A DNA stretch of 64,000 nt from Gallaecimonas sp. GXIMD4217 (GTDB taxonomy: Bacteria > Pseudomonadota > Gammaproteobacteria > Enterobacterales > Gallaecimonadaceae): positions 1,427,236-1,491,235 of the forward strand of contig NZ_CP149925.1 in assembly GCF_038087665.1 (NCBI RefSeq), in the 5' to 3' direction. The position numbers were made by a program, and so were the translations under genes. Below the pieces are notes generated by a model that saw nothing but the letters and a program-made list of their open reading frames with translations, did not search any database and was not told where the DNA came from. Of the stretch, positions 1-64,000 are shown in pieces. Within the stretch, counting starts at the first letter, position 1; every line of letters begins with the position of its first letter.

Positions 1-119
1 TTGGCGGTCACCGAGGCAGGGGCGGCGCTTTCGGCGCTCTTGATGAGGCCGGCGTCGTCACCGGCCAGGGCGGGCAGGGCCAGGGCACAGAGCAACGCCG
101 TGATGGGCTTGGTGGTCAT
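1..119 (-). CDS. Secreted protein, N-terminal fragment
   Basis: Only the first 39 codons lie inside the window. They begin MTTKPITALLCALALPALAG, a short positively charged start, a hydrophobic stretch and an ALA-G cleavage site, so the product is probably exported through Sec. The ATG at 119 follows a good ribosome binding site (GGAGAAAG). Nothing after the signal peptide can be assigned to a family from this fragment. The reading frame is open to the window edge. Confidence 0.6.
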   Translation of the reverse strand, partial: MTTKPITALLCALALPALAGDDAGLIKSAESAAPASVTA

Positions 120-185
120 GTCTTTCTCCTTGATGCCAGGGGCTGTATCAAGGGGGAGTGTAGACCCTGCTGGGATTGCTGCCCG

Positions 186-710
186 TCAGTCCCCAGGCAC
201 CGGCTCCGCCGCCATGGCCGGGGAGGCGGGCCTTTTCTCGATGAAGGTGGCCTTGACCCGTTTCGACACCAGCATGTAGGGCACCCAGACCAGGCAGGCG
301 AACAGGGAGCGGGCAAACTCCTTGGCGGTATCGGCATCGAACATGGGCTCTTGTGGGAACAGCTGGGTGACCAGCCAGGCGTCCAGGGGGATGAACACCA
401 GGGCGGTCAGGTTGAGGGCGATGTAGAGCCGGGGGAAGCGGTGGTGCCTGGCGAAGAAGAGGTAGATGAGACAACAGGAGGCCAGCAGCATTGCCGTGTT
501 GAACAGGATCTCGCCGATAAGCAGGGCACCGAAATAGGGCGTGTAATAGTCCGAGCCCGGGGTGGTCAGGGCCGCCCAGGTGCCGTCCTGAAACAGCGGC
601 AGGTAAAGGGGCAGGTAAACCACCAGCAGCCGAATGGGCGTGATCACCACGCCGATGCCGACCAGGATCAGCCAGCCGCCCAGTCCCTTGAGTTCCTTTT
701 TGTCCGTCAT
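186..710 (-). CDS. DUF2569 membrane protein
   Basis: This 174-residue protein begins with MTDKKELKGLGGWLILVGIG, the GLGGWL start typical of the DUF2569 family, and has four hydrophobic helices (about residues 12-35, 60-85, 95-115 and 125-150). It should be an inner-membrane protein. The molecular role of DUF2569 proteins is not known. The start was placed at the ATG at 710 because the family motif follows at once; the open frame upstream runs antisense through the acetyltransferase gene and is not protein-like. It lies 23 bp downstream of the acetyltransferase gene and is probably cotranscribed with it. Confidence 0.75.
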   Translation of the reverse strand: MTDKKELKGLGGWLILVGIGVVITPIRLLVVYLPLYLPLFQDGTWAALTTPGSDYYTPYFGALLIGEILFNTAMLLASCCLIYLFFARHHRFPRLYIALNLTALVFIPLDAWLVTQLFPQEPMFDADTAKEFARSLFACLVWVPYMLVSKRVKATFIEKRPASPAMAAEPVPGD

Positions 711-733
711 GCCAATGTCCTTTTGTTGTGGGT

Positions 734-1267
734 TTAGGCCGGGCGCTGCAGGCCGTAATGGGCGTGGTCGAGCACCTGGCCGTTGATGATCTCGGCCCGG
801 GTGAGGATCCCCTCCAGGTTCATGCCCAGGCGCTCCAGCAGGGCCCGGCTGGCGCCGTTGCCGGTGGCGGCCCTGGCTTCCACCTTCTCCATGCCGAGCC
901 GGTTGAAGGCGTGGTCGATAAGGGCCCGGCAGACCCGGGTCATGATGCCTAGGCCCTGGTGGCTGGCGGCCAGCCAGTAGCCGATCTCCAGTTTCTTCAG
1001 GCCCGGGTTGATGTTGACGTAGGCGGCGTTGCCGACCAGCTCGCCGCGGTAGATCACGCCGCAGACCAGGCGCTTGCCGTCGGCATGGTCGTGCAGGCAG
1101 CCCTTGATGAAGGCCAGGAAGTCGTCCTCGCTGCGGACATGGGGCGGCCAGCTCAGCCACCTGGCCAGGTGATCGTAGTTTTCCCTGGCCAGCTCGACAT
1201 AGCGGGGGGCAAAGGACGGCTGCACCAGGGCCAGCTCCAGCTCGTCGTCGATCTTCAGTGTGAACAT
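734..1267 (-). CDS. RimJ/RimL-type GNAT N-acetyltransferase
   Basis: The 177-residue protein fits the ribosomal-protein-serine acetyltransferase (RimL-like) group of GNAT enzymes, which use acetyl-CoA to acetylate an amine. Visible features are the LARENYDHLARWLSWP segment near residue 28, the core strand EIGYWLAASHQGLGIMT near residues 95-111 (the acetyl-CoA loop region) and a C-terminal RALLERLGM helix. The substrate cannot be told from sequence. It heads a short minus-strand group with the DUF2569 gene and lies next to a YciI-family gene. Confidence 0.8.
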   Translation of the reverse strand: MFTLKIDDELELALVQPSFAPRYVELARENYDHLARWLSWPPHVRSEDDFLAFIKGCLHDHADGKRLVCGVIYRGELVGNAAYVNINPGLKKLEIGYWLAASHQGLGIMTRVCRALIDHAFNRLGMEKVEARAATGNGASRALLERLGMNLEGILTRAEIINGQVLDHAHYGLQRPA

Positions 1268-1281
1268 GCTTTCTCCCTGGC

Positions 1282-1572
1282 TCAGGCCTGCTTGAGGGCG
1301 TCCAGGCCGGGGGCGGCCATGGACGGCAGGAATTCCGTGATCTGATAATCGGCGATGCCTTCCCGGTGGAAGGGATCCTGCTCGATGAGCGCCTCGACCT
1401 GGTCCCGGCCGGCGGCCGTGGCCAGGATCACGCCGCCGGTGCGCGGCTCCTTGCGCCCGGACAGCAGGAAGTGACCGGCGGCATAGCCGGCCTTGAGGTA
1501 CTGGCGGTGCTCCTCGACGAAGCGGTCCACCTCCGACAGGGGTTTGCGGTAACTCAGGGTGACGATAAACAT
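1282..1572 (-). CDS. YciI family protein
   Basis: This 96-residue protein matches the small YciI/YCII family (dimeric alpha-beta barrel). The N-terminal strand MFIVTLSYRKPL, the HRQYL helix, a GHFLLSGRKEPRTGGVIL segment containing the usual SG(P) turn, and the C-terminal DPF...ADYQITEF strand are all family features. Members are proposed to be small enzymes related to muconolactone isomerase, but their reactions are mostly unknown. The ATG at 1572 gives a full-length family member. It ends 15 bp before the acetyltransferase start and probably shares its transcript. Confidence 0.75.
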   Translation of the reverse strand: MFIVTLSYRKPLSEVDRFVEEHRQYLKAGYAAGHFLLSGRKEPRTGGVILATAAGRDQVEALIEQDPFHREGIADYQITEFLPSMAAPGLDALKQA

Positions 1573-1651
1573 GGGCGTTTCCCAAAAGCGTAGAAAAAGT
1601 CGGTTCAGCCTTGGCTGGTGTGTTTGTTGTAGTGCAAGGCCCTGGGCAGTT

Positions 1652-1888
1652 CTATTTGTGCTTTTCGATGGCAGCGCGGATGGCGTCCAGCTGCGCCTCG
1701 CACTGTTGGCGGCGCTCCCCGACCATGTCTTCGCAGCGTCCGGAGGGCTTCTCGGTCCGGGCGATGCCCTGGGCAACGGCCGCGGCCGCGCAAAGGGCGC
1801 CCTCTTTGCAGGTGACGGTGTGATGGCGGCCATTGGAGCTGCAGCCGGCCAGGGCCAACAAGGCGATCAGGAGCAGCGCGGGTTTCAT
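1652..1888 (-). CDS. Small lipoprotein
   Basis: A 78-residue protein starting MKPALLLIALLALAGCSSNG. The LAGC lipobox with Cys15 and a hydrophobic core predict a lipid-anchored, signal-peptidase-II-processed lipoprotein. The residue after the Cys is Ser, which suggests sorting to the outer membrane. The mature part is small and contains three further cysteines (27, 34 and 52) and a charged C-terminal helix. A clear ribosome binding site (GAGAG) precedes the ATG. No family is recognised. Confidence 0.7.
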   Translation of the reverse strand: MKPALLLIALLALAGCSSNGRHHTVTCKEGALCAAAAVAQGIARTEKPSGRCEDMVGERRQQCEAQLDAIRAAIEKHK

Positions 1889-1966
1889 TTTTCTCTCCTC
1901 TGTGGCAACGGTTGCCCTGGCTTTCAGGGAGCAAGGGACGCTTCCTTGTTTGCCGCTGGCTTTTCA

Positions 1967-2578
1967 TTATTGGAAGGTTTCGCGAAATTCCTCAGGAATG
2001 TCAACAGGATAGAAAGCACCCATAAAGGTGGACAGGATGACGGTGGCCACCAATACGCCAAGGGCCAGGGCGCCGTAACCCAGGGCATGGCGAGACACCA
2101 GGCTGAGGCGCTTGCGCAGCAGCCAGTGCAGGGCGCAGCCGATATGGGTAAAGAGGGCCAGCACCGCCAGGAAATAGTAGGGCAGGAAGAAGGCCGTATA
2201 GGGCTGGATGTTGAGCCCCGCCGCCGCATAGTAGAAGTTGGTATCCAGCCCCAATCCCAGGCGGCCGTAGAGCACGGCGGTCACATGCACCAGCAGGAAG
2301 AAGGCCAGGTAGGCGCCCGACAGGGCCTGGGCCCGCTCGAAGAAGCCGCGGCGCTGGCCCCGGCGCTTGTATATGAAATAGAGGCCGGAGCCTGCCTGGA
2401 AGCCGACCAGGCCCAGCAGCAGGGGCTCTATCGCCTGGAAGCGGTAGATGGCCCGGTAGCCATCCATGAACGCCAGGTGGGCCTCGATGCCGGTCAGGGC
2501 CAGCAGGTGGTTAAGGAGGTGGACCAGCACATAGCTGGCCAGCAGCGCCGCCGAGCAGCGATGAAGGAAGTGAAGCAT
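1967..2578 (-). CDS. Six-helix membrane protein resembling heme-binding cytochrome b subunits
   Basis: A 203-residue, very hydrophobic protein with about five or six transmembrane helices. The arrangement of histidines inside helices (HFLHRCSAALLASYVLVHLLNH near the start, LLVHVTAVLYG near residue 100, FTHIGCALHW near residue 150) recalls succinate dehydrogenase or formate dehydrogenase cytochrome b subunits, so it may bind heme; this is an inference. The ATG at 2578 was chosen because a ribosome binding site (AGAGGGA) precedes it. It stands alone, not beside a flavoprotein or iron-sulfur partner. Confidence 0.6.
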   Translation of the reverse strand: MLHFLHRCSAALLASYVLVHLLNHLLALTGIEAHLAFMDGYRAIYRFQAIEPLLLGLVGFQAGSGLYFIYKRRGQRRGFFERAQALSGAYLAFFLLVHVTAVLYGRLGLGLDTNFYYAAAGLNIQPYTAFFLPYYFLAVLALFTHIGCALHWLLRKRLSLVSRHALGYGALALGVLVATVILSTFMGAFYPVDIPEEFRETFQ

Positions 2579-2760
2579 GCAGATGTCCCTCTCTGACATG
2601 GTGGCCGGCATGGCGCTTACCGGTGGCAGTATGGATGATGGCCGGTTGCGCCTCAAATTCCCGGCGAACCGACACCGCTCCGCCTGCTTGTGCCACCTGC
2701 TTGGCCAGGGCCGGGTTTGCCATCTGCAACTCGACAGCGGCTGGCGACTACCGGGGTCTG

Positions 2761-3399
2761 TCAGGCATAGGCGTCCAGGCTGGTGCCTTCCACCTCGGCC
2801 ACCTGCCGGACGGCCGGTCGCCTGGCCATGGCCCTCAGGTAGCGGCCCAGGTGTTCGAACGACAGGGGCGGCCGCGTAAAGCCGCTGGCCCAATGGGACA
2901 GCATGAACAGGAAGAAGTCGCACAGGCTGGGCTGGCTCCCCAACAGGAAGTCTTTGCCGGCCAGCTCCCGGTCGATCAGCGCGAACATCTCGGTAACGCG
3001 CTGCTCCTGGGCCTGCTTGATGGCGTCGGCACCGTCCGTGGCCAGGGTGTGCCGGCCGGGGTAGAAATACAGCATCAGCTCCGGCTGGATGGCGGTGGTG
3101 AGGTAGAACAACCACTGGTAGAAGACCGGGCGCCGGGGATCGCCGACCTCCGGTACCAGATTGGCCTGGGGGTGGCGGTCGCACAAATGCAGGCAGATGG
3201 CCGCGCTCTCGAAAATGACCTGGTCGCCCTCGGCCAGGGTCGGGATCCGGCCGGTGGGGTTGAGCTTCAGGTAGTCCGGCGACTTCTGGGCCTCGGACTT
3301 GCGGTCGACCAGCACCAGCTCGTAGTCGGCGCCGATCTCCGCCAGCACCATGTGCGGCGTCCAGCTGGCGTTGCGGGGGTAGTAGAACAGCTTGTACAT
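2761..3399 (-). CDS. Glutathione S-transferase family protein
   Basis: The 212-residue protein has the thioredoxin-like N-terminal GST domain (MYKLFYYPRNASWTP, then LKLNPTGRIPTL and the glutathione-binding motif ESAAICLHLCD near residue 65) and an all-helical C-terminal domain with SLCDFFLFML near residue 155. It should conjugate glutathione or act as a peroxidase in the cytoplasm. Ser12 in the NASWTP segment is the likely glutathione-activating residue. The start at 3399 follows GGAG; an alternative ATG at 3414 would add MTETQ and overlap the upstream gene's end. Confidence 0.85.
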   Translation of the reverse strand: MYKLFYYPRNASWTPHMVLAEIGADYELVLVDRKSEAQKSPDYLKLNPTGRIPTLAEGDQVIFESAAICLHLCDRHPQANLVPEVGDPRRPVFYQWLFYLTTAIQPELMLYFYPGRHTLATDGADAIKQAQEQRVTEMFALIDRELAGKDFLLGSQPSLCDFFLFMLSHWASGFTRPPLSFEHLGRYLRAMARRPAVRQVAEVEGTSLDAYA

Positions 3400-3410
3400 C
3401 TGAGTCTCCG

Positions 3411-3773
3411 TCATAAGCGGTCGCACCGGCGCAACGGTGCCTGGGCAGCGGCATAGATCCAGCAGGTACGGCCGGACTGGAGCCTGGCCGGGATCCGTTG
3501 GTAGTCGTCGACCTCGTAATCATCGGCGCGGGCAAGCTCTTCGTCGGTCAGCTCGAACACCGTGCCCTCGACAAAGTCCGACGCCTTGCCGGTGAACCTG
3601 AGGATCGGATGCACGTCCTTGCCGCTTTCCCGGAGCACCCTTTCATCGGTGATCCTGATCTTGTCGACCACATAATTGGGCAGCCGATCCTTGTCGCCGC
3701 TCAGCAGGCGGCCGAAGTTGGCAAGCTGGACGTCTTCCTGTTGCAAAGTCCCGTAGGAAAACAGCAGCGGCAT
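3411..3773 (-). CDS. Gamma-glutamylcyclotransferase-like (AIG2 family) protein
   Basis: A 120-residue protein starting MPLLFSYGTLQQ, the signature YGTL motif of the gamma-glutamylcyclotransferase/AIG2 fold that binds the gamma-glutamyl group. The EGTVFELTDEELARADDYE segment near residue 68 supplies the conserved acidic residue region, and LDxYE-like DDYE is also present. It may cleave gamma-glutamyl amines or related compounds. It sits between an acetyltransferase gene and a GST gene, overlapping the alternative GST start by a few bases, so the three probably formed an operon before the IS inserted upstream. Confidence 0.8.
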   Translation of the reverse strand: MPLLFSYGTLQQEDVQLANFGRLLSGDKDRLPNYVVDKIRITDERVLRESGKDVHPILRFTGKASDFVEGTVFELTDEELARADDYEVDDYQRIPARLQSGRTCWIYAAAQAPLRRCDRL

Positions 3774-3803
3774 ATTGTCAGTACCTTTTCAGGAGAAAGT
3801 AGC

Positions 3804-3812
3804 GGTCGGGAT
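3804..3812. repeat. 9-bp target duplication of the IS903-like element
   Basis: GGTCGGGAT occurs immediately left of the element (3804-3812) and again immediately right of it (4863-4871). A perfect 9-bp duplication is the size made by the IS903 group of the IS5 family, so this element arrived by simple transposition and has not been rearranged since. Confidence 0.9.
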
Positions 3813-4862
3813 GGCGTTGTTGATCAAATCAGTCTCTGGACGGCCCAACCCCCAAGGCCGCCAGGCCCTTAGCCGACCTGCTGGCGTTCGGGCATACCCA
3901 GTCCTATGACTTTGTTCATCACCTTCACCCCGGCCAGGGCTTCGGCAACCTGGCCGTTGTAGTCGCGCAGGCTCAGCTTTGGGCCAATCAGCTGCTTGTA
4001 GCGGGACATCGCCGTTTCTGCCAGGGAACGCCGGTGATAGCCACTGCGACTTTTCCATTCATCAAGGCGACCGGCCTTGAGCGCCGCCACCGCTTCGTTT
4101 CTGGGATGGCCATCCTCCCAGAACCCTGCTGTCTTGCGCGGTGGAATAACAGCCCTGGCGCCCTTTCTCATTACCAGCCGATGGCACCCCTTGCTGTCGT
4201 AGGCACCGTCGGCACTGACTCGTTCGATGCGACGGCGAAGCGGGTTCAGCAGGAACGGCAACACTTCGTTGTCGCCGACCTTATCCAGGCTGACTTCGGC
4301 GGCAACGACGGCATGACTGTCGGCATCCACCGCCAGGTGCAGCTTACGCCAGACGCGCCGCTTCTCCTTGCCGTGCTTGCGTGTCTTCCACTCCCCTTCG
4401 CCGAACACCTTGAGGCCGGTGGCGTCAATGACCAGGTGGGTCATGTCGCCCTGGCTGCGCCGGCGATAGCGGATAGTCACCGTCTTGGCACGCTTGCTGA
4501 TACAGCTGTAACTGGGCGAGGACAGCGGCACCTCCATCAGTCGAAACAGGGAGTTGATAAAGCCCTCCAGGGCCCGCAGCGGCAGGTTGAAGAGGCCCTT
4601 CAGCATCAGCGCCGTCTCGATGGCGGTATCGCTGTACTCAAAGCCTCGCCCCCGGCCACCGTGGTGCTGCTGGCAGCGCCAATGGCGGATGGCGGCCTCG
4701 TCCATCCAGACGGTCAATGACCCCCTGTTGACCAATGCGCGGTTGTACGCTGCCCAGTTGCTGATCTTGTGTCTGGCCTTGCCCATCCGTTGTTTCCCGT
4801 GAGTGCGACGCGGATCAGATCACGGCAACACGGAATGGTTCAACGATTTGGGAAACAACGCC
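3813..4862 (-). mobile_element. IS5 family, IS903-group insertion sequence, complete
   Basis: The element is 1050 bp with imperfect 18-bp terminal inverted repeats: GGCGTTGTTGATCAAATC at the left and, read inwards on the other strand, GGCGTTGTTTCCCAAATC at the right (15 of 18 identical). It encodes one transposase and is flanked by a perfect 9-bp duplication. It lies inside the last codons of the acetyltransferase gene at 4840-5250. Deleting it and one repeat copy rebuilds an uninterrupted gene that stops at 3778, 5 bp before the next gene's ATG at 3773. Confidence 0.93.
3869..4786 (-). CDS. IS5 family (IS903 group) DDE transposase
   Basis: A 305-residue transposase of usual IS903 length. 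The DDE catalytic residues are visible in VIDATGLKVFG (first Asp, near residue 121), SADGAYDSKGC (second Asp, near residue 192) and the YHRRSLAETAMSRYK signature (Y-2-R-3-E-6-K, near residue 263). No frameshift or stop interrupts it, so it may still be active. It occupies nearly all of the element, starting 76 bp from the right terminus. Confidence 0.93.
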   Translation of the reverse strand: MGKARHKISNWAAYNRALVNRGSLTVWMDEAAIRHWRCQQHHGGRGRGFEYSDTAIETALMLKGLFNLPLRALEGFINSLFRLMEVPLSSPSYSCISKRAKTVTIRYRRRSQGDMTHLVIDATGLKVFGEGEWKTRKHGKEKRRVWRKLHLAVDADSHAVVAAEVSLDKVGDNEVLPFLLNPLRRRIERVSADGAYDSKGCHRLVMRKGARAVIPPRKTAGFWEDGHPRNEAVAALKAGRLDEWKSRSGYHRRSLAETAMSRYKQLIGPKLSLRDYNGQVAEALAGVKVMNKVIGLGMPERQQVG

Positions 4863-5250
4863 GGTCGGGATGCTCGGCGAACCCGGTGATGCTGCCGACG
4901 ACCTCGAAACCAAGCTTTTGATAGAAGGCCGGCGCCTGGAACGACAGGGTGTCCACCTGCGCCGCCACGCAGCCGCGCTCGATGGCCTCGGCTTCGGCCA
5001 GTGCCATCACTTTGCTGCCGAGCCCCGTGCCCCTGCTTGCCTCGTCTACCCAGAGCACGTCGATCAAAAAGTGCATGGAAAAGGTTTTGCCGGACAGGCC
5101 GCCGATCAGCTTTCCGGACGCATCGCGAGCCACCACGGAAAGCGGTTTGGGCGCTTCGCTCCCCAGGTGCTCGGCGTTGTGCTCCCGGACACCGGCGACG
5201 AGCGCGTCGAAAACCGCGTCGTCCCTTTCGTTGATGACGTCAATTTGCAT
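4840..5250 (-). CDS. GNAT N-acetyltransferase with C-terminus replaced by an IS
   Basis: The 136-residue protein has the GNAT fold: SVVARDASGKLIGGLSG, then IDVLWVDEASRGTGLGSKVM (acetyl-CoA loop RGTGLG near residue 80) and APAFYQKLGFEVVGSI near residue 110. The IS903-like element enters after codon GFAEHPDR, so translation continues into the IS right end and stops after six foreign residues (RCFPNR). Joining the left flank restores HPDRYFLLKRY and a stop at 3778. Only about seven terminal residues differ, so the enzyme may still fold, but its transcript no longer runs straight into the downstream genes. Confidence 0.85.
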   Translation of the reverse strand: MQIDVINERDDAVFDALVAGVREHNAEHLGSEAPKPLSVVARDASGKLIGGLSGKTFSMHFLIDVLWVDEASRGTGLGSKVMALAEAEAIERGCVAAQVDTLSFQAPAFYQKLGFEVVGSITGFAEHPDRRCFPNR

Positions 5251-5314
5251 CACAAGCTTTCCCGTCGTGTATAAAGTGCCCTGGTATCGCCACCTTGTGG
5301 CTTGGCTGGAATAT

Positions 5315-5513
5315 TCACGTTGTATGCCCCTCTCGGTATTCCTTGCGCCAACGGGACAACAGGAAGGGGTGAATATCCATCGCCTCGGCAATACTTTGAC
5401 TGAGCGGCGGGCCTTACTGGCTCCACAATACGGCCTTGACCTTGAATTCAACGCTGTATTGCCGGGTACTTTTTCCTGTCTTGTAAGCGGGCACCGTCAA
5501 CTTCTTTGGGTGC
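5315..5513 (-). pseudogene. Degenerate IS3-family orfA remnant
   Basis: Read in shifting frames on the minus strand, this stretch gives pieces typical of the helix-turn-helix orfA of IS3-family elements: STRQYSVEFKVKAVLWSQ, then (after a stop and frameshifts) SVK, IAEAMDIHPFLLSRWRKEYR. Two frameshifts and one stop show it is dead, and no orfB or terminal repeat was seen. It separates the acetyltransferase gene from the integron cassette region and may mark the edge of the accessory island. Confidence 0.65.
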
Positions 5514-5523
5514 TAGCGATGCG

Positions 5524-5574
5524 TGTCCGTTCAAGCTGGTGAGGTCTAAATTACTCTTAAATGCTTTGTTATGC
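5524..5574 (-). other. Truncated attC site of the TIR cassette
   Basis: On the minus strand the TIR gene's stop codon is followed by the inverse core site GCATAAC (5568-5574) and then AAAGCATTTAAGAGT, the kind of left arm seen in Vibrio-type attC sites. The inverse core is the exact complement of the cassette's own start, core GTTATGC at the copy-1 IS junction (6360-6363 plus lost GTT). The right half of the attC is missing, replaced by the IS3 remnant region, so this cassette could no longer be excised. Confidence 0.65.
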
Positions 5575-6329
5575 TACCAATGATTTGGCGTCGTATCTTT
5601 AAATAGAATTGTTGCAGCCCCTTTTCGAGAAGGAATATACCCCCACTCTTTGGCTGCAACCTCAATATATTTTAGTGCCGACCCTTTTACCAACCCAAGC
5701 TCTCTGTCAACATCTGAATATTTGATTGCTGCTGTATTATCACTGCTGTGACGTTGCCCCATCCATGATTGAATAAGAGAGATGCAATCATTTTCATCAT
5801 CAATGAGATGAGAATCATCTGCCTCTTTAGTGGAAATTTCAGTTTGAGAAACATTATGTTTAGAAGAAGATTTTCCTCCCAGCTTGGCAATTGATTTGTT
5901 TATTCGATTGCAAGCTGGCCCTAACGATGCAACTAAGTTGCCATCTTGTCTTTCAGCATCAAATGTTGCGGGAGTAATTCCTAGCAAATCTGTAGGCAAA
6001 TGAAAATCTTCATGGCCTCGGGGAATAACAACGAAACTACGTTCCCGGCCTAGCCCCCCAACGAATAAGCCAAGTTCAAATACGACGTTGTCACGAACGG
6101 TTTTCTTGGGTTCGCCTCGTAACTGCGTTATGTCATCAGGAGAAAAAACAAACAAACCAAAGTCCGAGTCATCGAGGGCGTCCATAAGAGATTCCATTGT
6201 ATATTTGCTCAACTCAAATACACCTTGAGACCATACAGTAACTTCTACTGAGTGTTCTAAGTTTTCTTGAATAGCATAAGCAACATCCAAGTTTTCGACA
6301 GATGAGCCAATAAACAACCTAGGCTTCAT
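5574..6329 (-). CDS. TIR-like nucleotide-binding effector (CAP12/Pycsar TIR type) with C-terminal winged-helix-like domain
   Basis: The 251-residue protein starts [20 protein letters not shown] and carries the TIR-like fold of the predicted nucleotide-binding family that includes Cap12 (TIR-STING) and Pycsar TIR effectors. Key motifs are [16 protein letters not shown] (30s-40s), [14 protein letters not shown] (53-66) and [20 protein letters not shown] (78-97), whose Glu85 matches the catalytic glutamate of NAD-cleaving members. A polar linker (about 150-180) leads to a helical C-terminus with a [10 protein letters not shown]...[14 protein letters not shown] pattern like a winged helix. It is AT-rich, follows a strong ribosome binding site (AGGGGAAG) and forms an integron cassette. 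Role in phage defence by NAD depletion is inferred. Confidence 0.75.
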
Positions 6330-6363
6330 ATCTTCCCCTTACTAAAATTGTCGGTGGTAGCAT

Positions 6364-6714
6364 AGACATAATGATTCCCTGTGCAAGTGTCGGCCTCCGG
6401 TGTTTTATCGTGGATTAGTCAGACCAGAGCCACACTGTTTGTTGTAGGCACAAACATCACAGGAGGCCGACATGTCTAAAGCTAACACACTTTTCATCGG
6501 GTTGGATGTACACAAGGAAACCACTGACGCCGCATGGGTTTCAGATCAATTGGGAGAGGCGGTGCAATATCATGGCACCATCCTCACCAACATCCGCTCT
6601 TTTGGTAAACTTATTAAGAATCAATTAGCCAAAGCCACCAAACTATGCGTGATCTACGAGGCAGGGCCTTGTGGCTTTTGGCTATATCGCTATCTGCAAC
6701 GGCGCGGCGTTGAG
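6364..6714 (+). mobile_element. Truncated IS110-family (IS1111-type) element, copy 1
   Basis: The first 351 bp of the element at 7664-9169 are repeated here with about six mismatches, at a constant offset of 1300 bp: the left end AGACATAATGATTCCCTGT, the 109-bp leader and the first 81 codons of the transposase. Identity stops abruptly at 6714, next to the MITE-like element. The left end abuts ATGC of a core site (GTT/ATGC) that begins the TIR cassette, so this copy also entered an attC core. The right end is lost. Confidence 0.85.
6472..6714 (+). pseudogene. IS110 transposase fragment
   Basis: Codons 1-81 of the DEDD transposase, beginning MSKANTLFIGLDVHKETTD and retaining the first catalytic Asp and Glu (IYEAGPCGF). 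The intact copy has Val where this one has Ala at residue 24 and Asp where this one has Gly at residue 46. The frame continues past the break to 6882 through MITE sequence, adding 55 unrelated residues, so the open frame of 136 codons is a chimera and not a working enzyme. Confidence 0.85.
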
Positions 6715-6716
6715 AT

Positions 6717-7056
6717 CGTAGGTTGGGATGAGAAACGAATCCCAACATCACTACCTAAGCTTTACTTCCCGAAATCCGAACCAGCCTCCAAACCGGTGGC
6801 GCCGCTTCACATGAGCAAAAGATCGAGCGAAGCGCCTCGACGTGATCGACCAGCAGAGTTTGACTACGCTTGGCCAGATTGACCATAAAAAAGAATTTCC
6901 CTCCGCCAGCCGTAAACGTCGATAGCGCATATCATTTCCGTGTGACGCAATACGTTCAGAGCAGGGGATAGTCCGCCGATAGGATTGAGTTACGAATGAT
7001 TATGACATCCTTCCTATTACAACCATGTTGGGATTCGTCCCTCATCCCAACCTACG
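6717..7056. repeat. 340-bp MITE-like element with hairpin-forming inverted ends
   Basis: The two ends are 32-bp inverted repeats of each other with two mismatches (6717-6748, starting CGTAGGTTGGGATGAG, and 7025-7056). Each end is itself a hairpin, GTTGGGAT paired with ATCCCAAC around a short loop. The interior has no credible gene. No target duplication was found: left flank GAGAT, right flank GGCTGG. The element joins a truncated IS110 copy to a truncated cassette gene, so it may have mediated a deletion. Such end sequences resemble widespread small palindromic repeats mobilised in trans. Confidence 0.7.
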
Positions 7057-7092
7057 GGCTGGATTTAGACGTTGATTAAGATTCTCATTCAT
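7057..7092 (-). pseudogene. First 12 codons of a fourth cassette gene, cut by the MITE
   Basis: After the probable core site at 7096-7102, the minus strand opens with ATG at 7092 and reads MNENLNQRLNPA before entering the MITE-like element, where it stops within five codons. The position, directly behind an attC, is where a cassette gene should start. The rest of the gene and its attC are gone. Because only 12 codons remain the call is tentative. Confidence 0.4.
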
Positions 7093-7095
7093 AAT

Positions 7096-7155
7096 GCATA
7101 ATGCCTTTAGCAGAGGCGCAGCTTTGCTGCGTCCTGCTGGCTAAACTTGTTAGGC
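7096..7155 (-). other. attC site of the kinase cassette (60 bp)
   Basis: On the minus strand the site runs from the inverse core GCCTAAC (7149-7155), through AAGTTTAGCC, a hairpin with arms AGCAG..CGCAGC and GCTGCG..CTGCT around AAA, to GGC and the core-like ATTATGC (7096-7102). The length of 60 bp is typical of short attC sites. The inverse core exactly complements the GTTAGGC that starts this same cassette, as expected for a genuine cassette. The core has A instead of the usual G at its first base, so recombination there may be weak. Confidence 0.75.
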
Positions 7156-7649
7156 ATGGCCGCTGCTATAGCGCTTAGTTGTTTGGCGATGTCAGATTTT
7201 GAGCCATTATTAATAATGGTATTAACCTGAGAACTTGGTTGTTCAAAGTCTTGATTTAGTGCCTTCGCACTGGATGCGCTAATACCAGCCGTCCTGTCCG
7301 AAAGCCTTTTCAGTATTAGTGCCTCACTAGATTGGACATAGACTAACTCTATGTCAGAGATATTTGAGGCTAGGTAATCTCGGTGTCGTCGTTTATAAGC
7401 ACCTTGTGTTACAACAATGCGCCGGTGAATTTTCTGTAATTTCATTATTTTCTCGGCGATTATTGTGAAATACCGATCTCTCATGTCATTGGTAAACGGC
7501 CTGCTTTCGCTTAAGGCGATCTTCATCTCTTCAATCAAGTCCTCATCCGCGTGGTAAACATACCAACCTAGAATCTCCCCGATAAAGTCACCGATATAGG
7601 ACTTCCCTGTTCCAGATTTACCGAACAAGAATAATACTAAAGAATCCAT
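7107..7649 (-). CDS. P-loop kinase (shikimate/gluconate kinase-like), integron cassette gene
   Basis: A 180-residue protein with an N-terminal Walker A motif, FGKSGTGKS (residues 9-17), followed by an acidic HADEDLIEEMK (34-44) like the substrate region of gluconate and shikimate kinases, an R-rich KIHRRIVVTQGAYKRRHRDYL core and a lid-like LILKRLSDR segment. It probably phosphorylates a small molecule or nucleoside; the substrate is unknown. The ATG lies 14 bases after the cassette start TTAGGC with no clear ribosome binding site. The gene's end overlaps the attC, and its codon use is AT-rich like the other cassettes. Confidence 0.7.
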   Translation of the reverse strand: MDSLVLFLFGKSGTGKSYIGDFIGEILGWYVYHADEDLIEEMKIALSESRPFTNDMRDRYFTIIAEKIMKLQKIHRRIVVTQGAYKRRHRDYLASNISDIELVYVQSSEALILKRLSDRTAGISASSAKALNQDFEQPSSQVNTIINNGSKSDIAKQLSAIAAAMPNKFSQQDAAKLRLC

Positions 7650-7771
7650 CGTTTTGTATGCCTAGACATAATGATTCCCTGTACAAGTGTCGGCCTCCGG
7701 TGTTTTATCGTGGATTAGTCAGACCAGAGCCACACTGTTTGTTGTAGGCACAAACATCACAGGAGGCCGAC

Positions 7772-8899
7772 ATGTCTAAAGCTAACACACTTTTCATCGG
7801 GTTGGATGTACACAAGGAAACCACTGACGTCGCATGGGTTTCAGATCAATTGGGAGAGGCGGTGCAATATCATGGCACCATCCTCACCAACATCCGCTCT
7901 TTTGATAAACTCATTAAGAATCAATTAGCCAAAGCCACCAAACTATGCGTGATCTACGAGGCAGGACCTTGTGGCTTTTGGCTATATCGCTATCTGCAAC
8001 GGCGCGGTGTTGAGTGTTGGGTCATTGCTCCGGCACTTATTCCGAAAGCGCCTGGCGACAAAGTGAAAACCGACAAGCGCGACGCCATGACCTTGGCGCG
8101 TCTGGCCCGCAGTGGTGATTTACAGCCTATCTACGTCCCGGATGAGCGGGATGAAGCTATTCGCGACCTTATTCGTTGCCGGGAAGACGCCATGCTGGAC
8201 CTGCGTCAGGCCCGGCAGAGACTCAAATCTTTCCTGCTACGTCACGGTCACCCATGTTCGGGCAGGCAGAACTGGACCGAGGCCTATCGTCGCCATCTGG
8301 CCGACATCAGCTTTGCAGAGCCTGCCAGTAAAATCACCTATCAGCATTACATCAATATCGTCACCGAACGGTATGAACGCTTGCAGCGGCTGGAGCTTGA
8401 GCTGCAGACCCTGGCCGACTCGTGGCGCTGGTACCCGTTGGTGCAAAGACTGACGGTACTCAGGGGGATCCGCTTCCTCTCGGCCGTCACCTTGGTGGCC
8501 GAGCTTGGAGACTTGCGCCGCTTTGCTTCCCCCCGATCCCTGATGAACTTTGTGGGTTTGACGCCCGCTGAGCACTCGAGTGGTCAGCGGGAGTGGCGGG
8601 GAGGCATCACCAAGTGCGGCAACAGCCACGCCCGACGAATATTGATTGAAGCCGCCTGGGCTTACCGTTTCCCGCCGAAAGTATCGCGAGAGTTGGAAAC
8701 ACGGCAGCAAGGGCATTCCATCAAGCTGCAGAGTCGCTCCTGGGAGATCCAACAACGATTATGCGGGCGATTCCGTGCACTCAAGGCCCGGGGCAAGGAG
8801 TACAACAAAGTGGTCACGGCCGTCGCCCGGGAACTAAGTGGTTACCTCTGGGAGCTGGCACAAGACTTTGACGTGGATTTGCCACGGGTTAGTTGCTAA
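7772..8899 (+). CDS. IS110 family DEDD transposase (bridge recombinase)
   Basis: The 375-residue protein has the RuvC-like DEDD domain at its start (Asp in FIGLDVHK, Glu in IYEAGPCGF, the pair of Asp in KTDKRDAMTLARLARSG) and the C-terminal Tnp domain with LRGIRFLSAVTLVAELGDLRRF and LTPAEHSSGQREWRGGITKCGNSHARR, where the conserved catalytic serine lies. A ribosome binding site (AGGAGG) precedes the ATG. It is intact. Enzymes of this family use a structured RNA from the element to choose donor and target DNA. Confidence 0.92.
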   Translation: MSKANTLFIGLDVHKETTDVAWVSDQLGEAVQYHGTILTNIRSFDKLIKNQLAKATKLCVIYEAGPCGFWLYRYLQRRGVECWVIAPALIPKAPGDKVKTDKRDAMTLARLARSGDLQPIYVPDERDEAIRDLIRCREDAMLDLRQARQRLKSFLLRHGHPCSGRQNWTEAYRRHLADISFAEPASKITYQHYINIVTERYERLQRLELELQTLADSWRWYPLVQRLTVLRGIRFLSAVTLVAELGDLRRFASPRSLMNFVGLTPAEHSSGQREWRGGITKCGNSHARRILIEAAWAYRFPPKVSRELETRQQGHSIKLQSRSWEIQQRLCGRFRALKARGKEYNKVVTAVARELSGYLWELAQDFDVDLPRVSC

Positions 8900-9169
8900 C
8901 TCCAGGGGCGCAATAGATACACACTGACGGTTGTGGGTGGCGGCAGCGGTGAGAGCAATCCTCGAGGGCGTTAAGCGGTGACATCCGCGCTCCTAGACTG
9001 AGGCAAGGCTCCAGCGGCGCAAACAAGTAATGCGGTTAAAATCCGCGGATATCAGCAAGGTCAACCGCCGACACTTACTTGCCAAAGCCCAGCCGCCAGT
9101 GTGACCTTACCGGGCTTATCTAATTCTCGGTAAGGCTATCTTTGTCTATTTGACAAAGGGAATCATATC
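8900..9169 (+). ncRNA. Candidate bridge RNA region of the IS1111-type element
   Basis: The 270 bp between the transposase stop and the IS right end hold no reading frame but have several short complementary stretches, for example CTCGAGGGCGTTAAGCGG and GGTAAGGCTATC near CTTACCGGGC. In IS1111-group elements the recombinase's guide RNA is encoded in this long right end, so the position fits. The stretch GAGGGCGTTAAGCGG resembles the GGGCGTTAGGC target core and could be a guide segment. The RNA boundaries and fold were not determined. Confidence 0.4.
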
Positions 9170-9269
9170 AACGCCCGCCTCAACTGCCGGAGGCTGCTGG
9201 CGCCTTTTGTGCGGTTTTTGCACAAAAGGTGACAGTGGCCGGAGGTCAGATTGCAGGCGCTTGTTAGAT
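9170..9269 (-). other. attC site of the helical-protein cassette, interrupted by the IS
   Basis: On the minus strand it runs from inverse core ATCTAAC (9263-9269) through a long imperfect hairpin (CACCTTTTGTGC pairing with GCACAAAAGGCG, plus CTCCGGCC with GCCTCCGG) to GAGGCGGGCGTT (ending 9170). The last four core bases AGGC lie at 7660-7663 on the other side of the inserted IS. Inverse core ATCTAAC exactly complements this cassette's own start GTTAGAT at 10000-10006. The gene's TAA stop overlaps the inverse core. It is a canonical attC of about 105 bp once the IS is removed. Confidence 0.88.
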
Positions 9270-9983
9270 TTTTTCTTCAACAATCTCAAAGCCAGTTTGT
9301 AGTAGCAATTTATGGGCAGCCAAGAATTGAATTTTTACAATTTCAACCTCTTCGAGAATGTCCTTACCGTATAAATCTACTTTTAACATCATCATTTCAC
9401 GCAATGTTTCAAAGAGTAGCCAAACATGAAGCTGATAAAGGCTTCTAGAGATTTCATTGTGATATTTAGGTTGAGGCGAAACTCCTTTGACCTCTCCGTT
9501 TTCAAACTTATTCACCAGATCTAATAATATATTTATGTTTGAAGGGTGCGATATATCATTAAGTTCACCGTAAATACGTTGTGAACCGGCAGGTGCATGC
9601 TTTACATTTGGTGTAACTTTAGGCTTTGCTTTGCCAATCTTAACTTCATTAACTCGAGTTATTATTTCGTAGTCCTGTTTTAAACAAGCAGCCGCTTTAA
9701 TGTATTGGCCTTCACTTATTAATGATTCTGTGTATGAAATTCCTTGAATCAACGAAATTAACAATATTAATCTATCTGAGTTAGATTCATTAGTTTCTCC
9801 AGGCACACATGCTCGGAAATTTAGGAGTAAATTGATACTAGAAATAAGCATCAACCTACAATCTAACCATTCTTGTTCATAACCCAGTTTAGAAGCTTCT
9901 CTGATCTCATCTCCTGTTTGAACAATAAGTCCTTCAAGATTACATCCACCGGCTATAAATTTTTCGATCTCTTCGTAATTCAC
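9264..9983 (-). CDS. Hypothetical helical protein, integron cassette gene
   Basis: The 239-residue protein starts at GTG 9983 behind a ribosome binding site (AGGAAAG). It is predicted mainly helical, with acidic N-terminal helices, a central RLILLISLIQGISYTESLISEGQYIKAAAC segment and a polar YGELNDISHPSN motif near residue 139, then long helices to the end. The E/D-x-S-H-P motif recalls helical bundle proteins of toxin or abortive-infection type, but no family is firmly recognised. It is AT-rich and cytoplasmic by appearance, and is the first cassette of the surviving array. Confidence 0.6.
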   Translation of the reverse strand: MNYEEIEKFIAGGCNLEGLIVQTGDEIREASKLGYEQEWLDCRLMLISSINLLLNFRACVPGETNESNSDRLILLISLIQGISYTESLISEGQYIKAAACLKQDYEIITRVNEVKIGKAKPKVTPNVKHAPAGSQRIYGELNDISHPSNINILLDLVNKFENGEVKGVSPQPKYHNEISRSLYQLHVWLLFETLREMMMLKVDLYGKDILEEVEIVKIQFLAAHKLLLQTGFEIVEEKI

Positions 9984-9999
9984 TAAACTTTCCTAAAAA

Positions 10000-10006
10000 A
10001 TCTAAC
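10000..10006 (-). other. Core recombination site starting the cassette array
   Basis: GTTAGAT on the minus strand (ATCTAAC on plus) fits the integron core GTTRRRY except at its sixth base and is the exact complement of the inverse core at the far end of the same cassette. To its right should lie either attI or the end of another attC. The bases there (ACAATACAGC) do not form an obvious attC, so this may be the array's attI-proximal edge. Confidence 0.65.
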
Positions 10007-10109
10007 GCTGTATTGTGCGCACGCCTGTTATCTATTGGTAAGACCAATTGGATAGTCGCCACAGTGTTTTGATTAAATAAGCATTCTTTGTTGACCACTG
10101 GATCCGCCG

Positions 10110-10139
10110 GGATGAAAACACGCATGCGTGTTTTCATCC
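10110..10139. repeat. Perfect 30-bp palindrome in the 445-bp gap
   Basis: The half GGATGAAAACACGCA is followed directly by its reverse complement, with no spacer. It is the only distinctive structure in the non-coding stretch 10007-10451. That stretch has open frames on both strands but none with a recognisable domain or a convincing start, and no integron integrase fragment could be read in it. The palindrome could be a cruciform, a bidirectional terminator stem without a T-run, or a protein binding site. Confidence 0.7.
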
Positions 10140-10422
10140 TTGCAAGGGCGCGATATCCCGACATTCGACCATGGGTAATGTTCTGATTGCATTGGCTTTT
10201 AACAAGGCTGAACGAGATAAACGCGCATCGGCAGGAGGGATAACGCGCATGTTTCAGGGCGTTGCCGGCGATATGCTGTGTGGACATACAGTTGTGGCTG
10301 GGCACGCTACCGCCACAGGCATACGGAAAGGCATTCGTCCCTGAACCAGGGGCAAGGATACGGTTTTTACAAGCCTGCAACAAGGCTAACTGCATGACAG
10401 CCAAGGGATTTCAGAGCAAGAG

Positions 10423-10449
10423 AAAAAGGCGCCGAACGGCGCCTTTTTT
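10423..10449. terminator. Rho-independent terminator after the aminotransferase gene
   Basis: AAAAAGGCGCC, loop GAAC, GGCGCCTTTTTT. The stem is flanked by A and T runs on both sides, so it can stop transcription from either direction. It lies 2 bp beyond the stop of the minus-strand gene. Confidence 0.9.
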
Positions 10450-10451
10450 CG

Positions 10452-11639
10452 TCAGCGGCCCTGCCGCAGGGCGATGAGGGCTTTTTCCATCCGGTCCAGG
10501 CCCTCGCTGAGGATGGCCCTGCTGGTGGCGAAGCAGATGCGGATATGGCCCTCGGCGCCGGGACCGAAGAAGCGGGCGTTGCCGGGCACCACCGCCAGCC
10601 TGGCTTCGCGGTGCAGATGGTCCACCAGCGCCTCGGCGGCCATGCCGGTAGCGCGGATATCCGGGAACAGCAGGTAGGTGGCCTCGGGTACGGTGCAGCT
10701 GACGCCGGGCATGGCGTTGAGCCTGGCAACGGCCAGATCGCGCTGGGCCCTGAGGTGGTCGGTGAAGGCGTCCACCCAGTACCAACAGTCCCTGAGTGCG
10801 GTGGTGGCGGCCACCTGGGACAGGGTGGCGACGCCGCCGGCGGTGGTCATCACGTGGGCGGCGGCGGTGATGGCGTCGAAGCTCTCCTGGCTGGGCGCCA
10901 TCACGGCACCTATCCTGAGCCCGGCCAGGCCAAAGGCCTTGGAGAAGCCGTAGACGGTGATGACCCTGTCCGAGCTGAGCGGCTGGTGGTGGAAGCTGAC
11001 GAAGTCCTGTTCCGGGAAGACGATATCGGACCAGATCTCGTCGTTCATGATCCACAGGTCGTGGCGCTCGGCAAAGGCGGCTATCTCGGCCAGTTCATCC
11101 TGCCGCATCAGCCGGCCCAGGGGGTTGTGGGGGTTGCAGACGCCAATGAGCCGGGTGCGGTCGCTGACCATGCCATCCAGCCGATCCAGGCGGAAGCGGC
11201 CGCTGGCTTCGTCGAAGGGGCAGCGCTTGACGGTGGCGCCGGCGGCCAGGGCGGACTGCTCGAACAGGAAGTCCACCGGATCGAAGATGATCATCTCGTC
11301 GCCGGGCCTGAGGTAGGCGCGGGCGATGGCGTACATGCCCGAGGCGGCGCTGTCGATGGGCAGGATCCAGTCCGGGTTGAGGTCGTAGCCGCGGCGCTGG
11401 CCCATGGCCTCGGCCAGGGCCAGGCGGAAGTCCTTGAGGCCCAGGTGGGGGCCGTAGGAGAACAGCCCGGACTGGGCGTAGTCACTGATGGCGTCACGGA
11501 TCTCCCGGGCCACCGGGAAATCGGGGTCGGCGGCGGTCAGCGGGATCACGCCCGGCTCGGTTTCGGCCCAGCGGAAGTTGAAGGCGCGCTTGGCCAGCAG
11601 ATCCAGGGGCACCTGGTGGTCGGCAAAGAGGTCGGTCAT
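10452..11639 (-). CDS. Fold-type I PLP aminotransferase (MalY/PatB-like)
   Basis: A 395-residue class I/II aminotransferase. The PLP lysine is Lys234 in VYGFSKAFGLAGLRIG, preceded by NPHNPLGR (169-175) and the PLP-contacting NDEIWSD (199-205). The N-terminal FRWAETEPGVIPLTAADPDF, with aromatic W and the AADPDF motif, is like the cystathionine beta-lyase MalY/PatB subgroup, which cleaves C-S bonds of cystathionine; an aminotransferase role is also possible. The start at 11639 follows GGAGCACCCC. It lies 10 bp downstream of a monooxygenase gene, which suggests a joint pathway controlled by the divergent LysR regulator. Confidence 0.85.
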   Translation of the reverse strand: MTDLFADHQVPLDLLAKRAFNFRWAETEPGVIPLTAADPDFPVAREIRDAISDYAQSGLFSYGPHLGLKDFRLALAEAMGQRRGYDLNPDWILPIDSAASGMYAIARAYLRPGDEMIIFDPVDFLFEQSALAAGATVKRCPFDEASGRFRLDRLDGMVSDRTRLIGVCNPHNPLGRLMRQDELAEIAAFAERHDLWIMNDEIWSDIVFPEQDFVSFHHQPLSSDRVITVYGFSKAFGLAGLRIGAVMAPSQESFDAITAAAHVMTTAGGVATLSQVAATTALRDCWYWVDAFTDHLRAQRDLAVARLNAMPGVSCTVPEATYLLFPDIRATGMAAEALVDHLHREARLAVVPGNARFFGPGAEGHIRICFATSRAILSEGLDRMEKALIALRQGR

Positions 11640-11649
11640 GGGGTGCTCC

Positions 11650-12732
11650 TTAGAAGGCGAAGGGGATCTTCTGGTCATGGTCGTGCTCGGATAGGAACTC
11701 GTCCTGCAGGGCGATGCCCTGTTTCAGGAAGGGGGCCACGGCCTGGCGGCGCATCTGGCAGTAGAAATCCAGGTGTTCCTCGTGGAAGCCTTCGGTCCAG
11801 ATCTGCGCCAGCAGGGCGGCGTCCTCGATGGCGGAGTTGACGCCCTGGCTGGTGAAGGTGAGCAGGGCGTGGGCGGCGTCGCCCAGCAGCACCACATTGC
11901 GGCGGCAGAACTGCTTGAGCGGGTGCAGGTAACAGGTTTGCCAGAGATGGGACTGATCGAAATTGGTTGCCTCTATGAGCTCGCCTATGGGCTGTGGCCA
12001 GTCGGCCACCAGTTCCAGGGCAAAGGCCTTCTTGGCGGCGAAGCTGGTGTCGCTGAGGTCGAAGCGGTGGGAGTCGAACTGCAGGAACCAGATCAGGGTG
12101 TCCTGGGATGCCGGCACCATGCCCACGGCCAGGCCGCCTTCCAGGCGCTTGGTCTTGACGAAGCGACGGCCGACCCGCGCCACCAGGGCCGGATCGCGGA
12201 TGATGGAAACCAGCTCCTTGACCCTGACCTCGGAGCGGCTGGCGTCCGGGAAGATCTGCCGGCGTACCTGGGAGCGGCCGCCGTCGCAGCCGAGGAACCA
12301 GTCGGCCTCGACCCGGGCGCCGTTGTCGAAATGGGCGGCCAGGGCGCGGCCCTGACCGTCGAAGTCGAAATGGCTGAACCTGTGGTCGAAGTGCAGCCAG
12401 TCCCGGGGGATCTGGTTGAGCAGCACGTCCACGAAGGCCTTGCGGGCCAGGCCGTAGCTGTCGGTGAGTTCTTCCCGGCGCAGGGGCTGGCCGTCGCTGG
12501 CCTGGATCAGGCAGTCGTCGAGGGCGAAGCCGGTGGCGCGAACGGCGTCGGCCAGGCCCAGCTTGTCCATGGCCGCCAGGCCGTTTTCCAGCATGATGAA
12601 GCCCAGGCCTTCGCGGCCGGACAGGGAGGCGCGCTCATAGATGTCGACCCGGCCGCCCAACTGCCGGATGCGCACGGCAAAGGCCAGGCCGGCGATGCCG
12701 CCGCCGATGATGGCGATACGAGGTGCTGTCAT
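11650..12732 (-). CDS. FAD-dependent aromatic-type monooxygenase
   Basis: The 360-residue flavoprotein begins with the Rossmann motif RIAIIGGGIAGLAFAVRIRQLG (GxGxxG, residues 9-14) and has the second flavin motif VVLLGDAAHALLTFTSQGVN near residues 290-310 with the GD dinucleotide. LGCDGGRSQVRRQIF near residue 147 is the DG motif of class A hydroxylases that bind NAD(P)H and FAD. It should hydroxylate an aromatic or similar substrate. The ATG at 12732 follows AAGGAAG. It is divergent from a LysR regulator and probably in one operon with the PLP enzyme. Confidence 0.85.
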   Translation of the reverse strand: MTAPRIAIIGGGIAGLAFAVRIRQLGGRVDIYERASLSGREGLGFIMLENGLAAMDKLGLADAVRATGFALDDCLIQASDGQPLRREELTDSYGLARKAFVDVLLNQIPRDWLHFDHRFSHFDFDGQGRALAAHFDNGARVEADWFLGCDGGRSQVRRQIFPDASRSEVRVKELVSIIRDPALVARVGRRFVKTKRLEGGLAVGMVPASQDTLIWFLQFDSHRFDLSDTSFAAKKAFALELVADWPQPIGELIEATNFDQSHLWQTCYLHPLKQFCRRNVVLLGDAAHALLTFTSQGVNSAIEDAALLAQIWTEGFHEEHLDFYCQMRRQAVAPFLKQGIALQDEFLSEHDHDQKIPFAF

Positions 12733-12885
12733 GGGTGATCTTCCTTTATCGACCGCCCCTGGGGAGGCGGCCCTGGGCCTCTGGCGGCCGGCTGGCCGGA
12801 CCACGGACCCTTTGTTAATGAGTTGTAAGCCCCCTATGATAGCGACCACTTGGTTGGGAAAAACTGGCCATTAGGGTGAAACAAA

Positions 12886-12901
12886 TGTGCAGATCTGCAC
12901 A
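12886..12901. promoter_or_regulatory. LysR-type operator palindrome
   Basis: TGTGCAGATCTGCACA is a perfect 16-bp palindrome that contains the T-N11-A pattern of LysR-family binding sites. It sits 14 bp before the regulator's GTG start and inside the 182-bp gap between the divergent monooxygenase and regulator genes, so it probably serves autoregulation and control of the divergent pair. Confidence 0.6.
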
Positions 12902-12914
12902 AAGGGAGTAGGGC

Positions 12915-13823
12915 GTGCAGGACGTCAGCTGGGATGACTTGAAGATTGCCTACCAGGTGGCCAGGCTGGGCTCGCTCAGCAAGGCCGGTGCCCACCTGGG
13001 TATCAACCATGCCACCGTGCTCAGGCACATCAACGCCCTGGAGGAAGGGCTGGACTGCAAGCTGTTCATCCGCCACCAGCGGGGCTACCGGCTCACCGAG
13101 GCCGGGCAGCTGATGCTGAGCCAGATGCCGCCCATACTGGCGCAGATCGGCCGGCTGACCCATGCGGTGGCCAGTGTCGACAACCAGATCACCGGCACCC
13201 TGAGGATCACCACCTTGCCGGAGTATTCGGCCTTCCTGCACCCGGTGCTCAAGGAATGCCGCGAGGCCTACCCGGAACTGCGCATCCAGGTCCTGGCCAC
13301 CGACGAGGTGCTGTCGCTGAGTTCGGGGGCCGTGCATGTGGCGATCCGGGCCGGCTGGGAGCCGGACGGCGCCGACCTCATCGTGCGCAAGCTGCTGGAC
13401 ATCCGCTTCGGCTACTACGCGGCGCGCACCTATGTGGCGCGCTTCGGGCTGCCGGCCAGCAAGGCCCAGTACCGGCGCCACCACTGGATCCTGCCCAGCG
13501 GCCACAAGCGCAACATCCCCTTCGTCAAGGCCATGCTGGCCAACCTCAGCGAAGAGAACATCGCCTACCAGAGCAACAACTTCTCCGATATCCAGTCGGC
13601 CATCGTCGCCGGCCTGGGGATAGGCCCCATCGACCGCGACAAGGCCCGGGCCCTGGCGGATCTCACCGAGATCAAGACCGGTCCGGAAAGCCAGGACAGC
13701 GCGCTCTGGTTCGCCTACCACCGGGATCTCAAGGGCAGTGCCCGGGTCCAGGCCCTGTACCGGATCCTGACCGGCTACATCGCCCGGCAGCAGGGGCAGC
13801 CGCGCGCCCAGGCGTCCGGCTAG
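12915..13823 (+). CDS. LysR family transcriptional regulator
   Basis: A 302-residue LysR regulator. The N-terminal winged helix-turn-helix (DLKIAYQVARLGSLSKAGAHLGINHATVLRHINALEEGLDCKLF) is followed by a linker helix and a substrate-binding domain with LSSGAVHVAIRAGWEPDGAD near residue 135 and a FSDIQSAIVAGLGIGPI segment near residue 225. GTG at 12915 is the start, behind AGGGAG. It is transcribed away from the monooxygenase/aminotransferase pair and probably controls it. The effector is unknown. Confidence 0.9.
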   Translation: MQDVSWDDLKIAYQVARLGSLSKAGAHLGINHATVLRHINALEEGLDCKLFIRHQRGYRLTEAGQLMLSQMPPILAQIGRLTHAVASVDNQITGTLRITTLPEYSAFLHPVLKECREAYPELRIQVLATDEVLSLSSGAVHVAIRAGWEPDGADLIVRKLLDIRFGYYAARTYVARFGLPASKAQYRRHHWILPSGHKRNIPFVKAMLANLSEENIAYQSNNFSDIQSAIVAGLGIGPIDRDKARALADLTEIKTGPESQDSALWFAYHRDLKGSARVQALYRILTGYIARQQGQPRAQASG

Positions 13824-13881
13824 GGCCGCAACACCACCGGCTTCGGTTCCATGTGCCTGTCTACACTTGAAAAGGTCATAG

Positions 13882-14892
13882 GTGAGGACGATCAGGCGGA
13901 TGCCCCAGCAGCACTATTGCCAGCCCCAGCGGCAAACCAAGAGCGACAACAGCCTGCGGCGGGTGGGCTTTGAACTGGAGTTCGCCGGGGTCGAACTCAA
14001 GGCCGCCGCCTGGGTGCTGGCCCGGACGTTGAATGGCCGGGTCTGCCCGCTGTCGGAGGCGGAATACCAGGTCCATTGCGACGATCTCGGCACCTTCAAC
14101 ATCGAGCTGGACTGGACCCTGGCCAAGGATCTGGCCAGGCAGCGCCAGGCCGAGCGGCCGGGCCAGGAGGATCCGGTGATGGAGCTGGTGACCTGGATCT
14201 CCAGCCAGCTGGTGCCCATCGAAGTGGTGTGTCCGCCGCTGCCCCTGGACCGGCTGCACCTGCTCGACCCCCTGGTGGCCAGCCTGCGCGAGGCCGGTGC
14301 CCAGGGCACCGAGGAGTCCCTGCTGTACGCCTTCGGCGTCCATATCAATCCCGAGCTGCCGGCCCTGGACGCCGATACCATCACCGGCTACCTGCAGGCC
14401 TTCATCCTGGCCCAGGACTGGCTCATCAAGCGCCACAGGGTCGATCCGGTCCGGCGCATCACCCCCTATATCGACGCCTTCCCCGAGGACTATGCGCTCA
14501 GGGTCAGCCGCTACGAGGGCAACCTGGATCTGGCCCAGCTGATGGACGACTACCTCTGGTTCAACCCCACCCGCAACCGGGCCCTGGATCTGCTGCCGCT
14601 GTTCAAGCACCTGGACGGGGACAGGGTGGCGGCGACCCTGGACGACCCCAGGATCAAGGCCAGGCCCACCTTCCATTACCGGCTGCCCAACTGCGAGATA
14701 GAAAAGCCGGGCTGGTCGCTGCACCAGGCCTGGAACCTGTGGTGCGTCATCGAACACCTGGCCTGCCACCACGGGCAGCGCCGTCGCCTGCTGGGGCAAT
14801 GGTGGCAATACCAGGGCAAATGGACGGGACTTTCCGAAAAACCATGGCACAAGGCACTGGACCAACTGCACCAAGACCTGTTGTCGGCGTGA
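13882..14892 (+). CDS. Amidoligase (glutamine-synthetase-like fold)
   Basis: The 336-residue protein resembles the amidoligase enzyme family, glutamine-synthetase-related ATP-dependent ligases thought to make amide bonds on novel metabolites or peptides. Visible are RRVGFELEFAGVEL (28-41) with the paired glutamates expected to bind metal, DDLGTFNIELD near residue 67, a VELVTxxLVPIEVVCPPLP-like segment near residue 95, FGVHINPELP near residue 153, and the C-terminal HHGQRRRLLGQWWQYQGKW. Its 3' end overlaps the next gene by 49 bp. The first ATG used lacks a strong ribosome binding site; the second ATG, six codons on, is possible. Confidence 0.75.
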   Translation: MRTIRRMPQQHYCQPQRQTKSDNSLRRVGFELEFAGVELKAAAWVLARTLNGRVCPLSEAEYQVHCDDLGTFNIELDWTLAKDLARQRQAERPGQEDPVMELVTWISSQLVPIEVVCPPLPLDRLHLLDPLVASLREAGAQGTEESLLYAFGVHINPELPALDADTITGYLQAFILAQDWLIKRHRVDPVRRITPYIDAFPEDYALRVSRYEGNLDLAQLMDDYLWFNPTRNRALDLLPLFKHLDGDRVAATLDDPRIKARPTFHYRLPNCEIEKPGWSLHQAWNLWCVIEHLACHHGQRRRLLGQWWQYQGKWTGLSEKPWHKALDQLHQDLLSA

Positions 14893-15548
14893 CCGGCAAC
14901 CACAGGCGCTTTTCACCGGCCTGGCTCTGCATCCGGCTGTCGGTGTTCCTGGCCGGGGGCAGGGCGGTGCGGATCAGCATTCGCCACCAGGTGGATCTGA
15001 AGCAGGTGGAGGCCCTGGTGATCAGCGGCGGCGACGATATCCATCCCGCCCTCTACGACGAGGCTATCCCCCCCCACGACCGCTACGACGAGGGCAGGGA
15101 CGAGCTGGAGCTGCACCACATCGAATATGCCCTGGCCAAAGGCCTGCCGCTGCTGGGGATCTGCCGCGGCGCCCAGCTGCTCAACGTGGCCCTGGGCGGC
15201 AGCCTCTACGCCAATATCCGCAGGCTGCGCCACCACACCTCCAACAGGCCGACGCCACTGCCGCGCAAGACGGCCCTGCTGGTGCCGGAGTCGCGGCTGC
15301 ACCGCATCCTGGGCGTCCGGCGGGTGCGCATCAACAGCCTCCATTACCAGGCCATGGATCAGGTGGCCAGGGCCCTGGCCGTGTCGGCCCGGGATTACGA
15401 CAACTTCGTGCAGGGGGTGGAGCACAAGGGCGGCCTGCCCTGGCTGGGGGTGCAGTGGCACCCGGAATATCTTTTCTACCAGAAGGAGCAGCGCCGGCTG
15501 TTTCGCTGGCTGGTGGCCCAGGCCCTGCACAGGCGGCGCCGATGCTGA
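14844..15548 (+). CDS. Class I glutamine amidotransferase-like hydrolase (peptidase C26 family)
   Basis: A 234-residue member of the gamma-glutamyl hydrolase / PuuD-like GATase family. It starts MAQGTGPTAPRPVVGVTG, then has ALVISGGDDIHPALY (58-71), the nucleophile elbow GICRGAQLLN with Cys107, and GVQWHPEYLF with His206 and Glu208 completing the triad. The ATG at 14844 lies inside the amidoligase gene and is chosen because PVVGVTG is the family's first strand. It probably hydrolyses a gamma-glutamyl amide, reversing or processing the amidoligase product. Its stop overlaps the next gene's ATG. Confidence 0.85.
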   Translation: MAQGTGPTAPRPVVGVTGNHRRFSPAWLCIRLSVFLAGGRAVRISIRHQVDLKQVEALVISGGDDIHPALYDEAIPPHDRYDEGRDELELHHIEYALAKGLPLLGICRGAQLLNVALGGSLYANIRRLRHHTSNRPTPLPRKTALLVPESRLHRILGVRRVRINSLHYQAMDQVARALAVSARDYDNFVQGVEHKGGLPWLGVQWHPEYLFYQKEQRRLFRWLVAQALHRRRRC

Positions 15549-15976
15549 GCTACCTGCTGCTGTTCGCCTCGGCCTTCCTGGCCGCCACCATATTGCCGTT
15601 CTACTCGGAGGTGGTGCTCTACGCCCTGATCCGCCAGGGCGAGCCGGGCTGGGCCCTGGTGGTGGTGGCCTCGGTCGGCAATACCCTGGGGGCTGTGGTG
15701 AACTGGGCGCTGGGACGCTACCTGCTGCATTTCCAGGACAGGCGCTGGTTCTATTTCAAGCCGGCCCAGGTCGAAAAGGCCCAGGCCTGGTTCCAGCATT
15801 ACGGCGTCTGGACCCTGCTGCTGGCCTGGATGCCGCTCGGCGGCGACGCCCTGACCTTTATCGCCGGGGTGATGAAGGTGCGGCTGTCGCTGTTCGTGGT
15901 GCTGGTGGGCATCGGCAAGACCGCCCGCTACGTGGCGGTGCTCTGGCTGGCCCAGGCAGGGTTGCTGGGGATATGA
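15542..15976 (+). CDS. DedA/YqaA-like SNARE-associated membrane protein
   Basis: The 144-residue protein has about four hydrophobic segments and the pattern FYSEVVLYALI, VASVGNTLGAVVNWALGRY and WFQHYGVWTLLLAWMPLGGDALTFIAGVMKV typical of short YqaA-type members of the DedA family, which are proposed lipid or ion transporters of the inner membrane. The ATGCTGA overlap with the amidotransferase-like gene indicates translational coupling, so it is the third member of the amidoligase operon and may move a substrate or product. Confidence 0.85.
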   Translation: MLSYLLLFASAFLAATILPFYSEVVLYALIRQGEPGWALVVVASVGNTLGAVVNWALGRYLLHFQDRRWFYFKPAQVEKAQAWFQHYGVWTLLLAWMPLGGDALTFIAGVMKVRLSLFVVLVGIGKTARYVAVLWLAQAGLLGI

Positions 15977-15979
15977 AAA

Positions 15980-15998
15980 AGGCCGCGTGATGCGGCCT
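15980..15998. terminator. Terminator between convergent genes
   Basis: AGGCCGC, loop GTGAT, GCGGCCT, with an A run on the left that gives a T-run when read from the right. It best serves the minus-strand gene at 16009-16413 and can also end the plus-strand amidoligase operon. Confidence 0.75.
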
Positions 15999-16008
15999 CA
16001 AAGGGGTA

Positions 16009-16413
16009 TCAGTTCAGGTACCAGGTGCCGTCGATAAGCTTGGCCCTGATCCGGCGGTATTCAAACTCGGCGGGCAGGTTGAAATAGTCGGCGCCGGCAA
16101 ACTGACCGTTGGTGCTGAAGTAGGCGGGTTTTTGCTGCTTGATGTACTTGAAGGCCGCCAGGGTGTTCTGGCGGGAGCTTGCCATCTTCTTCAGAAAGGC
16201 CTGCCATTTACGGGGGAAACTTTTCCTTTCCCGCTGGTAGCGGGGAAAGAACAGGGCCTCCTTGCCTTCAAAGTTGCCTGTTTCCAGGACCTGGATGTAT
16301 TCATCTATCTTCTTGGGCAGTTGCGCCTTGAGCGCTGCTACGTCGAGCTCCTGGCCGAAAGCCAGGCCGGGCAGTGCCAGCAGCAACACGAGCAGGTATT
16401 TGAGCATCTTCAT
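16009..16413 (-). CDS. Small exported protein of unknown function
   Basis: A 134-residue protein with a clear signal peptide (MKMLKYLLVLLLALPGLAFG, cleavage after AFG) and a basic, aromatic-rich mature part: a helical QLPKKIDEYIQVLETGNF segment, RYQRERKSFPRKWQAF, and a C-terminal strand region ending IDGTWYLN. It looks like a small periplasmic domain, perhaps related to lumazine-like or DUF4878-type folds ending in GxWY, but no firm family is recognised. A good ribosome binding site (AAGGAAGG) precedes the ATG. Confidence 0.65.
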   Translation of the reverse strand: MKMLKYLLVLLLALPGLAFGQELDVAALKAQLPKKIDEYIQVLETGNFEGKEALFFPRYQRERKSFPRKWQAFLKKMASSRQNTLAAFKYIKQQKPAYFSTNGQFAGADYFNLPAEFEYRRIRAKLIDGTWYLN

Positions 16414-16507
16414 TTCCTTCCTTGAGTCATGACGTCGGGGCCGAAAGCCCGGCTTCCAGCCTGGTTGAGATTGGCAGGTTATCCGCTGGTCGCGGGCAAA
16501 ACAAGAA

Positions 16508-16530
16508 AAAGGCCGCATGAAGCGGCCTTT
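16508..16530 (-). terminator. Terminator after the M2 peptidase gene
   Basis: AAAGGCCGC, loop ATGAA, GCGGCCTTT, followed on the minus strand by a T run. It lies 18 bp beyond the peptidase stop codon. Confidence 0.8.
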
Positions 16531-16548
16531 GGCTTTGAACTCATCGGC

Positions 16549-18390
16549 TTACCAGCCGCACTGGCGGCCCTGGTTCTGCTCGTCCAGCCAGTCCTTGAGC
16601 GGGGCGAAGTAGTCCAGGATGGCGGTGGCGTCCATCTGCTTGGAGCCTGTGGTCACCGCCAGGGCCTCGGGCCAGGGCTGGGAGGCACCCATTTCCAGCA
16701 TCTGAGCCAGGGGCTTGCCGGCGGCCTCGGAGCCGTAGATGGAGCAGCGGTGTACCGGGCCCTGGTCGCCGGCCTTCTCGCACAGCGCCTTGTGGAACTG
16801 GAACTGCAGGATGTGGGCCAGGAAGTAGCGGCTGTAGGGGGTGTTGCCCGGCACATGGTACTTGGCGCCCGGATCGAAGGCGTCGGCGGCGCGTTCCACC
16901 GGCGCGGTCACGCCCTGGTACTTCTCACGCAGTTCCCACCAGGCCTGGTTGTAGTTTTCCGGGCTCACTTCGCCGGAGAACACCTTCCAGCGCCACTGAT
17001 CCACCAGCAGGCCGAAGGGCAGGAAGGCCACCTTGTCCAGGGCCTGTTTCATCAGCAGGCCCAAATCCTTGTCGGCGGGCGGCACCTCGTCGATGAGGCC
17101 GATCTCCTTGAGGTACTTGGGGGTGACCGACAGGGCGATGGTGTCGCCGATGGCCTCGTGGAAGCCGTCGTTGGCGCTGTCCTGGAACAGCACCGGCTGG
17201 TTCTTGTAGGCGCGCTGGTAGAAGTTGTGGCCCAGCTCGTGGTGGATCACCGAGAACTCTTCGCCGGTCTGCTGGATGCACATCTTGATGCGGATGTCGT
17301 CCTGGCCGTCCAGATCCCAGGCGGAGGCGTGGCAGACCACGTCGCGGTCACGGGGCTGGGTGAACAGGGAGCGGCTCCAGAAGGTGTCGGGCAGGGGCTC
17401 GAAGCCCAGGGAGGTGAAGAAGTTCTCGGCACCCTTGACCATCTTCTTGGGGGTATAGCCGTGGGCCTTGAGCTGCTCGGTCAGATCATAGCCGGGATCG
17501 GCGGCACCCGGTGCCACCAGCGGGTAGATGTTGCCCCAGCTCTGGGCCCACATGTTGCCCAGCAGATGGGCGGGGATGGGCTTGTCCTGGGGTACCACCT
17601 CCTCGCCGTACTGCTCGCCCAGCTTGGCGCGCACATGGCAGTGCAGGGCGTCGTACAGGGGCTTGACCTGGCCCCAGAGGCGATCCAGCTCGGTGGCGAA
17701 GGCGTCCGGCTCCATGTCGTACTTGGCACGCCAGTACTGGCCCAGATCCTGGTAGCCCAGGGCCTTGGCGCCTTCGTTGGCCAGGGCCACCTCGCGCTCG
17801 TAGAGGGGCTTCATGGGCTTGGCTACCTCACGCCAGCCGCTCCAGATGGTCTTGAGCAGCTCGGGATCGCGCTGCTCGGCCATCATCAGCTCCATGTCGC
17901 GCAGGGTCAGCTCCTTGCCGTCCAGCTCGAACTTGCCCTTGCCGTACATGCCGGACAGATCGGCGGTGATCTTCGCCAGTTCGGCGGTCTTGGCCTCGTC
18001 CTGGGGGGCCGGCAGCACCAGGGACAGCTTCAGCTTGTCCAGCTTGCGGCGGGTGACGGGATCCAGCTCCAGGGCGTCGAAGCGGGCGGCTTGTGAGGCC
18101 AGGGCGACGATGCGGGCGGTGAGCTTCTCGTTGACGTCGGCGGCCAGGGAGGCGGTGTCCTCGGTGATGAAGTTGGCGTAGATCCACTCGGCGCGGTTGG
18201 CTTCCTTGTAGAGCTGGGTCAGCTCCTTTTCGGCGTCGGTCACGAAGGTCTTGGCGTCGGCAACGGTCAGGGCGGCGGGGGCGCCTTGCTGAGCATCGGC
18301 CTGGGGTTGTTGTGTCTGCTTGGCGTCGTCCTGGCAACCGGCCATGGCCAGGGCCACGACAACGGCGAGCAGGGATTTTTGATATGCCAT
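16549..18390 (-). CDS. M2 family peptidyl-dipeptidase (angiotensin-converting-enzyme homologue), lipoprotein
   Basis: A 613-residue zinc metallopeptidase of the ACE (M2) family, which removes dipeptides from the C-terminus of oligopeptides. The signal sequence ends with the lipobox AMAGC (Cys19), so it is a lipid-anchored envelope protein. The HEXXH zinc site is His384-Glu385-Leu-Gly-His388 (VIHHELGHNFY) and the third ligand is Glu412 in DGFHEAIGD. The C-terminal GNTPYSRYFLAHILQFQFH segment matches the family's substrate-binding region. Length is normal for single-domain bacterial M2 enzymes. Confidence 0.92.
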   Translation of the reverse strand: MAYQKSLLAVVVALAMAGCQDDAKQTQQPQADAQQGAPAALTVADAKTFVTDAEKELTQLYKEANRAEWIYANFITEDTASLAADVNEKLTARIVALASQAARFDALELDPVTRRKLDKLKLSLVLPAPQDEAKTAELAKITADLSGMYGKGKFELDGKELTLRDMELMMAEQRDPELLKTIWSGWREVAKPMKPLYEREVALANEGAKALGYQDLGQYWRAKYDMEPDAFATELDRLWGQVKPLYDALHCHVRAKLGEQYGEEVVPQDKPIPAHLLGNMWAQSWGNIYPLVAPGAADPGYDLTEQLKAHGYTPKKMVKGAENFFTSLGFEPLPDTFWSRSLFTQPRDRDVVCHASAWDLDGQDDIRIKMCIQQTGEEFSVIHHELGHNFYQRAYKNQPVLFQDSANDGFHEAIGDTIALSVTPKYLKEIGLIDEVPPADKDLGLLMKQALDKVAFLPFGLLVDQWRWKVFSGEVSPENYNQAWWELREKYQGVTAPVERAADAFDPGAKYHVPGNTPYSRYFLAHILQFQFHKALCEKAGDQGPVHRCSIYGSEAAGKPLAQMLEMGASQPWPEALAVTTGSKQMDATAILDYFAPLKDWLDEQNQGRQCGW

Positions 18391-18450
18391 CTGAAGTTCC
18401 CTTATCTGTTATTGGTTGTGCGGGAACCAGTATATAGGGGGGATCGGCAA

Positions 18451-18550
18451 TAAAAAAACCCAGCAAGCTATGACGGTTGGGCGCTTGCTGGGTCCAGGGA
18501 GAGAACCAAACGAACGGAGCCTTCCAGCTCGTTCACCTATTCAGACTCTG
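18451..18550 (-). ncRNA. Candidate small RNA or terminated leader
   Basis: Read on the minus strand, about 100 nt form two hairpins. The first pairs GAACGAGC with GCTCCGTTC; the second is a perfect 11-bp stem (ACCCAGCAAGC with GCTTGCTGGGT, 18458-18493) followed by seven T residues, a strong intrinsic terminator. The transcript would end 60 bp before the M2 peptidase start, so it is either a separate small RNA or an attenuating leader. No open frame with a ribosome binding site lies inside it. Confidence 0.45.
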
Positions 18551-18622
18551 GTCTTTCCCCATCGGTTCCCAAAATTTTGAAAAATTTATTTCCTTTATTT
18601 GTTAAGGCTTTACTGAATACGC

Positions 18623-18666
18623 TTGACAAGTCCGATGAGTAAACATAGTTTTGAAACACCTGTTTA
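18623..18666 (+). promoter_or_regulatory. Promoter and PsrA-like operator of the TetR gene
   Basis: TTGACA (18623-18628) and TAGTTT (18646-18651) are spaced by 17 bp, a good sigma-70 arrangement with a weak -10. Directly downstream GAAACACCTGTTTA (18653-18666) fits the GAAAC-N4-GTTT(C) pattern of PsrA-family operators. The overlap with the transcription start suggests the regulator represses itself and the fadE gene behind it. Confidence 0.5.
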
Positions 18667-18681
18667 ATATCACTGTTTGCC

Positions 18682-19347
18682 ATGAACAAACGCCAAGACA
18701 CCAAGAGCCGCATCCTGGATGTGGCCGAAAGGCTCTTCGCCGAACACGGCTTCAATGACACCTCGCTGCGCCTGATCACCTCGGCGGCCGGGGTGAACCT
18801 GGCGTCGGTGAACTACCATTTTGGATCCAAGAAGGCGCTGATCCAGGCGGTGGTGGCCCGTTACATGGACGAGTTCATGCCCAGGACGGCCGCCGTCATG
18901 GCCGAGCTGGCCACCAGGGACGAACTGGGCATGCAGGAGGTGTTCTCGGCCTTCGTGGCGCCGCTGCTGGAGCTCAACCGCTTCCGCCACAACGGCACCG
19001 CCGTGTTCATGCAGCTGCTGGGCCGGGGCTACACCGAGAAGCAGGGCCACCTGCGCCGCTTCATCACCAGCCAGTATGGCGAGGGCCTGGGCCTGTTCAT
19101 GGCGGCGGTGCACAAGGCCAAGCCGGGGCTGAGCCAGAAGGAGCTGTTCTGGCGGCTGCACTTCACCCTGGGCACAGTGGTGTTCACCATGGCCTCCAGC
19201 CGGGCCCTGACCGAGATCGCCGAGGCGGATTTCGGCGAGCAGAACAGTATCGAAAGTCTCATTGCCCGCCTGGTGCCTTTCCTGGCCGCGGGCATGGATG
19301 CACCTTCGCCGACCCTGGCGGAGCTGGACCCGAATTCGGCGGCCTGA
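18682..19347 (+). CDS. TetR family regulator of fatty acid degradation (PsrA-like)
   Basis: The 221-residue protein has a TetR DNA-binding domain (SRILDVAERLFAEHGFNDTSLRLITSAAGVNLASVNYHFGSKKALI, residues 9-53) and a helical ligand domain ending RLVPFLAAGMDAP, the layout of PsrA, a long-chain acyl-CoA responsive repressor in Shewanella and Pseudomonas relatives. It lies 37 bp before fadE in the same direction, which supports a role in regulating beta-oxidation. A PsrA-like operator overlaps its promoter. Confidence 0.8.
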   Translation: MNKRQDTKSRILDVAERLFAEHGFNDTSLRLITSAAGVNLASVNYHFGSKKALIQAVVARYMDEFMPRTAAVMAELATRDELGMQEVFSAFVAPLLELNRFRHNGTAVFMQLLGRGYTEKQGHLRRFITSQYGEGLGLFMAAVHKAKPGLSQKELFWRLHFTLGTVVFTMASSRALTEIAEADFGEQNSIESLIARLVPFLAAGMDAPSPTLAELDPNSAA

Positions 19348-19384
19348 GCCGCCCTCAACAAAGCACAACGCACAAGAGGATAGG

Positions 19385-21706
19385 ATGATGACATTCTTGT
19401 TATTGGTGCTGGTGGCCCTGGCCGTGATCCTTGGGGTCCCGGGGATCCGCCGACCGCTGTTGACCAAGCCGATCTTCGGCATCTTCAAGCGCATCTTGCC
19501 GCCCATGTCCCAGACCGAACGGGAAGCCATGGAAGCCGGTGATGTGTGGTGGGATGGCGAGCTGTTCCGCGGCAAGCCCAACTGGCAGTCGCTGCTGGAG
19601 GTGCCGGCGCCCAAGCTCAATGAAGAAGAGCAGGCCTTCCTGGACAACCAGGTCCAGACCCTGCTGAAGATGCTGGACGACCACAAGATCGTCCACGAGA
19701 CCAAGGATCTGCCGCCCGAGGTGTGGGAATACCTGAAGAAGGAAGGCTTCTTCGCCATGATCATTCCCAAGAGCTATGGCGGCCGCGAGTTCTCCGCCAT
19801 CGCCAACTCCACCATAGTGTCCACCATCGCCACCCGCTCCCTGTCCTGCGCCGTCAGCGTCATGGTGCCCAACTCCCTGGGACCGGGCGAGCTGCTGATG
19901 CATTACGGCACCCAGGAGCAGAAGGATCGCTGGCTGCCGACCCTGGCCAACGGCACCGACGTGCCCTGTTTCGCCCTGACCGGCCCCGAGGCGGGCTCCG
20001 ACGCCGGCGCCATCCCCGACGAGGGCATCGTCTGCAAGGGCCAGTACCAGGGCGAGGAAGTGCTGGGCATCCGCCTGAACTGGAACAAGCGCTACATCAC
20101 CCTGGCACCTGTGGCCACCGTGCTGGGCCTGGCCTTCAAGCTCAAGGATCCCGACGGCCTCCTGGGCGACACCCAGGACATCGGCATCACCTGTGCCCTG
20201 ATCCCCACCGATCACCCGGGCGTGCGGGTCGGCGATCGCCACTTCCCGCTGGGCCTGGCGTTCATGAACGGCCCCACCTTCGGTGATGACGTGTTCATCC
20301 CCATCGACTGGATCATCGGCGGCCCCGACTACGCCGGCAAGGGCTGGCGCATGCTGGTGGAATGCCTGTCCGCCGGCCGCGGCATCTCGCTGCCGGCCCT
20401 GTCCACCGCCACCGGCCACCTGGCCACCCGCATGACCGGCGCCTACGCCTATGTGCGCCGCCAGTTCGGCCTGTCCATCGGCAAGTTCGAGGGCATCCAG
20501 GAGGCCATGGCCGAGATCGGCGCCGACACCTATGTGCTGGAGTCCAGCCGCCGCCTGACCGCCGGTGCCATCGACATGGGCCTGAGCCCGTCGGTGATCA
20601 CCGCCATCGCCAAGTACCACATGACCGAGCGTTCCCGCTCCATCATGGACCACGCCATGGACATCCATGCCGGCAAGGGCATCCAGCTCGGTCCCCAGAA
20701 CTACCTGGGTCACGGCTACATGGGCATCCCGGTGGCCATCACCGTGGAAGGGGCCAACATCCTGACCCGCAACCTGATGATCTTCGGCCAGGGCGCCACC
20801 CGCTGCCATCCCTATGTGTTCCAGGAGATGGAAGCGGCGGCCAATCCGGACGCCGAGGCCGGCCTCAAGGCCTTCGACGGTCTGCTGGTCAAGCATGTGG
20901 CCTTCGGCGCCTCCAACTTCTTCGGCGCCCTGTTCCAGGGCCTGACCGGCGGCCACCTCAACGGCGCCCCGGTGGGCGGCGAAACCGCCCGCTACTACAA
21001 GCAGCTGACCCGCATGTCCAAGGCCCTGGCCCTGTGCGCGGACATCTCCATGCTGATGCTGGGCGGCGACCTCAAGCGTCGCGAGCGCATCTCCGCCCGC
21101 CTGGGTGACGTGCTGTCCAACCTCTACCTGGCCTCCGCCGTGCTCAAGCGCTACGAAGACGACGGCCGCCAGGTGGTGGATCTGCCCTATGTGCACCACA
21201 GCATCCAGACGCTGCTGCATGAGACTGGCGTGGCCTTCGACGGCTTTTTCGCCAACTTCGGTCACCCGGTGCTGGCCGCCGTGCTCAAGCGCACCATCTT
21301 CCCCTTCGGCATCAACTACAAGCTGCCCAAGGACGAGCTGGGCGTGAAGATCTGCAAGGCCATGATGGCGCCCGGCGTGGCCCGTGACCGCATGACCTTC
21401 CTGTGCCACATCGGCGAGGAAGAGCACGACGCCGTGGGCATCATGGAGCGGGCCTTCCTGGCCATGGTCGAGGCGGCGCCCATCGAGCGCAAGATCGGCA
21501 AGGCCCAGCAGGACGGCACCATCGCCAAGCGCATTCCCTTCAAGGAAGCCATAGAGCAGGCCCTGGCCAAGGGCGTGATCAGCGAAGACGAAGCGGTCCA
21601 GATCCGCGACGCCGACGCCAAGCGCTACCAGGCCATCCAGGTGGACCACTTCGCCCCGGGCGTGCTGGAAAACCAGGGCATCGCCAAGGCGGACAGCGCC
21701 GCCTGA
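19385..21706 (+). CDS. fadE: Acyl-CoA dehydrogenase FadE
   Basis: A 773-residue enzyme that catalyses the first step of beta-oxidation, making trans-2-enoyl-CoA with FAD. The short N-terminal membrane segment (residues 3-20), the linker MSQTEREAMEAGDVWWDGELF and the catalytic core with FALTGPEAGSDAGAIPD near residue 205 are typical of the long FadE type, as are YVRRQFGLSIGKFEGIQEAMAEI and the C-terminal domain ending PGVLENQGIAKADSAA. The ATG at 19385 follows GAGGATAGG. It is probably cotranscribed with the TetR gene. Confidence 0.96.
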   Translation: MMTFLLLVLVALAVILGVPGIRRPLLTKPIFGIFKRILPPMSQTEREAMEAGDVWWDGELFRGKPNWQSLLEVPAPKLNEEEQAFLDNQVQTLLKMLDDHKIVHETKDLPPEVWEYLKKEGFFAMIIPKSYGGREFSAIANSTIVSTIATRSLSCAVSVMVPNSLGPGELLMHYGTQEQKDRWLPTLANGTDVPCFALTGPEAGSDAGAIPDEGIVCKGQYQGEEVLGIRLNWNKRYITLAPVATVLGLAFKLKDPDGLLGDTQDIGITCALIPTDHPGVRVGDRHFPLGLAFMNGPTFGDDVFIPIDWIIGGPDYAGKGWRMLVECLSAGRGISLPALSTATGHLATRMTGAYAYVRRQFGLSIGKFEGIQEAMAEIGADTYVLESSRRLTAGAIDMGLSPSVITAIAKYHMTERSRSIMDHAMDIHAGKGIQLGPQNYLGHGYMGIPVAITVEGANILTRNLMIFGQGATRCHPYVFQEMEAAANPDAEAGLKAFDGLLVKHVAFGASNFFGALFQGLTGGHLNGAPVGGETARYYKQLTRMSKALALCADISMLMLGGDLKRRERISARLGDVLSNLYLASAVLKRYEDDGRQVVDLPYVHHSIQTLLHETGVAFDGFFANFGHPVLAAVLKRTIFPFGINYKLPKDELGVKICKAMMAPGVARDRMTFLCHIGEEEHDAVGIMERAFLAMVEAAPIERKIGKAQQDGTIAKRIPFKEAIEQALAKGVISEDEAVQIRDADAKRYQAIQVDHFAPGVLENQGIAKADSAA

Positions 21707-21738
21707 TAAAACGCTGACAACCAAGCTTATCGTCAAGT

Positions 21739-21769
21739 AAAAAGCCGGGCCTTTCGCCCGGCTTTTTTT
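21739..21769. terminator. Terminator after fadE
   Basis: AAAAGCCGGGC, loop CTTTC, GCCCGGCTTTTTTT: an 11-bp stem with a T run on the plus strand, 33 bp after the fadE stop. Confidence 0.92.
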
Positions 21770-21802
21770 ATAATGGCGGCAAAGCCTTAACGAGAGGGTT
21801 CC

Positions 21803-22801
21803 ATGGCCCAGCTGTTGATCGACCTGCGCGGCACCACCCTAGAAGACGACGAGCGCCAGTGGCTGCAAAGCCCGGCGGTGGCCGGCGTCATCCTGTTCAC
21901 CCGCAACTTTGAAAGCACCGCCCAGCTCAAGGCGCTGATCGCCGATTGCCGGGCGGCGGCGGGCCGGCCCATTGTGATGACCGTGGATCACGAGGGGGGC
22001 CGGGTGCAGCGCTTTCGGGGCGACTTTACCCGCATCCCGGCGGCGGGCAGCCTGCTGCGCCTGGCCGGCGGCAACCTGCAGGTGGCCGCCTTCCTGGCCT
22101 GGCAGGCCGCCCTGGTGATGGCGGCCGAGCTGCGTGCCCTGGACGTGGATCTCAGCTATGCGCCTGTGCTGGATCTGGGCATCAACCAGGCCGTGATCGG
22201 CGACCGGGCCTTCAGCGACCGGCCCGAGCTGGTGGCCAGGTTGTCGGCGGCCTACGCCCGCGGCATGGCGGACGGCGGCATGGCCGCCTGCGGCAAGCAT
22301 TTCCCCGGCCACGGCCATGTTGTGGAAGATAGCCACCACCAGGTGGCGGTGGACGATCGGCCCCTGGACGCCATCGAGGCCGAGGACATGGCGCCCTTCA
22401 GGGCCCTTATCGAGCAGGGGCTGCTGGGCGCCGTCATGCCGGCCCATGTGATCTTCGCGCAGTTGGACGGCCTGCCGGCCTCGGCATCGCCTTACTGGCT
22501 GAAGTCGGTGCTGCGCGAGCGGTTGGGCTTTCGTGGCCTGGTGTTCTCGGACGATCTGTCCATGAAGGGGGCCGGGGTGCTGGGCACGCCGGCCGAGCGG
22601 GCCCATAAGGCCGCCGAGGCCGGCTGCGATCTGCTGCTGTGCTGTAACGATCCCGAGGTGCTGCCGTCGGTGATCGCGGCGACGGCACAGGGCCAAAGAG
22701 TGGACTATGGACCGCTGCTGGGCCGGGCGCCCAGGGTGGGCCAGGAGACCATAGAGCGGGCCCGGCAGGTACTGAGGGCGGTCAGCGGAGCATATTCCTG
22801 A
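21803..22801 (+). CDS. nagZ: Beta-N-acetylhexosaminidase NagZ
   Basis: A 332-residue cytoplasmic glycoside hydrolase family 3 enzyme that removes N-acetylglucosamine from muropeptides in peptidoglycan recycling. Diagnostic motifs are VTVDHEGGRVQRFR-like DHEGGRVQR (63-71), the flexible catalytic loop GKHFPGHGHVVEDSHH with its His, and the nucleophile region LVFSDDLSMKGA near residue 246. Length and motifs are standard. It follows the fadE terminator, and is convergent with the degenerate GGDEF gene, with tandem repeats in the gap. Confidence 0.95.
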   Translation: MAQLLIDLRGTTLEDDERQWLQSPAVAGVILFTRNFESTAQLKALIADCRAAAGRPIVMTVDHEGGRVQRFRGDFTRIPAAGSLLRLAGGNLQVAAFLAWQAALVMAAELRALDVDLSYAPVLDLGINQAVIGDRAFSDRPELVARLSAAYARGMADGGMAACGKHFPGHGHVVEDSHHQVAVDDRPLDAIEAEDMAPFRALIEQGLLGAVMPAHVIFAQLDGLPASASPYWLKSVLRERLGFRGLVFSDDLSMKGAGVLGTPAERAHKAAEAGCDLLLCCNDPEVLPSVIAATAQGQRVDYGPLLGRAPRVGQETIERARQVLRAVSGAYS

Positions 22802-22823
22802 CCAATCAGCAGCCTAGCTGCTT

Positions 22824-23060
22824 ATGCTTTCGATAAAGAGGCCTTTTTCTTCCTGGCGGGCCCGGAACAGGGCCATGGCCGGGCGGCGCTGGCGCCGAGG
22901 CAAGGCCTGGCCGTTAGCCGCCGATGCTTTCGATAAAGAGGCCTTTTTCTTCCTGACGGGCCAGGAACAGGGCCATGACGGGCGGCGCTGGCGCCGAGAC
23001 ACGTCTAGCCGCCAATACTCTCGATAAAGAGGCCTTTTTCTTCCTGGCGGGCCCGGAACA
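22824..23060 (-). repeat. Tandem triplication of the 3' end of the GGDEF-like gene
   Basis: Three imperfect copies start at about 22824, 22924 and 23015 (period 100 then 91 bp). On the minus strand each encodes ALF(R/L)ARQEEKGLFIESI followed by a stop, the last 17 codons of the gene ending at 23005. Each unit also has a GC-rich spacer with GGCGCTGGCGCC. The two left copies are not attached to a gene body. They were presumably made by duplication of the gene's end and lie between it and nagZ. Confidence 0.85.
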
Positions 23061-24738
23061 GGGCGTGATCGGCGCTGTTACGCAGGCTGTCGAAGTCGGC
23101 GCCGCTCTCGGGCACCAGGGTGATGCCGCCAATGGCCACCTTGAAGGGCCGGGCCAGGGGCGCCAGCTCCTGGTGTAGCTGGGTCGACAGCGCCTCTGTG
23201 GCCTGGGGGCTGGGGCCGGCCAGCACCGCCATCACCAGGCGAGGGGACAGCTTCACCAGCAGGCTGTCCATGATGGCGAAACCGCGTTCCACCTCGTGGC
23301 TCAGATCCTGGAACTGCTCCTCGGGCAGCTCGCCCTGGCCGGCGAATTCCACCAGCATCACCGACAGGTAACTGCCCTGGCTGCACTGGCGGCCGGCCAG
23401 CTCCTTGATGGCGGCCCTGGCCTCGTCGGGCGCCAGCCAGGGACTGTCGTCGCCACTTGGCAGCAGCTCCCGGTGGGAAAACAGGCTCACCGGCCCTTCG
23501 ATACGCACCAGCAGCGCCGACAGCAGCACGGTGAAGCGGGCGATCTGGGTCAGGTTGGCCTGCTGCCACTGGTGGTTGATGTGGGCGCCGCGCAGGCACA
23601 GTACCCCCACCTGGCGTCCTTCCTGGTAGAGGCCGTAGAAGACCAGGCTGCTTTCCTTGGGAAAGTCGGCCAGGAAGCGCCGCTCGGCCTCGGCCTCCGG
23701 GGGCAGATCCCTGTGGCTCACCAGCACCGGGCCGGCGTGGCTGATCTTGTCCCTCAGCCAGCGCATCTGCGCCAGCGGCGGCTCGGCGCCGTCCTGTGGC
23801 CACTGGGCCAGCAGGCTGTGGCTGCCGTGGCGGCTGTCCAGCAGCTGCATGGCCTCGAGATCCAGGAAACGGCCCAGGCGCTCCAGGGCCTCGGTGAGGT
23901 TGTGGATCAGCGCCATGGGCCCGGTGTTGACCAGGGTAATGGACAGTTCGCTGAGCAGCTGGGCCAGATCCCGCTGGTAGCGCAGCTCCTGGGTGCGGGC
24001 ATTGACCTCCAGGGTCAGGCGCTGGTTCTGCTTCTTGAGCATCACCTCGGAGCGATTCAGGGAGGCCAGCTGGCGCTTGAGGTGATCGCGCATGCGGTTG
24101 ATGGCCTTGAGCAGTACCGACAGCTCGTCCCGGTAGCGGCCTTCGTCCCGTTCCAGGCGGAGATCGTCGTCCAGCAGGGGCCGGCCTATGTCTTCGGCCA
24201 GGCGGGCCAGGTGGCGGGTGATCATCCGGTATACCACCGCCAGGATGAACAGCGACACCATGAAGGTCTTGGCGCCCTGGGCCACCAGCAGGATCAGCAG
24301 ATCTTCCCACAGCTCCGAATAGATGCGCCTGTAGCTCACCGAAACCTGCAGATCCCCCAGCGCATAGTCCTTGTCGCCCTTGTAGACCAGGGCGTAGCGG
24401 AACTGGCGGTCGACGTCCTTGTGGCCGGGCTGGGCACCCTGCCGGTAATGCTGGCCGTCATCCGAGGCCAGGTGCAGGCCGGCCACGTCCGGCAGCTGCA
24501 TGATGGCCTTGAGCTGCAATTCGGTGAGGCTGGGATCCACGTCCCACAGGGCCTGGATCAGGCCGGGCAGCACGGTGTTCTCCAGGGACGCCATGCGCGC
24601 CTCCACCACCCGGTTGGACTGCTGGTACTGGGCATAGAGGGTGATGGAGACGATGGCGGCGGTGACCACGGAAGAGAAGGCCAGCACCACCAGCAACAGC
24701 CGGGTGCCCAGGGATTTGCTGCCGAGCCAGTCTCTCAT
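23005..24738 (-). CDS. Membrane sensor with GAF-like and degenerate GGDEF domains
   Basis: The 577-residue protein has a transmembrane helix near residues 13-33, a periplasmic domain (34-150, with VLPGLIQALWDVDPSLTELQ and a strand-rich FRYALVYKGDKDYALGDLQVSVSY), a second helix near 155-172, a HAMP-like and coiled-coil stretch (about 175-255), a GAF-like region (265-405) and a C-terminal part resembling GGDEF (440-575), ending ADHALFRARQ. The GG(D/E)EF signature itself is absent, so cyclase activity is unlikely. Its role is probably regulatory. It lies 31 bp downstream of csiV, in the same direction. Confidence 0.7.
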   Translation of the reverse strand: MRDWLGSKSLGTRLLLVVLAFSSVVTAAIVSITLYAQYQQSNRVVEARMASLENTVLPGLIQALWDVDPSLTELQLKAIMQLPDVAGLHLASDDGQHYRQGAQPGHKDVDRQFRYALVYKGDKDYALGDLQVSVSYRRIYSELWEDLLILLVAQGAKTFMVSLFILAVVYRMITRHLARLAEDIGRPLLDDDLRLERDEGRYRDELSVLLKAINRMRDHLKRQLASLNRSEVMLKKQNQRLTLEVNARTQELRYQRDLAQLLSELSITLVNTGPMALIHNLTEALERLGRFLDLEAMQLLDSRHGSHSLLAQWPQDGAEPPLAQMRWLRDKISHAGPVLVSHRDLPPEAEAERRFLADFPKESSLVFYGLYQEGRQVGVLCLRGAHINHQWQQANLTQIARFTVLLSALLVRIEGPVSLFSHRELLPSGDDSPWLAPDEARAAIKELAGRQCSQGSYLSVMLVEFAGQGELPEEQFQDLSHEVERGFAIMDSLLVKLSPRLVMAVLAGPSPQATEALSTQLHQELAPLARPFKVAIGGITLVPESGADFDSLRNSADHALFRARQEEKGLFIESIGG

Positions 24739-24769
24739 GGATGAGCCTCTCCTTGGTTGCGGGCGTCAG

Positions 24770-25615
24770 TTACTGGGCGTCGGCGACGGGACGGATCTGC
24801 ATCAGCACGCCCAGGGCCGGATGATCGAAGTAATGCAGCTCGCCGGAGCGCAGGCGGCGTTTCTGGTCCAGGCGCTTGACCTGCAGCGGCAGCCCTTCGC
24901 CCTGGACTTCAAAGCGGTCCAGCTCCATGTCCACCAGCAGGTAATGATCCAGGGACACCTTGATATGGCCGGTCAACTCGCGCTGCACCGGCGGCGCGAC
25001 AGGGGTGATCTCCTGCCACTGCTCCTCGCCGAGGATCTCGACCGGCTGGGACTCTTCCAGGGCCGTTGCCACGGCCGGGGCGACCACGGTCTCGTCGGCG
25101 CCGGCCAGGGCCGCCTCCTCGGCCGCCAGTTGCTCCGGCTGGGGTTCCAGCAGCAGATAGGGACCCAGATCCCGGCCGGCTTCCACCGCGAACGGCGTGG
25201 AGTAGCGGGGGGCCCTGGGGGCCATGCGCCAGCCGGTGTGCAGCAGCACGCGGCCGCCGGGCAGGCTTGCTACCTTCTTGGCCTCGGCAGCCAGTGCCAG
25301 CTGGTCGGCGCCGAGCAGCCTGGGCAGGGCGGCTGCCAGCCGTTCGCCATCCTGGCCCGCTACGGCCGGCGCCGCGGCCAGCACGTCGGCATCCAGGCGT
25401 GCGGGCAGCACCGGGCAGGGCGCCGGGCAGATCTCGGCCAGGGCCTGGGTGAGCAGCAGATCCCGGTTGCCCTCGGACTTGGCCTTCTTTGGCCAGGCTT
25501 CCTGGCTGTGGTCGGCGCGGGTGAAGATCACCAGCTCCACGTCGAACAGGCGCTCGGCCTGGCTGGGCAGGGCCAGCAGGGCCAGTAACAACAATCCGTT
25601 AGGCAGCTTGGGCAT
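24770..25615 (-). CDS. csiV: CsiV family peptidoglycan-binding protein
   Basis: A 281-residue exported protein (signal peptide MPKLPNGLLLLALLALPSQA). After processing it begins ERLFDVELVIFTR, the N-terminal strand of the CsiV family, which in Vibrio helps the periplasm tolerate D-amino acids and interacts with cell-wall synthesis factors. The central part is rich in Ala, Glu and Pro (150-215), then ELTGHIKVSLDHYLLVDMELDRFE near residue 215. The downstream position next to mfd matches Vibrio gene order. The start overlaps the mfd stop by 17 bp. Confidence 0.8.
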   Translation of the reverse strand: MPKLPNGLLLLALLALPSQAERLFDVELVIFTRADHSQEAWPKKAKSEGNRDLLLTQALAEICPAPCPVLPARLDADVLAAAPAVAGQDGERLAAALPRLLGADQLALAAEAKKVASLPGGRVLLHTGWRMAPRAPRYSTPFAVEAGRDLGPYLLLEPQPEQLAAEEAALAGADETVVAPAVATALEESQPVEILGEEQWQEITPVAPPVQRELTGHIKVSLDHYLLVDMELDRFEVQGEGLPLQVKRLDQKRRLRSGELHYFDHPALGVLMQIRPVADAQ

Positions 25616-28600
25616 GCTTTGACATCTCCTCGAGCAATTGCTGGACCACGGCCAGTCTTTCCTTGGTGTCGTCCAGCTGTTTGTGGACCCGCAGGCGCTG
25701 CGGGCCATCCATGCGATACAGTGACGGCTTCTTCTGCAGCAAGCCGATAAGGTAGGCGGGGTCGACCCTGGTGTCCTGGGCGAATTCCAGGGTCACGCCG
25801 CTGGCCGCGCCTTCCACCTTGGTCAGGCCCAGCCGGTTGGCCAGCAGCCGCAGTTCGGTGACCGCCATCAGCTGCTTGGCGGCATCCGGCATCAGGCCGA
25901 AGCGGTCGATGAGCTCCACCCTGAGTTCGTCCAGCTCCTTGCCGTCCCTCGCCGAGGCGATGCGCTTGTAGAGGCTGAGGCGGGTGTTGACGTCCGGGAT
26001 GTAGTCCTCCGGCAGCAGCGCCGGCAGGCGCAGATCCACCTCGCACTGGCTGGCCAGCACCCCGTCCAGGCTGGGCTCCTTGCCGGCCTTGATGGCCTCC
26101 ACCGCCTCGTCCAGCATCTCCATGTAGAGATCGAAACCGATGGCGGCGATCTGGCCGGACTGCTCTTCGCCAAGCAGTTCGCCGGCGCCGCGGATCTCCA
26201 GGTCATGGGTGGCCAGCACGAAGCCGGAGCCCAGGGCCTCCAGGGAGCTGATGGCCTCCAGGCGCTTGGCGGCGTCCTTGGTCATCCGCTTGGGGTGGGG
26301 GGTGAGCAGGTAGGCGTAGGCCTGGTGATGGCTGCGGCCGACCCGGCCCCTGAGCTGGTGCAGCTGGGCCAGGCCCAGCATGTCGGCCCTGTCCATGATG
26401 ATGGTGTTGGCCGTGGGCACATCGATACCGGTTTCGATGATGGTGGTGCACACCAGCACGTTGTGGCGCTGGTGGTAGAAGTCCGACATCACCTTTTCCA
26501 GCTCCCGCTCGCGCATCTGGCCGTGGGCGACGCTGATGCGCGCCTCGGGCACCAGCTCGGCCAGCATCCCGGCTGTGTCCTGGATGCTGTCCACCTCGTT
26601 GTGCAGGAAGTAGACCTGGCCGCCGCGGCGTATCTCGCGGAGTATGGCCTCGCGCACCAGGGCCTTGTCGTACTGGCGCACGAAGGTCTTGATGGCCAGG
26701 CGCCGGGCCGGGGCCGTGGCGATGATGGACAGATCCCGCATCCCCGACAGGGACATGTTCAGGGTCCGGGGGATGGGGGTGGCGGTGAGGGTGAGGATGT
26801 CCACCTCGGCCCTGAGTTTCTTCACCTTGTCCTTCTGGCGCACCCCGAAGCGGTGCTCCTCGTCGACGATGAGCAGGCCCAGGTCGGCGAAATCCACGTC
26901 CTTCTGCAGCAGCTTGTGGGTGCCGATGAGGATGTCCACCTTGCCTTCCTTGCAGTCGGCCAGGATGCGTTTCTGCTCGGCGGCGCTCTGGAAACGCGAC
27001 AGCACCTCCACCCGCACCGCCTCGCCGGCGAAGCGGTCGCGGAAGTTTTCGAAATGCTGCTGGGCCAGAAGGGTGGTGGGCACCAGCACCGCCACCTGCC
27101 TGTTGCCGGCCACCGCCACAAAGGCGGCGCGCATGGCCACCTCGGTCTTGCCGAAGCCCACGTCGCCACAGACCAGGCGGTCCATGGCCTTGGGGCTGGT
27201 CATGTCGCTGAGCACCGCCTGGATGGCACCGTGCTGGTCGGCGGTTTCCTCGAAGGGGAAGGCGTCGGCAAAGGCCCGGTAGCCGTCCCAGTCCAGCTTG
27301 AAGCCGTGGCCCTGGCGGGCGGCGCGCTTGGCGTAGATGTCCAGCAGTTCGGCGGCCACGTCGCGGATCTTCTCGGCGGCCTTGCGCCTGGCCTTGGACC
27401 AGCTTTCGCTGCCGAGCCGGTGCAGCGGCGCCTCTTCGGCGCCGCTGTAGCGGGAAATGAGCTGCAGGGAGGACACCGGCACATAGAGCTTGTCGCCCTT
27501 GGCGTATTCCAGCATCAGGTATTCGGTGTCGATGCCGCCGGCACTCAGGGTCACCAGGCCCTGGTAGCGGCCGACGCCGTGCTCGCGGTGGGTGACCGGC
27601 TGGCCGATGCTGAGCTCGGCCAGGGAGCGGACAACGGCGTCGACATTGACCCCTTCGCCCTTTTCGCGGCGCTTGCGCTGGGTGACCCTGGGGCCGGTGA
27701 GCAGGGCTTCCGGCAGCAGCACCAGCCGCTGCCCCCTGAGTTCACAGCGGCAACCCTGCTCCAGGGGCGCCACCCAGATGCCGTGTTCGGCCAGGGGCCG
27801 GTCGAGCCAGTCGTCCAGGCTGGCCACGGGTTTCGGGTGCAGGCCGCCACGGCCCAGCAACGTCAGCAACGCCTCGCGGCGGCCCTCGGTCTCGGCCACG
27901 AACAGCACCGGGCCGGGCTGTTCGTCCAGCCAGGTCTTGAGCCCGGCCAGGGGCTCGGCGGCCTTGGCGTCTATGGTCAGCGCAGGCAGGGGCTGGGCGC
28001 CGGCGTCATGGACGCCGCCCTTGCCGCGGGTCACCTGGTCCTGGTGCAGCACCAGCCGCGGCCAGTCGCCCAGGTGCCGGTAGCAGTCGTCTATGGGCAG
28101 GTACAGCTCCTGGGGGGCCAGGATCGGCCGCTGCACGTCGTGGCGCCTGTCCTCGAAGCGGGCCTCGAGATCGGCCCAGAAGGCGTCCATGGCCTCGCTG
28201 AGATCGCCGATGGCCAGGAACTGGGCCTGCTTCGGCAGGTAGTCGAACAGGGTGGCGGTGTCATCGAAGAACAGCGGCAGGTAGTACTCGATGCCGGCCG
28301 GCACCAGTCCCTTGGATACCTGCTGGTAGAGGGATTCCGGCGCCGTGCTGGCCTCGAAGCGCTGCCGAAAGCGCTTGCGAAAGCCCTCGATGCCCAGCTC
28401 GGTGAGGGGGAATTCGTGGGCCGGCAGCAGCCGCACCTCGTCTATTTCGCCTGTGCTGCGCTGGCTGTCGGGGTCGAAGCGGCGGATGGAGTCCACCTCG
28501 TCGTCGAAGAAATCGACCCGAAAGGGGCTGTCGCTGCCCATGGGGTAGAGATCGATGAGGCCGCCGCGCACCGCGAACTCGCCGTGCTCCATGACCTGAT

Positions 28601-29063
28601 CCACGGCCCGGTAGCCGGCCTTGGCCAGCTGGGCCTTGAGGCCGTCCAGGGACTTCTTCTGGCCCTTTTTCAGCATCAGGGTGGCGCCGCCGATGTAGTC
28701 CACCGGCGCCAGCCGGCCCAGCAATGTGGTGACCGGGGCGATCAACAGGCCGCTGCTGCGCTCGGCCAGGCCGTAGAGGGTGGCCAGGCGTTCGGAGAGG
28801 ATGTCCTGGTGGGGGGAGAAGCTGTCGTAGGGCAGGGTCTCCCAGTCCGGGAACAGCTGGGCGCCCAGCTCCGGGGCCAGGCCGGCCATGGCCTCCATCA
28901 GGCGGTTGGCGGTGGGGGCGTCGCTGGTGATCAGCAGGGTCAGGCCGTCGTGGCGGCGGCAGGCTTCCCGGATGGCCAGCAACAGGGCGTCGCCGGCCAG
29001 GTTGATCCAGTGCTGGCGATCGCCGCCCCCCTGGGGGAGCGGCAGTTGGTTCAGTTCAGTCAT
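25599..29063 (-). CDS. mfd: Transcription-repair coupling factor Mfd
   Basis: The 1154-residue protein has the full Mfd layout: the UvrB-like N-terminal module (1-350), the RNA-polymerase-interaction domain (about 480-550), the RecG-like DNA translocase with Walker A GDVGFGKTEVAMRAAF (about 635-650), DEEH box LLIVDEEHRFG, and the VGRSHHQAYAYLL motif, then the C-terminal TRCF domain. It removes stalled RNA polymerase and recruits the UvrABC system. It overlaps both aguB and csiV by a few bases, so all are likely transcribed together. Confidence 0.97.
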   Translation of the reverse strand: MTELNQLPLPQGGGDRQHWINLAGDALLLAIREACRRHDGLTLLITSDAPTANRLMEAMAGLAPELGAQLFPDWETLPYDSFSPHQDILSERLATLYGLAERSSGLLIAPVTTLLGRLAPVDYIGGATLMLKKGQKKSLDGLKAQLAKAGYRAVDQVMEHGEFAVRGGLIDLYPMGSDSPFRVDFFDDEVDSIRRFDPDSQRSTGEIDEVRLLPAHEFPLTELGIEGFRKRFRQRFEASTAPESLYQQVSKGLVPAGIEYYLPLFFDDTATLFDYLPKQAQFLAIGDLSEAMDAFWADLEARFEDRRHDVQRPILAPQELYLPIDDCYRHLGDWPRLVLHQDQVTRGKGGVHDAGAQPLPALTIDAKAAEPLAGLKTWLDEQPGPVLFVAETEGRREALLTLLGRGGLHPKPVASLDDWLDRPLAEHGIWVAPLEQGCRCELRGQRLVLLPEALLTGPRVTQRKRREKGEGVNVDAVVRSLAELSIGQPVTHREHGVGRYQGLVTLSAGGIDTEYLMLEYAKGDKLYVPVSSLQLISRYSGAEEAPLHRLGSESWSKARRKAAEKIRDVAAELLDIYAKRAARQGHGFKLDWDGYRAFADAFPFEETADQHGAIQAVLSDMTSPKAMDRLVCGDVGFGKTEVAMRAAFVAVAGNRQVAVLVPTTLLAQQHFENFRDRFAGEAVRVEVLSRFQSAAEQKRILADCKEGKVDILIGTHKLLQKDVDFADLGLLIVDEEHRFGVRQKDKVKKLRAEVDILTLTATPIPRTLNMSLSGMRDLSIIATAPARRLAIKTFVRQYDKALVREAILREIRRGGQVYFLHNEVDSIQDTAGMLAELVPEARISVAHGQMRERELEKVMSDFYHQRHNVLVCTTIIETGIDVPTANTIIMDRADMLGLAQLHQLRGRVGRSHHQAYAYLLTPHPKRMTKDAAKRLEAISSLEALGSGFVLATHDLEIRGAGELLGEEQSGQIAAIGFDLYMEMLDEAVEAIKAGKEPSLDGVLASQCEVDLRLPALLPEDYIPDVNTRLSLYKRIASARDGKELDELRVELIDRFGLMPDAAKQLMAVTELRLLANRLGLTKVEGAASGVTLEFAQDTRVDPAYLIGLLQKKPSLYRMDGPQRLRVHKQLDDTKERLAVVQQLLEEMSKHAQAA

Positions 29064-29944
29064 CAGTCCCGGTAGATCTTGAGGAGGTCGCCGTAATGGT
29101 CGATGCGGCGGTCACGCAGGTAGGGCCAGATCCGGCGCACATGCTCGGAGCGCGCCAGATCCACCGGTACCACGGCGGTCAGCTCGGACTCGGTGTCGGC
29201 CTCGAACAGGAACTCGCCCTGGGGACCGGCCACGAAGCTGGTGCCCCAGAACTCGGTGCCGGCGCCGCCGTTGGGGCAGGCCTCGTGGCCGACCCGGTTG
29301 ACGCTCACCACGGGCACGCCGTTGGCGACGGCGTGGGCACGCTGGACGGTGACCCAGGCGTCGCGCTGGCGGGCCTGCTCGTCCTCGTCGTCCCGCGGAT
29401 CCCAGCCGATGGCGGTGGGGTAGATCAGCAGCTCGGCGCCGGCCATGGCCATCAGGCGGGCGGCCTCGGGGAACCACTGGTCCCAGCACACCAGCACGCC
29501 CAGCTTACCGACCGAGGTCTGAATGGGGGCAAAACCCAGGTCGCCCGGGGTGAAATAGAACTTTTCGTAGAAGCCGGGATCGTCCGGGATGTGCATCTTG
29601 CGATACTTGCCGGCGATGCTGCCGTCCTTCTCGATGACCACGGCGGTGTTGTGGTAGAGGCCGGCGGCGCGCTTCTCGAACAGGGACGCCACTATGACGA
29701 TGCCGAGCTCCCTGGCAAGCTCGCCGAGGGCGTCGGTGCTGGGGCCGGGGATGGGTTCGGCCAGGTCGAACTCGTCCACGGACTCGTGCTGGCAGAAGTA
29801 CAGGGAGCGGTGCAGCTCCTGGAGCACCACCAGCTGGGCGCCGTCTTCGGCGGCGTCGCGGATGCCCTGGAGGCTGGTGGCGAAGTTGGCGTCGAGATCA
29901 TTGCTGCAGCGCTGCTGCACCAGGCCTACGTTGAGGATGCTCAT
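29063..29944 (-). CDS. aguB: N-carbamoylputrescine amidase
   Basis: A 293-residue nitrilase-superfamily amidase that turns N-carbamoylputrescine into putrescine, CO2 and ammonia. The Glu-Lys-Cys triad is Glu43 (LQELHRSLYF), Lys116 (YRKMHIPDD) and Cys153 (VCWDQWFPEA). The HIPDDPGFYEKFYFTPGD and TEFWGTSFVAGP segments are characteristic of AguB. It follows aguA with a 4-bp overlap (29941-29944), and together they form the agmatine route to putrescine. Confidence 0.95.
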   Translation of the reverse strand: MSILNVGLVQQRCSNDLDANFATSLQGIRDAAEDGAQLVVLQELHRSLYFCQHESVDEFDLAEPIPGPSTDALGELARELGIVIVASLFEKRAAGLYHNTAVVIEKDGSIAGKYRKMHIPDDPGFYEKFYFTPGDLGFAPIQTSVGKLGVLVCWDQWFPEAARLMAMAGAELLIYPTAIGWDPRDDEDEQARQRDAWVTVQRAHAVANGVPVVSVNRVGHEACPNGGAGTEFWGTSFVAGPQGEFLFEADTESELTAVVPVDLARSEHVRRIWPYLRDRRIDHYGDLLKIYRD

Positions 29945-30978
29945 GATGCGCTCAGGACTCCTTTGGGCAGCTGCATGGTGATGCAGTGCAGGCTGCCGTG
30001 TTGTTCGATCAGTTCAAAACAGGGGATACCCATGACCTGGTAACCGGGGAAGGCGTGGGCCACCTGGACCAGGGCCTCTTCGTCGCGGTCGTCGTCATAG
30101 GTGGGCACCAGCACGGCGCCGTTGATGATCAGGAAGTTGGCATAGGTGGCCGGCAGGCGGTTGGCCTCGTCGTCGTACTTGGGCGACGGCCAGGGCAGGG
30201 GCACCAGGCGGTAGGGCTTGCCGTCGGCGTCGGTCATGGCCTTGAGCTCGGCCTCCATGGCGCTGAGCGCCTGGTAGTGCTCGTCGTCCGGATCGTCGCA
30301 CTGCTGGTAGGCGATGGTGTTGTCCGGGCACAGCCGGGCCAGGGTGTCGATATGGCTGTCGGTGTCGTCGCCGGCCAGGTAGCCGTGCTTCAGCCAGTTG
30401 ACCTTGCGTACCCCCAGCTGCGCCTTCAGCACCGCCTCGATGTCCTCGCGGCCCATGCCGGTGTTGCGGTTGGGGTTGAGCAGACACGCTTCGGTGGTCA
30501 GCAGGGTACCCTGGCCGTCCACCTCGATGCCGCCACCCTCGAGGATCAGCTCCACCTTCTCCAGGGCCGCGCCCGGGAAGGCGCCCTGGCCGTGCAGGGT
30601 GGCGGTGATCCTGTCGTCCAGCTCGGCGTTGAACTTGCCGCCCCAGCCGGTGAAGGTGAAGTCCAGCATCTTCAGGCCGGACTCGGTCTGCACCGTGAGC
30701 GGGCCGTGGTCCCGGGCCCAGGTGTCGTTGCTGGGGCAGGGGTACAGGTGCACGGCGTCGTCCGGCAGCTCGAACTCCATCAGGGATTCGGCGACGTCGA
30801 CGATGATCTCCTCCGGCACCGCGATCACCACCTTGGCGTGCTCGGCGATGACCAGCACCAGGGATTGGTAGAGGGGCAGGACCCGATCGAGCATATAATC
30901 CCAATCGGTGTTGGCGTGGGGCCAGGTCAGCAGGACGGCGTCCTGGGGCTCCCATTCCGCAATGAGGCGTTGTTGCAC
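29941..30978 (-). CDS. aguA: Agmatine deiminase
   Basis: A 345-residue deiminase of the peptidyl-arginine-deiminase fold that converts agmatine to N-carbamoylputrescine and ammonia. It shows AEWEPQDAVLLTWPH at the start, the acidic and polar active-site motifs SNDTWARDHGPLT (about 83-95) and EGGGIEVDGQGTLL, DDTDSHIDTLARL, and the C-terminal nucleophile Cys332 in GSLHCITMQLPK. GTG at 30978 is the start, behind GGAG; the open frame further upstream is antisense to the PilZ-like gene. Confidence 0.95.
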   Translation of the reverse strand: MQQRLIAEWEPQDAVLLTWPHANTDWDYMLDRVLPLYQSLVLVIAEHAKVVIAVPEEIIVDVAESLMEFELPDDAVHLYPCPSNDTWARDHGPLTVQTESGLKMLDFTFTGWGGKFNAELDDRITATLHGQGAFPGAALEKVELILEGGGIEVDGQGTLLTTEACLLNPNRNTGMGREDIEAVLKAQLGVRKVNWLKHGYLAGDDTDSHIDTLARLCPDNTIAYQQCDDPDDEHYQALSAMEAELKAMTDADGKPYRLVPLPWPSPKYDDEANRLPATYANFLIINGAVLVPTYDDDRDEEALVQVAHAFPGYQVMGIPCFELIEQHGSLHCITMQLPKGVLSAS

Positions 30979-30982
30979 GCGG

Positions 30983-31546
30983 TCAGTTCTCCTCGTCGCG
31001 GGCCCGGCGGGCCCGCAGTTGTTCACTCTGCACCTTGAGGGCGGTGCGCACCAGCTTCTCCCTGTCCTCTTCGAGGATGGAGACGTATTCGTAATAGGCC
31101 AGCTCGGCGTCGCTGCCGCCCTGGCGGGCATAGGCGTAGATCTGGCCGGCCGGGGCGCCATCGGCGCCGGGCAGGGTCAGCACCACCTTGACCAGGGGGC
31201 TGTCCGCCTGGGCCCTGGCGATGGAAAAGCCACCGGCCGAAAAATGGACGGTATCGATGGCCTGGGCCAGGTCGATGTCGCTCACCAGCAGCTGATCCAG
31301 CAGCCGGTCCAGCTTCTGGGATTGCAATGCCAGCAGCCGGGCCAGGGGACTCTGCTGCTCCTCCCTGAGCTGGGACCAGAGCTCGCTCTCGGTCTCGCGC
31401 AGGTCGGCAAAGAGGTGGTAGAGGGGCGGCAGTTCGGCGTCCAGCTCGGCCGGGGCCGGAATGGTCGCCTCCGGGTCCAGCCACTGGGGCACCAGTTTGG
31501 TGGCCAGTCGGACGCTGAAATAGTCATCAAACAGACGGTCGGACAC
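30983..31546 (-). CDS. PilZ-like domain protein
   Basis: The 187-residue protein has a helical N-terminal half (RLFDDYFSVRLATKLVPQWLDP, then ETESELWSQLREEQQSPLARLLALQSQKLDRLLDQLL) and a strand-rich C-terminal half with VHFSAGGFSIARAQ, which resembles the (D/N)xSxxG loop of PilZ domains but with His for the acidic residue and no RxxxR motif in front. Cyclic-di-GMP binding is therefore doubtful. In Vibrio a PilZ protein (PlzB) occupies the same place beside lolC and mfd, and this is likely its counterpart. It is 4 bp from aguA. Confidence 0.65.
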   Translation of the reverse strand: MSDRLFDDYFSVRLATKLVPQWLDPEATIPAPAELDAELPPLYHLFADLRETESELWSQLREEQQSPLARLLALQSQKLDRLLDQLLVSDIDLAQAIDTVHFSAGGFSIARAQADSPLVKVVLTLPGADGAPAGQIYAYARQGGSDAELAYYEYVSILEEDREKLVRTALKVQSEQLRARRARDEEN

Positions 31547-31631
31547 CCGGCCTCCAAGCTGCGCTGTTCATTGCATACATAGTCCCGTATTATCCCGTAA
31601 CTTGCTTGACAGGTAAAACAAAACCCAATTC

Positions 31632-32813
31632 ATGTTCCGTCCAGCCTCTCTCTACATCGCCACCCGCTACCTGCTGCGGGGACAGCGCCAGGGCTTCGCC
31701 AATTTCGTCAATCTCTTTGCCCTGTTCGGCGTGGTATTGGGGGTCATGGTGCTGGTGGTGGTGCTGTCGGTGATGAACGGCTTCGAGGCCCAGCTCAAGA
31801 CCCGGCTGCTGGGCCAGGTGCCCCACCAGATCCTGTCCCGGGACCAGGATTTCGACTGGCAGGCGCGGGCCGAGCAGCTGCGCAAGGCTCCCCAGGTGAC
31901 GGCGGTGCAGCCCTATCTGGACGGCGAGGTGATGCTGCAGTCCCAGCAGGGCCTGCAGGGCGCCTGGCTGCAGGGCTGGTGGCCCGATGCGCCCCTGGAT
32001 GCCCACAGCAAACCCAGGGCCGGCCGGTTCGAGCTGGTGATGGGGGTGGGCCTGGCCCGCCGGCTGGGCCTGCTGACCGGCGACGAGGTGCGCCTGTACC
32101 TGCCGGCGCGCAGCCTCTACACACCCCTGGGGCGGATCCCCGCCCAGCGCCGCTTCACCCTGGTGGCGGTGGTGGACTTCGGCTCCGAGCTCAACGACCA
32201 GCTCATCCTCACCCATTACCAGGACCTGCGCCGCCTCCATGGCAAGAGCGCCGAGGGCGTGTCCAGGCTGAGGCTGTCCCAGGCCGATCCCTTTGCGCCG
32301 ACCCGGCTGGCCCTGGAAGAGGGCGAGTCGCTGTGGGACTGGCGGGCCCGCTACGGTGACTTCTTTGCCGCCGTGACCCAGGAAAAGCGCACCATGACGG
32401 TGCTGCTGGTGCTGATCATCGCCGTGGCGGCCTTCAACATCCTGGCGGCGCTGGCCATGCTGGTCAGCGACAAGCGCCGCGACATCGCCGTGCTGCGCTC
32501 GCTGGGCATGGGTAGCGGCACCCTGCAGCGGATCTTCGTGGCCCAGGGCCTGGGTACCGGCCTGCTGGGGGTGGCCCTGGGCTCGGTGTTCGGCGTGCTG
32601 CTGACCCAGCACCTCAACGGGGTGCTGGAGCTGCTGGGCCTGGGCGGCGTGGCCATGGGCTACGGCCCCCAGGGGCTGCCGACCCGGCTTGAGCCGGTGC
32701 AGATGGCGGTGATCGGCGCCTTCGTGCTGCTGATCTGCGTGGCAGCGACCCTGGCCCCGGCACGGCGGGCCAGCCAGATCGACCCGGCCGTGGTGCTGAC
32801 CGAGAACGACTAG
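31632..32813 (+). CDS. lolC: Lipoprotein-releasing system permease LolC
   Basis: A 393-residue inner-membrane protein with the MacB-like layout: helix 1 near residues 20-50 (FVNLFALFGVVLGVMVLVVVLSVMNGFE), a large periplasmic domain (50-250) and three helices at the C-terminus (about 257-285, 305-340 and 360-380). With LolE and the ATPase LolD it extracts outer-membrane lipoproteins and hands them to LolA. The first gene of lolCDE, it starts 85 bp from the divergent PilZ-like gene. Confidence 0.93.
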   Translation: MFRPASLYIATRYLLRGQRQGFANFVNLFALFGVVLGVMVLVVVLSVMNGFEAQLKTRLLGQVPHQILSRDQDFDWQARAEQLRKAPQVTAVQPYLDGEVMLQSQQGLQGAWLQGWWPDAPLDAHSKPRAGRFELVMGVGLARRLGLLTGDEVRLYLPARSLYTPLGRIPAQRRFTLVAVVDFGSELNDQLILTHYQDLRRLHGKSAEGVSRLRLSQADPFAPTRLALEEGESLWDWRARYGDFFAAVTQEKRTMTVLLVLIIAVAAFNILAALAMLVSDKRRDIAVLRSLGMGSGTLQRIFVAQGLGTGLLGVALGSVFGVLLTQHLNGVLELLGLGGVAMGYGPQGLPTRLEPVQMAVIGAFVLLICVAATLAPARRASQIDPAVVLTEND

Positions 32814-32832
32814 AAAAACCAAGGAGAAGCGG

Positions 32833-33504
32833 GTGCTGCAGTGCAGGCAACTTCACAAGACCTACCACGAGAACAACATCGACACGCCGGTGCTGAGCGG
32901 TGTCGACCTGGAGATCCAGCCCGGTGAAACCCTGGCCATAGTGGGCTCGTCCGGCTCCGGCAAGTCCACCCTGCTGCACCTGATGGGCACCCTGGACAGC
33001 CCCAGCAGCGGTGAACTCTATTTCGAAGGCCAGGACATGCTGGCCTGGAACGAGTCCCAGCGTAACGCCTTTCGCAACCAGAGCCTGGGTTTCGTCTACC
33101 AGTTCCACCACCTGTTGCCGGAATTCACCGCCCTGGAAAACGCCGCCATGCCGGCGCTGATCCAGGGCGAAAGCCCGGCCAGGGCCAGGGAAAGGGCCGA
33201 GCGGCTGCTGGAGCGGGTGGGGCTGTCCCACCGCCTGAGCCACAGGCCCTCGGCGCTGTCCGGCGGCGAGCGCCAGCGGGTGGCCATCGCCCGGGCCCTG
33301 GTCAACTCGCCGCGGCTGGTGCTGGCCGACGAGCCCACCGGCAACCTGGACGAGGCCAGCGCCGAGCAGGTCTACAACCTCATCCGCGAGCTCAATGCCG
33401 AGCTGGGCACCGCCTTCGTGGTGGTGACCCATGACGCCAGCCTGGCCGCCAAGCTGGGTAGGGTGGCCAGGCTCACCCGTGGCCACCTGGAGGAGGCATG
33501 CTGA
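32833..33504 (+). CDS. lolD: Lipoprotein-releasing system ATPase LolD
   Basis: A 223-residue ABC ATPase with Walker A SSGSGKSTLL (about 39-48), the signature LSGGERQRVAIARALVN (about 140-156) and Walker B LVLADEPTGNLDEAS. YQFHHLLPEFTALENAAMP is the Q-loop region typical of LolD. The start codon is GTG at 32833 behind AAGGAGAA. It overlaps lolE by 7 bp. It energises lipoprotein release by LolC and LolE. Confidence 0.96.
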   Translation: MLQCRQLHKTYHENNIDTPVLSGVDLEIQPGETLAIVGSSGSGKSTLLHLMGTLDSPSSGELYFEGQDMLAWNESQRNAFRNQSLGFVYQFHHLLPEFTALENAAMPALIQGESPARARERAERLLERVGLSHRLSHRPSALSGGERQRVAIARALVNSPRLVLADEPTGNLDEASAEQVYNLIRELNAELGTAFVVVTHDASLAAKLGRVARLTRGHLEEAC

Positions 33505-34727
33505 GCCTGCAGCTGGCCTGGCGCCAGTTCCGCCAGGGCCAGCAGAGCCGGCTGCAGCGCTTCCTGGCCAAGGCGGCCATCGGCGGCGTGGCCCTGGGCT
33601 GCCTGGTGCTGGTGCTGGTGCTGTCGGTGATGAACGGCTTCGAGAAGGTGCTCACCGAGCGCTTCTTGTCGCTGGTGCCCCAGGTGGAGCTGATCGCCGT
33701 CAAGGAGGCCCTGGAGCGGCCCAAAACCCTGACCACCCTGGCCGCTGCCGACGAACAGGTGCTGGCGGTGGCGCCCTTTCGGCAGATCAACGCCCTGGCC
33801 TCCAAGGGCGACAAGCTCAAGGCCCTGGATCTGCGCGGCATCGAGCTGGACAAGGAGCTGAAGGTTTCCGGCTTGGCGCAGCTGCTGGGCCAGGCGGCCC
33901 AGACCCGATTCAACGCCAGCGACAACAGCCTGATCCTGGGCAAGGCCCTGGCCGCCGAGCTGGCCGTGCAGGTGGGTGATCCTCTGACGCTGCTGGTGGC
34001 GCCGCCCGGCTCCCACAACCTGTCGGCACCGAGGCGGCACCGCATGCTGGTGACCGGCATCGTCGGCGTCGGCGGCCAGCTCGATCACAGCCTGGCCTAT
34101 ATGCCGCTGGCGACCGCCAATGCCTGGGCCGGGCAGGGCAAGCCCCAGGGGCTCAGGCTCAGGGTGAGCGACGTCTTCCAGGCCCAGGCCGTGGCCAACC
34201 GCATCGGCTACCAGGCCCACGAAGGCCTCTACATGGACAACTGGACCCGCACCCAGGGCCACCTCTACCAGGACATCCAGATGGTGCGGGTGATCATCTG
34301 GCTGGTGGTGGGGCTGATCATGCTGGTGGCCAGCTTCAACATCATCTCGCTGCTGATGGTGACGGTACGGGAAGAGGCGCCGCAGATCGCCATGCTGAGA
34401 TCCATGGGCCTGGCCAGGGAAAGCGTGCTCGGCATCTACCTGTGGCGGGGGCTGCTGCTGGGCGGCTCCGGCATGGCCCTGGGGGTGCTGTTCGGCCTCA
34501 GCCTGTCGGCCTGGCTGCCGGTGATCGCCGAGGGCATGGAGCAGCTGACCGGCAGCCCGCTGCTGTCCGGCGACATCTACTTCACCGACAAGCTGCCCAC
34601 CCAGATCCGCGCCCTGGACGTGTGGATCACCGCCCTGATGGCCATGGTCATCGCCATGCTGGCCACCCTCTACCCGGCCTGGAAGGCCTCCCGGCTGGCA
34701 CCGGCCCAGGTGTTGTCGGGGGCCTGA
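33498..34727 (+). CDS. lolE: Lipoprotein-releasing system permease LolE
   Basis: A 409-residue paralogue of LolC with the same layout: helix near residues 25-50 (KAAIGGVALGCLVLVLVLSVMNGFEK), a periplasmic domain, and C-terminal helices (about 268-295, 310-345 and 370-392). It ends the lolCDE operon and forms the other half of the heterodimeric permease. The start overlaps the lolD stop, showing translational coupling. Confidence 0.94.
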   Translation: MLSLQLAWRQFRQGQQSRLQRFLAKAAIGGVALGCLVLVLVLSVMNGFEKVLTERFLSLVPQVELIAVKEALERPKTLTTLAAADEQVLAVAPFRQINALASKGDKLKALDLRGIELDKELKVSGLAQLLGQAAQTRFNASDNSLILGKALAAELAVQVGDPLTLLVAPPGSHNLSAPRRHRMLVTGIVGVGGQLDHSLAYMPLATANAWAGQGKPQGLRLRVSDVFQAQAVANRIGYQAHEGLYMDNWTRTQGHLYQDIQMVRVIIWLVVGLIMLVASFNIISLLMVTVREEAPQIAMLRSMGLARESVLGIYLWRGLLLGGSGMALGVLFGLSLSAWLPVIAEGMEQLTGSPLLSGDIYFTDKLPTQIRALDVWITALMAMVIAMLATLYPAWKASRLAPAQVLSGA

Positions 34728-34733
34728 GCATCA

Positions 34734-34761
34734 AAAAAGGCGACCTTGGGGTCGCCTTTTT
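34734..34761. terminator. Terminator between lolE and the DUF2062 gene
   Basis: AAAAAGGCGACC, loop TTGG, GGTCGCCTTTTT. The symmetrical A and T runs let it serve both convergent genes. Confidence 0.92.
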
Positions 34762-34763
34762 CG

Positions 34764-35282
34764 TTACAGGCCGGGCCTGTGCCGGCGTCGGCGCCAGCTG
34801 CGCGCCACCGAATAGCGCCACAGCCAGGAAATGCCGAAATAGCCCAGCAGCGCCGCCAGCGCGGCGCAGACCAGGCAGCCCAGCAGGAAGGTGGGGCCGA
34901 CCGTGGACAGGCTGGCCACCAGCCAGTCCCAGCTGGCTTCGAACTGGAATGGGTGGTTGTTTTCGCCCAGCAGCCAGCTGCCGACCCGGTAGGCGCCGTA
35001 GAAGATGGGCGGCATGGTGATGGGGTTGGTGAGCCAGACCAGGGCGATGGACAACGGCAGGTTGACCCGGAACCAGATGGCGAAGCCGGCCGACAGCAGC
35101 ATCTGGAAGGGCACCGGGATAAAGGCGAAGAACAGGCCCACCGCGAAGGCGCCGGCGGCGCTGCGCCTGTTCAGGCACCAGAGGTTGGGCTCATGGACCA
35201 GATCGCCGAAGATCTGCAGATGGCGATGGTCGCGGATCTTGGCGTGATCCGGCATAAAGCGCTTTATTGTTTTCTTAGGCAT
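34764..35282 (-). CDS. DUF2062 membrane protein
   Basis: The 172-residue protein begins MPKKTIKRFMPDHAKIRDHRHLQIFG and contains the DUF2062 core: RRSAAGAFAVGLFFAFIPVPFQMLL (about 40-64), VWLTNPITMPPIFYGAYRVGSWLLG (about 82-106) and a third long hydrophobic stretch (about 128-155). These small inner-membrane proteins often neighbour comEC and lol genes; their role is unknown. It is divergent from comEC with 35 bp between. Confidence 0.88.
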   Translation of the reverse strand: MPKKTIKRFMPDHAKIRDHRHLQIFGDLVHEPNLWCLNRRSAAGAFAVGLFFAFIPVPFQMLLSAGFAIWFRVNLPLSIALVWLTNPITMPPIFYGAYRVGSWLLGENNHPFQFEASWDWLVASLSTVGPTFLLGCLVCAALAALLGYFGISWLWRYSVARSWRRRRHRPGL

Positions 35283-35317
35283 CGACTCTGACTTAACTCC
35301 AAGACGCGGACTCAAGG

Positions 35318-37486
35318 ATGAGGATCTGGCCACCGCTGATCTGGCTGGCGGCACTGGCTCTGCCACTGGCCTGGACGTCACTGCCGTCGCCGGCCGTGGT
35401 GGTACTCTGGGCACTGTGCGCCGTCATTATGATGATAGTGCGACATCCCGGGGCGGCCCTGTTTCTGGCCGGCCTCAGCTACGGCTGTGGCCTGGCCCTC
35501 CTCAACCTCAGCAGCACTGCGCTTCTACAACAGGATTGGTCCGGGCAAGACCTTAGCATAAAAGCCGAGGTGGTGGCAGAAAATGCCAACGGCCTGTTTC
35601 TGCTGGATATCTTCGAGGTTCAGGGGCGGCCGATGGCACGGCCGATGCGGGCCCGGCTGGGTTGGTATGCCAAGGAAACCCGGCCGGCACCGGGCCAGCA
35701 ATTGGCCGCCCTGGTGCGGCTCAAGCCGGTCACGGCCCTGGCCAATCCCGGCAGCCAGCCCCTGGCCAGGCAGGCGGCCCGGGAGCGCCTGCAGGCCTAC
35801 GGCTATGTGAAAAAGGTGCTGGCCGCCGACGGCCGACCCGGGGCGAGGTGGCGCTGGCACAACTGGCTGGCCGCGCGGCTGGCGCACTATGACCAGGGCG
35901 GCCTGCTGCTGGCGCTGCTGAGCGGCGAGCGCGGCGCCATGACCGACGACCAGAAGCAACTGCTGCGGGAAACCGGCACCGCCCACCTGCTGGCCATCTC
36001 CGGGCTGCATGTGTCCCTGGTGGCCGGCTTCGGCGCCTTGCTGGGGCAGGGGCTGTGGTGGCTGTGCTGGCGCCGTGGCAACGGCCAGGGGCTGGCGTTG
36101 TCGCTTGGCCTGCTGCTGGCCGGCCTTTACGCCTGGCAGGCCGGGTTCATGCCACCGGCCCAGCGGGCCTGGCTGGGTCTGGGGCTGGTGCTGCTGTTGG
36201 CCTGGCGCCGGCGCACCGGGCGGCCGCTGGTCCTGCTCTGCTACCTGGCGGCCCTGCTGGCCAGCTGGGATCCGCTGCAGCTGCTGGACAGCCGCTTCTG
36301 GCTGAGCTTCTCGGCGGTGGCGGTGATCCTGCTGGCGTTGTGGCGCTTCCCGGGCCGGGGTTGGCGCAGCCTGCTGTGGATCCAGCTGGCGCTGAGCCTG
36401 TTGTTGCTGCCGCTGCAATGGTGGCTGTTCGGGGCCTATCCGCCCTTGGCGCTGCCGGCCAACCTGCTGGCGGTGCCGCTGGTGTCGCTGCTGGTCCTGC
36501 CGCTGACCTTGCTCGGGCTCCTGGTGCCGCCCCTGTGGCAGCTGGCCGACGCCCTGCTGTCGCTGCTGCTGTGGTGCCTGGCCAGGCTGGCCTGGCTTGG
36601 CGACAGCCCCTGGCTGTTGCTGCTGCCGGCCCTGGCACTCTGGCTGGCGCCCCTGCCGAGGCTGTCCAGGTTCAAGCTGCTGGCGGCGGCGTTGTTGCTG
36701 GGTCTTGGCCTGTTGCGCCAGGGCAGCGAACTCTGGCTGCTGGACGTGGGCCAGGGCACGGCCCTGGCCCTTCGCCAGGATGACAGGGTGCTGCTGTACG
36801 ACGCCGGTCCTGGTCCCTGGTCCCTTGAAGGCCTGCGCGGCCTTGGCTGGCAGCAGCGCCTGGAGGCCCTGGTGATCAGCCACGGCGACCGGGATCATGC
36901 CGGCGGCCTGGCCGCCCTGGACACAGAGCCGCTGTCGCTGTTTCTGGCCGGCCAGCCCACGCCGGGGGCGTCCCCCTGCAGCGCCGGCCAGCAACATAGG
37001 TGGCAGGACTGGCGGCTGACCAGCCTCTGGCCGCCGGCCGGCTTCAAGGGCTCGGACAACAACCAGTCCTGCGTACTGTTGCTGGAAAAGGGGGTACGGC
37101 TGCTGCTGCCCGGTGACATGGAAGCGCAAGTGGAGGCCGCCCGCCGCTGGCCGCAGGTTGATCTGCTGCTGGTTCCCCACCACGGCTCCCTGAGCTCCTC
37201 CAGCGGCGCCTTTATCGAGCAGGCTCGGCCCAGGGTGGCGCTGATCAGCGCCGGCCGTCACAACCCCTTCGGTTTCCCCCGCCAGGCGGTGGTGAGCCGC
37301 TACCTGGCCAGGGGCATCCAGGTGCTGGATACGGCCCGCGATGGCGCCATCCACTGCCGCCTGGCACCCGAGCTGCGCTGCCGGGGCCTGGCCCCTGAAC
37401 TGCCCTGGTGGCATCCCCTTGCCCGCTACAGGTGGCCTCGGCAGGGCGGCGGGGCTAGAATAAGCCCTCAATTTTCAGATGACTGA
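35318..37486 (+). CDS. comEC: ComEC/Rec2 family DNA uptake protein
   Basis: The 722-residue inner-membrane protein has the three ComEC parts: an N-terminal OB-like domain after the first helices, the competence domain with many helices (about 220-470; GTAHLLAISGLHVSLVAGFGALLG is the signature), and a C-terminal metallo-beta-lactamase-like domain with VISHGDRDHAGGLAAL (HxDxxH) and LLVPHHGSLSSSS. It forms the channel and a nuclease-like domain for imported DNA strands. It lies 6 bp before msbA, a common gammaproteobacterial order. Confidence 0.92.
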   Translation: MRIWPPLIWLAALALPLAWTSLPSPAVVVLWALCAVIMMIVRHPGAALFLAGLSYGCGLALLNLSSTALLQQDWSGQDLSIKAEVVAENANGLFLLDIFEVQGRPMARPMRARLGWYAKETRPAPGQQLAALVRLKPVTALANPGSQPLARQAARERLQAYGYVKKVLAADGRPGARWRWHNWLAARLAHYDQGGLLLALLSGERGAMTDDQKQLLRETGTAHLLAISGLHVSLVAGFGALLGQGLWWLCWRRGNGQGLALSLGLLLAGLYAWQAGFMPPAQRAWLGLGLVLLLAWRRRTGRPLVLLCYLAALLASWDPLQLLDSRFWLSFSAVAVILLALWRFPGRGWRSLLWIQLALSLLLLPLQWWLFGAYPPLALPANLLAVPLVSLLVLPLTLLGLLVPPLWQLADALLSLLLWCLARLAWLGDSPWLLLLPALALWLAPLPRLSRFKLLAAALLLGLGLLRQGSELWLLDVGQGTALALRQDDRVLLYDAGPGPWSLEGLRGLGWQQRLEALVISHGDRDHAGGLAALDTEPLSLFLAGQPTPGASPCSAGQQHRWQDWRLTSLWPPAGFKGSDNNQSCVLLLEKGVRLLLPGDMEAQVEAARRWPQVDLLLVPHHGSLSSSSGAFIEQARPRVALISAGRHNPFGFPRQAVVSRYLARGIQVLDTARDGAIHCRLAPELRCRGLAPELPWWHPLARYRWPRQGGGARISPQFSDD

Positions 37487-37492
37487 CATTTC

Positions 37493-39306
<1,814 letters not shown>

Positions 39307-39307
<1 letters not shown>

Positions 39308-40293
39308 TGGTAGACAGGTTGCAGCGCGCCTGGCAGCAGGGGGGCTGGCTGAGCTGGCTGCTGCTGCCCCTGGCCGGCCTGTTCTGGGCCATCTCGGCCC
39401 TGCGCCGCCTGGGCTATCGTGCCGGCTGGCTCAGACGCTACCGGGCGCCGGTGCCGGTGCTGGTGGTGGGCAACATCACCGTGGGCGGCAACGGCAAGAC
39501 CCCGGCGGTGATGGCCATAGCCCAGGCGCTGCAGGCGCGCGGCTTCAAGCCGGGCCTCATTGCCCGGGGCTACGGCGCCGAGCCCGGCGACTTTCCCCGC
39601 CTCGTCACCCGGGACGCCGACCCCGGGCAGGTGGGGGACGAGCCGGCCATGATCGGACGCCGCACCGGCCTGCCCATGGCGGTGGGCCCGGATCGCCGCA
39701 AAGCCATAGAGACGCTGCTGGCCAATCATGACATCGACCTTGTCATCAGCGACGATGGCCTGCAGCACTACGCATTGGAACGGGATCTGGAGCTTGTCGT
39801 CATGGACGGCGAGCGCCGCCTGGGCAACGGCCGCCTGCTGCCGGCCGGGCCGCTGCGCGAAGGGGCCTGGCGCCTGGCCACGGTGGATGCGGTGCTGGTC
39901 AACGGCGGCGAGGCCAGGGCAGGGGAGTGGGCCATGACCCTGGCGGTGTCCGAACCCAGGCGCCTGGTCGACGAGGCGCCCCGGCCCTGGTCCAGCCTGG
40001 CCGGCCCGGTCACGGCCGCCGCCGCCATCGGCCACCCGCCGCGTTTCTTCCGGACCCTGGCCCGCCAGGGCCTGGCGGTGCAGAAGGCGTTCAGCTTCGC
40101 CGACCACCACGGCTTTTCCGCCGAGGATTTCGCCGGTATAGAGGGGCCGCTGCTGATGACCGAGAAGGACGCCGTCAAGTGCCGTCCCTTCGCCCGGGAA
40201 GATTGGTATTATGTGCCCGTGGACGCCCAGATCCCGGACGCCTTTTTTGATTTCATCGAACGCCGCATAAGGAAGCGATGCCATGGCCTTTGA
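39307..40293 (+). CDS. lpxK: Tetraacyldisaccharide 4'-kinase LpxK
   Basis: A 328-residue kinase that phosphorylates the 4'-position of the lipid A disaccharide. It has an N-terminal membrane-associated helix ([21 protein letters not shown]), the P-loop [18 protein letters not shown] (about 55-72), and the [20 protein letters not shown] and TEKDAVKC motifs. The ATG overlaps the last base of the msbA stop codon. It forms a lipid A operon with msbA. Confidence 0.96.
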
Positions 40294-40471
40294 CAAACGT
40301 ATGCTGGACATCCTGGCCTGTCCCCTGTGCAAGGGGAAGCTGACCCTGGACGAAGAAAAGCTGGAGCTGCACTGCCACTTCGACAAGCTGGCCTATCCCA
40401 TCCGCAACGATATTCCGGTGTTGCTGGAAGGGGAGGCACGCAGGCTGGAGCTGGACGAGGTGCTCAAGTGA
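40283..40471 (+). CDS. ycaR: Trm112/YcaR family small zinc-ribbon protein
   Basis: The 62-residue protein reads [20 protein letters not shown] and later [20 protein letters not shown], the YcaR/UPF0434 (Trm112-like) family, which sits between lpxK and kdsB in many gammaproteobacteria. Only the first CxxC (Cys13, Cys16) is clear, with a later Cys-like position replaced by HCHFD. It overlaps lpxK by 11 bp and kdsB by 4 bp, so translation is coupled. Confidence 0.93.
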
Positions 40472-41232
40472 GCTTCAGGGTCATCATTCCCGCCCGCTAT
40501 GCCTCCACCCGCCTGCCGGGCAAGCCGCTGCTGAAGGTGGGCGGCAGGACCATGATCGAGCAGGTGGTGCTCAAGGCCCGCCAGAGCGGGGCCGCCGACA
40601 TCTGGGTGGCCACCGACGACGAGCGCATCGCCGACGAGGTCCGGGGCTTCGGGGCCCAGGTAATGATGACCTCGCCGGAGCACCAGTCCGGCACCGAGCG
40701 CCTGGCGGAGGTGGTGGACAAGCTGGCCCTGGCCGACGACGAGATCATCGTCAATGTCCAGGGCGACGAGCCGCTGATCCCGCCCGAGAACATCCGCCAG
40801 GTGGCCGAGCTGCTGGCCGCGGCGCCAAAGGTGCCCGTGGCCACCCTGGCCACCCCCATCGAGGATGCCGAGGAGGCGGTCAACCCCAATGCCGTCAAGG
40901 TGGTCTGCGACAAGGCCGGCCAGGCGCTCTATTTCAGCCGGGCCAGCATTCCCGCCCAGCGCGACCGGCTGCTGGCCGGCGCCGCTCCAGAGCTCAAGGG
41001 GGCGCTGCTGAGGCGCCATCTCGGCATCTACGGTTACCGGGCCGGTTTCCTGCGCCGCTATGTGACACTGGCAGAAAGCCCGCTGGAGCACCTGGAGGCC
41101 CTGGAGCAGCTGCGCATCCTCTGGCACGGCGAGCGTATTCTGGTGGCCGACGCCGCCGTGGAGCCGCCGGCGGGCATTGACACCCCGGCCGATCTGGAAC
41201 GGGTCAACGCCCTCCTTGCTGGAGCACGATAG
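40468..41232 (+). CDS. kdsB: CMP-KDO synthetase KdsB
   Basis: A 254-residue 3-deoxy-manno-octulosonate cytidylyltransferase that activates KDO with CTP for lipopolysaccharide inner core synthesis. It shows [19 protein letters not shown] (nucleotide-binding start), [24 protein letters not shown] (metal-binding DEP) and [15 protein letters not shown], then [18 protein letters not shown]. The start codon is GTG at 40468 in a GTGA overlap with ycaR. It is the last gene of the comEC-to-kdsB group. Confidence 0.96.
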
Positions 41233-41236
41233 CAAG

Positions 41237-41265
41237 AAAAACGGAGCCCAAGGGCTCCGTTTTTT
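41237..41265. terminator. Terminator between kdsB and the RND operon
   Basis: AAAAACGGAGCCC, loop AA, GGGCTCCGTTTTT, a 13-bp stem usable from both sides by the convergent kdsB and RND genes. Confidence 0.92.
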
Positions 41266-41267
41266 AT

Positions 41268-44200
41268 TCAGCCAGGCTGCCAGCCCGCCCTGGTGAGGGC
41301 GGCCGTCTTGACCCGGTTCCACCTGGCCCTAAGCCCATCCAGCATCAGGTAGCAAAGGGGTACCAGCACCAGGCTGACCAGGGTGGACAGGATCAGGCCG
41401 CCGATGATGGCGATGGCCATGGGGGCATAGTTGGGACCACCGCCACCGACCCTGGTGTCGCCCAGGGCCAGCGGCACCAGGCCCAGCACGGTGGTGGCCA
41501 CCGTCATCAGGATGGGCCGCAGCCGTTCGGCGGCGGCGGTGACGATCACCCTTTTCAGCTCGTCGCTGCCCCTGAGCTGGTTGATGCGGTCCACCAGCAC
41601 GATGCCGTTGTTGACCACTATGCCCATCAGGATCAGCAGGCCGATCATGCCCATGATGCCCATGGGGGTCCCCGTGAACCAGAAGGCCCAGAAGGCACCC
41701 GTCATGGAGAACAGGATGGCGGTGAGTATGGCCACCGGCATCAGCACCGACTCGAACAGGGCCGCCATCACCAGGTAGATGAGGGCCAGGGCCAGCACCA
41801 TGTTCACCATCATGGCCTGCTGGCCTTCGTTCTGGCGGCGAAAGCGCCCGTCCAGGCTCCAGGTATAGCCGGCCGGCAGGCTGATGTTGCTCATCATCTG
41901 CTCTATGGCTTCCCTGGCCTGGGACAGGGTCAGCTCCTCCAGGTTGGCGGCGATATAGAGGGTGGTCTGGCGGTCGAAGCGCATGATGGAGCCCACCTGG
42001 GGCGCTTCAACCAGCTCGGCGACCTGCTCCAGGCGAATGAGGCGACCGTCCACCTGGGCCACCGGCAACCTGGCCAGCATGGCCTTGTCGTAGCGGGCGT
42101 CCTTTTCCACATAGAGCTGGACCCGGGTTTCGCCGTTGTCGTCGCGCAGGGTCCGGGCCGGGCTGCCCCTGAGGGCCAGGCTGACCTGTTCGGCGATGTC
42201 CCGGGCACTGAGGCCAAGGCGGTTGGTCCTGACCGGATCCGGCTTGATGCGGATCTCCCTGGCCAGTTGGTCGGCGTCGGCGCGCACCTCCACCAGGCCC
42301 TGGATCCGGGCCAGCTGGGGCACCAGATCCTCGGCCAGGCCCAGCAGCCTGTTGGTGCTGGGGCCCTGCAGGGTGATCTGCACCTCGGAGTCGCCGCCGT
42401 TTTTCCAGCCCAACTGGGTCTTGACCAGCGCCATCTTGGGCCAGCCTTCTCTGAGCCGCTTGCGCAGCTCGTCGCGGCTCAGGGGGGTGTCGGGATCCAG
42501 CAGCAGGGTGCTGGTGGCGTAGCGGGGCTCGTAATAGGAGTACACGGCGCGGATCCCCAGCTCGTCCTTGTTGGCATAGAGGAACTCCTCCATGCGGTCC
42601 ACCTCGGCCTCCATCATGGCCACCGGGAATTCGCCGGGCGCTTCCATGTTGATGAACAGGCGGTCGCCGTCGCCGTCGAACTGGTCGTCGGACGGCAGCT
42701 GGCTCAGCGGCAGGGCGGTGGAGGCGGCCAGGACCACGAAAAAGGCCAGCATCCGCTTGGGCCTGTCCAGCACCCAGGCCAGCAGCCCCTTGTAGTGGAC
42801 ATGGTCCCTGATCTTGGCCTGGGCCGGCGCCAGGCGCCTGGCCAGCAGCGGGATCAGGGTGATGGCCAGCAGCAGGGAGGCGGCCAGGGACAGGCAGATG
42901 GCCACAGACACGTGCTTGAGGAAGACGGTGACGTCTATCTTGGCGCCGAAGAAGTTGGGCAGGAAGACGATGGCGGTGGTGAGGGTGCCGGCGGCCATGG
43001 CCAGGGCCACCCGGCCCACGCCCTTCACCACCGCCTGGCTGCCGGATAGACCGCGGCTGCGTTCGGTGGCGATGCTTTCCACCACCACCACGGCGTTATC
43101 CACCAGCATGCCCACGGCCAGCATCAGGCCCATCAGCGACAGTATGTTGAGGCTGATGTCCAGGAAGTACATGGCGGCCAGGGTCAGGCACAGCGAGAAG
43201 GGCACCGACAGCACCACCACGGCGGTCATGCTGAGGTTGCGCAGGAACAGCAGCAGCACCAGGGCCGACAGGGCCGCCCCCACCAGGCCGGCCTGGGTCA
43301 GGCCGGACAGGGAATCCTTGACCGACTGGGCCTGATCCTCCATGACGAACAGGCGAATGCCGTCCAGGGCCGGGTTGCTCTCGGCCTCATGGACCACGGC
43401 CATGACGGCCTCGGCCACCGCCACCAGGTTGGCGCTGGATTCCTTGAACACGTCCAGGCCCACGGCGTAGGTGCGGTCGAAATGGCGGCCTTCGCGCAGC
43501 TCAGGCTTGGCCAGGATGACGGTGGCCACGTCCTTAAGCTGGATGCTGGGGCTGAGGTAGGTGTTCTCGATGGCGGCCATGTCGGCCCAGTTGCCCTGGG
43601 GCTGGATCAGGTAGCGGCGCTGCTCGTTCTGGATGTAGCCGCCGGCCACCTGGAAATTGGCCTTGGTGAGCATCTCCACCACCTGGCGGGGCGCCAGCCC
43701 CATGGCCCTGAGCCGGGCCGGATCCAGGGCCACCTGGACCTCCGGCTTCTCGACCCCGTACAGGGTGACCCGTGATACGCCGGCGATGCGCTCCAGGGGC
43801 CTTTTCAGCTCCCGTTCCAGCACGTCGTAGGCGTGGGAGAGATCGCCCTGGCTGGACAGGCGCAGGGTCAGTACCGGCATGTCGGCGGTGGAGAACTGGT
43901 ACACGAACACCCGCTCCACGTCGTCCGGCAACAGGTGGCGGATGCTGTCCAGCTTCTCCCTGGCCTCGATGCTCTTGGCGTTGATGTTGCTGCTCCAGTC
44001 GAACTGCAGGGTGATATGGGCGCCATCCGAGGCGGAGCGGGAGCGCATCTCCTTGATGCCGGACAGGGTGGCCAGGGCCTCTTCTATGGGCCTGGTGATG
44101 GCGTCCTCCACCTCGGCCGGGGTGGCGTTGGCATAGGGCACATTGATGTCGATCTGCGGGATCTCAATGCCGGGCCACATCTCCAGGGGCAGCACCCGGC

Positions 44201-44301
44201 TTGAGACCAGGCCCATCACCAGCAGCGACAGCGACAGCATCAGTATGGTCACCGGCCGCCTCAGGGCGACGGCGGCCATCCGTGAGGCCAGATTGGCTTG
44301 C

Positions 44302-44309
<8 letters not shown>
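41268..44309 (-). CDS. RND efflux permease, second subunit
   Basis: A 1013-residue RND family inner-membrane transporter with twelve helices and two large periplasmic loops. RRPVTILMLSLSLLVMGLVSS begins helix 1, and LMGLMLAVGMLVDNAVVVVE (about 390-410) is the proton-relay region with its acidic residues. MTGAFWAFWFTGTPMGIMGMIGLLILMGIVVNNGIVLVDRINQLR is the equivalent second-half motif. It belongs to the drug/HAE-type group, not the metal-ion group. Its start overlaps the first permease gene by 8 bp. Substrate is not predictable. Confidence 0.9.
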
Positions 44310-47432
<3,123 letters not shown>

Positions 47433-47436
<4 letters not shown>

Positions 47437-48488
47437 CCTTTGATCACCTCGACCTTGGCCTGATCCTTGAGGTGATGCTGGCCCAGGGTGACCACCTGCT
47501 CGCCCTCATCCAGGCCCTTGAGCACCTCGACCCAGTCGTTGTCGCCGTAGCCCAGGGTCACCTCGCGCAGCTCGGCCACGTTTTCCTGGCCGATGACGAA
47601 CAGGCGCGCGGTCTCGCCCTGGTTGATCACCGCCTGGCGCGGCACCAGCCGGGCCTGCTCGTGGGTGTCGTACTGGATGTCCACCTCGGCGAACATGCCG
47701 GGCAGCAGCAGGCCCTGGGGGTTGTTCAGGTGCAGGGTGACGCGGGTGGTGCCGGTGGCGGCATCCACCACCGGGCTGACCCGGCTGACCCTGGCCTCGA
47801 AGACGTCGCCGGGCAGGGCGGCGAAGCGCAGCTGGGCCAGCTTGGCCTGGCGGATGGGCGCCAGGTAGTGTTCGGGTACCGCCACCTCGGCGCGCAGCAC
47901 GTCATGCTGGACGATGTCGAACAGGGCCTCGTCGGCCCGGGCCAGGTGGCCCGCCTTGACGTGGCGCCGCGATACCACACCGCTGATGGGGGCCTTGACG
48001 GCGGCATACTGCAGATCCAGCTCGGCCAGGGCCAGGGACGCCTTGGCGGATTCCAGGCGGAGACTCAGCTTGTCGACGGTCTCGGCGCTGACCAGCTTCT
48101 TGGCCTGCATCTTCTTCAGGCGTTCCAGCTCCTGGGCGACGGAGCGGGTCTCGGCGGCCAGCTTGTCGCGCTCCAGCTGGTACCGGCGTGGCTCGATCAG
48201 TGCCAGCACCTGGCCGGCACTGACTTCGTCTCCTTCTTCCACCTGGATGGCTTCCACCAGGCCGGAAACCCGGGCTACCACTGTGGCATCGCTTTCCGCT
48301 TCCAGGGTGGCATGGCCCTGGTAGCGGGCGGAGATGGCAGCCACCTTGACCTCGGCGACGCTGACCGGGATCAGCACTTCTTCCTTGGGCTTTTCTTCTT
48401 GGGCAACGTCCTTGGCCTCACCTGAGCTGCAGGCGCTGAGCAGCAGGGCCAGGGTGATCGCGGACAGGGTGGGGAGTTGCGGTTTCAT
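47433..48488 (-). CDS. RND membrane fusion (adaptor) lipoprotein
   Basis: The 351-residue adaptor has the lipobox LLLSAC (Cys20) and then the usual order: beta-barrel strand, biotinyl-lipoyl-like half-motif (ATVVARVSGLVEAIQVEEGDEVSAGQVLALIE, about 68-99), an alpha-helical hairpin (KLAAETRSVAQELERLKKMQ ... SAKASLALAELDLQ, 105-160), the second lipoyl half (VKAPISGVVSRRHVKAGHLARADE) and beta-barrel domain. It bridges the permease and an outer-membrane channel. No outer-membrane factor gene is nearby, so TolC would have to be supplied from elsewhere. Confidence 0.92.
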
Positions 48489-48656
48489 CTTAGGGCTTCC
48501 TTGAATATGAACGCCCTAAGATTAGCGAAAGCCGTGCCAACAAGGAAAAACTCTTGTAAAACAGAGTGTTAATAAATGTTGCCTGGGGGCGTGTTGGCGA
48601 ATTTGGCCAAATGCTGGCGAGAATGCACCAGCATGGCGGCAGCTATTTGAAAGCAA

Positions 48657-48664
48657 TAAAAAAG
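48657..48664. repeat. 8-bp target duplication of the ISL3 element
   Basis: TAAAAAAG occurs at 48657-48664 and again at 49958-49965. Eight base pairs is the usual duplication size for the ISL3 family. The right copy is also the T-run of the gltA terminator when read on the minus strand. Confidence 0.88.
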
Positions 48665-49957
48665 GGTTCTTCGCACATTAGCGGGGAATAGATGTGAAAA
48701 CGGCTGGATAGGTTATTGTGATGTCGCCAAACAAAGACACTAACCAACCAGCCGTTTTCGATGTCGCAGCTTACCCTTCCGTTCGAGCTGTGGGAAGGCT
48801 TTAGCCCCGACCACATAGAGCAACACGACCAACATCTCACCATTCACCTCAGCCCCAATCGCCCGCCCTGCTGCCGTTGCGGCAAGCTGGCCCAAGCCGT
48901 CCACGACATCACCTGGAGAACGGTCGCCGATCGCGCACTGATGGACCATACCGTGACCCTCAAGGTGCCGGTGCGACGGCTTAACTGCCATCAGTGCGGC
49001 CGAGGGACCGAACACATCTCCTGGCTGCGTCCCTTCGCCCGTTTGAGCTGCCGTCTGGAACGCTACGCCGAACGCCTACTGGCGTTACTGCCGGTCAAGC
49101 AGGTCGGTGAACTGCTGGGGCTGCACTGGCACACCGTGAAGGCCATCGACAAGCGCCGCCTGCAGCGGCAGGTCACCGAGCCCGACTGGTCCCGGTTGCG
49201 ACGACTGGTCATGGATGAGTTCGCCCTGTTCAAGGGCCACCGCTACGCCACCGTCATCGCCGATGCGGATACCCACCAGGTGTTGTGGATAGGCGAGGGA
49301 CGCAGTCGCCGCAGCATCCGGCCCTTCTTCGAGCGGCTAGGCGAACGCTGTCAGCAGATCGAGGCCGTGGCGATGGACATGAACACCGCCTTCGATCTGG
49401 AGGTGCAGGCGCATTGCCCCAACGCCAGGGTGGTCTACGACCTGTTCCATGTGGTGGCCAAGTATGGCCGGGAGGTGATTGACCGGGTGCGGCTCGACTG
49501 TGCCAAGGCCCAGGGCACCGAGCAGCAGGCCCGCCGTCATATCAAGCGTAGCCGCTGGGTGTTGCTCAAAAACGAGGGCAATCTCAATGACAAGGAACGT
49601 GGCCGCCTCGAAGCCTTGCTGGCCGCCAACCGTGATCTGATGGTGGTCTACGTGCTCAAGGAGCAGTTGAAGGCGCTGTGGTACTGCCGCGATGAGCAAA
49701 CGGCCCATCGCCAATGGCGGCTCTGGTGGCAGCAGGTGGAGGAAAGTGGCATCGCGCCGCTGTTGCAGTTCGCCCGTAAGCTAAAACCCTACTTGCCAGG
49801 GATAGTCGCTTCCGCCAGCTATCCCCTCCATACCTGCCGGCTGGAGGGGATGAACAACAAAATCAAACTGATGAAGCGGATGGCTTATGGCTATCGGGAT
49901 CTGGAGTACTTCTTCCTGAAGATAAAAGCCGCCTTCCCCGGAGATCCGCGATGAACC
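48665..49957 (+). mobile_element. ISL3 family insertion sequence, complete
   Basis: The element is 1293 bp. Its ends are imperfect inverted repeats: left GGTTCTTCGCACATTAGCGGGGAA, right, read inwards, GGTTCATCGCGGATCTCCGGGGAA (17 of 24 identical). Perfect 8-bp duplications flank it. It lies just beyond the stem of the gltA terminator, leaving gltA and its terminator stem intact, and 176 bp upstream of the start of the RND adaptor gene, so it may have displaced that gene's promoter or regulators. Confidence 0.92.
48761..49954 (+). CDS. ISL3 family transposase
   Basis: The 397-residue transposase has an N-terminal zinc-binding region with CCRCGKL (37-43) and LNCHQCGRGTEH (about 75-86), a helix-turn-helix (VGELLGLHWHTVKAID), and the DDE domain: MDEFALFKGHRYATVIAD (first Asp), EAVAMDMNTAFDLEVQAHCP (second Asp) and HTCRLEGMNNKIKLMKRMAYGY (Glu). 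It is intact and ends 3 bp before the right terminus. It should be an active cut-and-paste type enzyme. Confidence 0.92.
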   Translation: MSQLTLPFELWEGFSPDHIEQHDQHLTIHLSPNRPPCCRCGKLAQAVHDITWRTVADRALMDHTVTLKVPVRRLNCHQCGRGTEHISWLRPFARLSCRLERYAERLLALLPVKQVGELLGLHWHTVKAIDKRRLQRQVTEPDWSRLRRLVMDEFALFKGHRYATVIADADTHQVLWIGEGRSRRSIRPFFERLGERCQQIEAVAMDMNTAFDLEVQAHCPNARVVYDLFHVVAKYGREVIDRVRLDCAKAQGTEQQARRHIKRSRWVLLKNEGNLNDKERGRLEALLAANRDLMVVYVLKEQLKALWYCRDEQTAHRQWRLWWQQVEESGIAPLLQFARKLKPYLPGIVASASYPLHTCRLEGMNNKIKLMKRMAYGYRDLEYFFLKIKAAFPGDPR

Positions 49958-49961
49958 TAAA

Positions 49962-49986
49962 AAAGGGCGGTCATCGACCGCCCTTT
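49962..49986 (-). terminator. gltA terminator
   Basis: AAAGGGCGGT, loop CATCG, ACCGCCCTTT, then a T run on the minus strand (49959-49964). The stem survives beside the ISL3 insertion, and its T-run is the target sequence of that insertion. It lies 18 bp after the gltA stop codon. Confidence 0.9.
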
Positions 49987-50004
49987 GTTCCGGGTTCCGA
50001 ACCC

Positions 50005-51291
50005 TTACTTGCCCTTGTTGGAGGCGAAGTCGCGGGCGCTCTGGCCAACGTACAGCTGGCGAGGACGACCGATCTTGGCGGTGGGGTCGGAGTGCATTTC
50101 GTTCCAGTGGGCGATCCAGCCGATGGTACGGGACATGGCGAAGATCACGGTGAACATGGAGGTCGGAATGCCGATGGCCTTGAGGATGATGCCGGAGTAG
50201 AAGTCCACGTTGGGGTAGAGCTTCTTCTCGACAAAATACTGATCGGACAGGGCGATGCGCTCCAGCTCCATGGCCACGTCCAGCAGCGGATCCTGGATGT
50301 TCAGTTCCTTCAGCACCGCGTGGCAGGTTTCGCGCATGACCTTGGCACGGGGGTCGAAGTTCTTGTAGACCCGGTGACCGAAGCCCATCAGGCGGAAGGG
50401 ATCGTTCTTGTCCTTGGCGCGGTCGATGAACTCGGGGATGCGGTCAACGGAACCGATCTCTTCGAGCATGCGCAGGCAGGCTTCGTTGGCACCACCATGG
50501 GCCGGACCCCACAGGGAGGCGATACCGGCGGCGATACAGGCGAAGGGGTTGGCACCGGAAGAGCCGGCCAGACGCACGGTAGAGGTAGAGGCGTTCTGCT
50601 CGTGGTCGGCGTGGAGGATGAAGATCTTGTCCATGGCCTTGGCCAGAACGGGGTTGACCTTATAGTCCTCGCACGGGGTGGCGAACATCATGTGCAGGAA
50701 GTTCTCGGCATAGGACAGCTCGTTCCTGGGGTAGACGAACGGCTGGCCGATGCTGTGCTTGTAGCACATGGCGGCGATGGTCGGCATCTTGGACAGCAGG
50801 CGGAAGGCCGCGATCTCACGATGACGGGGGTTACTGACGTCCAGGGAATCGTGATAGAAGGCGGACAGGGCACCTACCACGCCACACATCACGGCCATGG
50901 GGTGCGCATCGGGGCGGAAACCCTTGAAGAAGCTGCGCAGCTGCTCGTTGAGCATGGTGTGGGTCTTGACGGTTTCGCGGAACTCGTCGTACTGCGCCTT
51001 GTTCGGTGCTTCACCGTAGAGCAGGATGTAGCACACTTCCAGGTAATCGGCGTGGTCGGCCAGCTGGTCGATGGGGAAGCCGCGATGCAGCAACACGCCC
51101 TTGGCGCCATCGATGAAGGTGATGGCTGATTCGCAGGAGGCAGTAGCCAGGAAGCCGGGGTCGAAAGTGAACAGGCCGTGCTTGCCCAGGGTGCGGACGT
51201 CAACTACGTCGTGACCGGCTGTACCAGAAAGGATAGGCAATTCAATGGCTTCTTTGCCATCCACGAGTAGTTTGGCAATCTTATCCGCCAT
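50005..51291 (-). CDS. gltA: Citrate synthase
   Basis: A 428-residue type II (hexameric, NADH-sensitive) citrate synthase, which condenses acetyl-CoA with oxaloacetate to enter the TCA cycle. Visible are the N-terminal [20 protein letters not shown] domain specific to the proteobacterial long form, the histidine-bearing [21 protein letters not shown] (about 260-280), [15 protein letters not shown] (about 305-320) and [21 protein letters not shown]. It is divergent from sdhCDAB with 460 bp between, as in E. coli and Vibrio. Confidence 0.97.
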
Positions 51292-51751
51292 ACAACATTT
51301 CTCCTTTGGTCTTTAATTCGTCATGTTGCGCTCGCAAACAGCGGCAATTTTTACCCGCAAATGGTCCGAGTTGTCAATTTGTAAAAGGTAAAACGTGCGT
51401 TTGCCTTGGTGAATTTTATGCGTGTCACGCAACAGAATATGCAAGCCGGGTGTCGGGCGCGGCCTTATATAAGGTAACCGTTTTACCGCGGGGAATTGTG
51501 ACCTGGCTCAAGTCATTGTAATCACCGGGTCCGGTCAGTATACTTCCGTGCGGGCCTTACTAGCCCTGGACCGGACCGGCGTTACTGGTGCAAGTCGCTC
51601 CCTAAAATGGTCGTACCTGTCAGCCGCCTTGTCAGCTTGTCTTCGGACAAAATTCAGTGTGGCATCGACCTGCGGCTTTGCAAGGCAGTCATCCGGTTTG
51701 GCTAGTGATACAACAACAAAAGCTCAATATGGAGCTGAGTGGGCAGACATC
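51292..51751 (+). promoter_or_regulatory. gltA-sdh divergent regulatory region
   Basis: These 460 bp hold no gene. They contain a plausible Crp half-site pair TGTGACCTGGCTCAAG (51497-51512) and an inverted repeat with 9-bp perfect arms, GGTCCGGTC (51528-51536) and GACCGGACC (51569-51577), separated by 32 bases, which would fold a stem in the sdh 5' leader. Exact promoters were not placed with confidence. Crp, ArcA and small RNA control of this region are known in E. coli. Confidence 0.45.
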
Positions 51752-52126
51752 GTGAAAAAGCAAAGACCTGTCAATCTCGACCTGCAAACGATCCGCTTCC
51801 CTGCCGCCGCTGTTGCGTCCATCCTCCACCGTGTTTCCGGCGTCATCATGTTCTTCGCTGTGGGTATCCTGATCTGGATGCTGAGCGAGTCCCTGGCGTC
51901 TGAAGATGGCTTTAACTCCGTTAAGGCCATGATGACTGGCGGTTTCGCCAAGTTCATCCTGTGGGGCATCCTGACCGCGCTGGCGTACCACTTCTGTGGT
52001 GGTATCCGTCACCTGGTCATGGACATGGGGCACTGGGAAGAACTGGATAGCGGCCGTATTTCCGCGCTGGCGGTTATGGTCATCACCGTTGTCCTTTCTG
52101 TCATTGCAGGAGTGTGGCTATGGTAA
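51752..52126 (+). CDS. sdhC: Succinate dehydrogenase cytochrome b556 subunit
   Basis: The 124-residue membrane subunit reads [34 protein letters not shown], an unmistakable SdhC start, and has three helices (about 25-50, 65-90 and 100-122). The heme-binding His is in [16 protein letters not shown] (near residue 80). GTG at 51752 is the chosen start, which matches homologues; it has no strong ribosome binding site. It anchors SdhA and SdhB and, with SdhD, binds quinone. Its stop overlaps the sdhD start. Confidence 0.95.
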
Positions 52127-52467
52127 CTAATGCAGGAACCTTCGGCCGCAGCGGCGTACATGACTTCGTACTGCTGCGTGCATCCGCCGTCGTACTGGCG
52201 CTTTATGCGCTCTTCATCGTTGGCTTCTTCGCCATCACCCCGAATCTTGATTACGCCACCTGGAAGGGCTTCTTCTCTGGCTTCGGCGTCAAGGTCTTCA
52301 CCCTGATGGCCCTGATCTCCATCCTGGTTCACGCCTGGATCGGTATGTGGCAGGTGCTGACCGACTACGTCAAGGCCACCGGCCTGCGCGTGGCGCTGCA
52401 ATTCGTACTGAACATCGCAGCCCTGGCCTATGTGATCAGCGGCTTCGTGATTCTGTGGGGTGTGTAA
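52120..52467 (+). CDS. sdhD: Succinate dehydrogenase membrane anchor subunit
   Basis: A 115-residue protein, [28 protein letters not shown], of the same length as E. coli SdhD and with three transmembrane helices. The conserved motif [15 protein letters not shown] (near residue 71) carries the heme His and quinone-site residues. ATG at 52120 is preceded by AGGAG at the right distance; a GTG two codons earlier is less likely. It overlaps sdhC by 7 bp. Confidence 0.95.
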
Positions 52468-52468
52468 G

Positions 52469-54232
52469 GTGAAAGTCCAAACTCTCGAATTTGATGCCGT
52501 GGTGATCGGCGCAGGTGGCGCCGGCATGCGCGCGGCGCTGCAGATCTCCAAAGAAGGCAAGTCCTGTGCGCTGCTTTCCAAGGTATTCCCGACCCGTTCT
52601 CACACCGTGTCCGCCCAGGGCGGTATCACTGTGGCCCTGGGCAACGCCCACGAGGACAACTGGGAATGGCATATGTACGATACCGTCAAGGGCTCCGACT
52701 ACATCGGCGACCAGGACGCTATCGAATATATGTGTAAGGAAGGCCCCGAGGCCATCCTGGAATTGGAGCACATGGGCCTGCCGTTCTCCCGTTTCGAAAA
52801 CGGCCGCGTCTACCAGCGTCCCTTCGGTGGCCAGTCCAAGAATTTCGGTGGTGAGCAGGCCGCTCGTACCGCCGCCGCCGCCGACCGTACCGGCCACGCC
52901 CTGCTGCACACCCTGTACCAGCAGAACGTGAAGAACCAGACCACCGTCTATTCCGAGTGGTATGCCCTGGATCTGGTCAAGAACGACGACGGCGCCATCG
53001 TTGGCTGTACCGCCATCGACATCGAAACCGGCGAAGTGGTCTACTTCAAGGCCAAGGCCGTGGTCCTGGCCACCGGCGGTGCCGGCCGTATCTTCCAGTC
53101 CACCACCAATGCCCACATCAACACCGGTGACGGTGTTGGCATGGCCCTGCGTGCCGGCGTGCCGGTTCAGGACATGGAAATGTGGCAGTTCCACCCCACC
53201 GGCATCGCCGGTGCCGGCGTGCTGGTAACCGAAGGTTGCCGCGGTGAAGGTGGTTACCTGCTGAACAAGGACGGCGAGCGCTTCATGGAGCGTTATGCCC
53301 CCAACGCCAAGGACCTGGCGTCCCGTGACGTGGTGGCCCGCTCCATGATGATCGAGATCCGTGAAGGCCGCGGTTGCGATGGCCCCCACGGCCCGCACAT
53401 CAAGCTGAAGCTGGACCACCTCGGCAAGGAAGTACTGGACGCCCGCCTGCCCGGCGTTGGCGAGCTGGCCAAGACCTTTGCCCACGTGGACACCTCCAAG
53501 GAGCCGATCCCGGTCATCCCCACCTGTCACTACATGATGGGCGGCGTGCCGACCAACGTTCACGGCCAGGCCCTGCGCCCGGACGAGAGCGGCAACGACG
53601 TGGAAGTGACCGGCCTGTTCGCCGTCGGCGAGATCGCCTGTGTATCCGTACACGGTGCCAACCGCCTGGGCGGCAACTCCCTGCTGGATCTGGTGGTGTT
53701 CGGCCGTGCCGCCGGCATGCACCTGGGCTCCGCCATCGACGAGATCGATTCCAAGCCGGCGACCCAGGAGAACATCGACGCGGCCCTGGCCCGTTTCAAC
53801 CGCTGGGAAAGCAACAAGACCGGCGAAGATCCGGTGCAGATCCGCAAAGACCTGCAGAACTGCATGCAGCGTAACTTCTCCGTATTCCGCGAAGGCGACG
53901 CCATGGCCGAAGGCCTGGAAGAGCTGCGTCAGATCCGCGAACGTCTGAAGAACGCCCGCCTGGACGACACCTCCAAGGAGTTCAACACCCAGCGCATCGA
54001 GTGCCTGGAGCTGGACAACCTGATGGAAACCGCCTACGCCACCGCCGTAGCCGCCAACTTCCGTACCGAGTCCCGTGGCGCCCACTCCCGTTTCGACTTC
54101 CCCGACCGGGATGACGACAACTGGCTGTGCCACTCCGTGTACAACCCGCAGACCGAGTCCATGACCAAGCGTGAAGTGAACATGGCGCCCAAGCTGCGCG
54201 ACGCCTTCCCGCCGAAGGCACGGACCTACTAA
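52469..54232 (+). CDS. sdhA: Succinate dehydrogenase flavoprotein subunit
   Basis: The 587-residue catalytic subunit oxidises succinate to fumarate. FAD-binding [11 protein letters not shown] (14-24) and [11 protein letters not shown], with His45 the covalent FAD ligand, are present, followed by the capping domain and the active-site segment EFYKDGP-like [21 protein letters not shown], then [19 protein letters not shown] (about 395-412). The start is GTG at 52469, one base after the sdhD stop, behind GGGG. Length matches E. coli SdhA (588). Confidence 0.97.
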
Positions 54233-54243
54233 GGAGCTACGGG

Positions 54244-54951
54244 ATGAAAGTTAAGTTTTCCATCTACCGCTACAACCCGGACGTCGACGCCAAGCCGCGC
54301 ATGCAGGACTACGAGCTGGAGGTGCCGGAAGGCTCCGACATGATGGTCCTGGACGCCCTGATCAAGCTCAAGGAGCAGGACCCGACCCTGTCCCTGCGTC
54401 GCTCCTGCCGTGAAGGTGTCTGTGGCTCCGACGGCATGAACATGAACGGCAAGAACGGCCTGGCCTGTATCACCCCGCTGTCCACCCTGGGCAACAAGGT
54501 GGTGATCCGCCCGCTGCCCGGTCTGCCGGTCATCCGTGACCTGGTCGTGGACATGGGCCAGTTCTTCACCCAGCTGGAGAAGATCAAGCCCTTCCTGATC
54601 AACGAAGACAAGCAGCCGCCCGCCCGCGAGCACCTGCAGTCTCCGGAAGAGCGCGCCAAGCTGGACGGCATGTACGAGTGCATTCTCTGCGCCTGCTGCT
54701 CCACCTCCTGCCCCTCTTTCTGGTGGAACCCGGACAAGTTCATCGGTCCGGCCGGCCTGCTGGCCGCCTACCGCTGGCTGGCCGACAGCCGCGATACCGC
54801 CACCGAAGAACGCCTGTCCGAACTGGACGACGCCTTCAGTGTCTTCCGCTGCCACGGCATCATGAACTGTGTCGCCGTATGTCCCAAGGGTCTGAACCCG
54901 ACCAAGGCCATCGGTAACATCAAGTCCATGTTGCTCAAGCGGGCTGTTTAG
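54244..54951 (+). CDS. sdhB: Succinate dehydrogenase iron-sulfur subunit
   Basis: A 235-residue protein carrying three clusters: the [2Fe-2S] ligands in CREGVCGSDGMNMNG..LAC (about 55-78), and the [4Fe-4S] and [3Fe-4S] ligands in CILCACCSTSCPSFWWNPDKF (about 146-166) and CHGIMNCVAVCPKGLNP (about 203-219). It passes electrons from SdhA to the quinone site. It is the last sdh gene and is followed by a hairpin before sucA. Confidence 0.97.
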   Translation: MKVKFSIYRYNPDVDAKPRMQDYELEVPEGSDMMVLDALIKLKEQDPTLSLRRSCREGVCGSDGMNMNGKNGLACITPLSTLGNKVVIRPLPGLPVIRDLVVDMGQFFTQLEKIKPFLINEDKQPPAREHLQSPEERAKLDGMYECILCACCSTSCPSFWWNPDKFIGPAGLLAAYRWLADSRDTATEERLSELDDAFSVFRCHGIMNCVAVCPKGLNPTKAIGNIKSMLLKRAV

Positions 54952-54994
54952 TCTCGGGCGTAAGCAGGTTACAATTGCGCGACTCGAACTAACT

Positions 54995-55036
54995 AAATAG
55001 CCACACCTGGTGTTCGGGGGTGGCTATTTTTTTAAA
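54995..55036 (+). terminator. Intergenic terminator/attenuator between sdhB and sucA
   Basis: AAATAGCCAC, a 15-base loop, GTGGCTATTT, followed by a T run. It lies 44 bp after sdhB and 87 bp before sucA, so some transcripts probably end here and sucAB may also need its own promoter. Confidence 0.8.
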
Positions 55037-55122
55037 GTTTTTAACGCCGTAGGGGGCCCGCCGGGCCGCCTATCTTTACAATTCAATCCCAACTGCGATC
55101 ACGCGAGGTTGAAGGGATAGAT

Positions 55123-57924
55123 ATGCACGAAGGCACAATGCAGGCGTGGCTAGCGTCCTCCCATTTCGCCGGAGGCGCCAGCTACATCGAGGAGCTCTAC
55201 GAGAGCTACCTGATTGACCCGGGGTCCGTGCCCCAGGAATGGCGCGACGAATTTGACAAGTTGCCCAAGGTCAAGGATGGCGCTGCCGAGCAGCATCACT
55301 CCGCGATTCGAGACCAGTTCAAGGAACTGGCCAAGCACCGCCAGGCGGTGGTCGTCAGCGAAGGCGGCGACGCCAAGCAGGTGAAAGTCCTGCAGATGAT
55401 CAACGCCTACCGCTTCCGCGGCCACCAGCATGCCAACCTGGATCCCCTGGGTCTGTGGCAGCAGGAGCGCGTCGCCGAGCTGGATCCTGCCTTCCACAGC
55501 CTCACTGCTGACGACGCCGATCGCCAGTTCAACGTCGGCTCCCTGGCCGTCGATTCCGACACCATGAAGCTGGGCGAGCTCACCCAACTGCTCAAAGAGA
55601 CCTACTGCGGCTCCATCGGCGCCGAGTACATGCACATCGTCAACACCGACGAGAAGCGCTGGATCCAGCAACGCCTGGAAGCGGTTCGTGGCAAAGGTTC
55701 CTACAGCAAGGAAGACAAGCTGCGCATTCTGGAAAGCCTGACCGCTGCCGAAGGCCTGGAAAAATACCTGGGCGCCAAGTTCCCCGGTGCCAAGCGCTTC
55801 TCTCTGGAAGGTGGCGACGCCCTGATCCCCATGATCAAGGAACTGGTTCGCCGCGGCGGCGAACAGGGCATCAAGGAAGCCGTGATCGGCATGGCCCACC
55901 GCGGTCGCCTGAACGTGCTGGTCAACGTCCTGGGCAAGAAGCCCCAGGAACTGTTCGACGAATTCGCCGGCAAGCACAACGAAACCCTGGGCAGCGGTGA
56001 CGTGAAGTACCACATGGGCTTCAGCTCCGACTTCGAAACCCCGGGCGGCAACGTGCACCTGGCCCTGGCCTTCAACCCTTCCCACCTGGAAATCGTCAAC
56101 CCCGTGGTCATGGGCTCCGTGCGTGCCCGCATGGACCGCCGTGGCGACAGCGACGGCTCCCAGGTGTTGCCCATCACCGTCCATGGCGACTCCGCCATCG
56201 CCGGCCAGGGCGTGGTGGCCGAAACCTTCAACATGTCCCAGACCCGCGCCTACGGCGTTGGCGGTACCATCCGCATCGTGGTCAACAACCAGGTTGGTTT
56301 CACCACTTCCAAGCAGGAAGACACCCGTTCCACCCAGTACTGCACCGACATCGCCAAGATGGTGCAGGCGCCGATCCTGCACGTCAACGGCGACGATCCG
56401 GAAGCCGTGGTGTTCGTGACCCAGCTGGCCGTGGACTACCGCAACACCTTCAAGCGCGACGTGGTCATCGACCTGGTCTGCTATCGTCGCCATGGTCACA
56501 ACGAGGCGGACGAGCCCAATGCGACTCAGCCGCTGATGTACCAGAAGATCAAGAAGCACCCGACGCCCCGCACCCTGTACACCGAGCGCCTGGTGGGCGA
56601 GGGCTCCGTCAGCCCCGAGGAAGCCAAGGCCCTGACCGACGACTACCGCAACCTGCTCGACAAGGGCGAGTGCGTGGTCAAGGAATGGCGTCCCATGACC
56701 GAGCATAGCGTCGACTGGAGCCCCTTCCTGTCCAAGGACTGGGCCGGCGACTACCAGAGCCAGGTCGCCAAGGACAAGCTGGTCCACCTGGGCACCACCC
56801 TGGCCACGGTGCCGGAAGAGGTCAAGCTGCAGCGCCAGGTCGCCAAGATCTATAACGACCGCCTGTCCATGGCCCAGGGCGCCAAGATGCTGGACTGGGG
56901 CATGGCCGAGACCCTGGCCTACGCCTCCATCGTCGATCAGGACTACATGGTGCGCATCACCGGCCAGGACGTGGGTCGCGGTACCTTCTTCCACCGCCAC
57001 GCCGTGCTGCACAACCAGACCGACGCCGGCGAATACGTGCCCCTGACCCAGGTCAGCGAAGGCCAGGCCAAGTTCGAGATCTACGACTCGGTGCTGTCCG
57101 AAGAAGCGGTGCTGGCGTTCGAATACGGCTACAGCTCCGCCGAGCCCAAGGGCCTGGTCATCTGGGAAGCCCAGTTCGGTGACTTCGTCAACGGCGCCCA
57201 GGTGGTCATCGACCAGTTCCTGAGCTCGGGTGAGCAGAAGTGGGGCCGCATGTGTGGCCTGACCATGCTGCTGCCCCACGGCTACGAAGGCCAGGGCCCC
57301 GAGCACTCCAGCGCCCGCCTGGAGCGTTTCCTGCAGCTGTGCGCCGACAACAACATGCAGGTCTGCGTGCCGTCCACCCCGGCCCAGGTCTATCACATGC
57401 TGCGTCGCCAGGTGGTTCGCCCCATGCGTCGTCCGCTGGTGGTCATGTCGCCCAAGTCCCTGCTGCGCCATCCGCTGGCGGTCAGCAGCCTGGACGAGCT
57501 GGCCGAAGGCCGTTTCGAGAACGTCCTTGGCGAGCTGGACCAGCTGGATCCGAAGGCGGTCAAGCGCGTGGTGTTCTGTGCCGGCAAGGTCTACTACGAC
57601 CTGCTGGACGCCCGCCGCAAGAACGAACTGGAAGACGTGGCCATCATCCGCGTCGAGCAGCTGTATCCCTTCCCGGCGGAAGAGGTACAGAAGGTGCTGG
57701 CTGACTATGCCCATGTCACCGACTTCATCTGGTGCCAGGAAGAACCCAAGAACCAGGGTGCCTGGTACTTCATTCAGCACGACATCCGCGACGTGTTGCC
57801 TCAAGGCGCCAGCCTTGGCTACGCCGGTCGCGCCGCCTCTGCCGCCCCGGCGGTGGGCTATGCCTCCGTGCACGCCAAGCAGCAGAAGGCCCTGGTTGCC
57901 GCTGCCTTGAACATTGAAGCCTAA
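55123..57924 (+). CDS. sucA: 2-oxoglutarate dehydrogenase E1 component
   Basis: A 933-residue thiamine-diphosphate enzyme that decarboxylates 2-oxoglutarate. FAGGASYIEELYESYLIDP is the N-terminal E2-binding segment; then AYRFRGHQHANLDPLGL, the ThDP motif RHGHNEADEPNATQP (about 450-463; GDD-type metal site upstream in NGDDPEAVVFV), and the C-terminal E1 domain (MGLTMLLPHGYEGQGPEHSS-like CGLTMLLPHGYEGQGPEHS). Length is normal. It begins the 2-oxoglutarate dehydrogenase and succinyl-CoA synthetase group. Confidence 0.97.
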   Translation: MHEGTMQAWLASSHFAGGASYIEELYESYLIDPGSVPQEWRDEFDKLPKVKDGAAEQHHSAIRDQFKELAKHRQAVVVSEGGDAKQVKVLQMINAYRFRGHQHANLDPLGLWQQERVAELDPAFHSLTADDADRQFNVGSLAVDSDTMKLGELTQLLKETYCGSIGAEYMHIVNTDEKRWIQQRLEAVRGKGSYSKEDKLRILESLTAAEGLEKYLGAKFPGAKRFSLEGGDALIPMIKELVRRGGEQGIKEAVIGMAHRGRLNVLVNVLGKKPQELFDEFAGKHNETLGSGDVKYHMGFSSDFETPGGNVHLALAFNPSHLEIVNPVVMGSVRARMDRRGDSDGSQVLPITVHGDSAIAGQGVVAETFNMSQTRAYGVGGTIRIVVNNQVGFTTSKQEDTRSTQYCTDIAKMVQAPILHVNGDDPEAVVFVTQLAVDYRNTFKRDVVIDLVCYRRHGHNEADEPNATQPLMYQKIKKHPTPRTLYTERLVGEGSVSPEEAKALTDDYRNLLDKGECVVKEWRPMTEHSVDWSPFLSKDWAGDYQSQVAKDKLVHLGTTLATVPEEVKLQRQVAKIYNDRLSMAQGAKMLDWGMAETLAYASIVDQDYMVRITGQDVGRGTFFHRHAVLHNQTDAGEYVPLTQVSEGQAKFEIYDSVLSEEAVLAFEYGYSSAEPKGLVIWEAQFGDFVNGAQVVIDQFLSSGEQKWGRMCGLTMLLPHGYEGQGPEHSSARLERFLQLCADNNMQVCVPSTPAQVYHMLRRQVVRPMRRPLVVMSPKSLLRHPLAVSSLDELAEGRFENVLGELDQLDPKAVKRVVFCAGKVYYDLLDARRKNELEDVAIIRVEQLYPFPAEEVQKVLADYAHVTDFIWCQEEPKNQGAWYFIQHDIRDVLPQGASLGYAGRAASAAPAVGYASVHAKQQKALVAAALNIEA

Positions 57925-57945
57925 GATTTTGAGAAGGAATGACTG

Positions 57946-59145
57946 ATGAGCGTTGAAATCAAGGTCCCCGTTCTGCCGGAATCGGTAGCGGACGCCACCA
58001 TCGCCACCTGGCACAAGCAGCCCGGCGACGCGGTTTCCCGTGACGAGAACCTGGTTGACATCGAAACCGACAAGGTCGTGCTGGAAGTGCCGGCCCCGGA
58101 AGACGGTGTTATCGAAGAGATCCTGTTCGAAGAAGGCGCCACCGTCGTCGGTGAGCAGGTGATCGCCAAGCTCAAGATCGGTGCTGCCCCGGCCGCCAAG
58201 CCTGCAGCTGCCGAAGCGCCCAAGGCCGAAGCCGAAGCCCCGGCCGCGCCCGCTGCCGAAGCCGGTGAGACTCACGACGCCCTGAGCCCGTCCGTGCGCC
58301 GCGCCCTGGCCGAGAAGGGCCTGAGCCCCGAAGGCATCAAGGGTACCGGTGTCGGTGGTCGCATCACCAAGGAAGACGTGGACAACTACCTCAAGCAGGG
58401 TGGCACCGCCAAGCCGGCCGCCGCTGCACCTGCGCCTGTTGCCGCCCGCTCCGAGAAGCGCGTGCCCATGACCCGTCTGCGCAAGACCATCGCCAAGCGC
58501 CTGCTGGATGCCAAGAACAGCACCGCCATGTTGACCACCTTCAACGAGGTCAACATGAAGCCGATCATGGACATCCGCAAGCAGTACAAGGACATCTTCG
58601 AGAAGAAGCACGACATCAAGCTGGGCTTCATGGGCTTCTACGTGAAGGCCGTGACCGAGGCGCTCAAGCGCTACCCGGAAGTCAACGCCTCCATCGACGG
58701 TGACGATATCGTCTACCACAACTACTTCGATGTGAGCATCGCCGTGTCCACCCCCAAAGGCCTGGTGACCCCGGTGCTGCGCGATTGCGACCAGATGTCC
58801 GTGGCCGAGATCGAGAAGGGCATCAAGGAACTGGCCATCAAGGCCCGTGACGGCAAGCTGGCCATGGAAGACATGATGGGCGGCAACTTCACCATCACCA
58901 ATGGCGGCGTGTTCGGCTCCCTGCTGTCCACCCCCATCATCAACCCGCCCCAGAGCGCCATCCTCGGCATGCACGCCATCAAGGATCGCCCCATGGCGGT
59001 GAACGGTCAGGTGGAAATCCTGCCCATGATGTACCTGGCCCTGTCCTACGACCACCGCATCATCGATGGCCGTGAGTCCGTGGGCTTCCTGGTTACCATC
59101 AAAGAATTGCTGGAAGATCCGACGCGTCTGCTGTTGGACATCTAA
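57946..59145 (+). CDS. sucB: 2-oxoglutarate dehydrogenase E2 component (dihydrolipoyl succinyltransferase)
   Basis: The 399-residue protein has one lipoyl domain with the lipoylated Lys43 in [11 protein letters not shown], a flexible Ala/Pro/Glu linker (about 85-108), an E1/E3-binding domain ([32 protein letters not shown], about 112-144) and the catalytic acyltransferase domain ending with [11 protein letters not shown] (His370). It transfers succinyl groups to CoA. The E3 subunit gene is not in the window. RBS GAAGGAATG precedes the ATG. Confidence 0.97.
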
Positions 59146-59157
59146 GCTTTCTATCGA

Positions 59158-59176
59158 CGGGGGCCTCTGGCCCCCG
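59158..59176. repeat. GC-rich hairpin between sucB and sucC
   Basis: CGGGGGCC, loop TCT, GGCCCCCG. A perfect 8-bp stem without a T-run, so more likely an mRNA-stabilising or REP-like structure than a terminator. Confidence 0.5.
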
Positions 59177-59267
59177 GTGATATAAGGAAAAACGGCCAAG
59201 GCCGTTTGATTGATCCCTAGGGAAGGTAGCGCCTAGCTGCCACATTCACGCAAAGAGACTAAGCATC

Positions 59268-60433
59268 ATGAACTTGCATGAGTATCAGGCAAAACAACTG
59301 CTTGCCGAGTACGGTCTGCCCGTTTCCGAAGGTTTCGCGGTAGACAACCCGCAAGCCGCTGTTGAAGCTGCAGGTCGCATCGGCGGCAACGAATGGGTCG
59401 TAAAATGTCAGGTACACGCCGGTGGCCGCGGTAAGGCCGGTGGCGTCAAGGTCGTGGACTCCAAAGACAAGGTCCGCGAATTCGCCGAGCACTGGCTGGG
59501 CAAGAACCTGGTGACCTTCCAGACCGACGAGAAAGGTCAGCCCATCAACAAGATCCTGGTCGAGTCCTGCACCGATATCGCCAAGGAACTCTACCTGGGC
59601 GCCGTTGTTGACCGCTCCACCCGCCGTATCGTCTTCATGGCTTCCACCGAAGGTGGCGTGGAGATCGAAAAGGTTGCCGAAGAGACTCCGGAACTGATCC
59701 ACAAGGCCGCCATCGACCCGCTGGTCGGCCCGCAGCCTTACCAGGCGCGCGAGCTGGGCTTCAAGCTGGGCCTGACCGTGGACCAGATCAAGCAGTTCAC
59801 CAAGATCTTCATGGGCCTGGGCAAGATGTTCAGCGACCACGATCTGGCCCTGCTGGAAATCAACCCGCTGGTGATCACCGACCAGGGCAACCTGCACTGC
59901 CTGGATTGCAAGATCAACATCGATTCCAACGCCATGTACCGCCAGCCCAAGCTGCGCGACATGCACGATCCGTCTCAGGAAGACGCCCGTGAAGCCCACG
60001 CTGCCCAGTTCGAACTGAACTATGTTGCCCTCGACGGCAACATCGGCTGCATGGTCAACGGTGCCGGCCTGGCCATGGGTACCATGGACATCGTCAAGCT
60101 GCACGGCGGCCAACCTGCCAACTTCCTGGATGTGGGCGGCGGCGCCACCAAAGAGCGTGTATCCGAAGCCTTCAAGATCATCCTGTCCGACGACGCCGTC
60201 AAGGCCGTGCTGGTCAACATCTTCGGCGGTATCGTGCGCTGCGACATGATTGCCGAAGGCATCATCGGCGCCGTTGAAGAAGTGGGCGTTGAGGTTCCGG
60301 TCGTGGTTCGTCTGGAAGGTAACAACGCAGAACTGGGCGCCCAGAAGCTGGCAGAGAGCGGTCTGAACATCATCGCCGCCACCAGCCTGACCGACGCTGC
60401 CCAGCAGGTAGTCAAAGCTGCGGAGGGTAAATA

Positions 60434-60434
<1 letters not shown>
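59268..60434 (+). CDS. sucC: Succinyl-CoA synthetase beta subunit
   Basis: A 388-residue ATP-grasp subunit. [22 protein letters not shown] and [19 protein letters not shown] (about 46-64) form the nucleotide-binding domain, [26 protein letters not shown] (about 195-220) the metal site, and [20 protein letters not shown] the C-terminal CoA-ligase domain. With SucD it makes ATP or GTP from succinyl-CoA. The stop overlaps the sucD ATG by one base. Confidence 0.97.
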
Positions 60435-61306
<872 letters not shown>

Positions 61307-61323
61307 GTCGAAGACCGTGCATC

Positions 61324-61352
61324 AAAAAGGCCGCCCTTGGGCGGCCTTTTTT
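61324..61352. terminator. Terminator after sucD
   Basis: AAAAAGGCCGCCC, loop TT, GGGCGGCCTTTTTT, usable from both sides and shared with the convergent gene at 61367. Confidence 0.93.
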
Positions 61353-61366
61353 GTGGCGGTACGCGC

Positions 61367-62077
61367 TTAGATCTCGACGATGCCGCCTTCCTGGTTGATG
61401 GCCTGGGTCTCCATCACCGACAGGCTGCACTTGCCGACAAAGGCCTCGGCCTCAGCTTCGCCGGCACCGGCGCTGGAAGACTCCTCGATATTGGTGACCA
61501 CCTCCACCACATGATCGCCCGGCTCCATATCCGGCATGATGAAGTTGAAGTGATGGGCGGACATGGTGCTCAGGGCCAGATCGATGTCCTCGTCGGTGAA
61601 GGTGCACTCGTCCAGGGTGATGGTGCCGTCCGGGATCTCGTTGCCGAACTCATCGGTGGCGCCACCGGTGTCGGTGCAGGAGTCCAGCACGCCGCCGAAG
61701 GTGGCGCTGAGATCCTGGGTACGCTTGTTGAAGGTGACGGTGCCGGGCCAGGCTTCTACACCGTCAACCAGCACGGTGACCTCGATGCCGGCGGTGGCGC
61801 TGGCGCTGTCCTTGTCGCCGCCCTTGCCCTTGACCTGGGTACGGGTGAACAGCGAGGCCTCCAGGGACACCCCGATCAGCAGATCCTTCTTGTTGGCGGT
61901 ACGGATCACCGATGTGAGCGGCGTGCCGGCATTATCGGTTGCCGCCGACAGGAAGGCGGTGTCCTGGGCGTTGCCTATTACGGCGGCGGAAAACTTGGAT
62001 GAGGCGGCGGAGGCGGCAGGCGAGGCCAGTACGGCACCTGCAACCGCGGCCACGACCGCAGCTTTGCGAATAAACAT
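61367..62077 (-). CDS. Exported acidic protein of unknown function
   Basis: A 236-residue protein with a signal peptide ending VLASPAASA-AS. The mature part is acidic and rich in Ser, Thr, Gly and short strands, with two cysteines (CTDTGG and DECTF) in the middle and one near the end (GKCSLS). SHHFNFIMPDMEPGDHVVEVV near residue 180 looks like a carbohydrate-binding or beta-sandwich segment. GC-rich codons match the genome. No family was recognised, and the sequence may be a secreted or surface protein. Confidence 0.6.
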   Translation of the reverse strand: MFIRKAAVVAAVAGAVLASPAASAASSKFSAAVIGNAQDTAFLSAATDNAGTPLTSVIRTANKKDLLIGVSLEASLFTRTQVKGKGGDKDSASATAGIEVTVLVDGVEAWPGTVTFNKRTQDLSATFGGVLDSCTDTGGATDEFGNEIPDGTITLDECTFTDEDIDLALSTMSAHHFNFIMPDMEPGDHVVEVVTNIEESSSAGAGEAEAEAFVGKCSLSVMETQAINQEGGIVEI

Positions 62078-62150
62078 GACAGATCCCCTCTGTTTGTCCT
62101 TAAGTGCCCGCTTAGGGCAGGCGTTGTTGTTCAGGGATCCAGTCTAGTCT

Positions 62151-62170
62151 CGCGTCAAAAAATTGACGCG
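62151..62170. repeat. Inverted repeat with 8-bp perfect arms
   Basis: CGCGTCAA, spacer AAAA, TTGACGCG, lying 73 bp upstream of the start of the exported-protein gene. It looks like an operator for a dimeric regulator acting on that gene. No T-run follows, so a terminator is unlikely. The rest of the 257-bp gap shows nothing else clear. Confidence 0.5.
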
Positions 62171-62334
62171 CCTGTTTGAGGGCAAATCCCATATCTATCG
62201 ATCGGGTCACAAAAACACCCTGAGCAGTCTTCTCCTCTCTCCTGCCAAGATCTAACGTAACCATCAGATATTTAAACTATTTCACTGATTTTGCCGCCGT
62301 TGTATCGCCCCTGTTACAGGCGGTATACCGGCGT

Positions 62335-62991
62335 TCAGAGTCGATAACGGCGTCTAACCTCGTCGATACAGCGATGCCGGGAGCTGCGTAGCCTTTCATG
62401 GGGGGCAAAGGGGCTGCTGGCCTCATCGAGCAGGACAACGGCCCTGGCCAGCAGCGACCTGTCGTCGCCTTCGATGGTTGGGCGCTGCTGCCTGTCCGTG
62501 ATGTCGTCGATCAGGCGAATGGCGATCTCCTTGTCGGCAATGGCTTCCGGCAGGCCGCTGTGGGTGCAAAGGCCATAGGTGCCGGCCAGGAAATGTTGCC
62601 ACTCGTTGTTGATATGGTCATCGAGCGCCTGGGTAGCCAGTTTTCCCTGGGGGAAGAAGGCCCCGGGCCTGAAACCCTGGTCGGACAGCGTCTGCACCCT
62701 GGCCCGGTAACGCCCGGCAAAGGCGCCAAAGGCCTTGTCGACATCGCCGCCCAGGCCAGCCAGCAGGCCCAGCCAGCTGCCGTAGCCCTTGGCGTAGAAG
62801 CTGAGCGTTTCGCCTTCTTGGTGGCTGCCGAAGAAGGACTCCACCAACAGGGACAGTGCCAGGCGGTAGGAAGGTGCGGGCATCAGGCCCTGCTGCTGCC
62901 AGGCATGCAGTTGCTCCCGGTCGCAGCCGGTTTGGGCCAGCAGCTGGGTTTCGGTCAGAAAGTGGCTTTGGAGGTAATCGAGGAGGGCCAT
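62335..62991 (-). CDS. Uncharacterised protein with possible N-terminal helix-turn-helix
   Basis: A 218-residue protein starting at ATG 62991 behind AAGGA. The first 45 residues (LLDYLQSHFLTETQLLAQTGCDREQLHAWQQQGLMPAPSYRL) resemble a MerR-like helix-turn-helix of DUF6058-type proteins, followed by a helical region with FYAKGYGSWLGLLAGLGGDVDKAFGAFAGRYRARVQTL. The C-terminus is charged and Arg-rich (LRSSRHRCIDEVRRRYRL). DNA binding is an inference; the family is not firmly known. The 515 bp upstream form the hairpin cluster. Confidence 0.6.
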   Translation of the reverse strand: MALLDYLQSHFLTETQLLAQTGCDREQLHAWQQQGLMPAPSYRLALSLLVESFFGSHQEGETLSFYAKGYGSWLGLLAGLGGDVDKAFGAFAGRYRARVQTLSDQGFRPGAFFPQGKLATQALDDHINNEWQHFLAGTYGLCTHSGLPEAIADKEIAIRLIDDITDRQQRPTIEGDDRSLLARAVVLLDEASSPFAPHERLRSSRHRCIDEVRRRYRL

Positions 62992-63160
62992 GACGATCCT
63001 TGTGGTGGGGAATGACAGTGGAACTGTATAAAAATACAGTTGTTGAAGGAAGGGGTAATTGGGGGGAGGGAGTGCGTTCCAGATGCAGTTGTCGCGTCCG
63101 CCTGTGTGGATACAGTGATGTGGTATTGATGGCTCGATAAGACTGGAGGTGGTAACCATC

Positions 63161-63498
63161 CCTGGTGGTTCCTTCCGGCCGGTACATCCTATGTACCGGC
63201 GCTCAGCTGCACGCAAGCCGCGCTTGCGTTTCGAGCTTCGCCCCTGGTGGTTCCTTCCGGCTCGCCCGTCCTGGGGCTACTCGGACCTTCCTGGTCCTCG
63301 CCCTTCGGGCCATCGTCGCCTTGCTCCAATGTTCAAAATCGTTCCAGACGATGTTGTCGCGTTCGCTTGCGTGAAAAGCAGGGGGTACTGGTTTGGTGGC
63401 TTCAATGAGGCTGACGTCAGAAACCGTCCATGGTGGTTCCTTCCGGCTCGCCCCTCCTGGGGCTCGCGTTCGCCTGCGTGAAAAGCCGTGCTTTTCAC
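63161..63498. repeat. Cluster of short perfect hairpins with a repeated GGAAGGAACCACC module
   Basis: The module GGAAGGAACCACC (minus strand) or GGTGGTTCCTTCC (plus) occurs three times (about 63164, 63246 and 63432). Beside it lie perfect stems with three-base loops: GCCGGTACAT/ATGTACCGGC (63178-63200), ACGCAAGC/GCTTGCGT (63211-63229) and GTGAAAAGC/GCTTTTCAC (63478-63498). A second repeat, GTTCG(C/T)(C/T)TGCGTGAAAAGC, occurs at about 63361 and 63469. The stems differ from each other in sequence. No gene is seen in 62992-63506. Confidence 0.75.
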
Positions 63499-63506
63499 TT
63501 CGAGGC

Positions 63507-64000
63507 TCACCCCACCTTGGCTTGGTTGGGTTCGATATGGCCGAAGATCACCTTGTTGCGACCGGAGTTCTTTGCCAGATAGAGGGCCTTGTCCGCGGTC
63601 AGGTAGAGATCCTTGATGGTGAAGCCTGGTCCGGGTGGCTGGCTGATCACACCGATGCTGATGGTGAGCCTGCCAAGGGGGCTTCCTTCATTGGTGATGT
63701 TGAGCTCTTCAACCTTCTTGCGGATACGTTCGGCGATCGACTGGGCGGCCCTGGGGCCGACGTTTGGCAGCACCAGTACGAATTCTTCGCCCCCGTAACG
63801 GGCGGTCAGGGAGTCCGACACCCGGATGGTGGACTTGAGCACGTTCGCCACCTTTACCAGCACATCATCGCCGCAAAGGTGGCCGTAGCGATCGTTGTAG
63901 GACTTGAAGTAATCGATGTCGCACATCATCAGGGTCAGGGGATGCTGGCTTTCCTGGCAACGTAGCCAACTGGTGGAAACGAAGTCATCCAATGAGCGCC
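63507..64000 (-). CDS. GGDEF diguanylate cyclase, C-terminal part
   Basis: The frame is open to the window edge and encodes the last 164 residues. It shows RSLDDFVSTSWL, LMMCDIDYFKSYNDRYGHLCGDD (metal and substrate binding), the active-site RYGGEEFVLVLP, and the end ADKALYLAKNSGRNKV. With GGEEF intact it should make cyclic-di-GMP from two GTP. No I-site RxxD is visible at the usual place four or five residues before GGEEF (VSDSLTARYGGEEF). The sensory N-terminus lies beyond the window. Confidence 0.9.
   Translation of the reverse strand, partial: RSLDDFVSTSWLRCQESQHPLTLMMCDIDYFKSYNDRYGHLCGDDVLVKVANVLKSTIRVSDSLTARYGGEEFVLVLPNVGPRAAQSIAERIRKKVEELNITNEGSPLGRLTISIGVISQPPGPGFTIKDLYLTADKALYLAKNSGRNKVIFGHIEPNQAKVG

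Follow-up and report, generated by a model that had tools for sequence, protein, structure and literature searches.

A three-gene cassette of Gallaecimonas sp. GXIMD4217 pairing an amidoligase and a PuuD/SpuA-like hydrolase with a YqaA-type membrane protein: a candidate for reversible gamma-glutamyl amide chemistry

In the genome of Gallaecimonas sp. GXIMD4217, the stretch of 64,000 nucleotides considered here as the window (contig NZ_CP149925.1, positions 1,427,236 to 1,491,235) contains three genes overlapping head to tail, as follows (positions are those of the window).

13900..14892, + strand: Amidoligase_2 (PF12224) gene, amide ligase of predicted glutamine synthetase (GS) fold, 330 aa (Pfam, structure model, alignment)
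14844..15548, + strand: Peptidase_C26 gene, predicted PuuD/SpuA-like gamma-glutamyl hydrolase, 234 aa (Cys107, His206, Glu208)
15542..15976, + strand: YqaA-type (COG1238) VTT/DedA membrane protein gene, 144 aa (Pfam VTT)
14844..14892, + strand: overlap of the ligase and hydrolase genes, 49 bp
15542..15548, + strand: overlap of the hydrolase and membrane protein genes, ATGCTGA, 7 nt

The three overlapping genes are present as the initial annotation described them, and the Pfam families are matched. The ligase open reading frame opens with a GTG at 13882, but the ATG at 13900 is preferred as the start because it fits the aligned relatives and is the choice of a codon-based gene caller. The hydrolase frame extends from the ATG at 14844 to the TGA ending at 15548, a start picked by agreement with relatives, the codon-based caller alone favouring 14943, and the membrane protein gene starts at the ATG at 15542. 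Scanning positions 13700-16100 gave no promoter-like site and a single terminator-like stem on the minus strand (15979-15999), both results being at chance level. Relatives were obtained by a scan of genome contigs, which gave 160, the best 80 being retained, so that the set leans to close kin; genes at these loci were called with the codon-based caller, which missed 3 of 195 known genes. Both enzyme genes are present at 76 loci, the window and the identical sequences L004 and L081 all being counted. With starts chosen by script, 22 of these loci show a ligase/hydrolase overlap of exactly 49 bp and 23 one of 28 bp, and of 36 hydrolase/YqaA junctions 19 overlap by exactly 4 bp, an overlap of 7 bp being found only in the window. 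Since exact overlap lengths recur across loci, the gene overlaps are not due to chance.

The ligase belongs to the Amidoligase_2 family, with 221.8 bits against PF12224 (cut-off 22) over positions 3-244 of a profile of 245; it is the one Amidoligase_2 protein of the genome, and no NCBIfam family matches it. Upon re-alignment of structures, its model (pLDDT 92.2) matches GS and plant glutamate-cysteine ligase (GCL) with Z 11.2-12.3 over 193-242 residues, each of the 50 matches listed being a GS or GCL entry, and the modelled fold is of the glutamine-synthetase type. Foldseek alone gave weak matches to GS/GCL (lowest E 0.013, with no match reaching 0.001), a PDB sequence search returned no relative of the ligase (the single row up to E 10 being an unrelated phosphorylase at E 0.93), and an hhalign comparison with PuuA (probability 0.6%, E 0.09, 23 columns) was too weak for residue mapping. 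Residues E25 and E27 are kept in 79 of 80 aligned rows, the remaining row being gapped, and E69, D71, E108, H148, N150, R185, R225, R227, R255, H259 and R261 in all 80; judging from their order, these acidic, histidine and arginine positions may correspond to the catalytic residues of GS. Such an enzyme would be predicted to form amides at the expense of ATP, and its acid, judging from the partner enzyme and the fold, would be glutamate.

The second protein scores 153.8 bits against PF07722 (Peptidase_C26) and 56.8 bits against the Pfam GATase family, and its triad, namely C107, H206 and E208 within ICRG and WHPE motifs, is found in 75 of 75 aligned rows. Five proteins of the genome match the C26 profile, the four besides the cassette hydrolase with 26-37 bits. 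The structure model (pLDDT 92.4) lies nearest to lin1909 (Z 29.9), PuuD (Z 29.8) and SpuA (Z 27.6-29.5), at 28-34% identity and some 8 Z units nearer than the other matches listed, among which the glutaminase domains of ADCS, CTPS and GMPS reach at most 21.7; one SpuA entry among the matches listed is titled as a glutamyl-thioester. The stretches NSLHxQ and DxGRD are common to this hydrolase and E. coli PuuD, and the score against the PuuD equivalog NF008471, 60.9 bits, is well under the cut-off of 266. In PHROGs, the hydrolase alone of the three proteins finds a match, the best being annotated as glutamine amidotransferase.

The third protein exhibits a single VTT domain (PF09335, 52.7 bits), is 44% identical to E. 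coli YqaA over 133 columns and shares with it the residues E23, D102, K126 and R129, invariant in an alignment of 37 rows, E. coli YqaA included. With 34.3 and 22.4 bits against NCBIfam UptA equivalog cut-offs of 300 and 250, respectively, the protein is YqaA-type (COG1238) and not UptA-type; it is one of two VTT proteins of the genome. According to a published analysis, COG1238 is found in a majority of species in several Gram-negative clades, is reported as essential in several Pseudomonas species with a function reported as not known, is kept apart from the undecaprenyl-phosphate flippases and is suggested to comprise movers of uncharged or positively charged lipids (PMC10127716). As for the identities originally given to the two partners of the ligase, the GATase-like, gamma-glutamyl-type hydrolase holds as a C26 protein with its triad kept and is narrowed by structure to the PuuD/SpuA type (Z 27.6-29.9), and the DedA-like membrane protein holds as VTT/DedA and is narrowed to the YqaA branch; the active-site residues, the loss of which had been named as telling against the reading, are present in the 80 ligase and 75 hydrolase aligned rows.

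Regarding distribution, the hydrolase gene adjoins that of the ligase in 73 of the 80 loci (best 80 of 160), the loci devoid of it being L020, L067, L071, L072, L073, L079 and L039, the last of which ends at a contig edge. The YqaA-type gene lies downstream in 34 of the 80, following gaps of 323 and 128 bp in L014 and L030, and is not found downstream in 46, a count that takes in L022 and L039, both truncated at contig ends. Going by record titles, all three genes occur together in Aliiglaciecola, Zooshikella, Catenovulum, Motiliproteus, Microbulbifer, Sedimenticola, Aestuariicella, Vibrio, Imhoffiella, Methylobacter, Oceanimonas and Ketobacter as well as in metagenome-assembled genomes (MAGs), and the check originally proposed, i.e., conservation of the three genes together elsewhere, is borne out by these counts. 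Of 369 genomes drawn evenly from the class, 18 have the ligase, that of Gallaecimonas sp. GXIMD4217 included; the other 17 provide 18 loci, with the hydrolase gene adjacent in 17 (all except L112) and the YqaA-type gene adjacent in 6, one of them only a fragment (L099). Closer by, the ligase is present in none of four other genomes of the genus and in 3 of 40 relatives searched, own genome among them; as the flanking M2 peptidase has no match in the four congeners, a cassette-empty site could not be placed there. Ligase relatives are also encoded on 11 plasmid records, where, among 7 examined, an annotated hydrolase gene adjoins that of the ligase in 3 and an annotated YqaA-type gene does so in none, L115 having a DedA family protein 3 kb downstream in an incomplete gene table. 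The ligase tree mixes families, with Halieaceae in several places and a contig of a Desulfomicrobium MAG among gammaproteobacteria, which speaks for horizontal transfer. On a quick ligase tree, the presence of the third gene requires 14 changes; with shuffled labels, the mean is 26, and none of 500 shufflings is as low.

Among 65 YqaA proteins placed in a quick tree, a branch with an SH-aLRT of 93, under the starred level of 95, separates 45 operon-type proteins, i.e., 40 linked copies and 5 non-adjacent copies from ligase-bearing genomes, the window copy being on that side, from 20 others, of which one (L164) comes from a ligase-bearing genome (G401). With a profile (model A6) derived from E. 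coli YqaA and linked copies, scores of at least 190 bits are reached in 10 of the 17 ligase-bearing class genomes and in none of 61 ligase-free genomes of a smaller draw, whose membership of the 369-genome draw was read from identifiers; the corresponding Fisher value of 1.5e-8 ignores relatedness, and the 190-bit line was drawn after the scores were seen, on a model made from linked copies, and is blurred by intermediate scores of 168.7, 161.4 and 148.9 bits. Operon-type copies are set apart from the hydrolase gene by intervening genes, at a distance of some 2.2 kb, in G388 and G293, and on a contig separate from the cassette in G111 and G184; in G285, the cassette copy has been shortened by internal loss (L180 4055-4282) and an intact copy is found elsewhere, on another contig (L175 3858-4292). 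At 190 bits, 7 of the 17 ligase-bearing genomes are without an operon-type copy, which, like the intermediate scores, argues against a strict tie. The operon-type consensus keeps the stretch LLHFQDRRWFYF, whereas E. coli YqaA lacks seven of its residues. Pairwise distances of the three proteins co-vary over 36 loci (Mantel r 0.91, 0.82 and 0.86, none of 2000 permutations being as high), a correlation that shared ancestry alone would also produce. Taken as a whole, the third gene is a dedicated partner of the ligase/hydrolase pair and a newly defined third member of it. In E. coli K-12 (L085), yqaA lies directly upstream of gshA, encoding another gamma-glutamyl ligase, with yqaB also beside it; a general tie between YqaA and gamma-glutamyl ligases is not supported as a rule, since 1 of 29 VTT loci (L139, class sample) had gshA within about 1.5 kb.

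The surroundings of the cassette were surveyed over up to three genes per side at 43 loci, one per genus as judged from titles and several from MAGs; genes of up to 900 aa lying wholly within a locus and open reading frames of at least 60 aa gave 229 neighbour proteins, 227 of which were scanned. Flanks differ between genera and can be shared within a genus or family (Pseudidiomarina, Salinisphaera, Halieaceae), and the commonest families, among the best 25 of 173 and of 134 in the two halves of the survey, are GGDEF (3 of 115) and cNMP_binding (4 of 112), most others appearing once or twice. As the flanks differ between genera and no listed family exceeds four per half, the cassette looks self-contained. 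A wider conserved neighbourhood was considered and set aside, the listed families occurring at most four times in a half among the 227 neighbour proteins.

Several local associations were observed besides. In Halieaceae (L049, L053, L067, L070-L073 and L079), the ligase gene lies downstream of, and in the same direction as, genes for an RND pump and a membrane-fusion protein, and is followed by a small DUF3144-like gene; five of these loci (L067, L071-L073 and L079) are without the hydrolase. Genes for CsbD-like and other small stress-type proteins lie near the cassette in L042, L048, L050, L052 and L055 (Salinisphaera-type) as well as in G388 and G293 (L173 and L174), CsbD being assigned by Pfam in L042 and the rest by cluster or by eye, and a formate/nitrite transporter recurs near the cassette in Salinisphaera and Dinoroseobacter shibae. 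Within the window, the GC content is 0.39-0.49 in four of the five 1-kb steps of 5000-10000, compared with 0.59-0.69 from 10 kb onward, and an IS110-type transposase is encoded at 7772-8899, with a shorter frame of the same beginning at 6472-6882. Located some 4 kb upstream of the cassette, this region resembles a mobile island in its low GC and IS110-type genes. The same low-GC stretch encodes on the minus strand (5574-6329) a TIR-domain protein of the CAP12/Pycsar effector family (PF10137, 114.6 bits), which also matches the PADLOC TIR effector and PycTIR models. Farther off, 10 kb upstream of the cassette, a gene for a GGACT/AIG2-like gamma-glutamyl cyclotransferase (3411-3773, minus strand) adjoins one for a glutathione S-transferase (2761-3414, minus strand). 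For the cassette itself, a role in anti-phage defence was set aside, no PADLOC model matching any of the three proteins, as was a phage origin, a tblastn search of 50,697 phage records having given no match at E 0.001; in viral contigs, none of 40 pattern matches was confirmed.

Pairs of this kind have precedents. In 2009, Iyer et al. reportedly described proteobacterial Amidoligase_2 proteins paired with a GATase-like thiol peptidase, and the present ligase and hydrolase agree with such pairs in ligase family, kind of partner, head-to-tail arrangement and proteobacterial host; the window differs in adding an overlapping gene for a dedicated YqaA-type protein, and its partner enzyme goes structurally with PuuD and SpuA. 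In Firmicutes, amidoligases are partnered by AIG2/GGACT enzymes, as given in the Pfam description; there too the ligase is paired with an enzyme splitting gamma-glutamyl amides, albeit of another fold, the GGACT gene of the window lying outside the cassette. The E. coli Puu pathway likewise employs a GS-type ligase (PuuA) and a C26 gamma-glutamyl-amide hydrolase (PuuD), but the cassette comprises no oxidase or dehydrogenase, its ligase has no usable sequence similarity to PuuA and its hydrolase stays far under the PuuD equivalog cut-off. In puu and related pathways, a GS-like ligase is followed by oxidation steps and then by a C26 hydrolase (PMC9397018). A catabolic role is not apparent for the cassette because, unlike in puu, no oxidase or dehydrogenase comes between ligase and hydrolase. 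More distant amidoligases of phages are in print, including a phage gene set where an amidoligase occurs with glutamine amidotransferase, glutathione synthase and GGCT (PMC10945688, PMC6209634). The open-access literature, with most subscription journals outside it, yielded no paper joining an amidoligase to DedA or to a gamma-glutamyl-gamma-aminobutyrate hydrolase, and the third partner may be described elsewhere. The cassette is well conserved; its ligase/hydrolase pair is of a known kind and the dedicated membrane partner travelling with it is the newer part.

The reading proposed here, to which we give about an even chance, is that the three genes form a self-contained cassette that spreads horizontally and serves a reversible amide chemistry, of gamma-glutamyl or a similar acyl group, with a membrane step. 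With ATP, the ligase would link a small-molecule amine to glutamate, or to a similar acid, through the side-chain carboxylate; the PuuD/SpuA-like hydrolase would split such an amide via a Cys107 thioester; and the dedicated YqaA-type protein would carry either the conjugate or the amine in its free form through the inner membrane, a step that would keep joining and splitting from being futile. Since a lone ligase and hydrolase would form a futile pair unless parted in time or space, an overlapping membrane protein gene offers a plausible reason for the arrangement. We infer that both enzymes act on one shared molecule and that the membrane protein transports it. Gene structure, protein families, modelled enzyme folds, active-site residues, overlaps and co-occurrence speak for the cassette; against the reading stand the five Halieaceae loci, L020 and L112, where the ligase comes without the hydrolase, the 7 of 17 ligase-bearing genomes without an operon-type YqaA and the 46 of 80 loci with no such gene found downstream, the missing oxidase or dehydrogenase, the weak Foldseek and hhalign matches of the ligase, and the lipid cargo suggested for COG1238. 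The initial annotation, which had suggested an unknown peptide or metabolite and a transport step, is thus partly supported: families, active-site residues and co-occurrence are substantiated, and the product, its peptide nature and its transport stay at the level of proposal.

In another reading, the ligase may tag a peptide or protein with an amino acid or other tag that the C26 enzyme removes, the membrane protein serving as anchor or exporter; to go by the title of Iyer et al. (2009), modification of peptides and proteins has been proposed for amidoligases as a group, and C26 is formally a peptidase family, but no small peptide family recurs beside the cassette (227 neighbour proteins, open reading frames of at least 60 aa, matches listed) and the closest structural counterparts of the hydrolase are enzymes acting on small gamma-glutamyl amines, so that this explanation is held unlikely. 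A short precursor could have been missed, since frames under 60 aa were absent and the families are the best 25 per half. Alternatively, the C26 protein could be a glutamine amidotransferase subunit passing ammonia to the amidoligase within a tight complex and yielding a primary amide. The conserved overlaps, suggestive of coupled translation, and the GATase score of 56.8 bits would fit such an arrangement, which is nonetheless set back by the structural comparison (Z 27.6-29.9 with lin1909, PuuD and SpuA versus at most 21.7 with ADCS, CTPS and GMPS, among the matches listed) and appears improbable; being nearer to PuuD, SpuA and lin1909 than to glutamine amidotransferase domains, the modelled enzyme has hydrolysis of gamma-glutamyl amides, rather than ammonia supply, as its likelier role.

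Were the YqaA-type gene a hitchhiker with a housekeeping lipid function unconnected to the amide chemistry, its not being found downstream in 46 of 80 loci, the missing operon-type copy in 7 of 17 ligase-bearing genomes and the position of E. coli yqaA beside yqaB and gshA would be in keeping; the grouping of 40 linked and 5 non-adjacent copies on one side of a branch (SH-aLRT 93) and the finding of no copy of at least 190 bits in 61 ligase-free genomes make this just as improbable as an ammonia-supplying partner. Because members of COG1238 are suggested to be lipid movers (PMC10127716), the cargo can be conceived in two versions, namely a small gamma-glutamyl amine or a changed lipid. In the latter, glutamylation by the cassette would be directed at a lipid-linked amine or at the amine in the head group of a membrane lipid. 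Here the ligase would add the acyl group on the inner face, the YqaA-type protein would flip the product and the C26 enzyme would reverse the modification; we regard this version as a shade more doubtful still, and a small gamma-glutamyl amine is favoured as the cargo of the YqaA-type protein.

Were the lipid version true, it would provide a first substrate for the COG1238 branch of DedA proteins and tie GS-type chemistry to lipid flipping. Returning to the favoured reading, the cassette would offer a defined test bed for the amidoligase family, reportedly predicted in 2009. The tie of a YqaA subfamily to a single ligase and a single hydrolase makes the substrate of such a membrane protein testable, the product of the ligase being the expected cargo.
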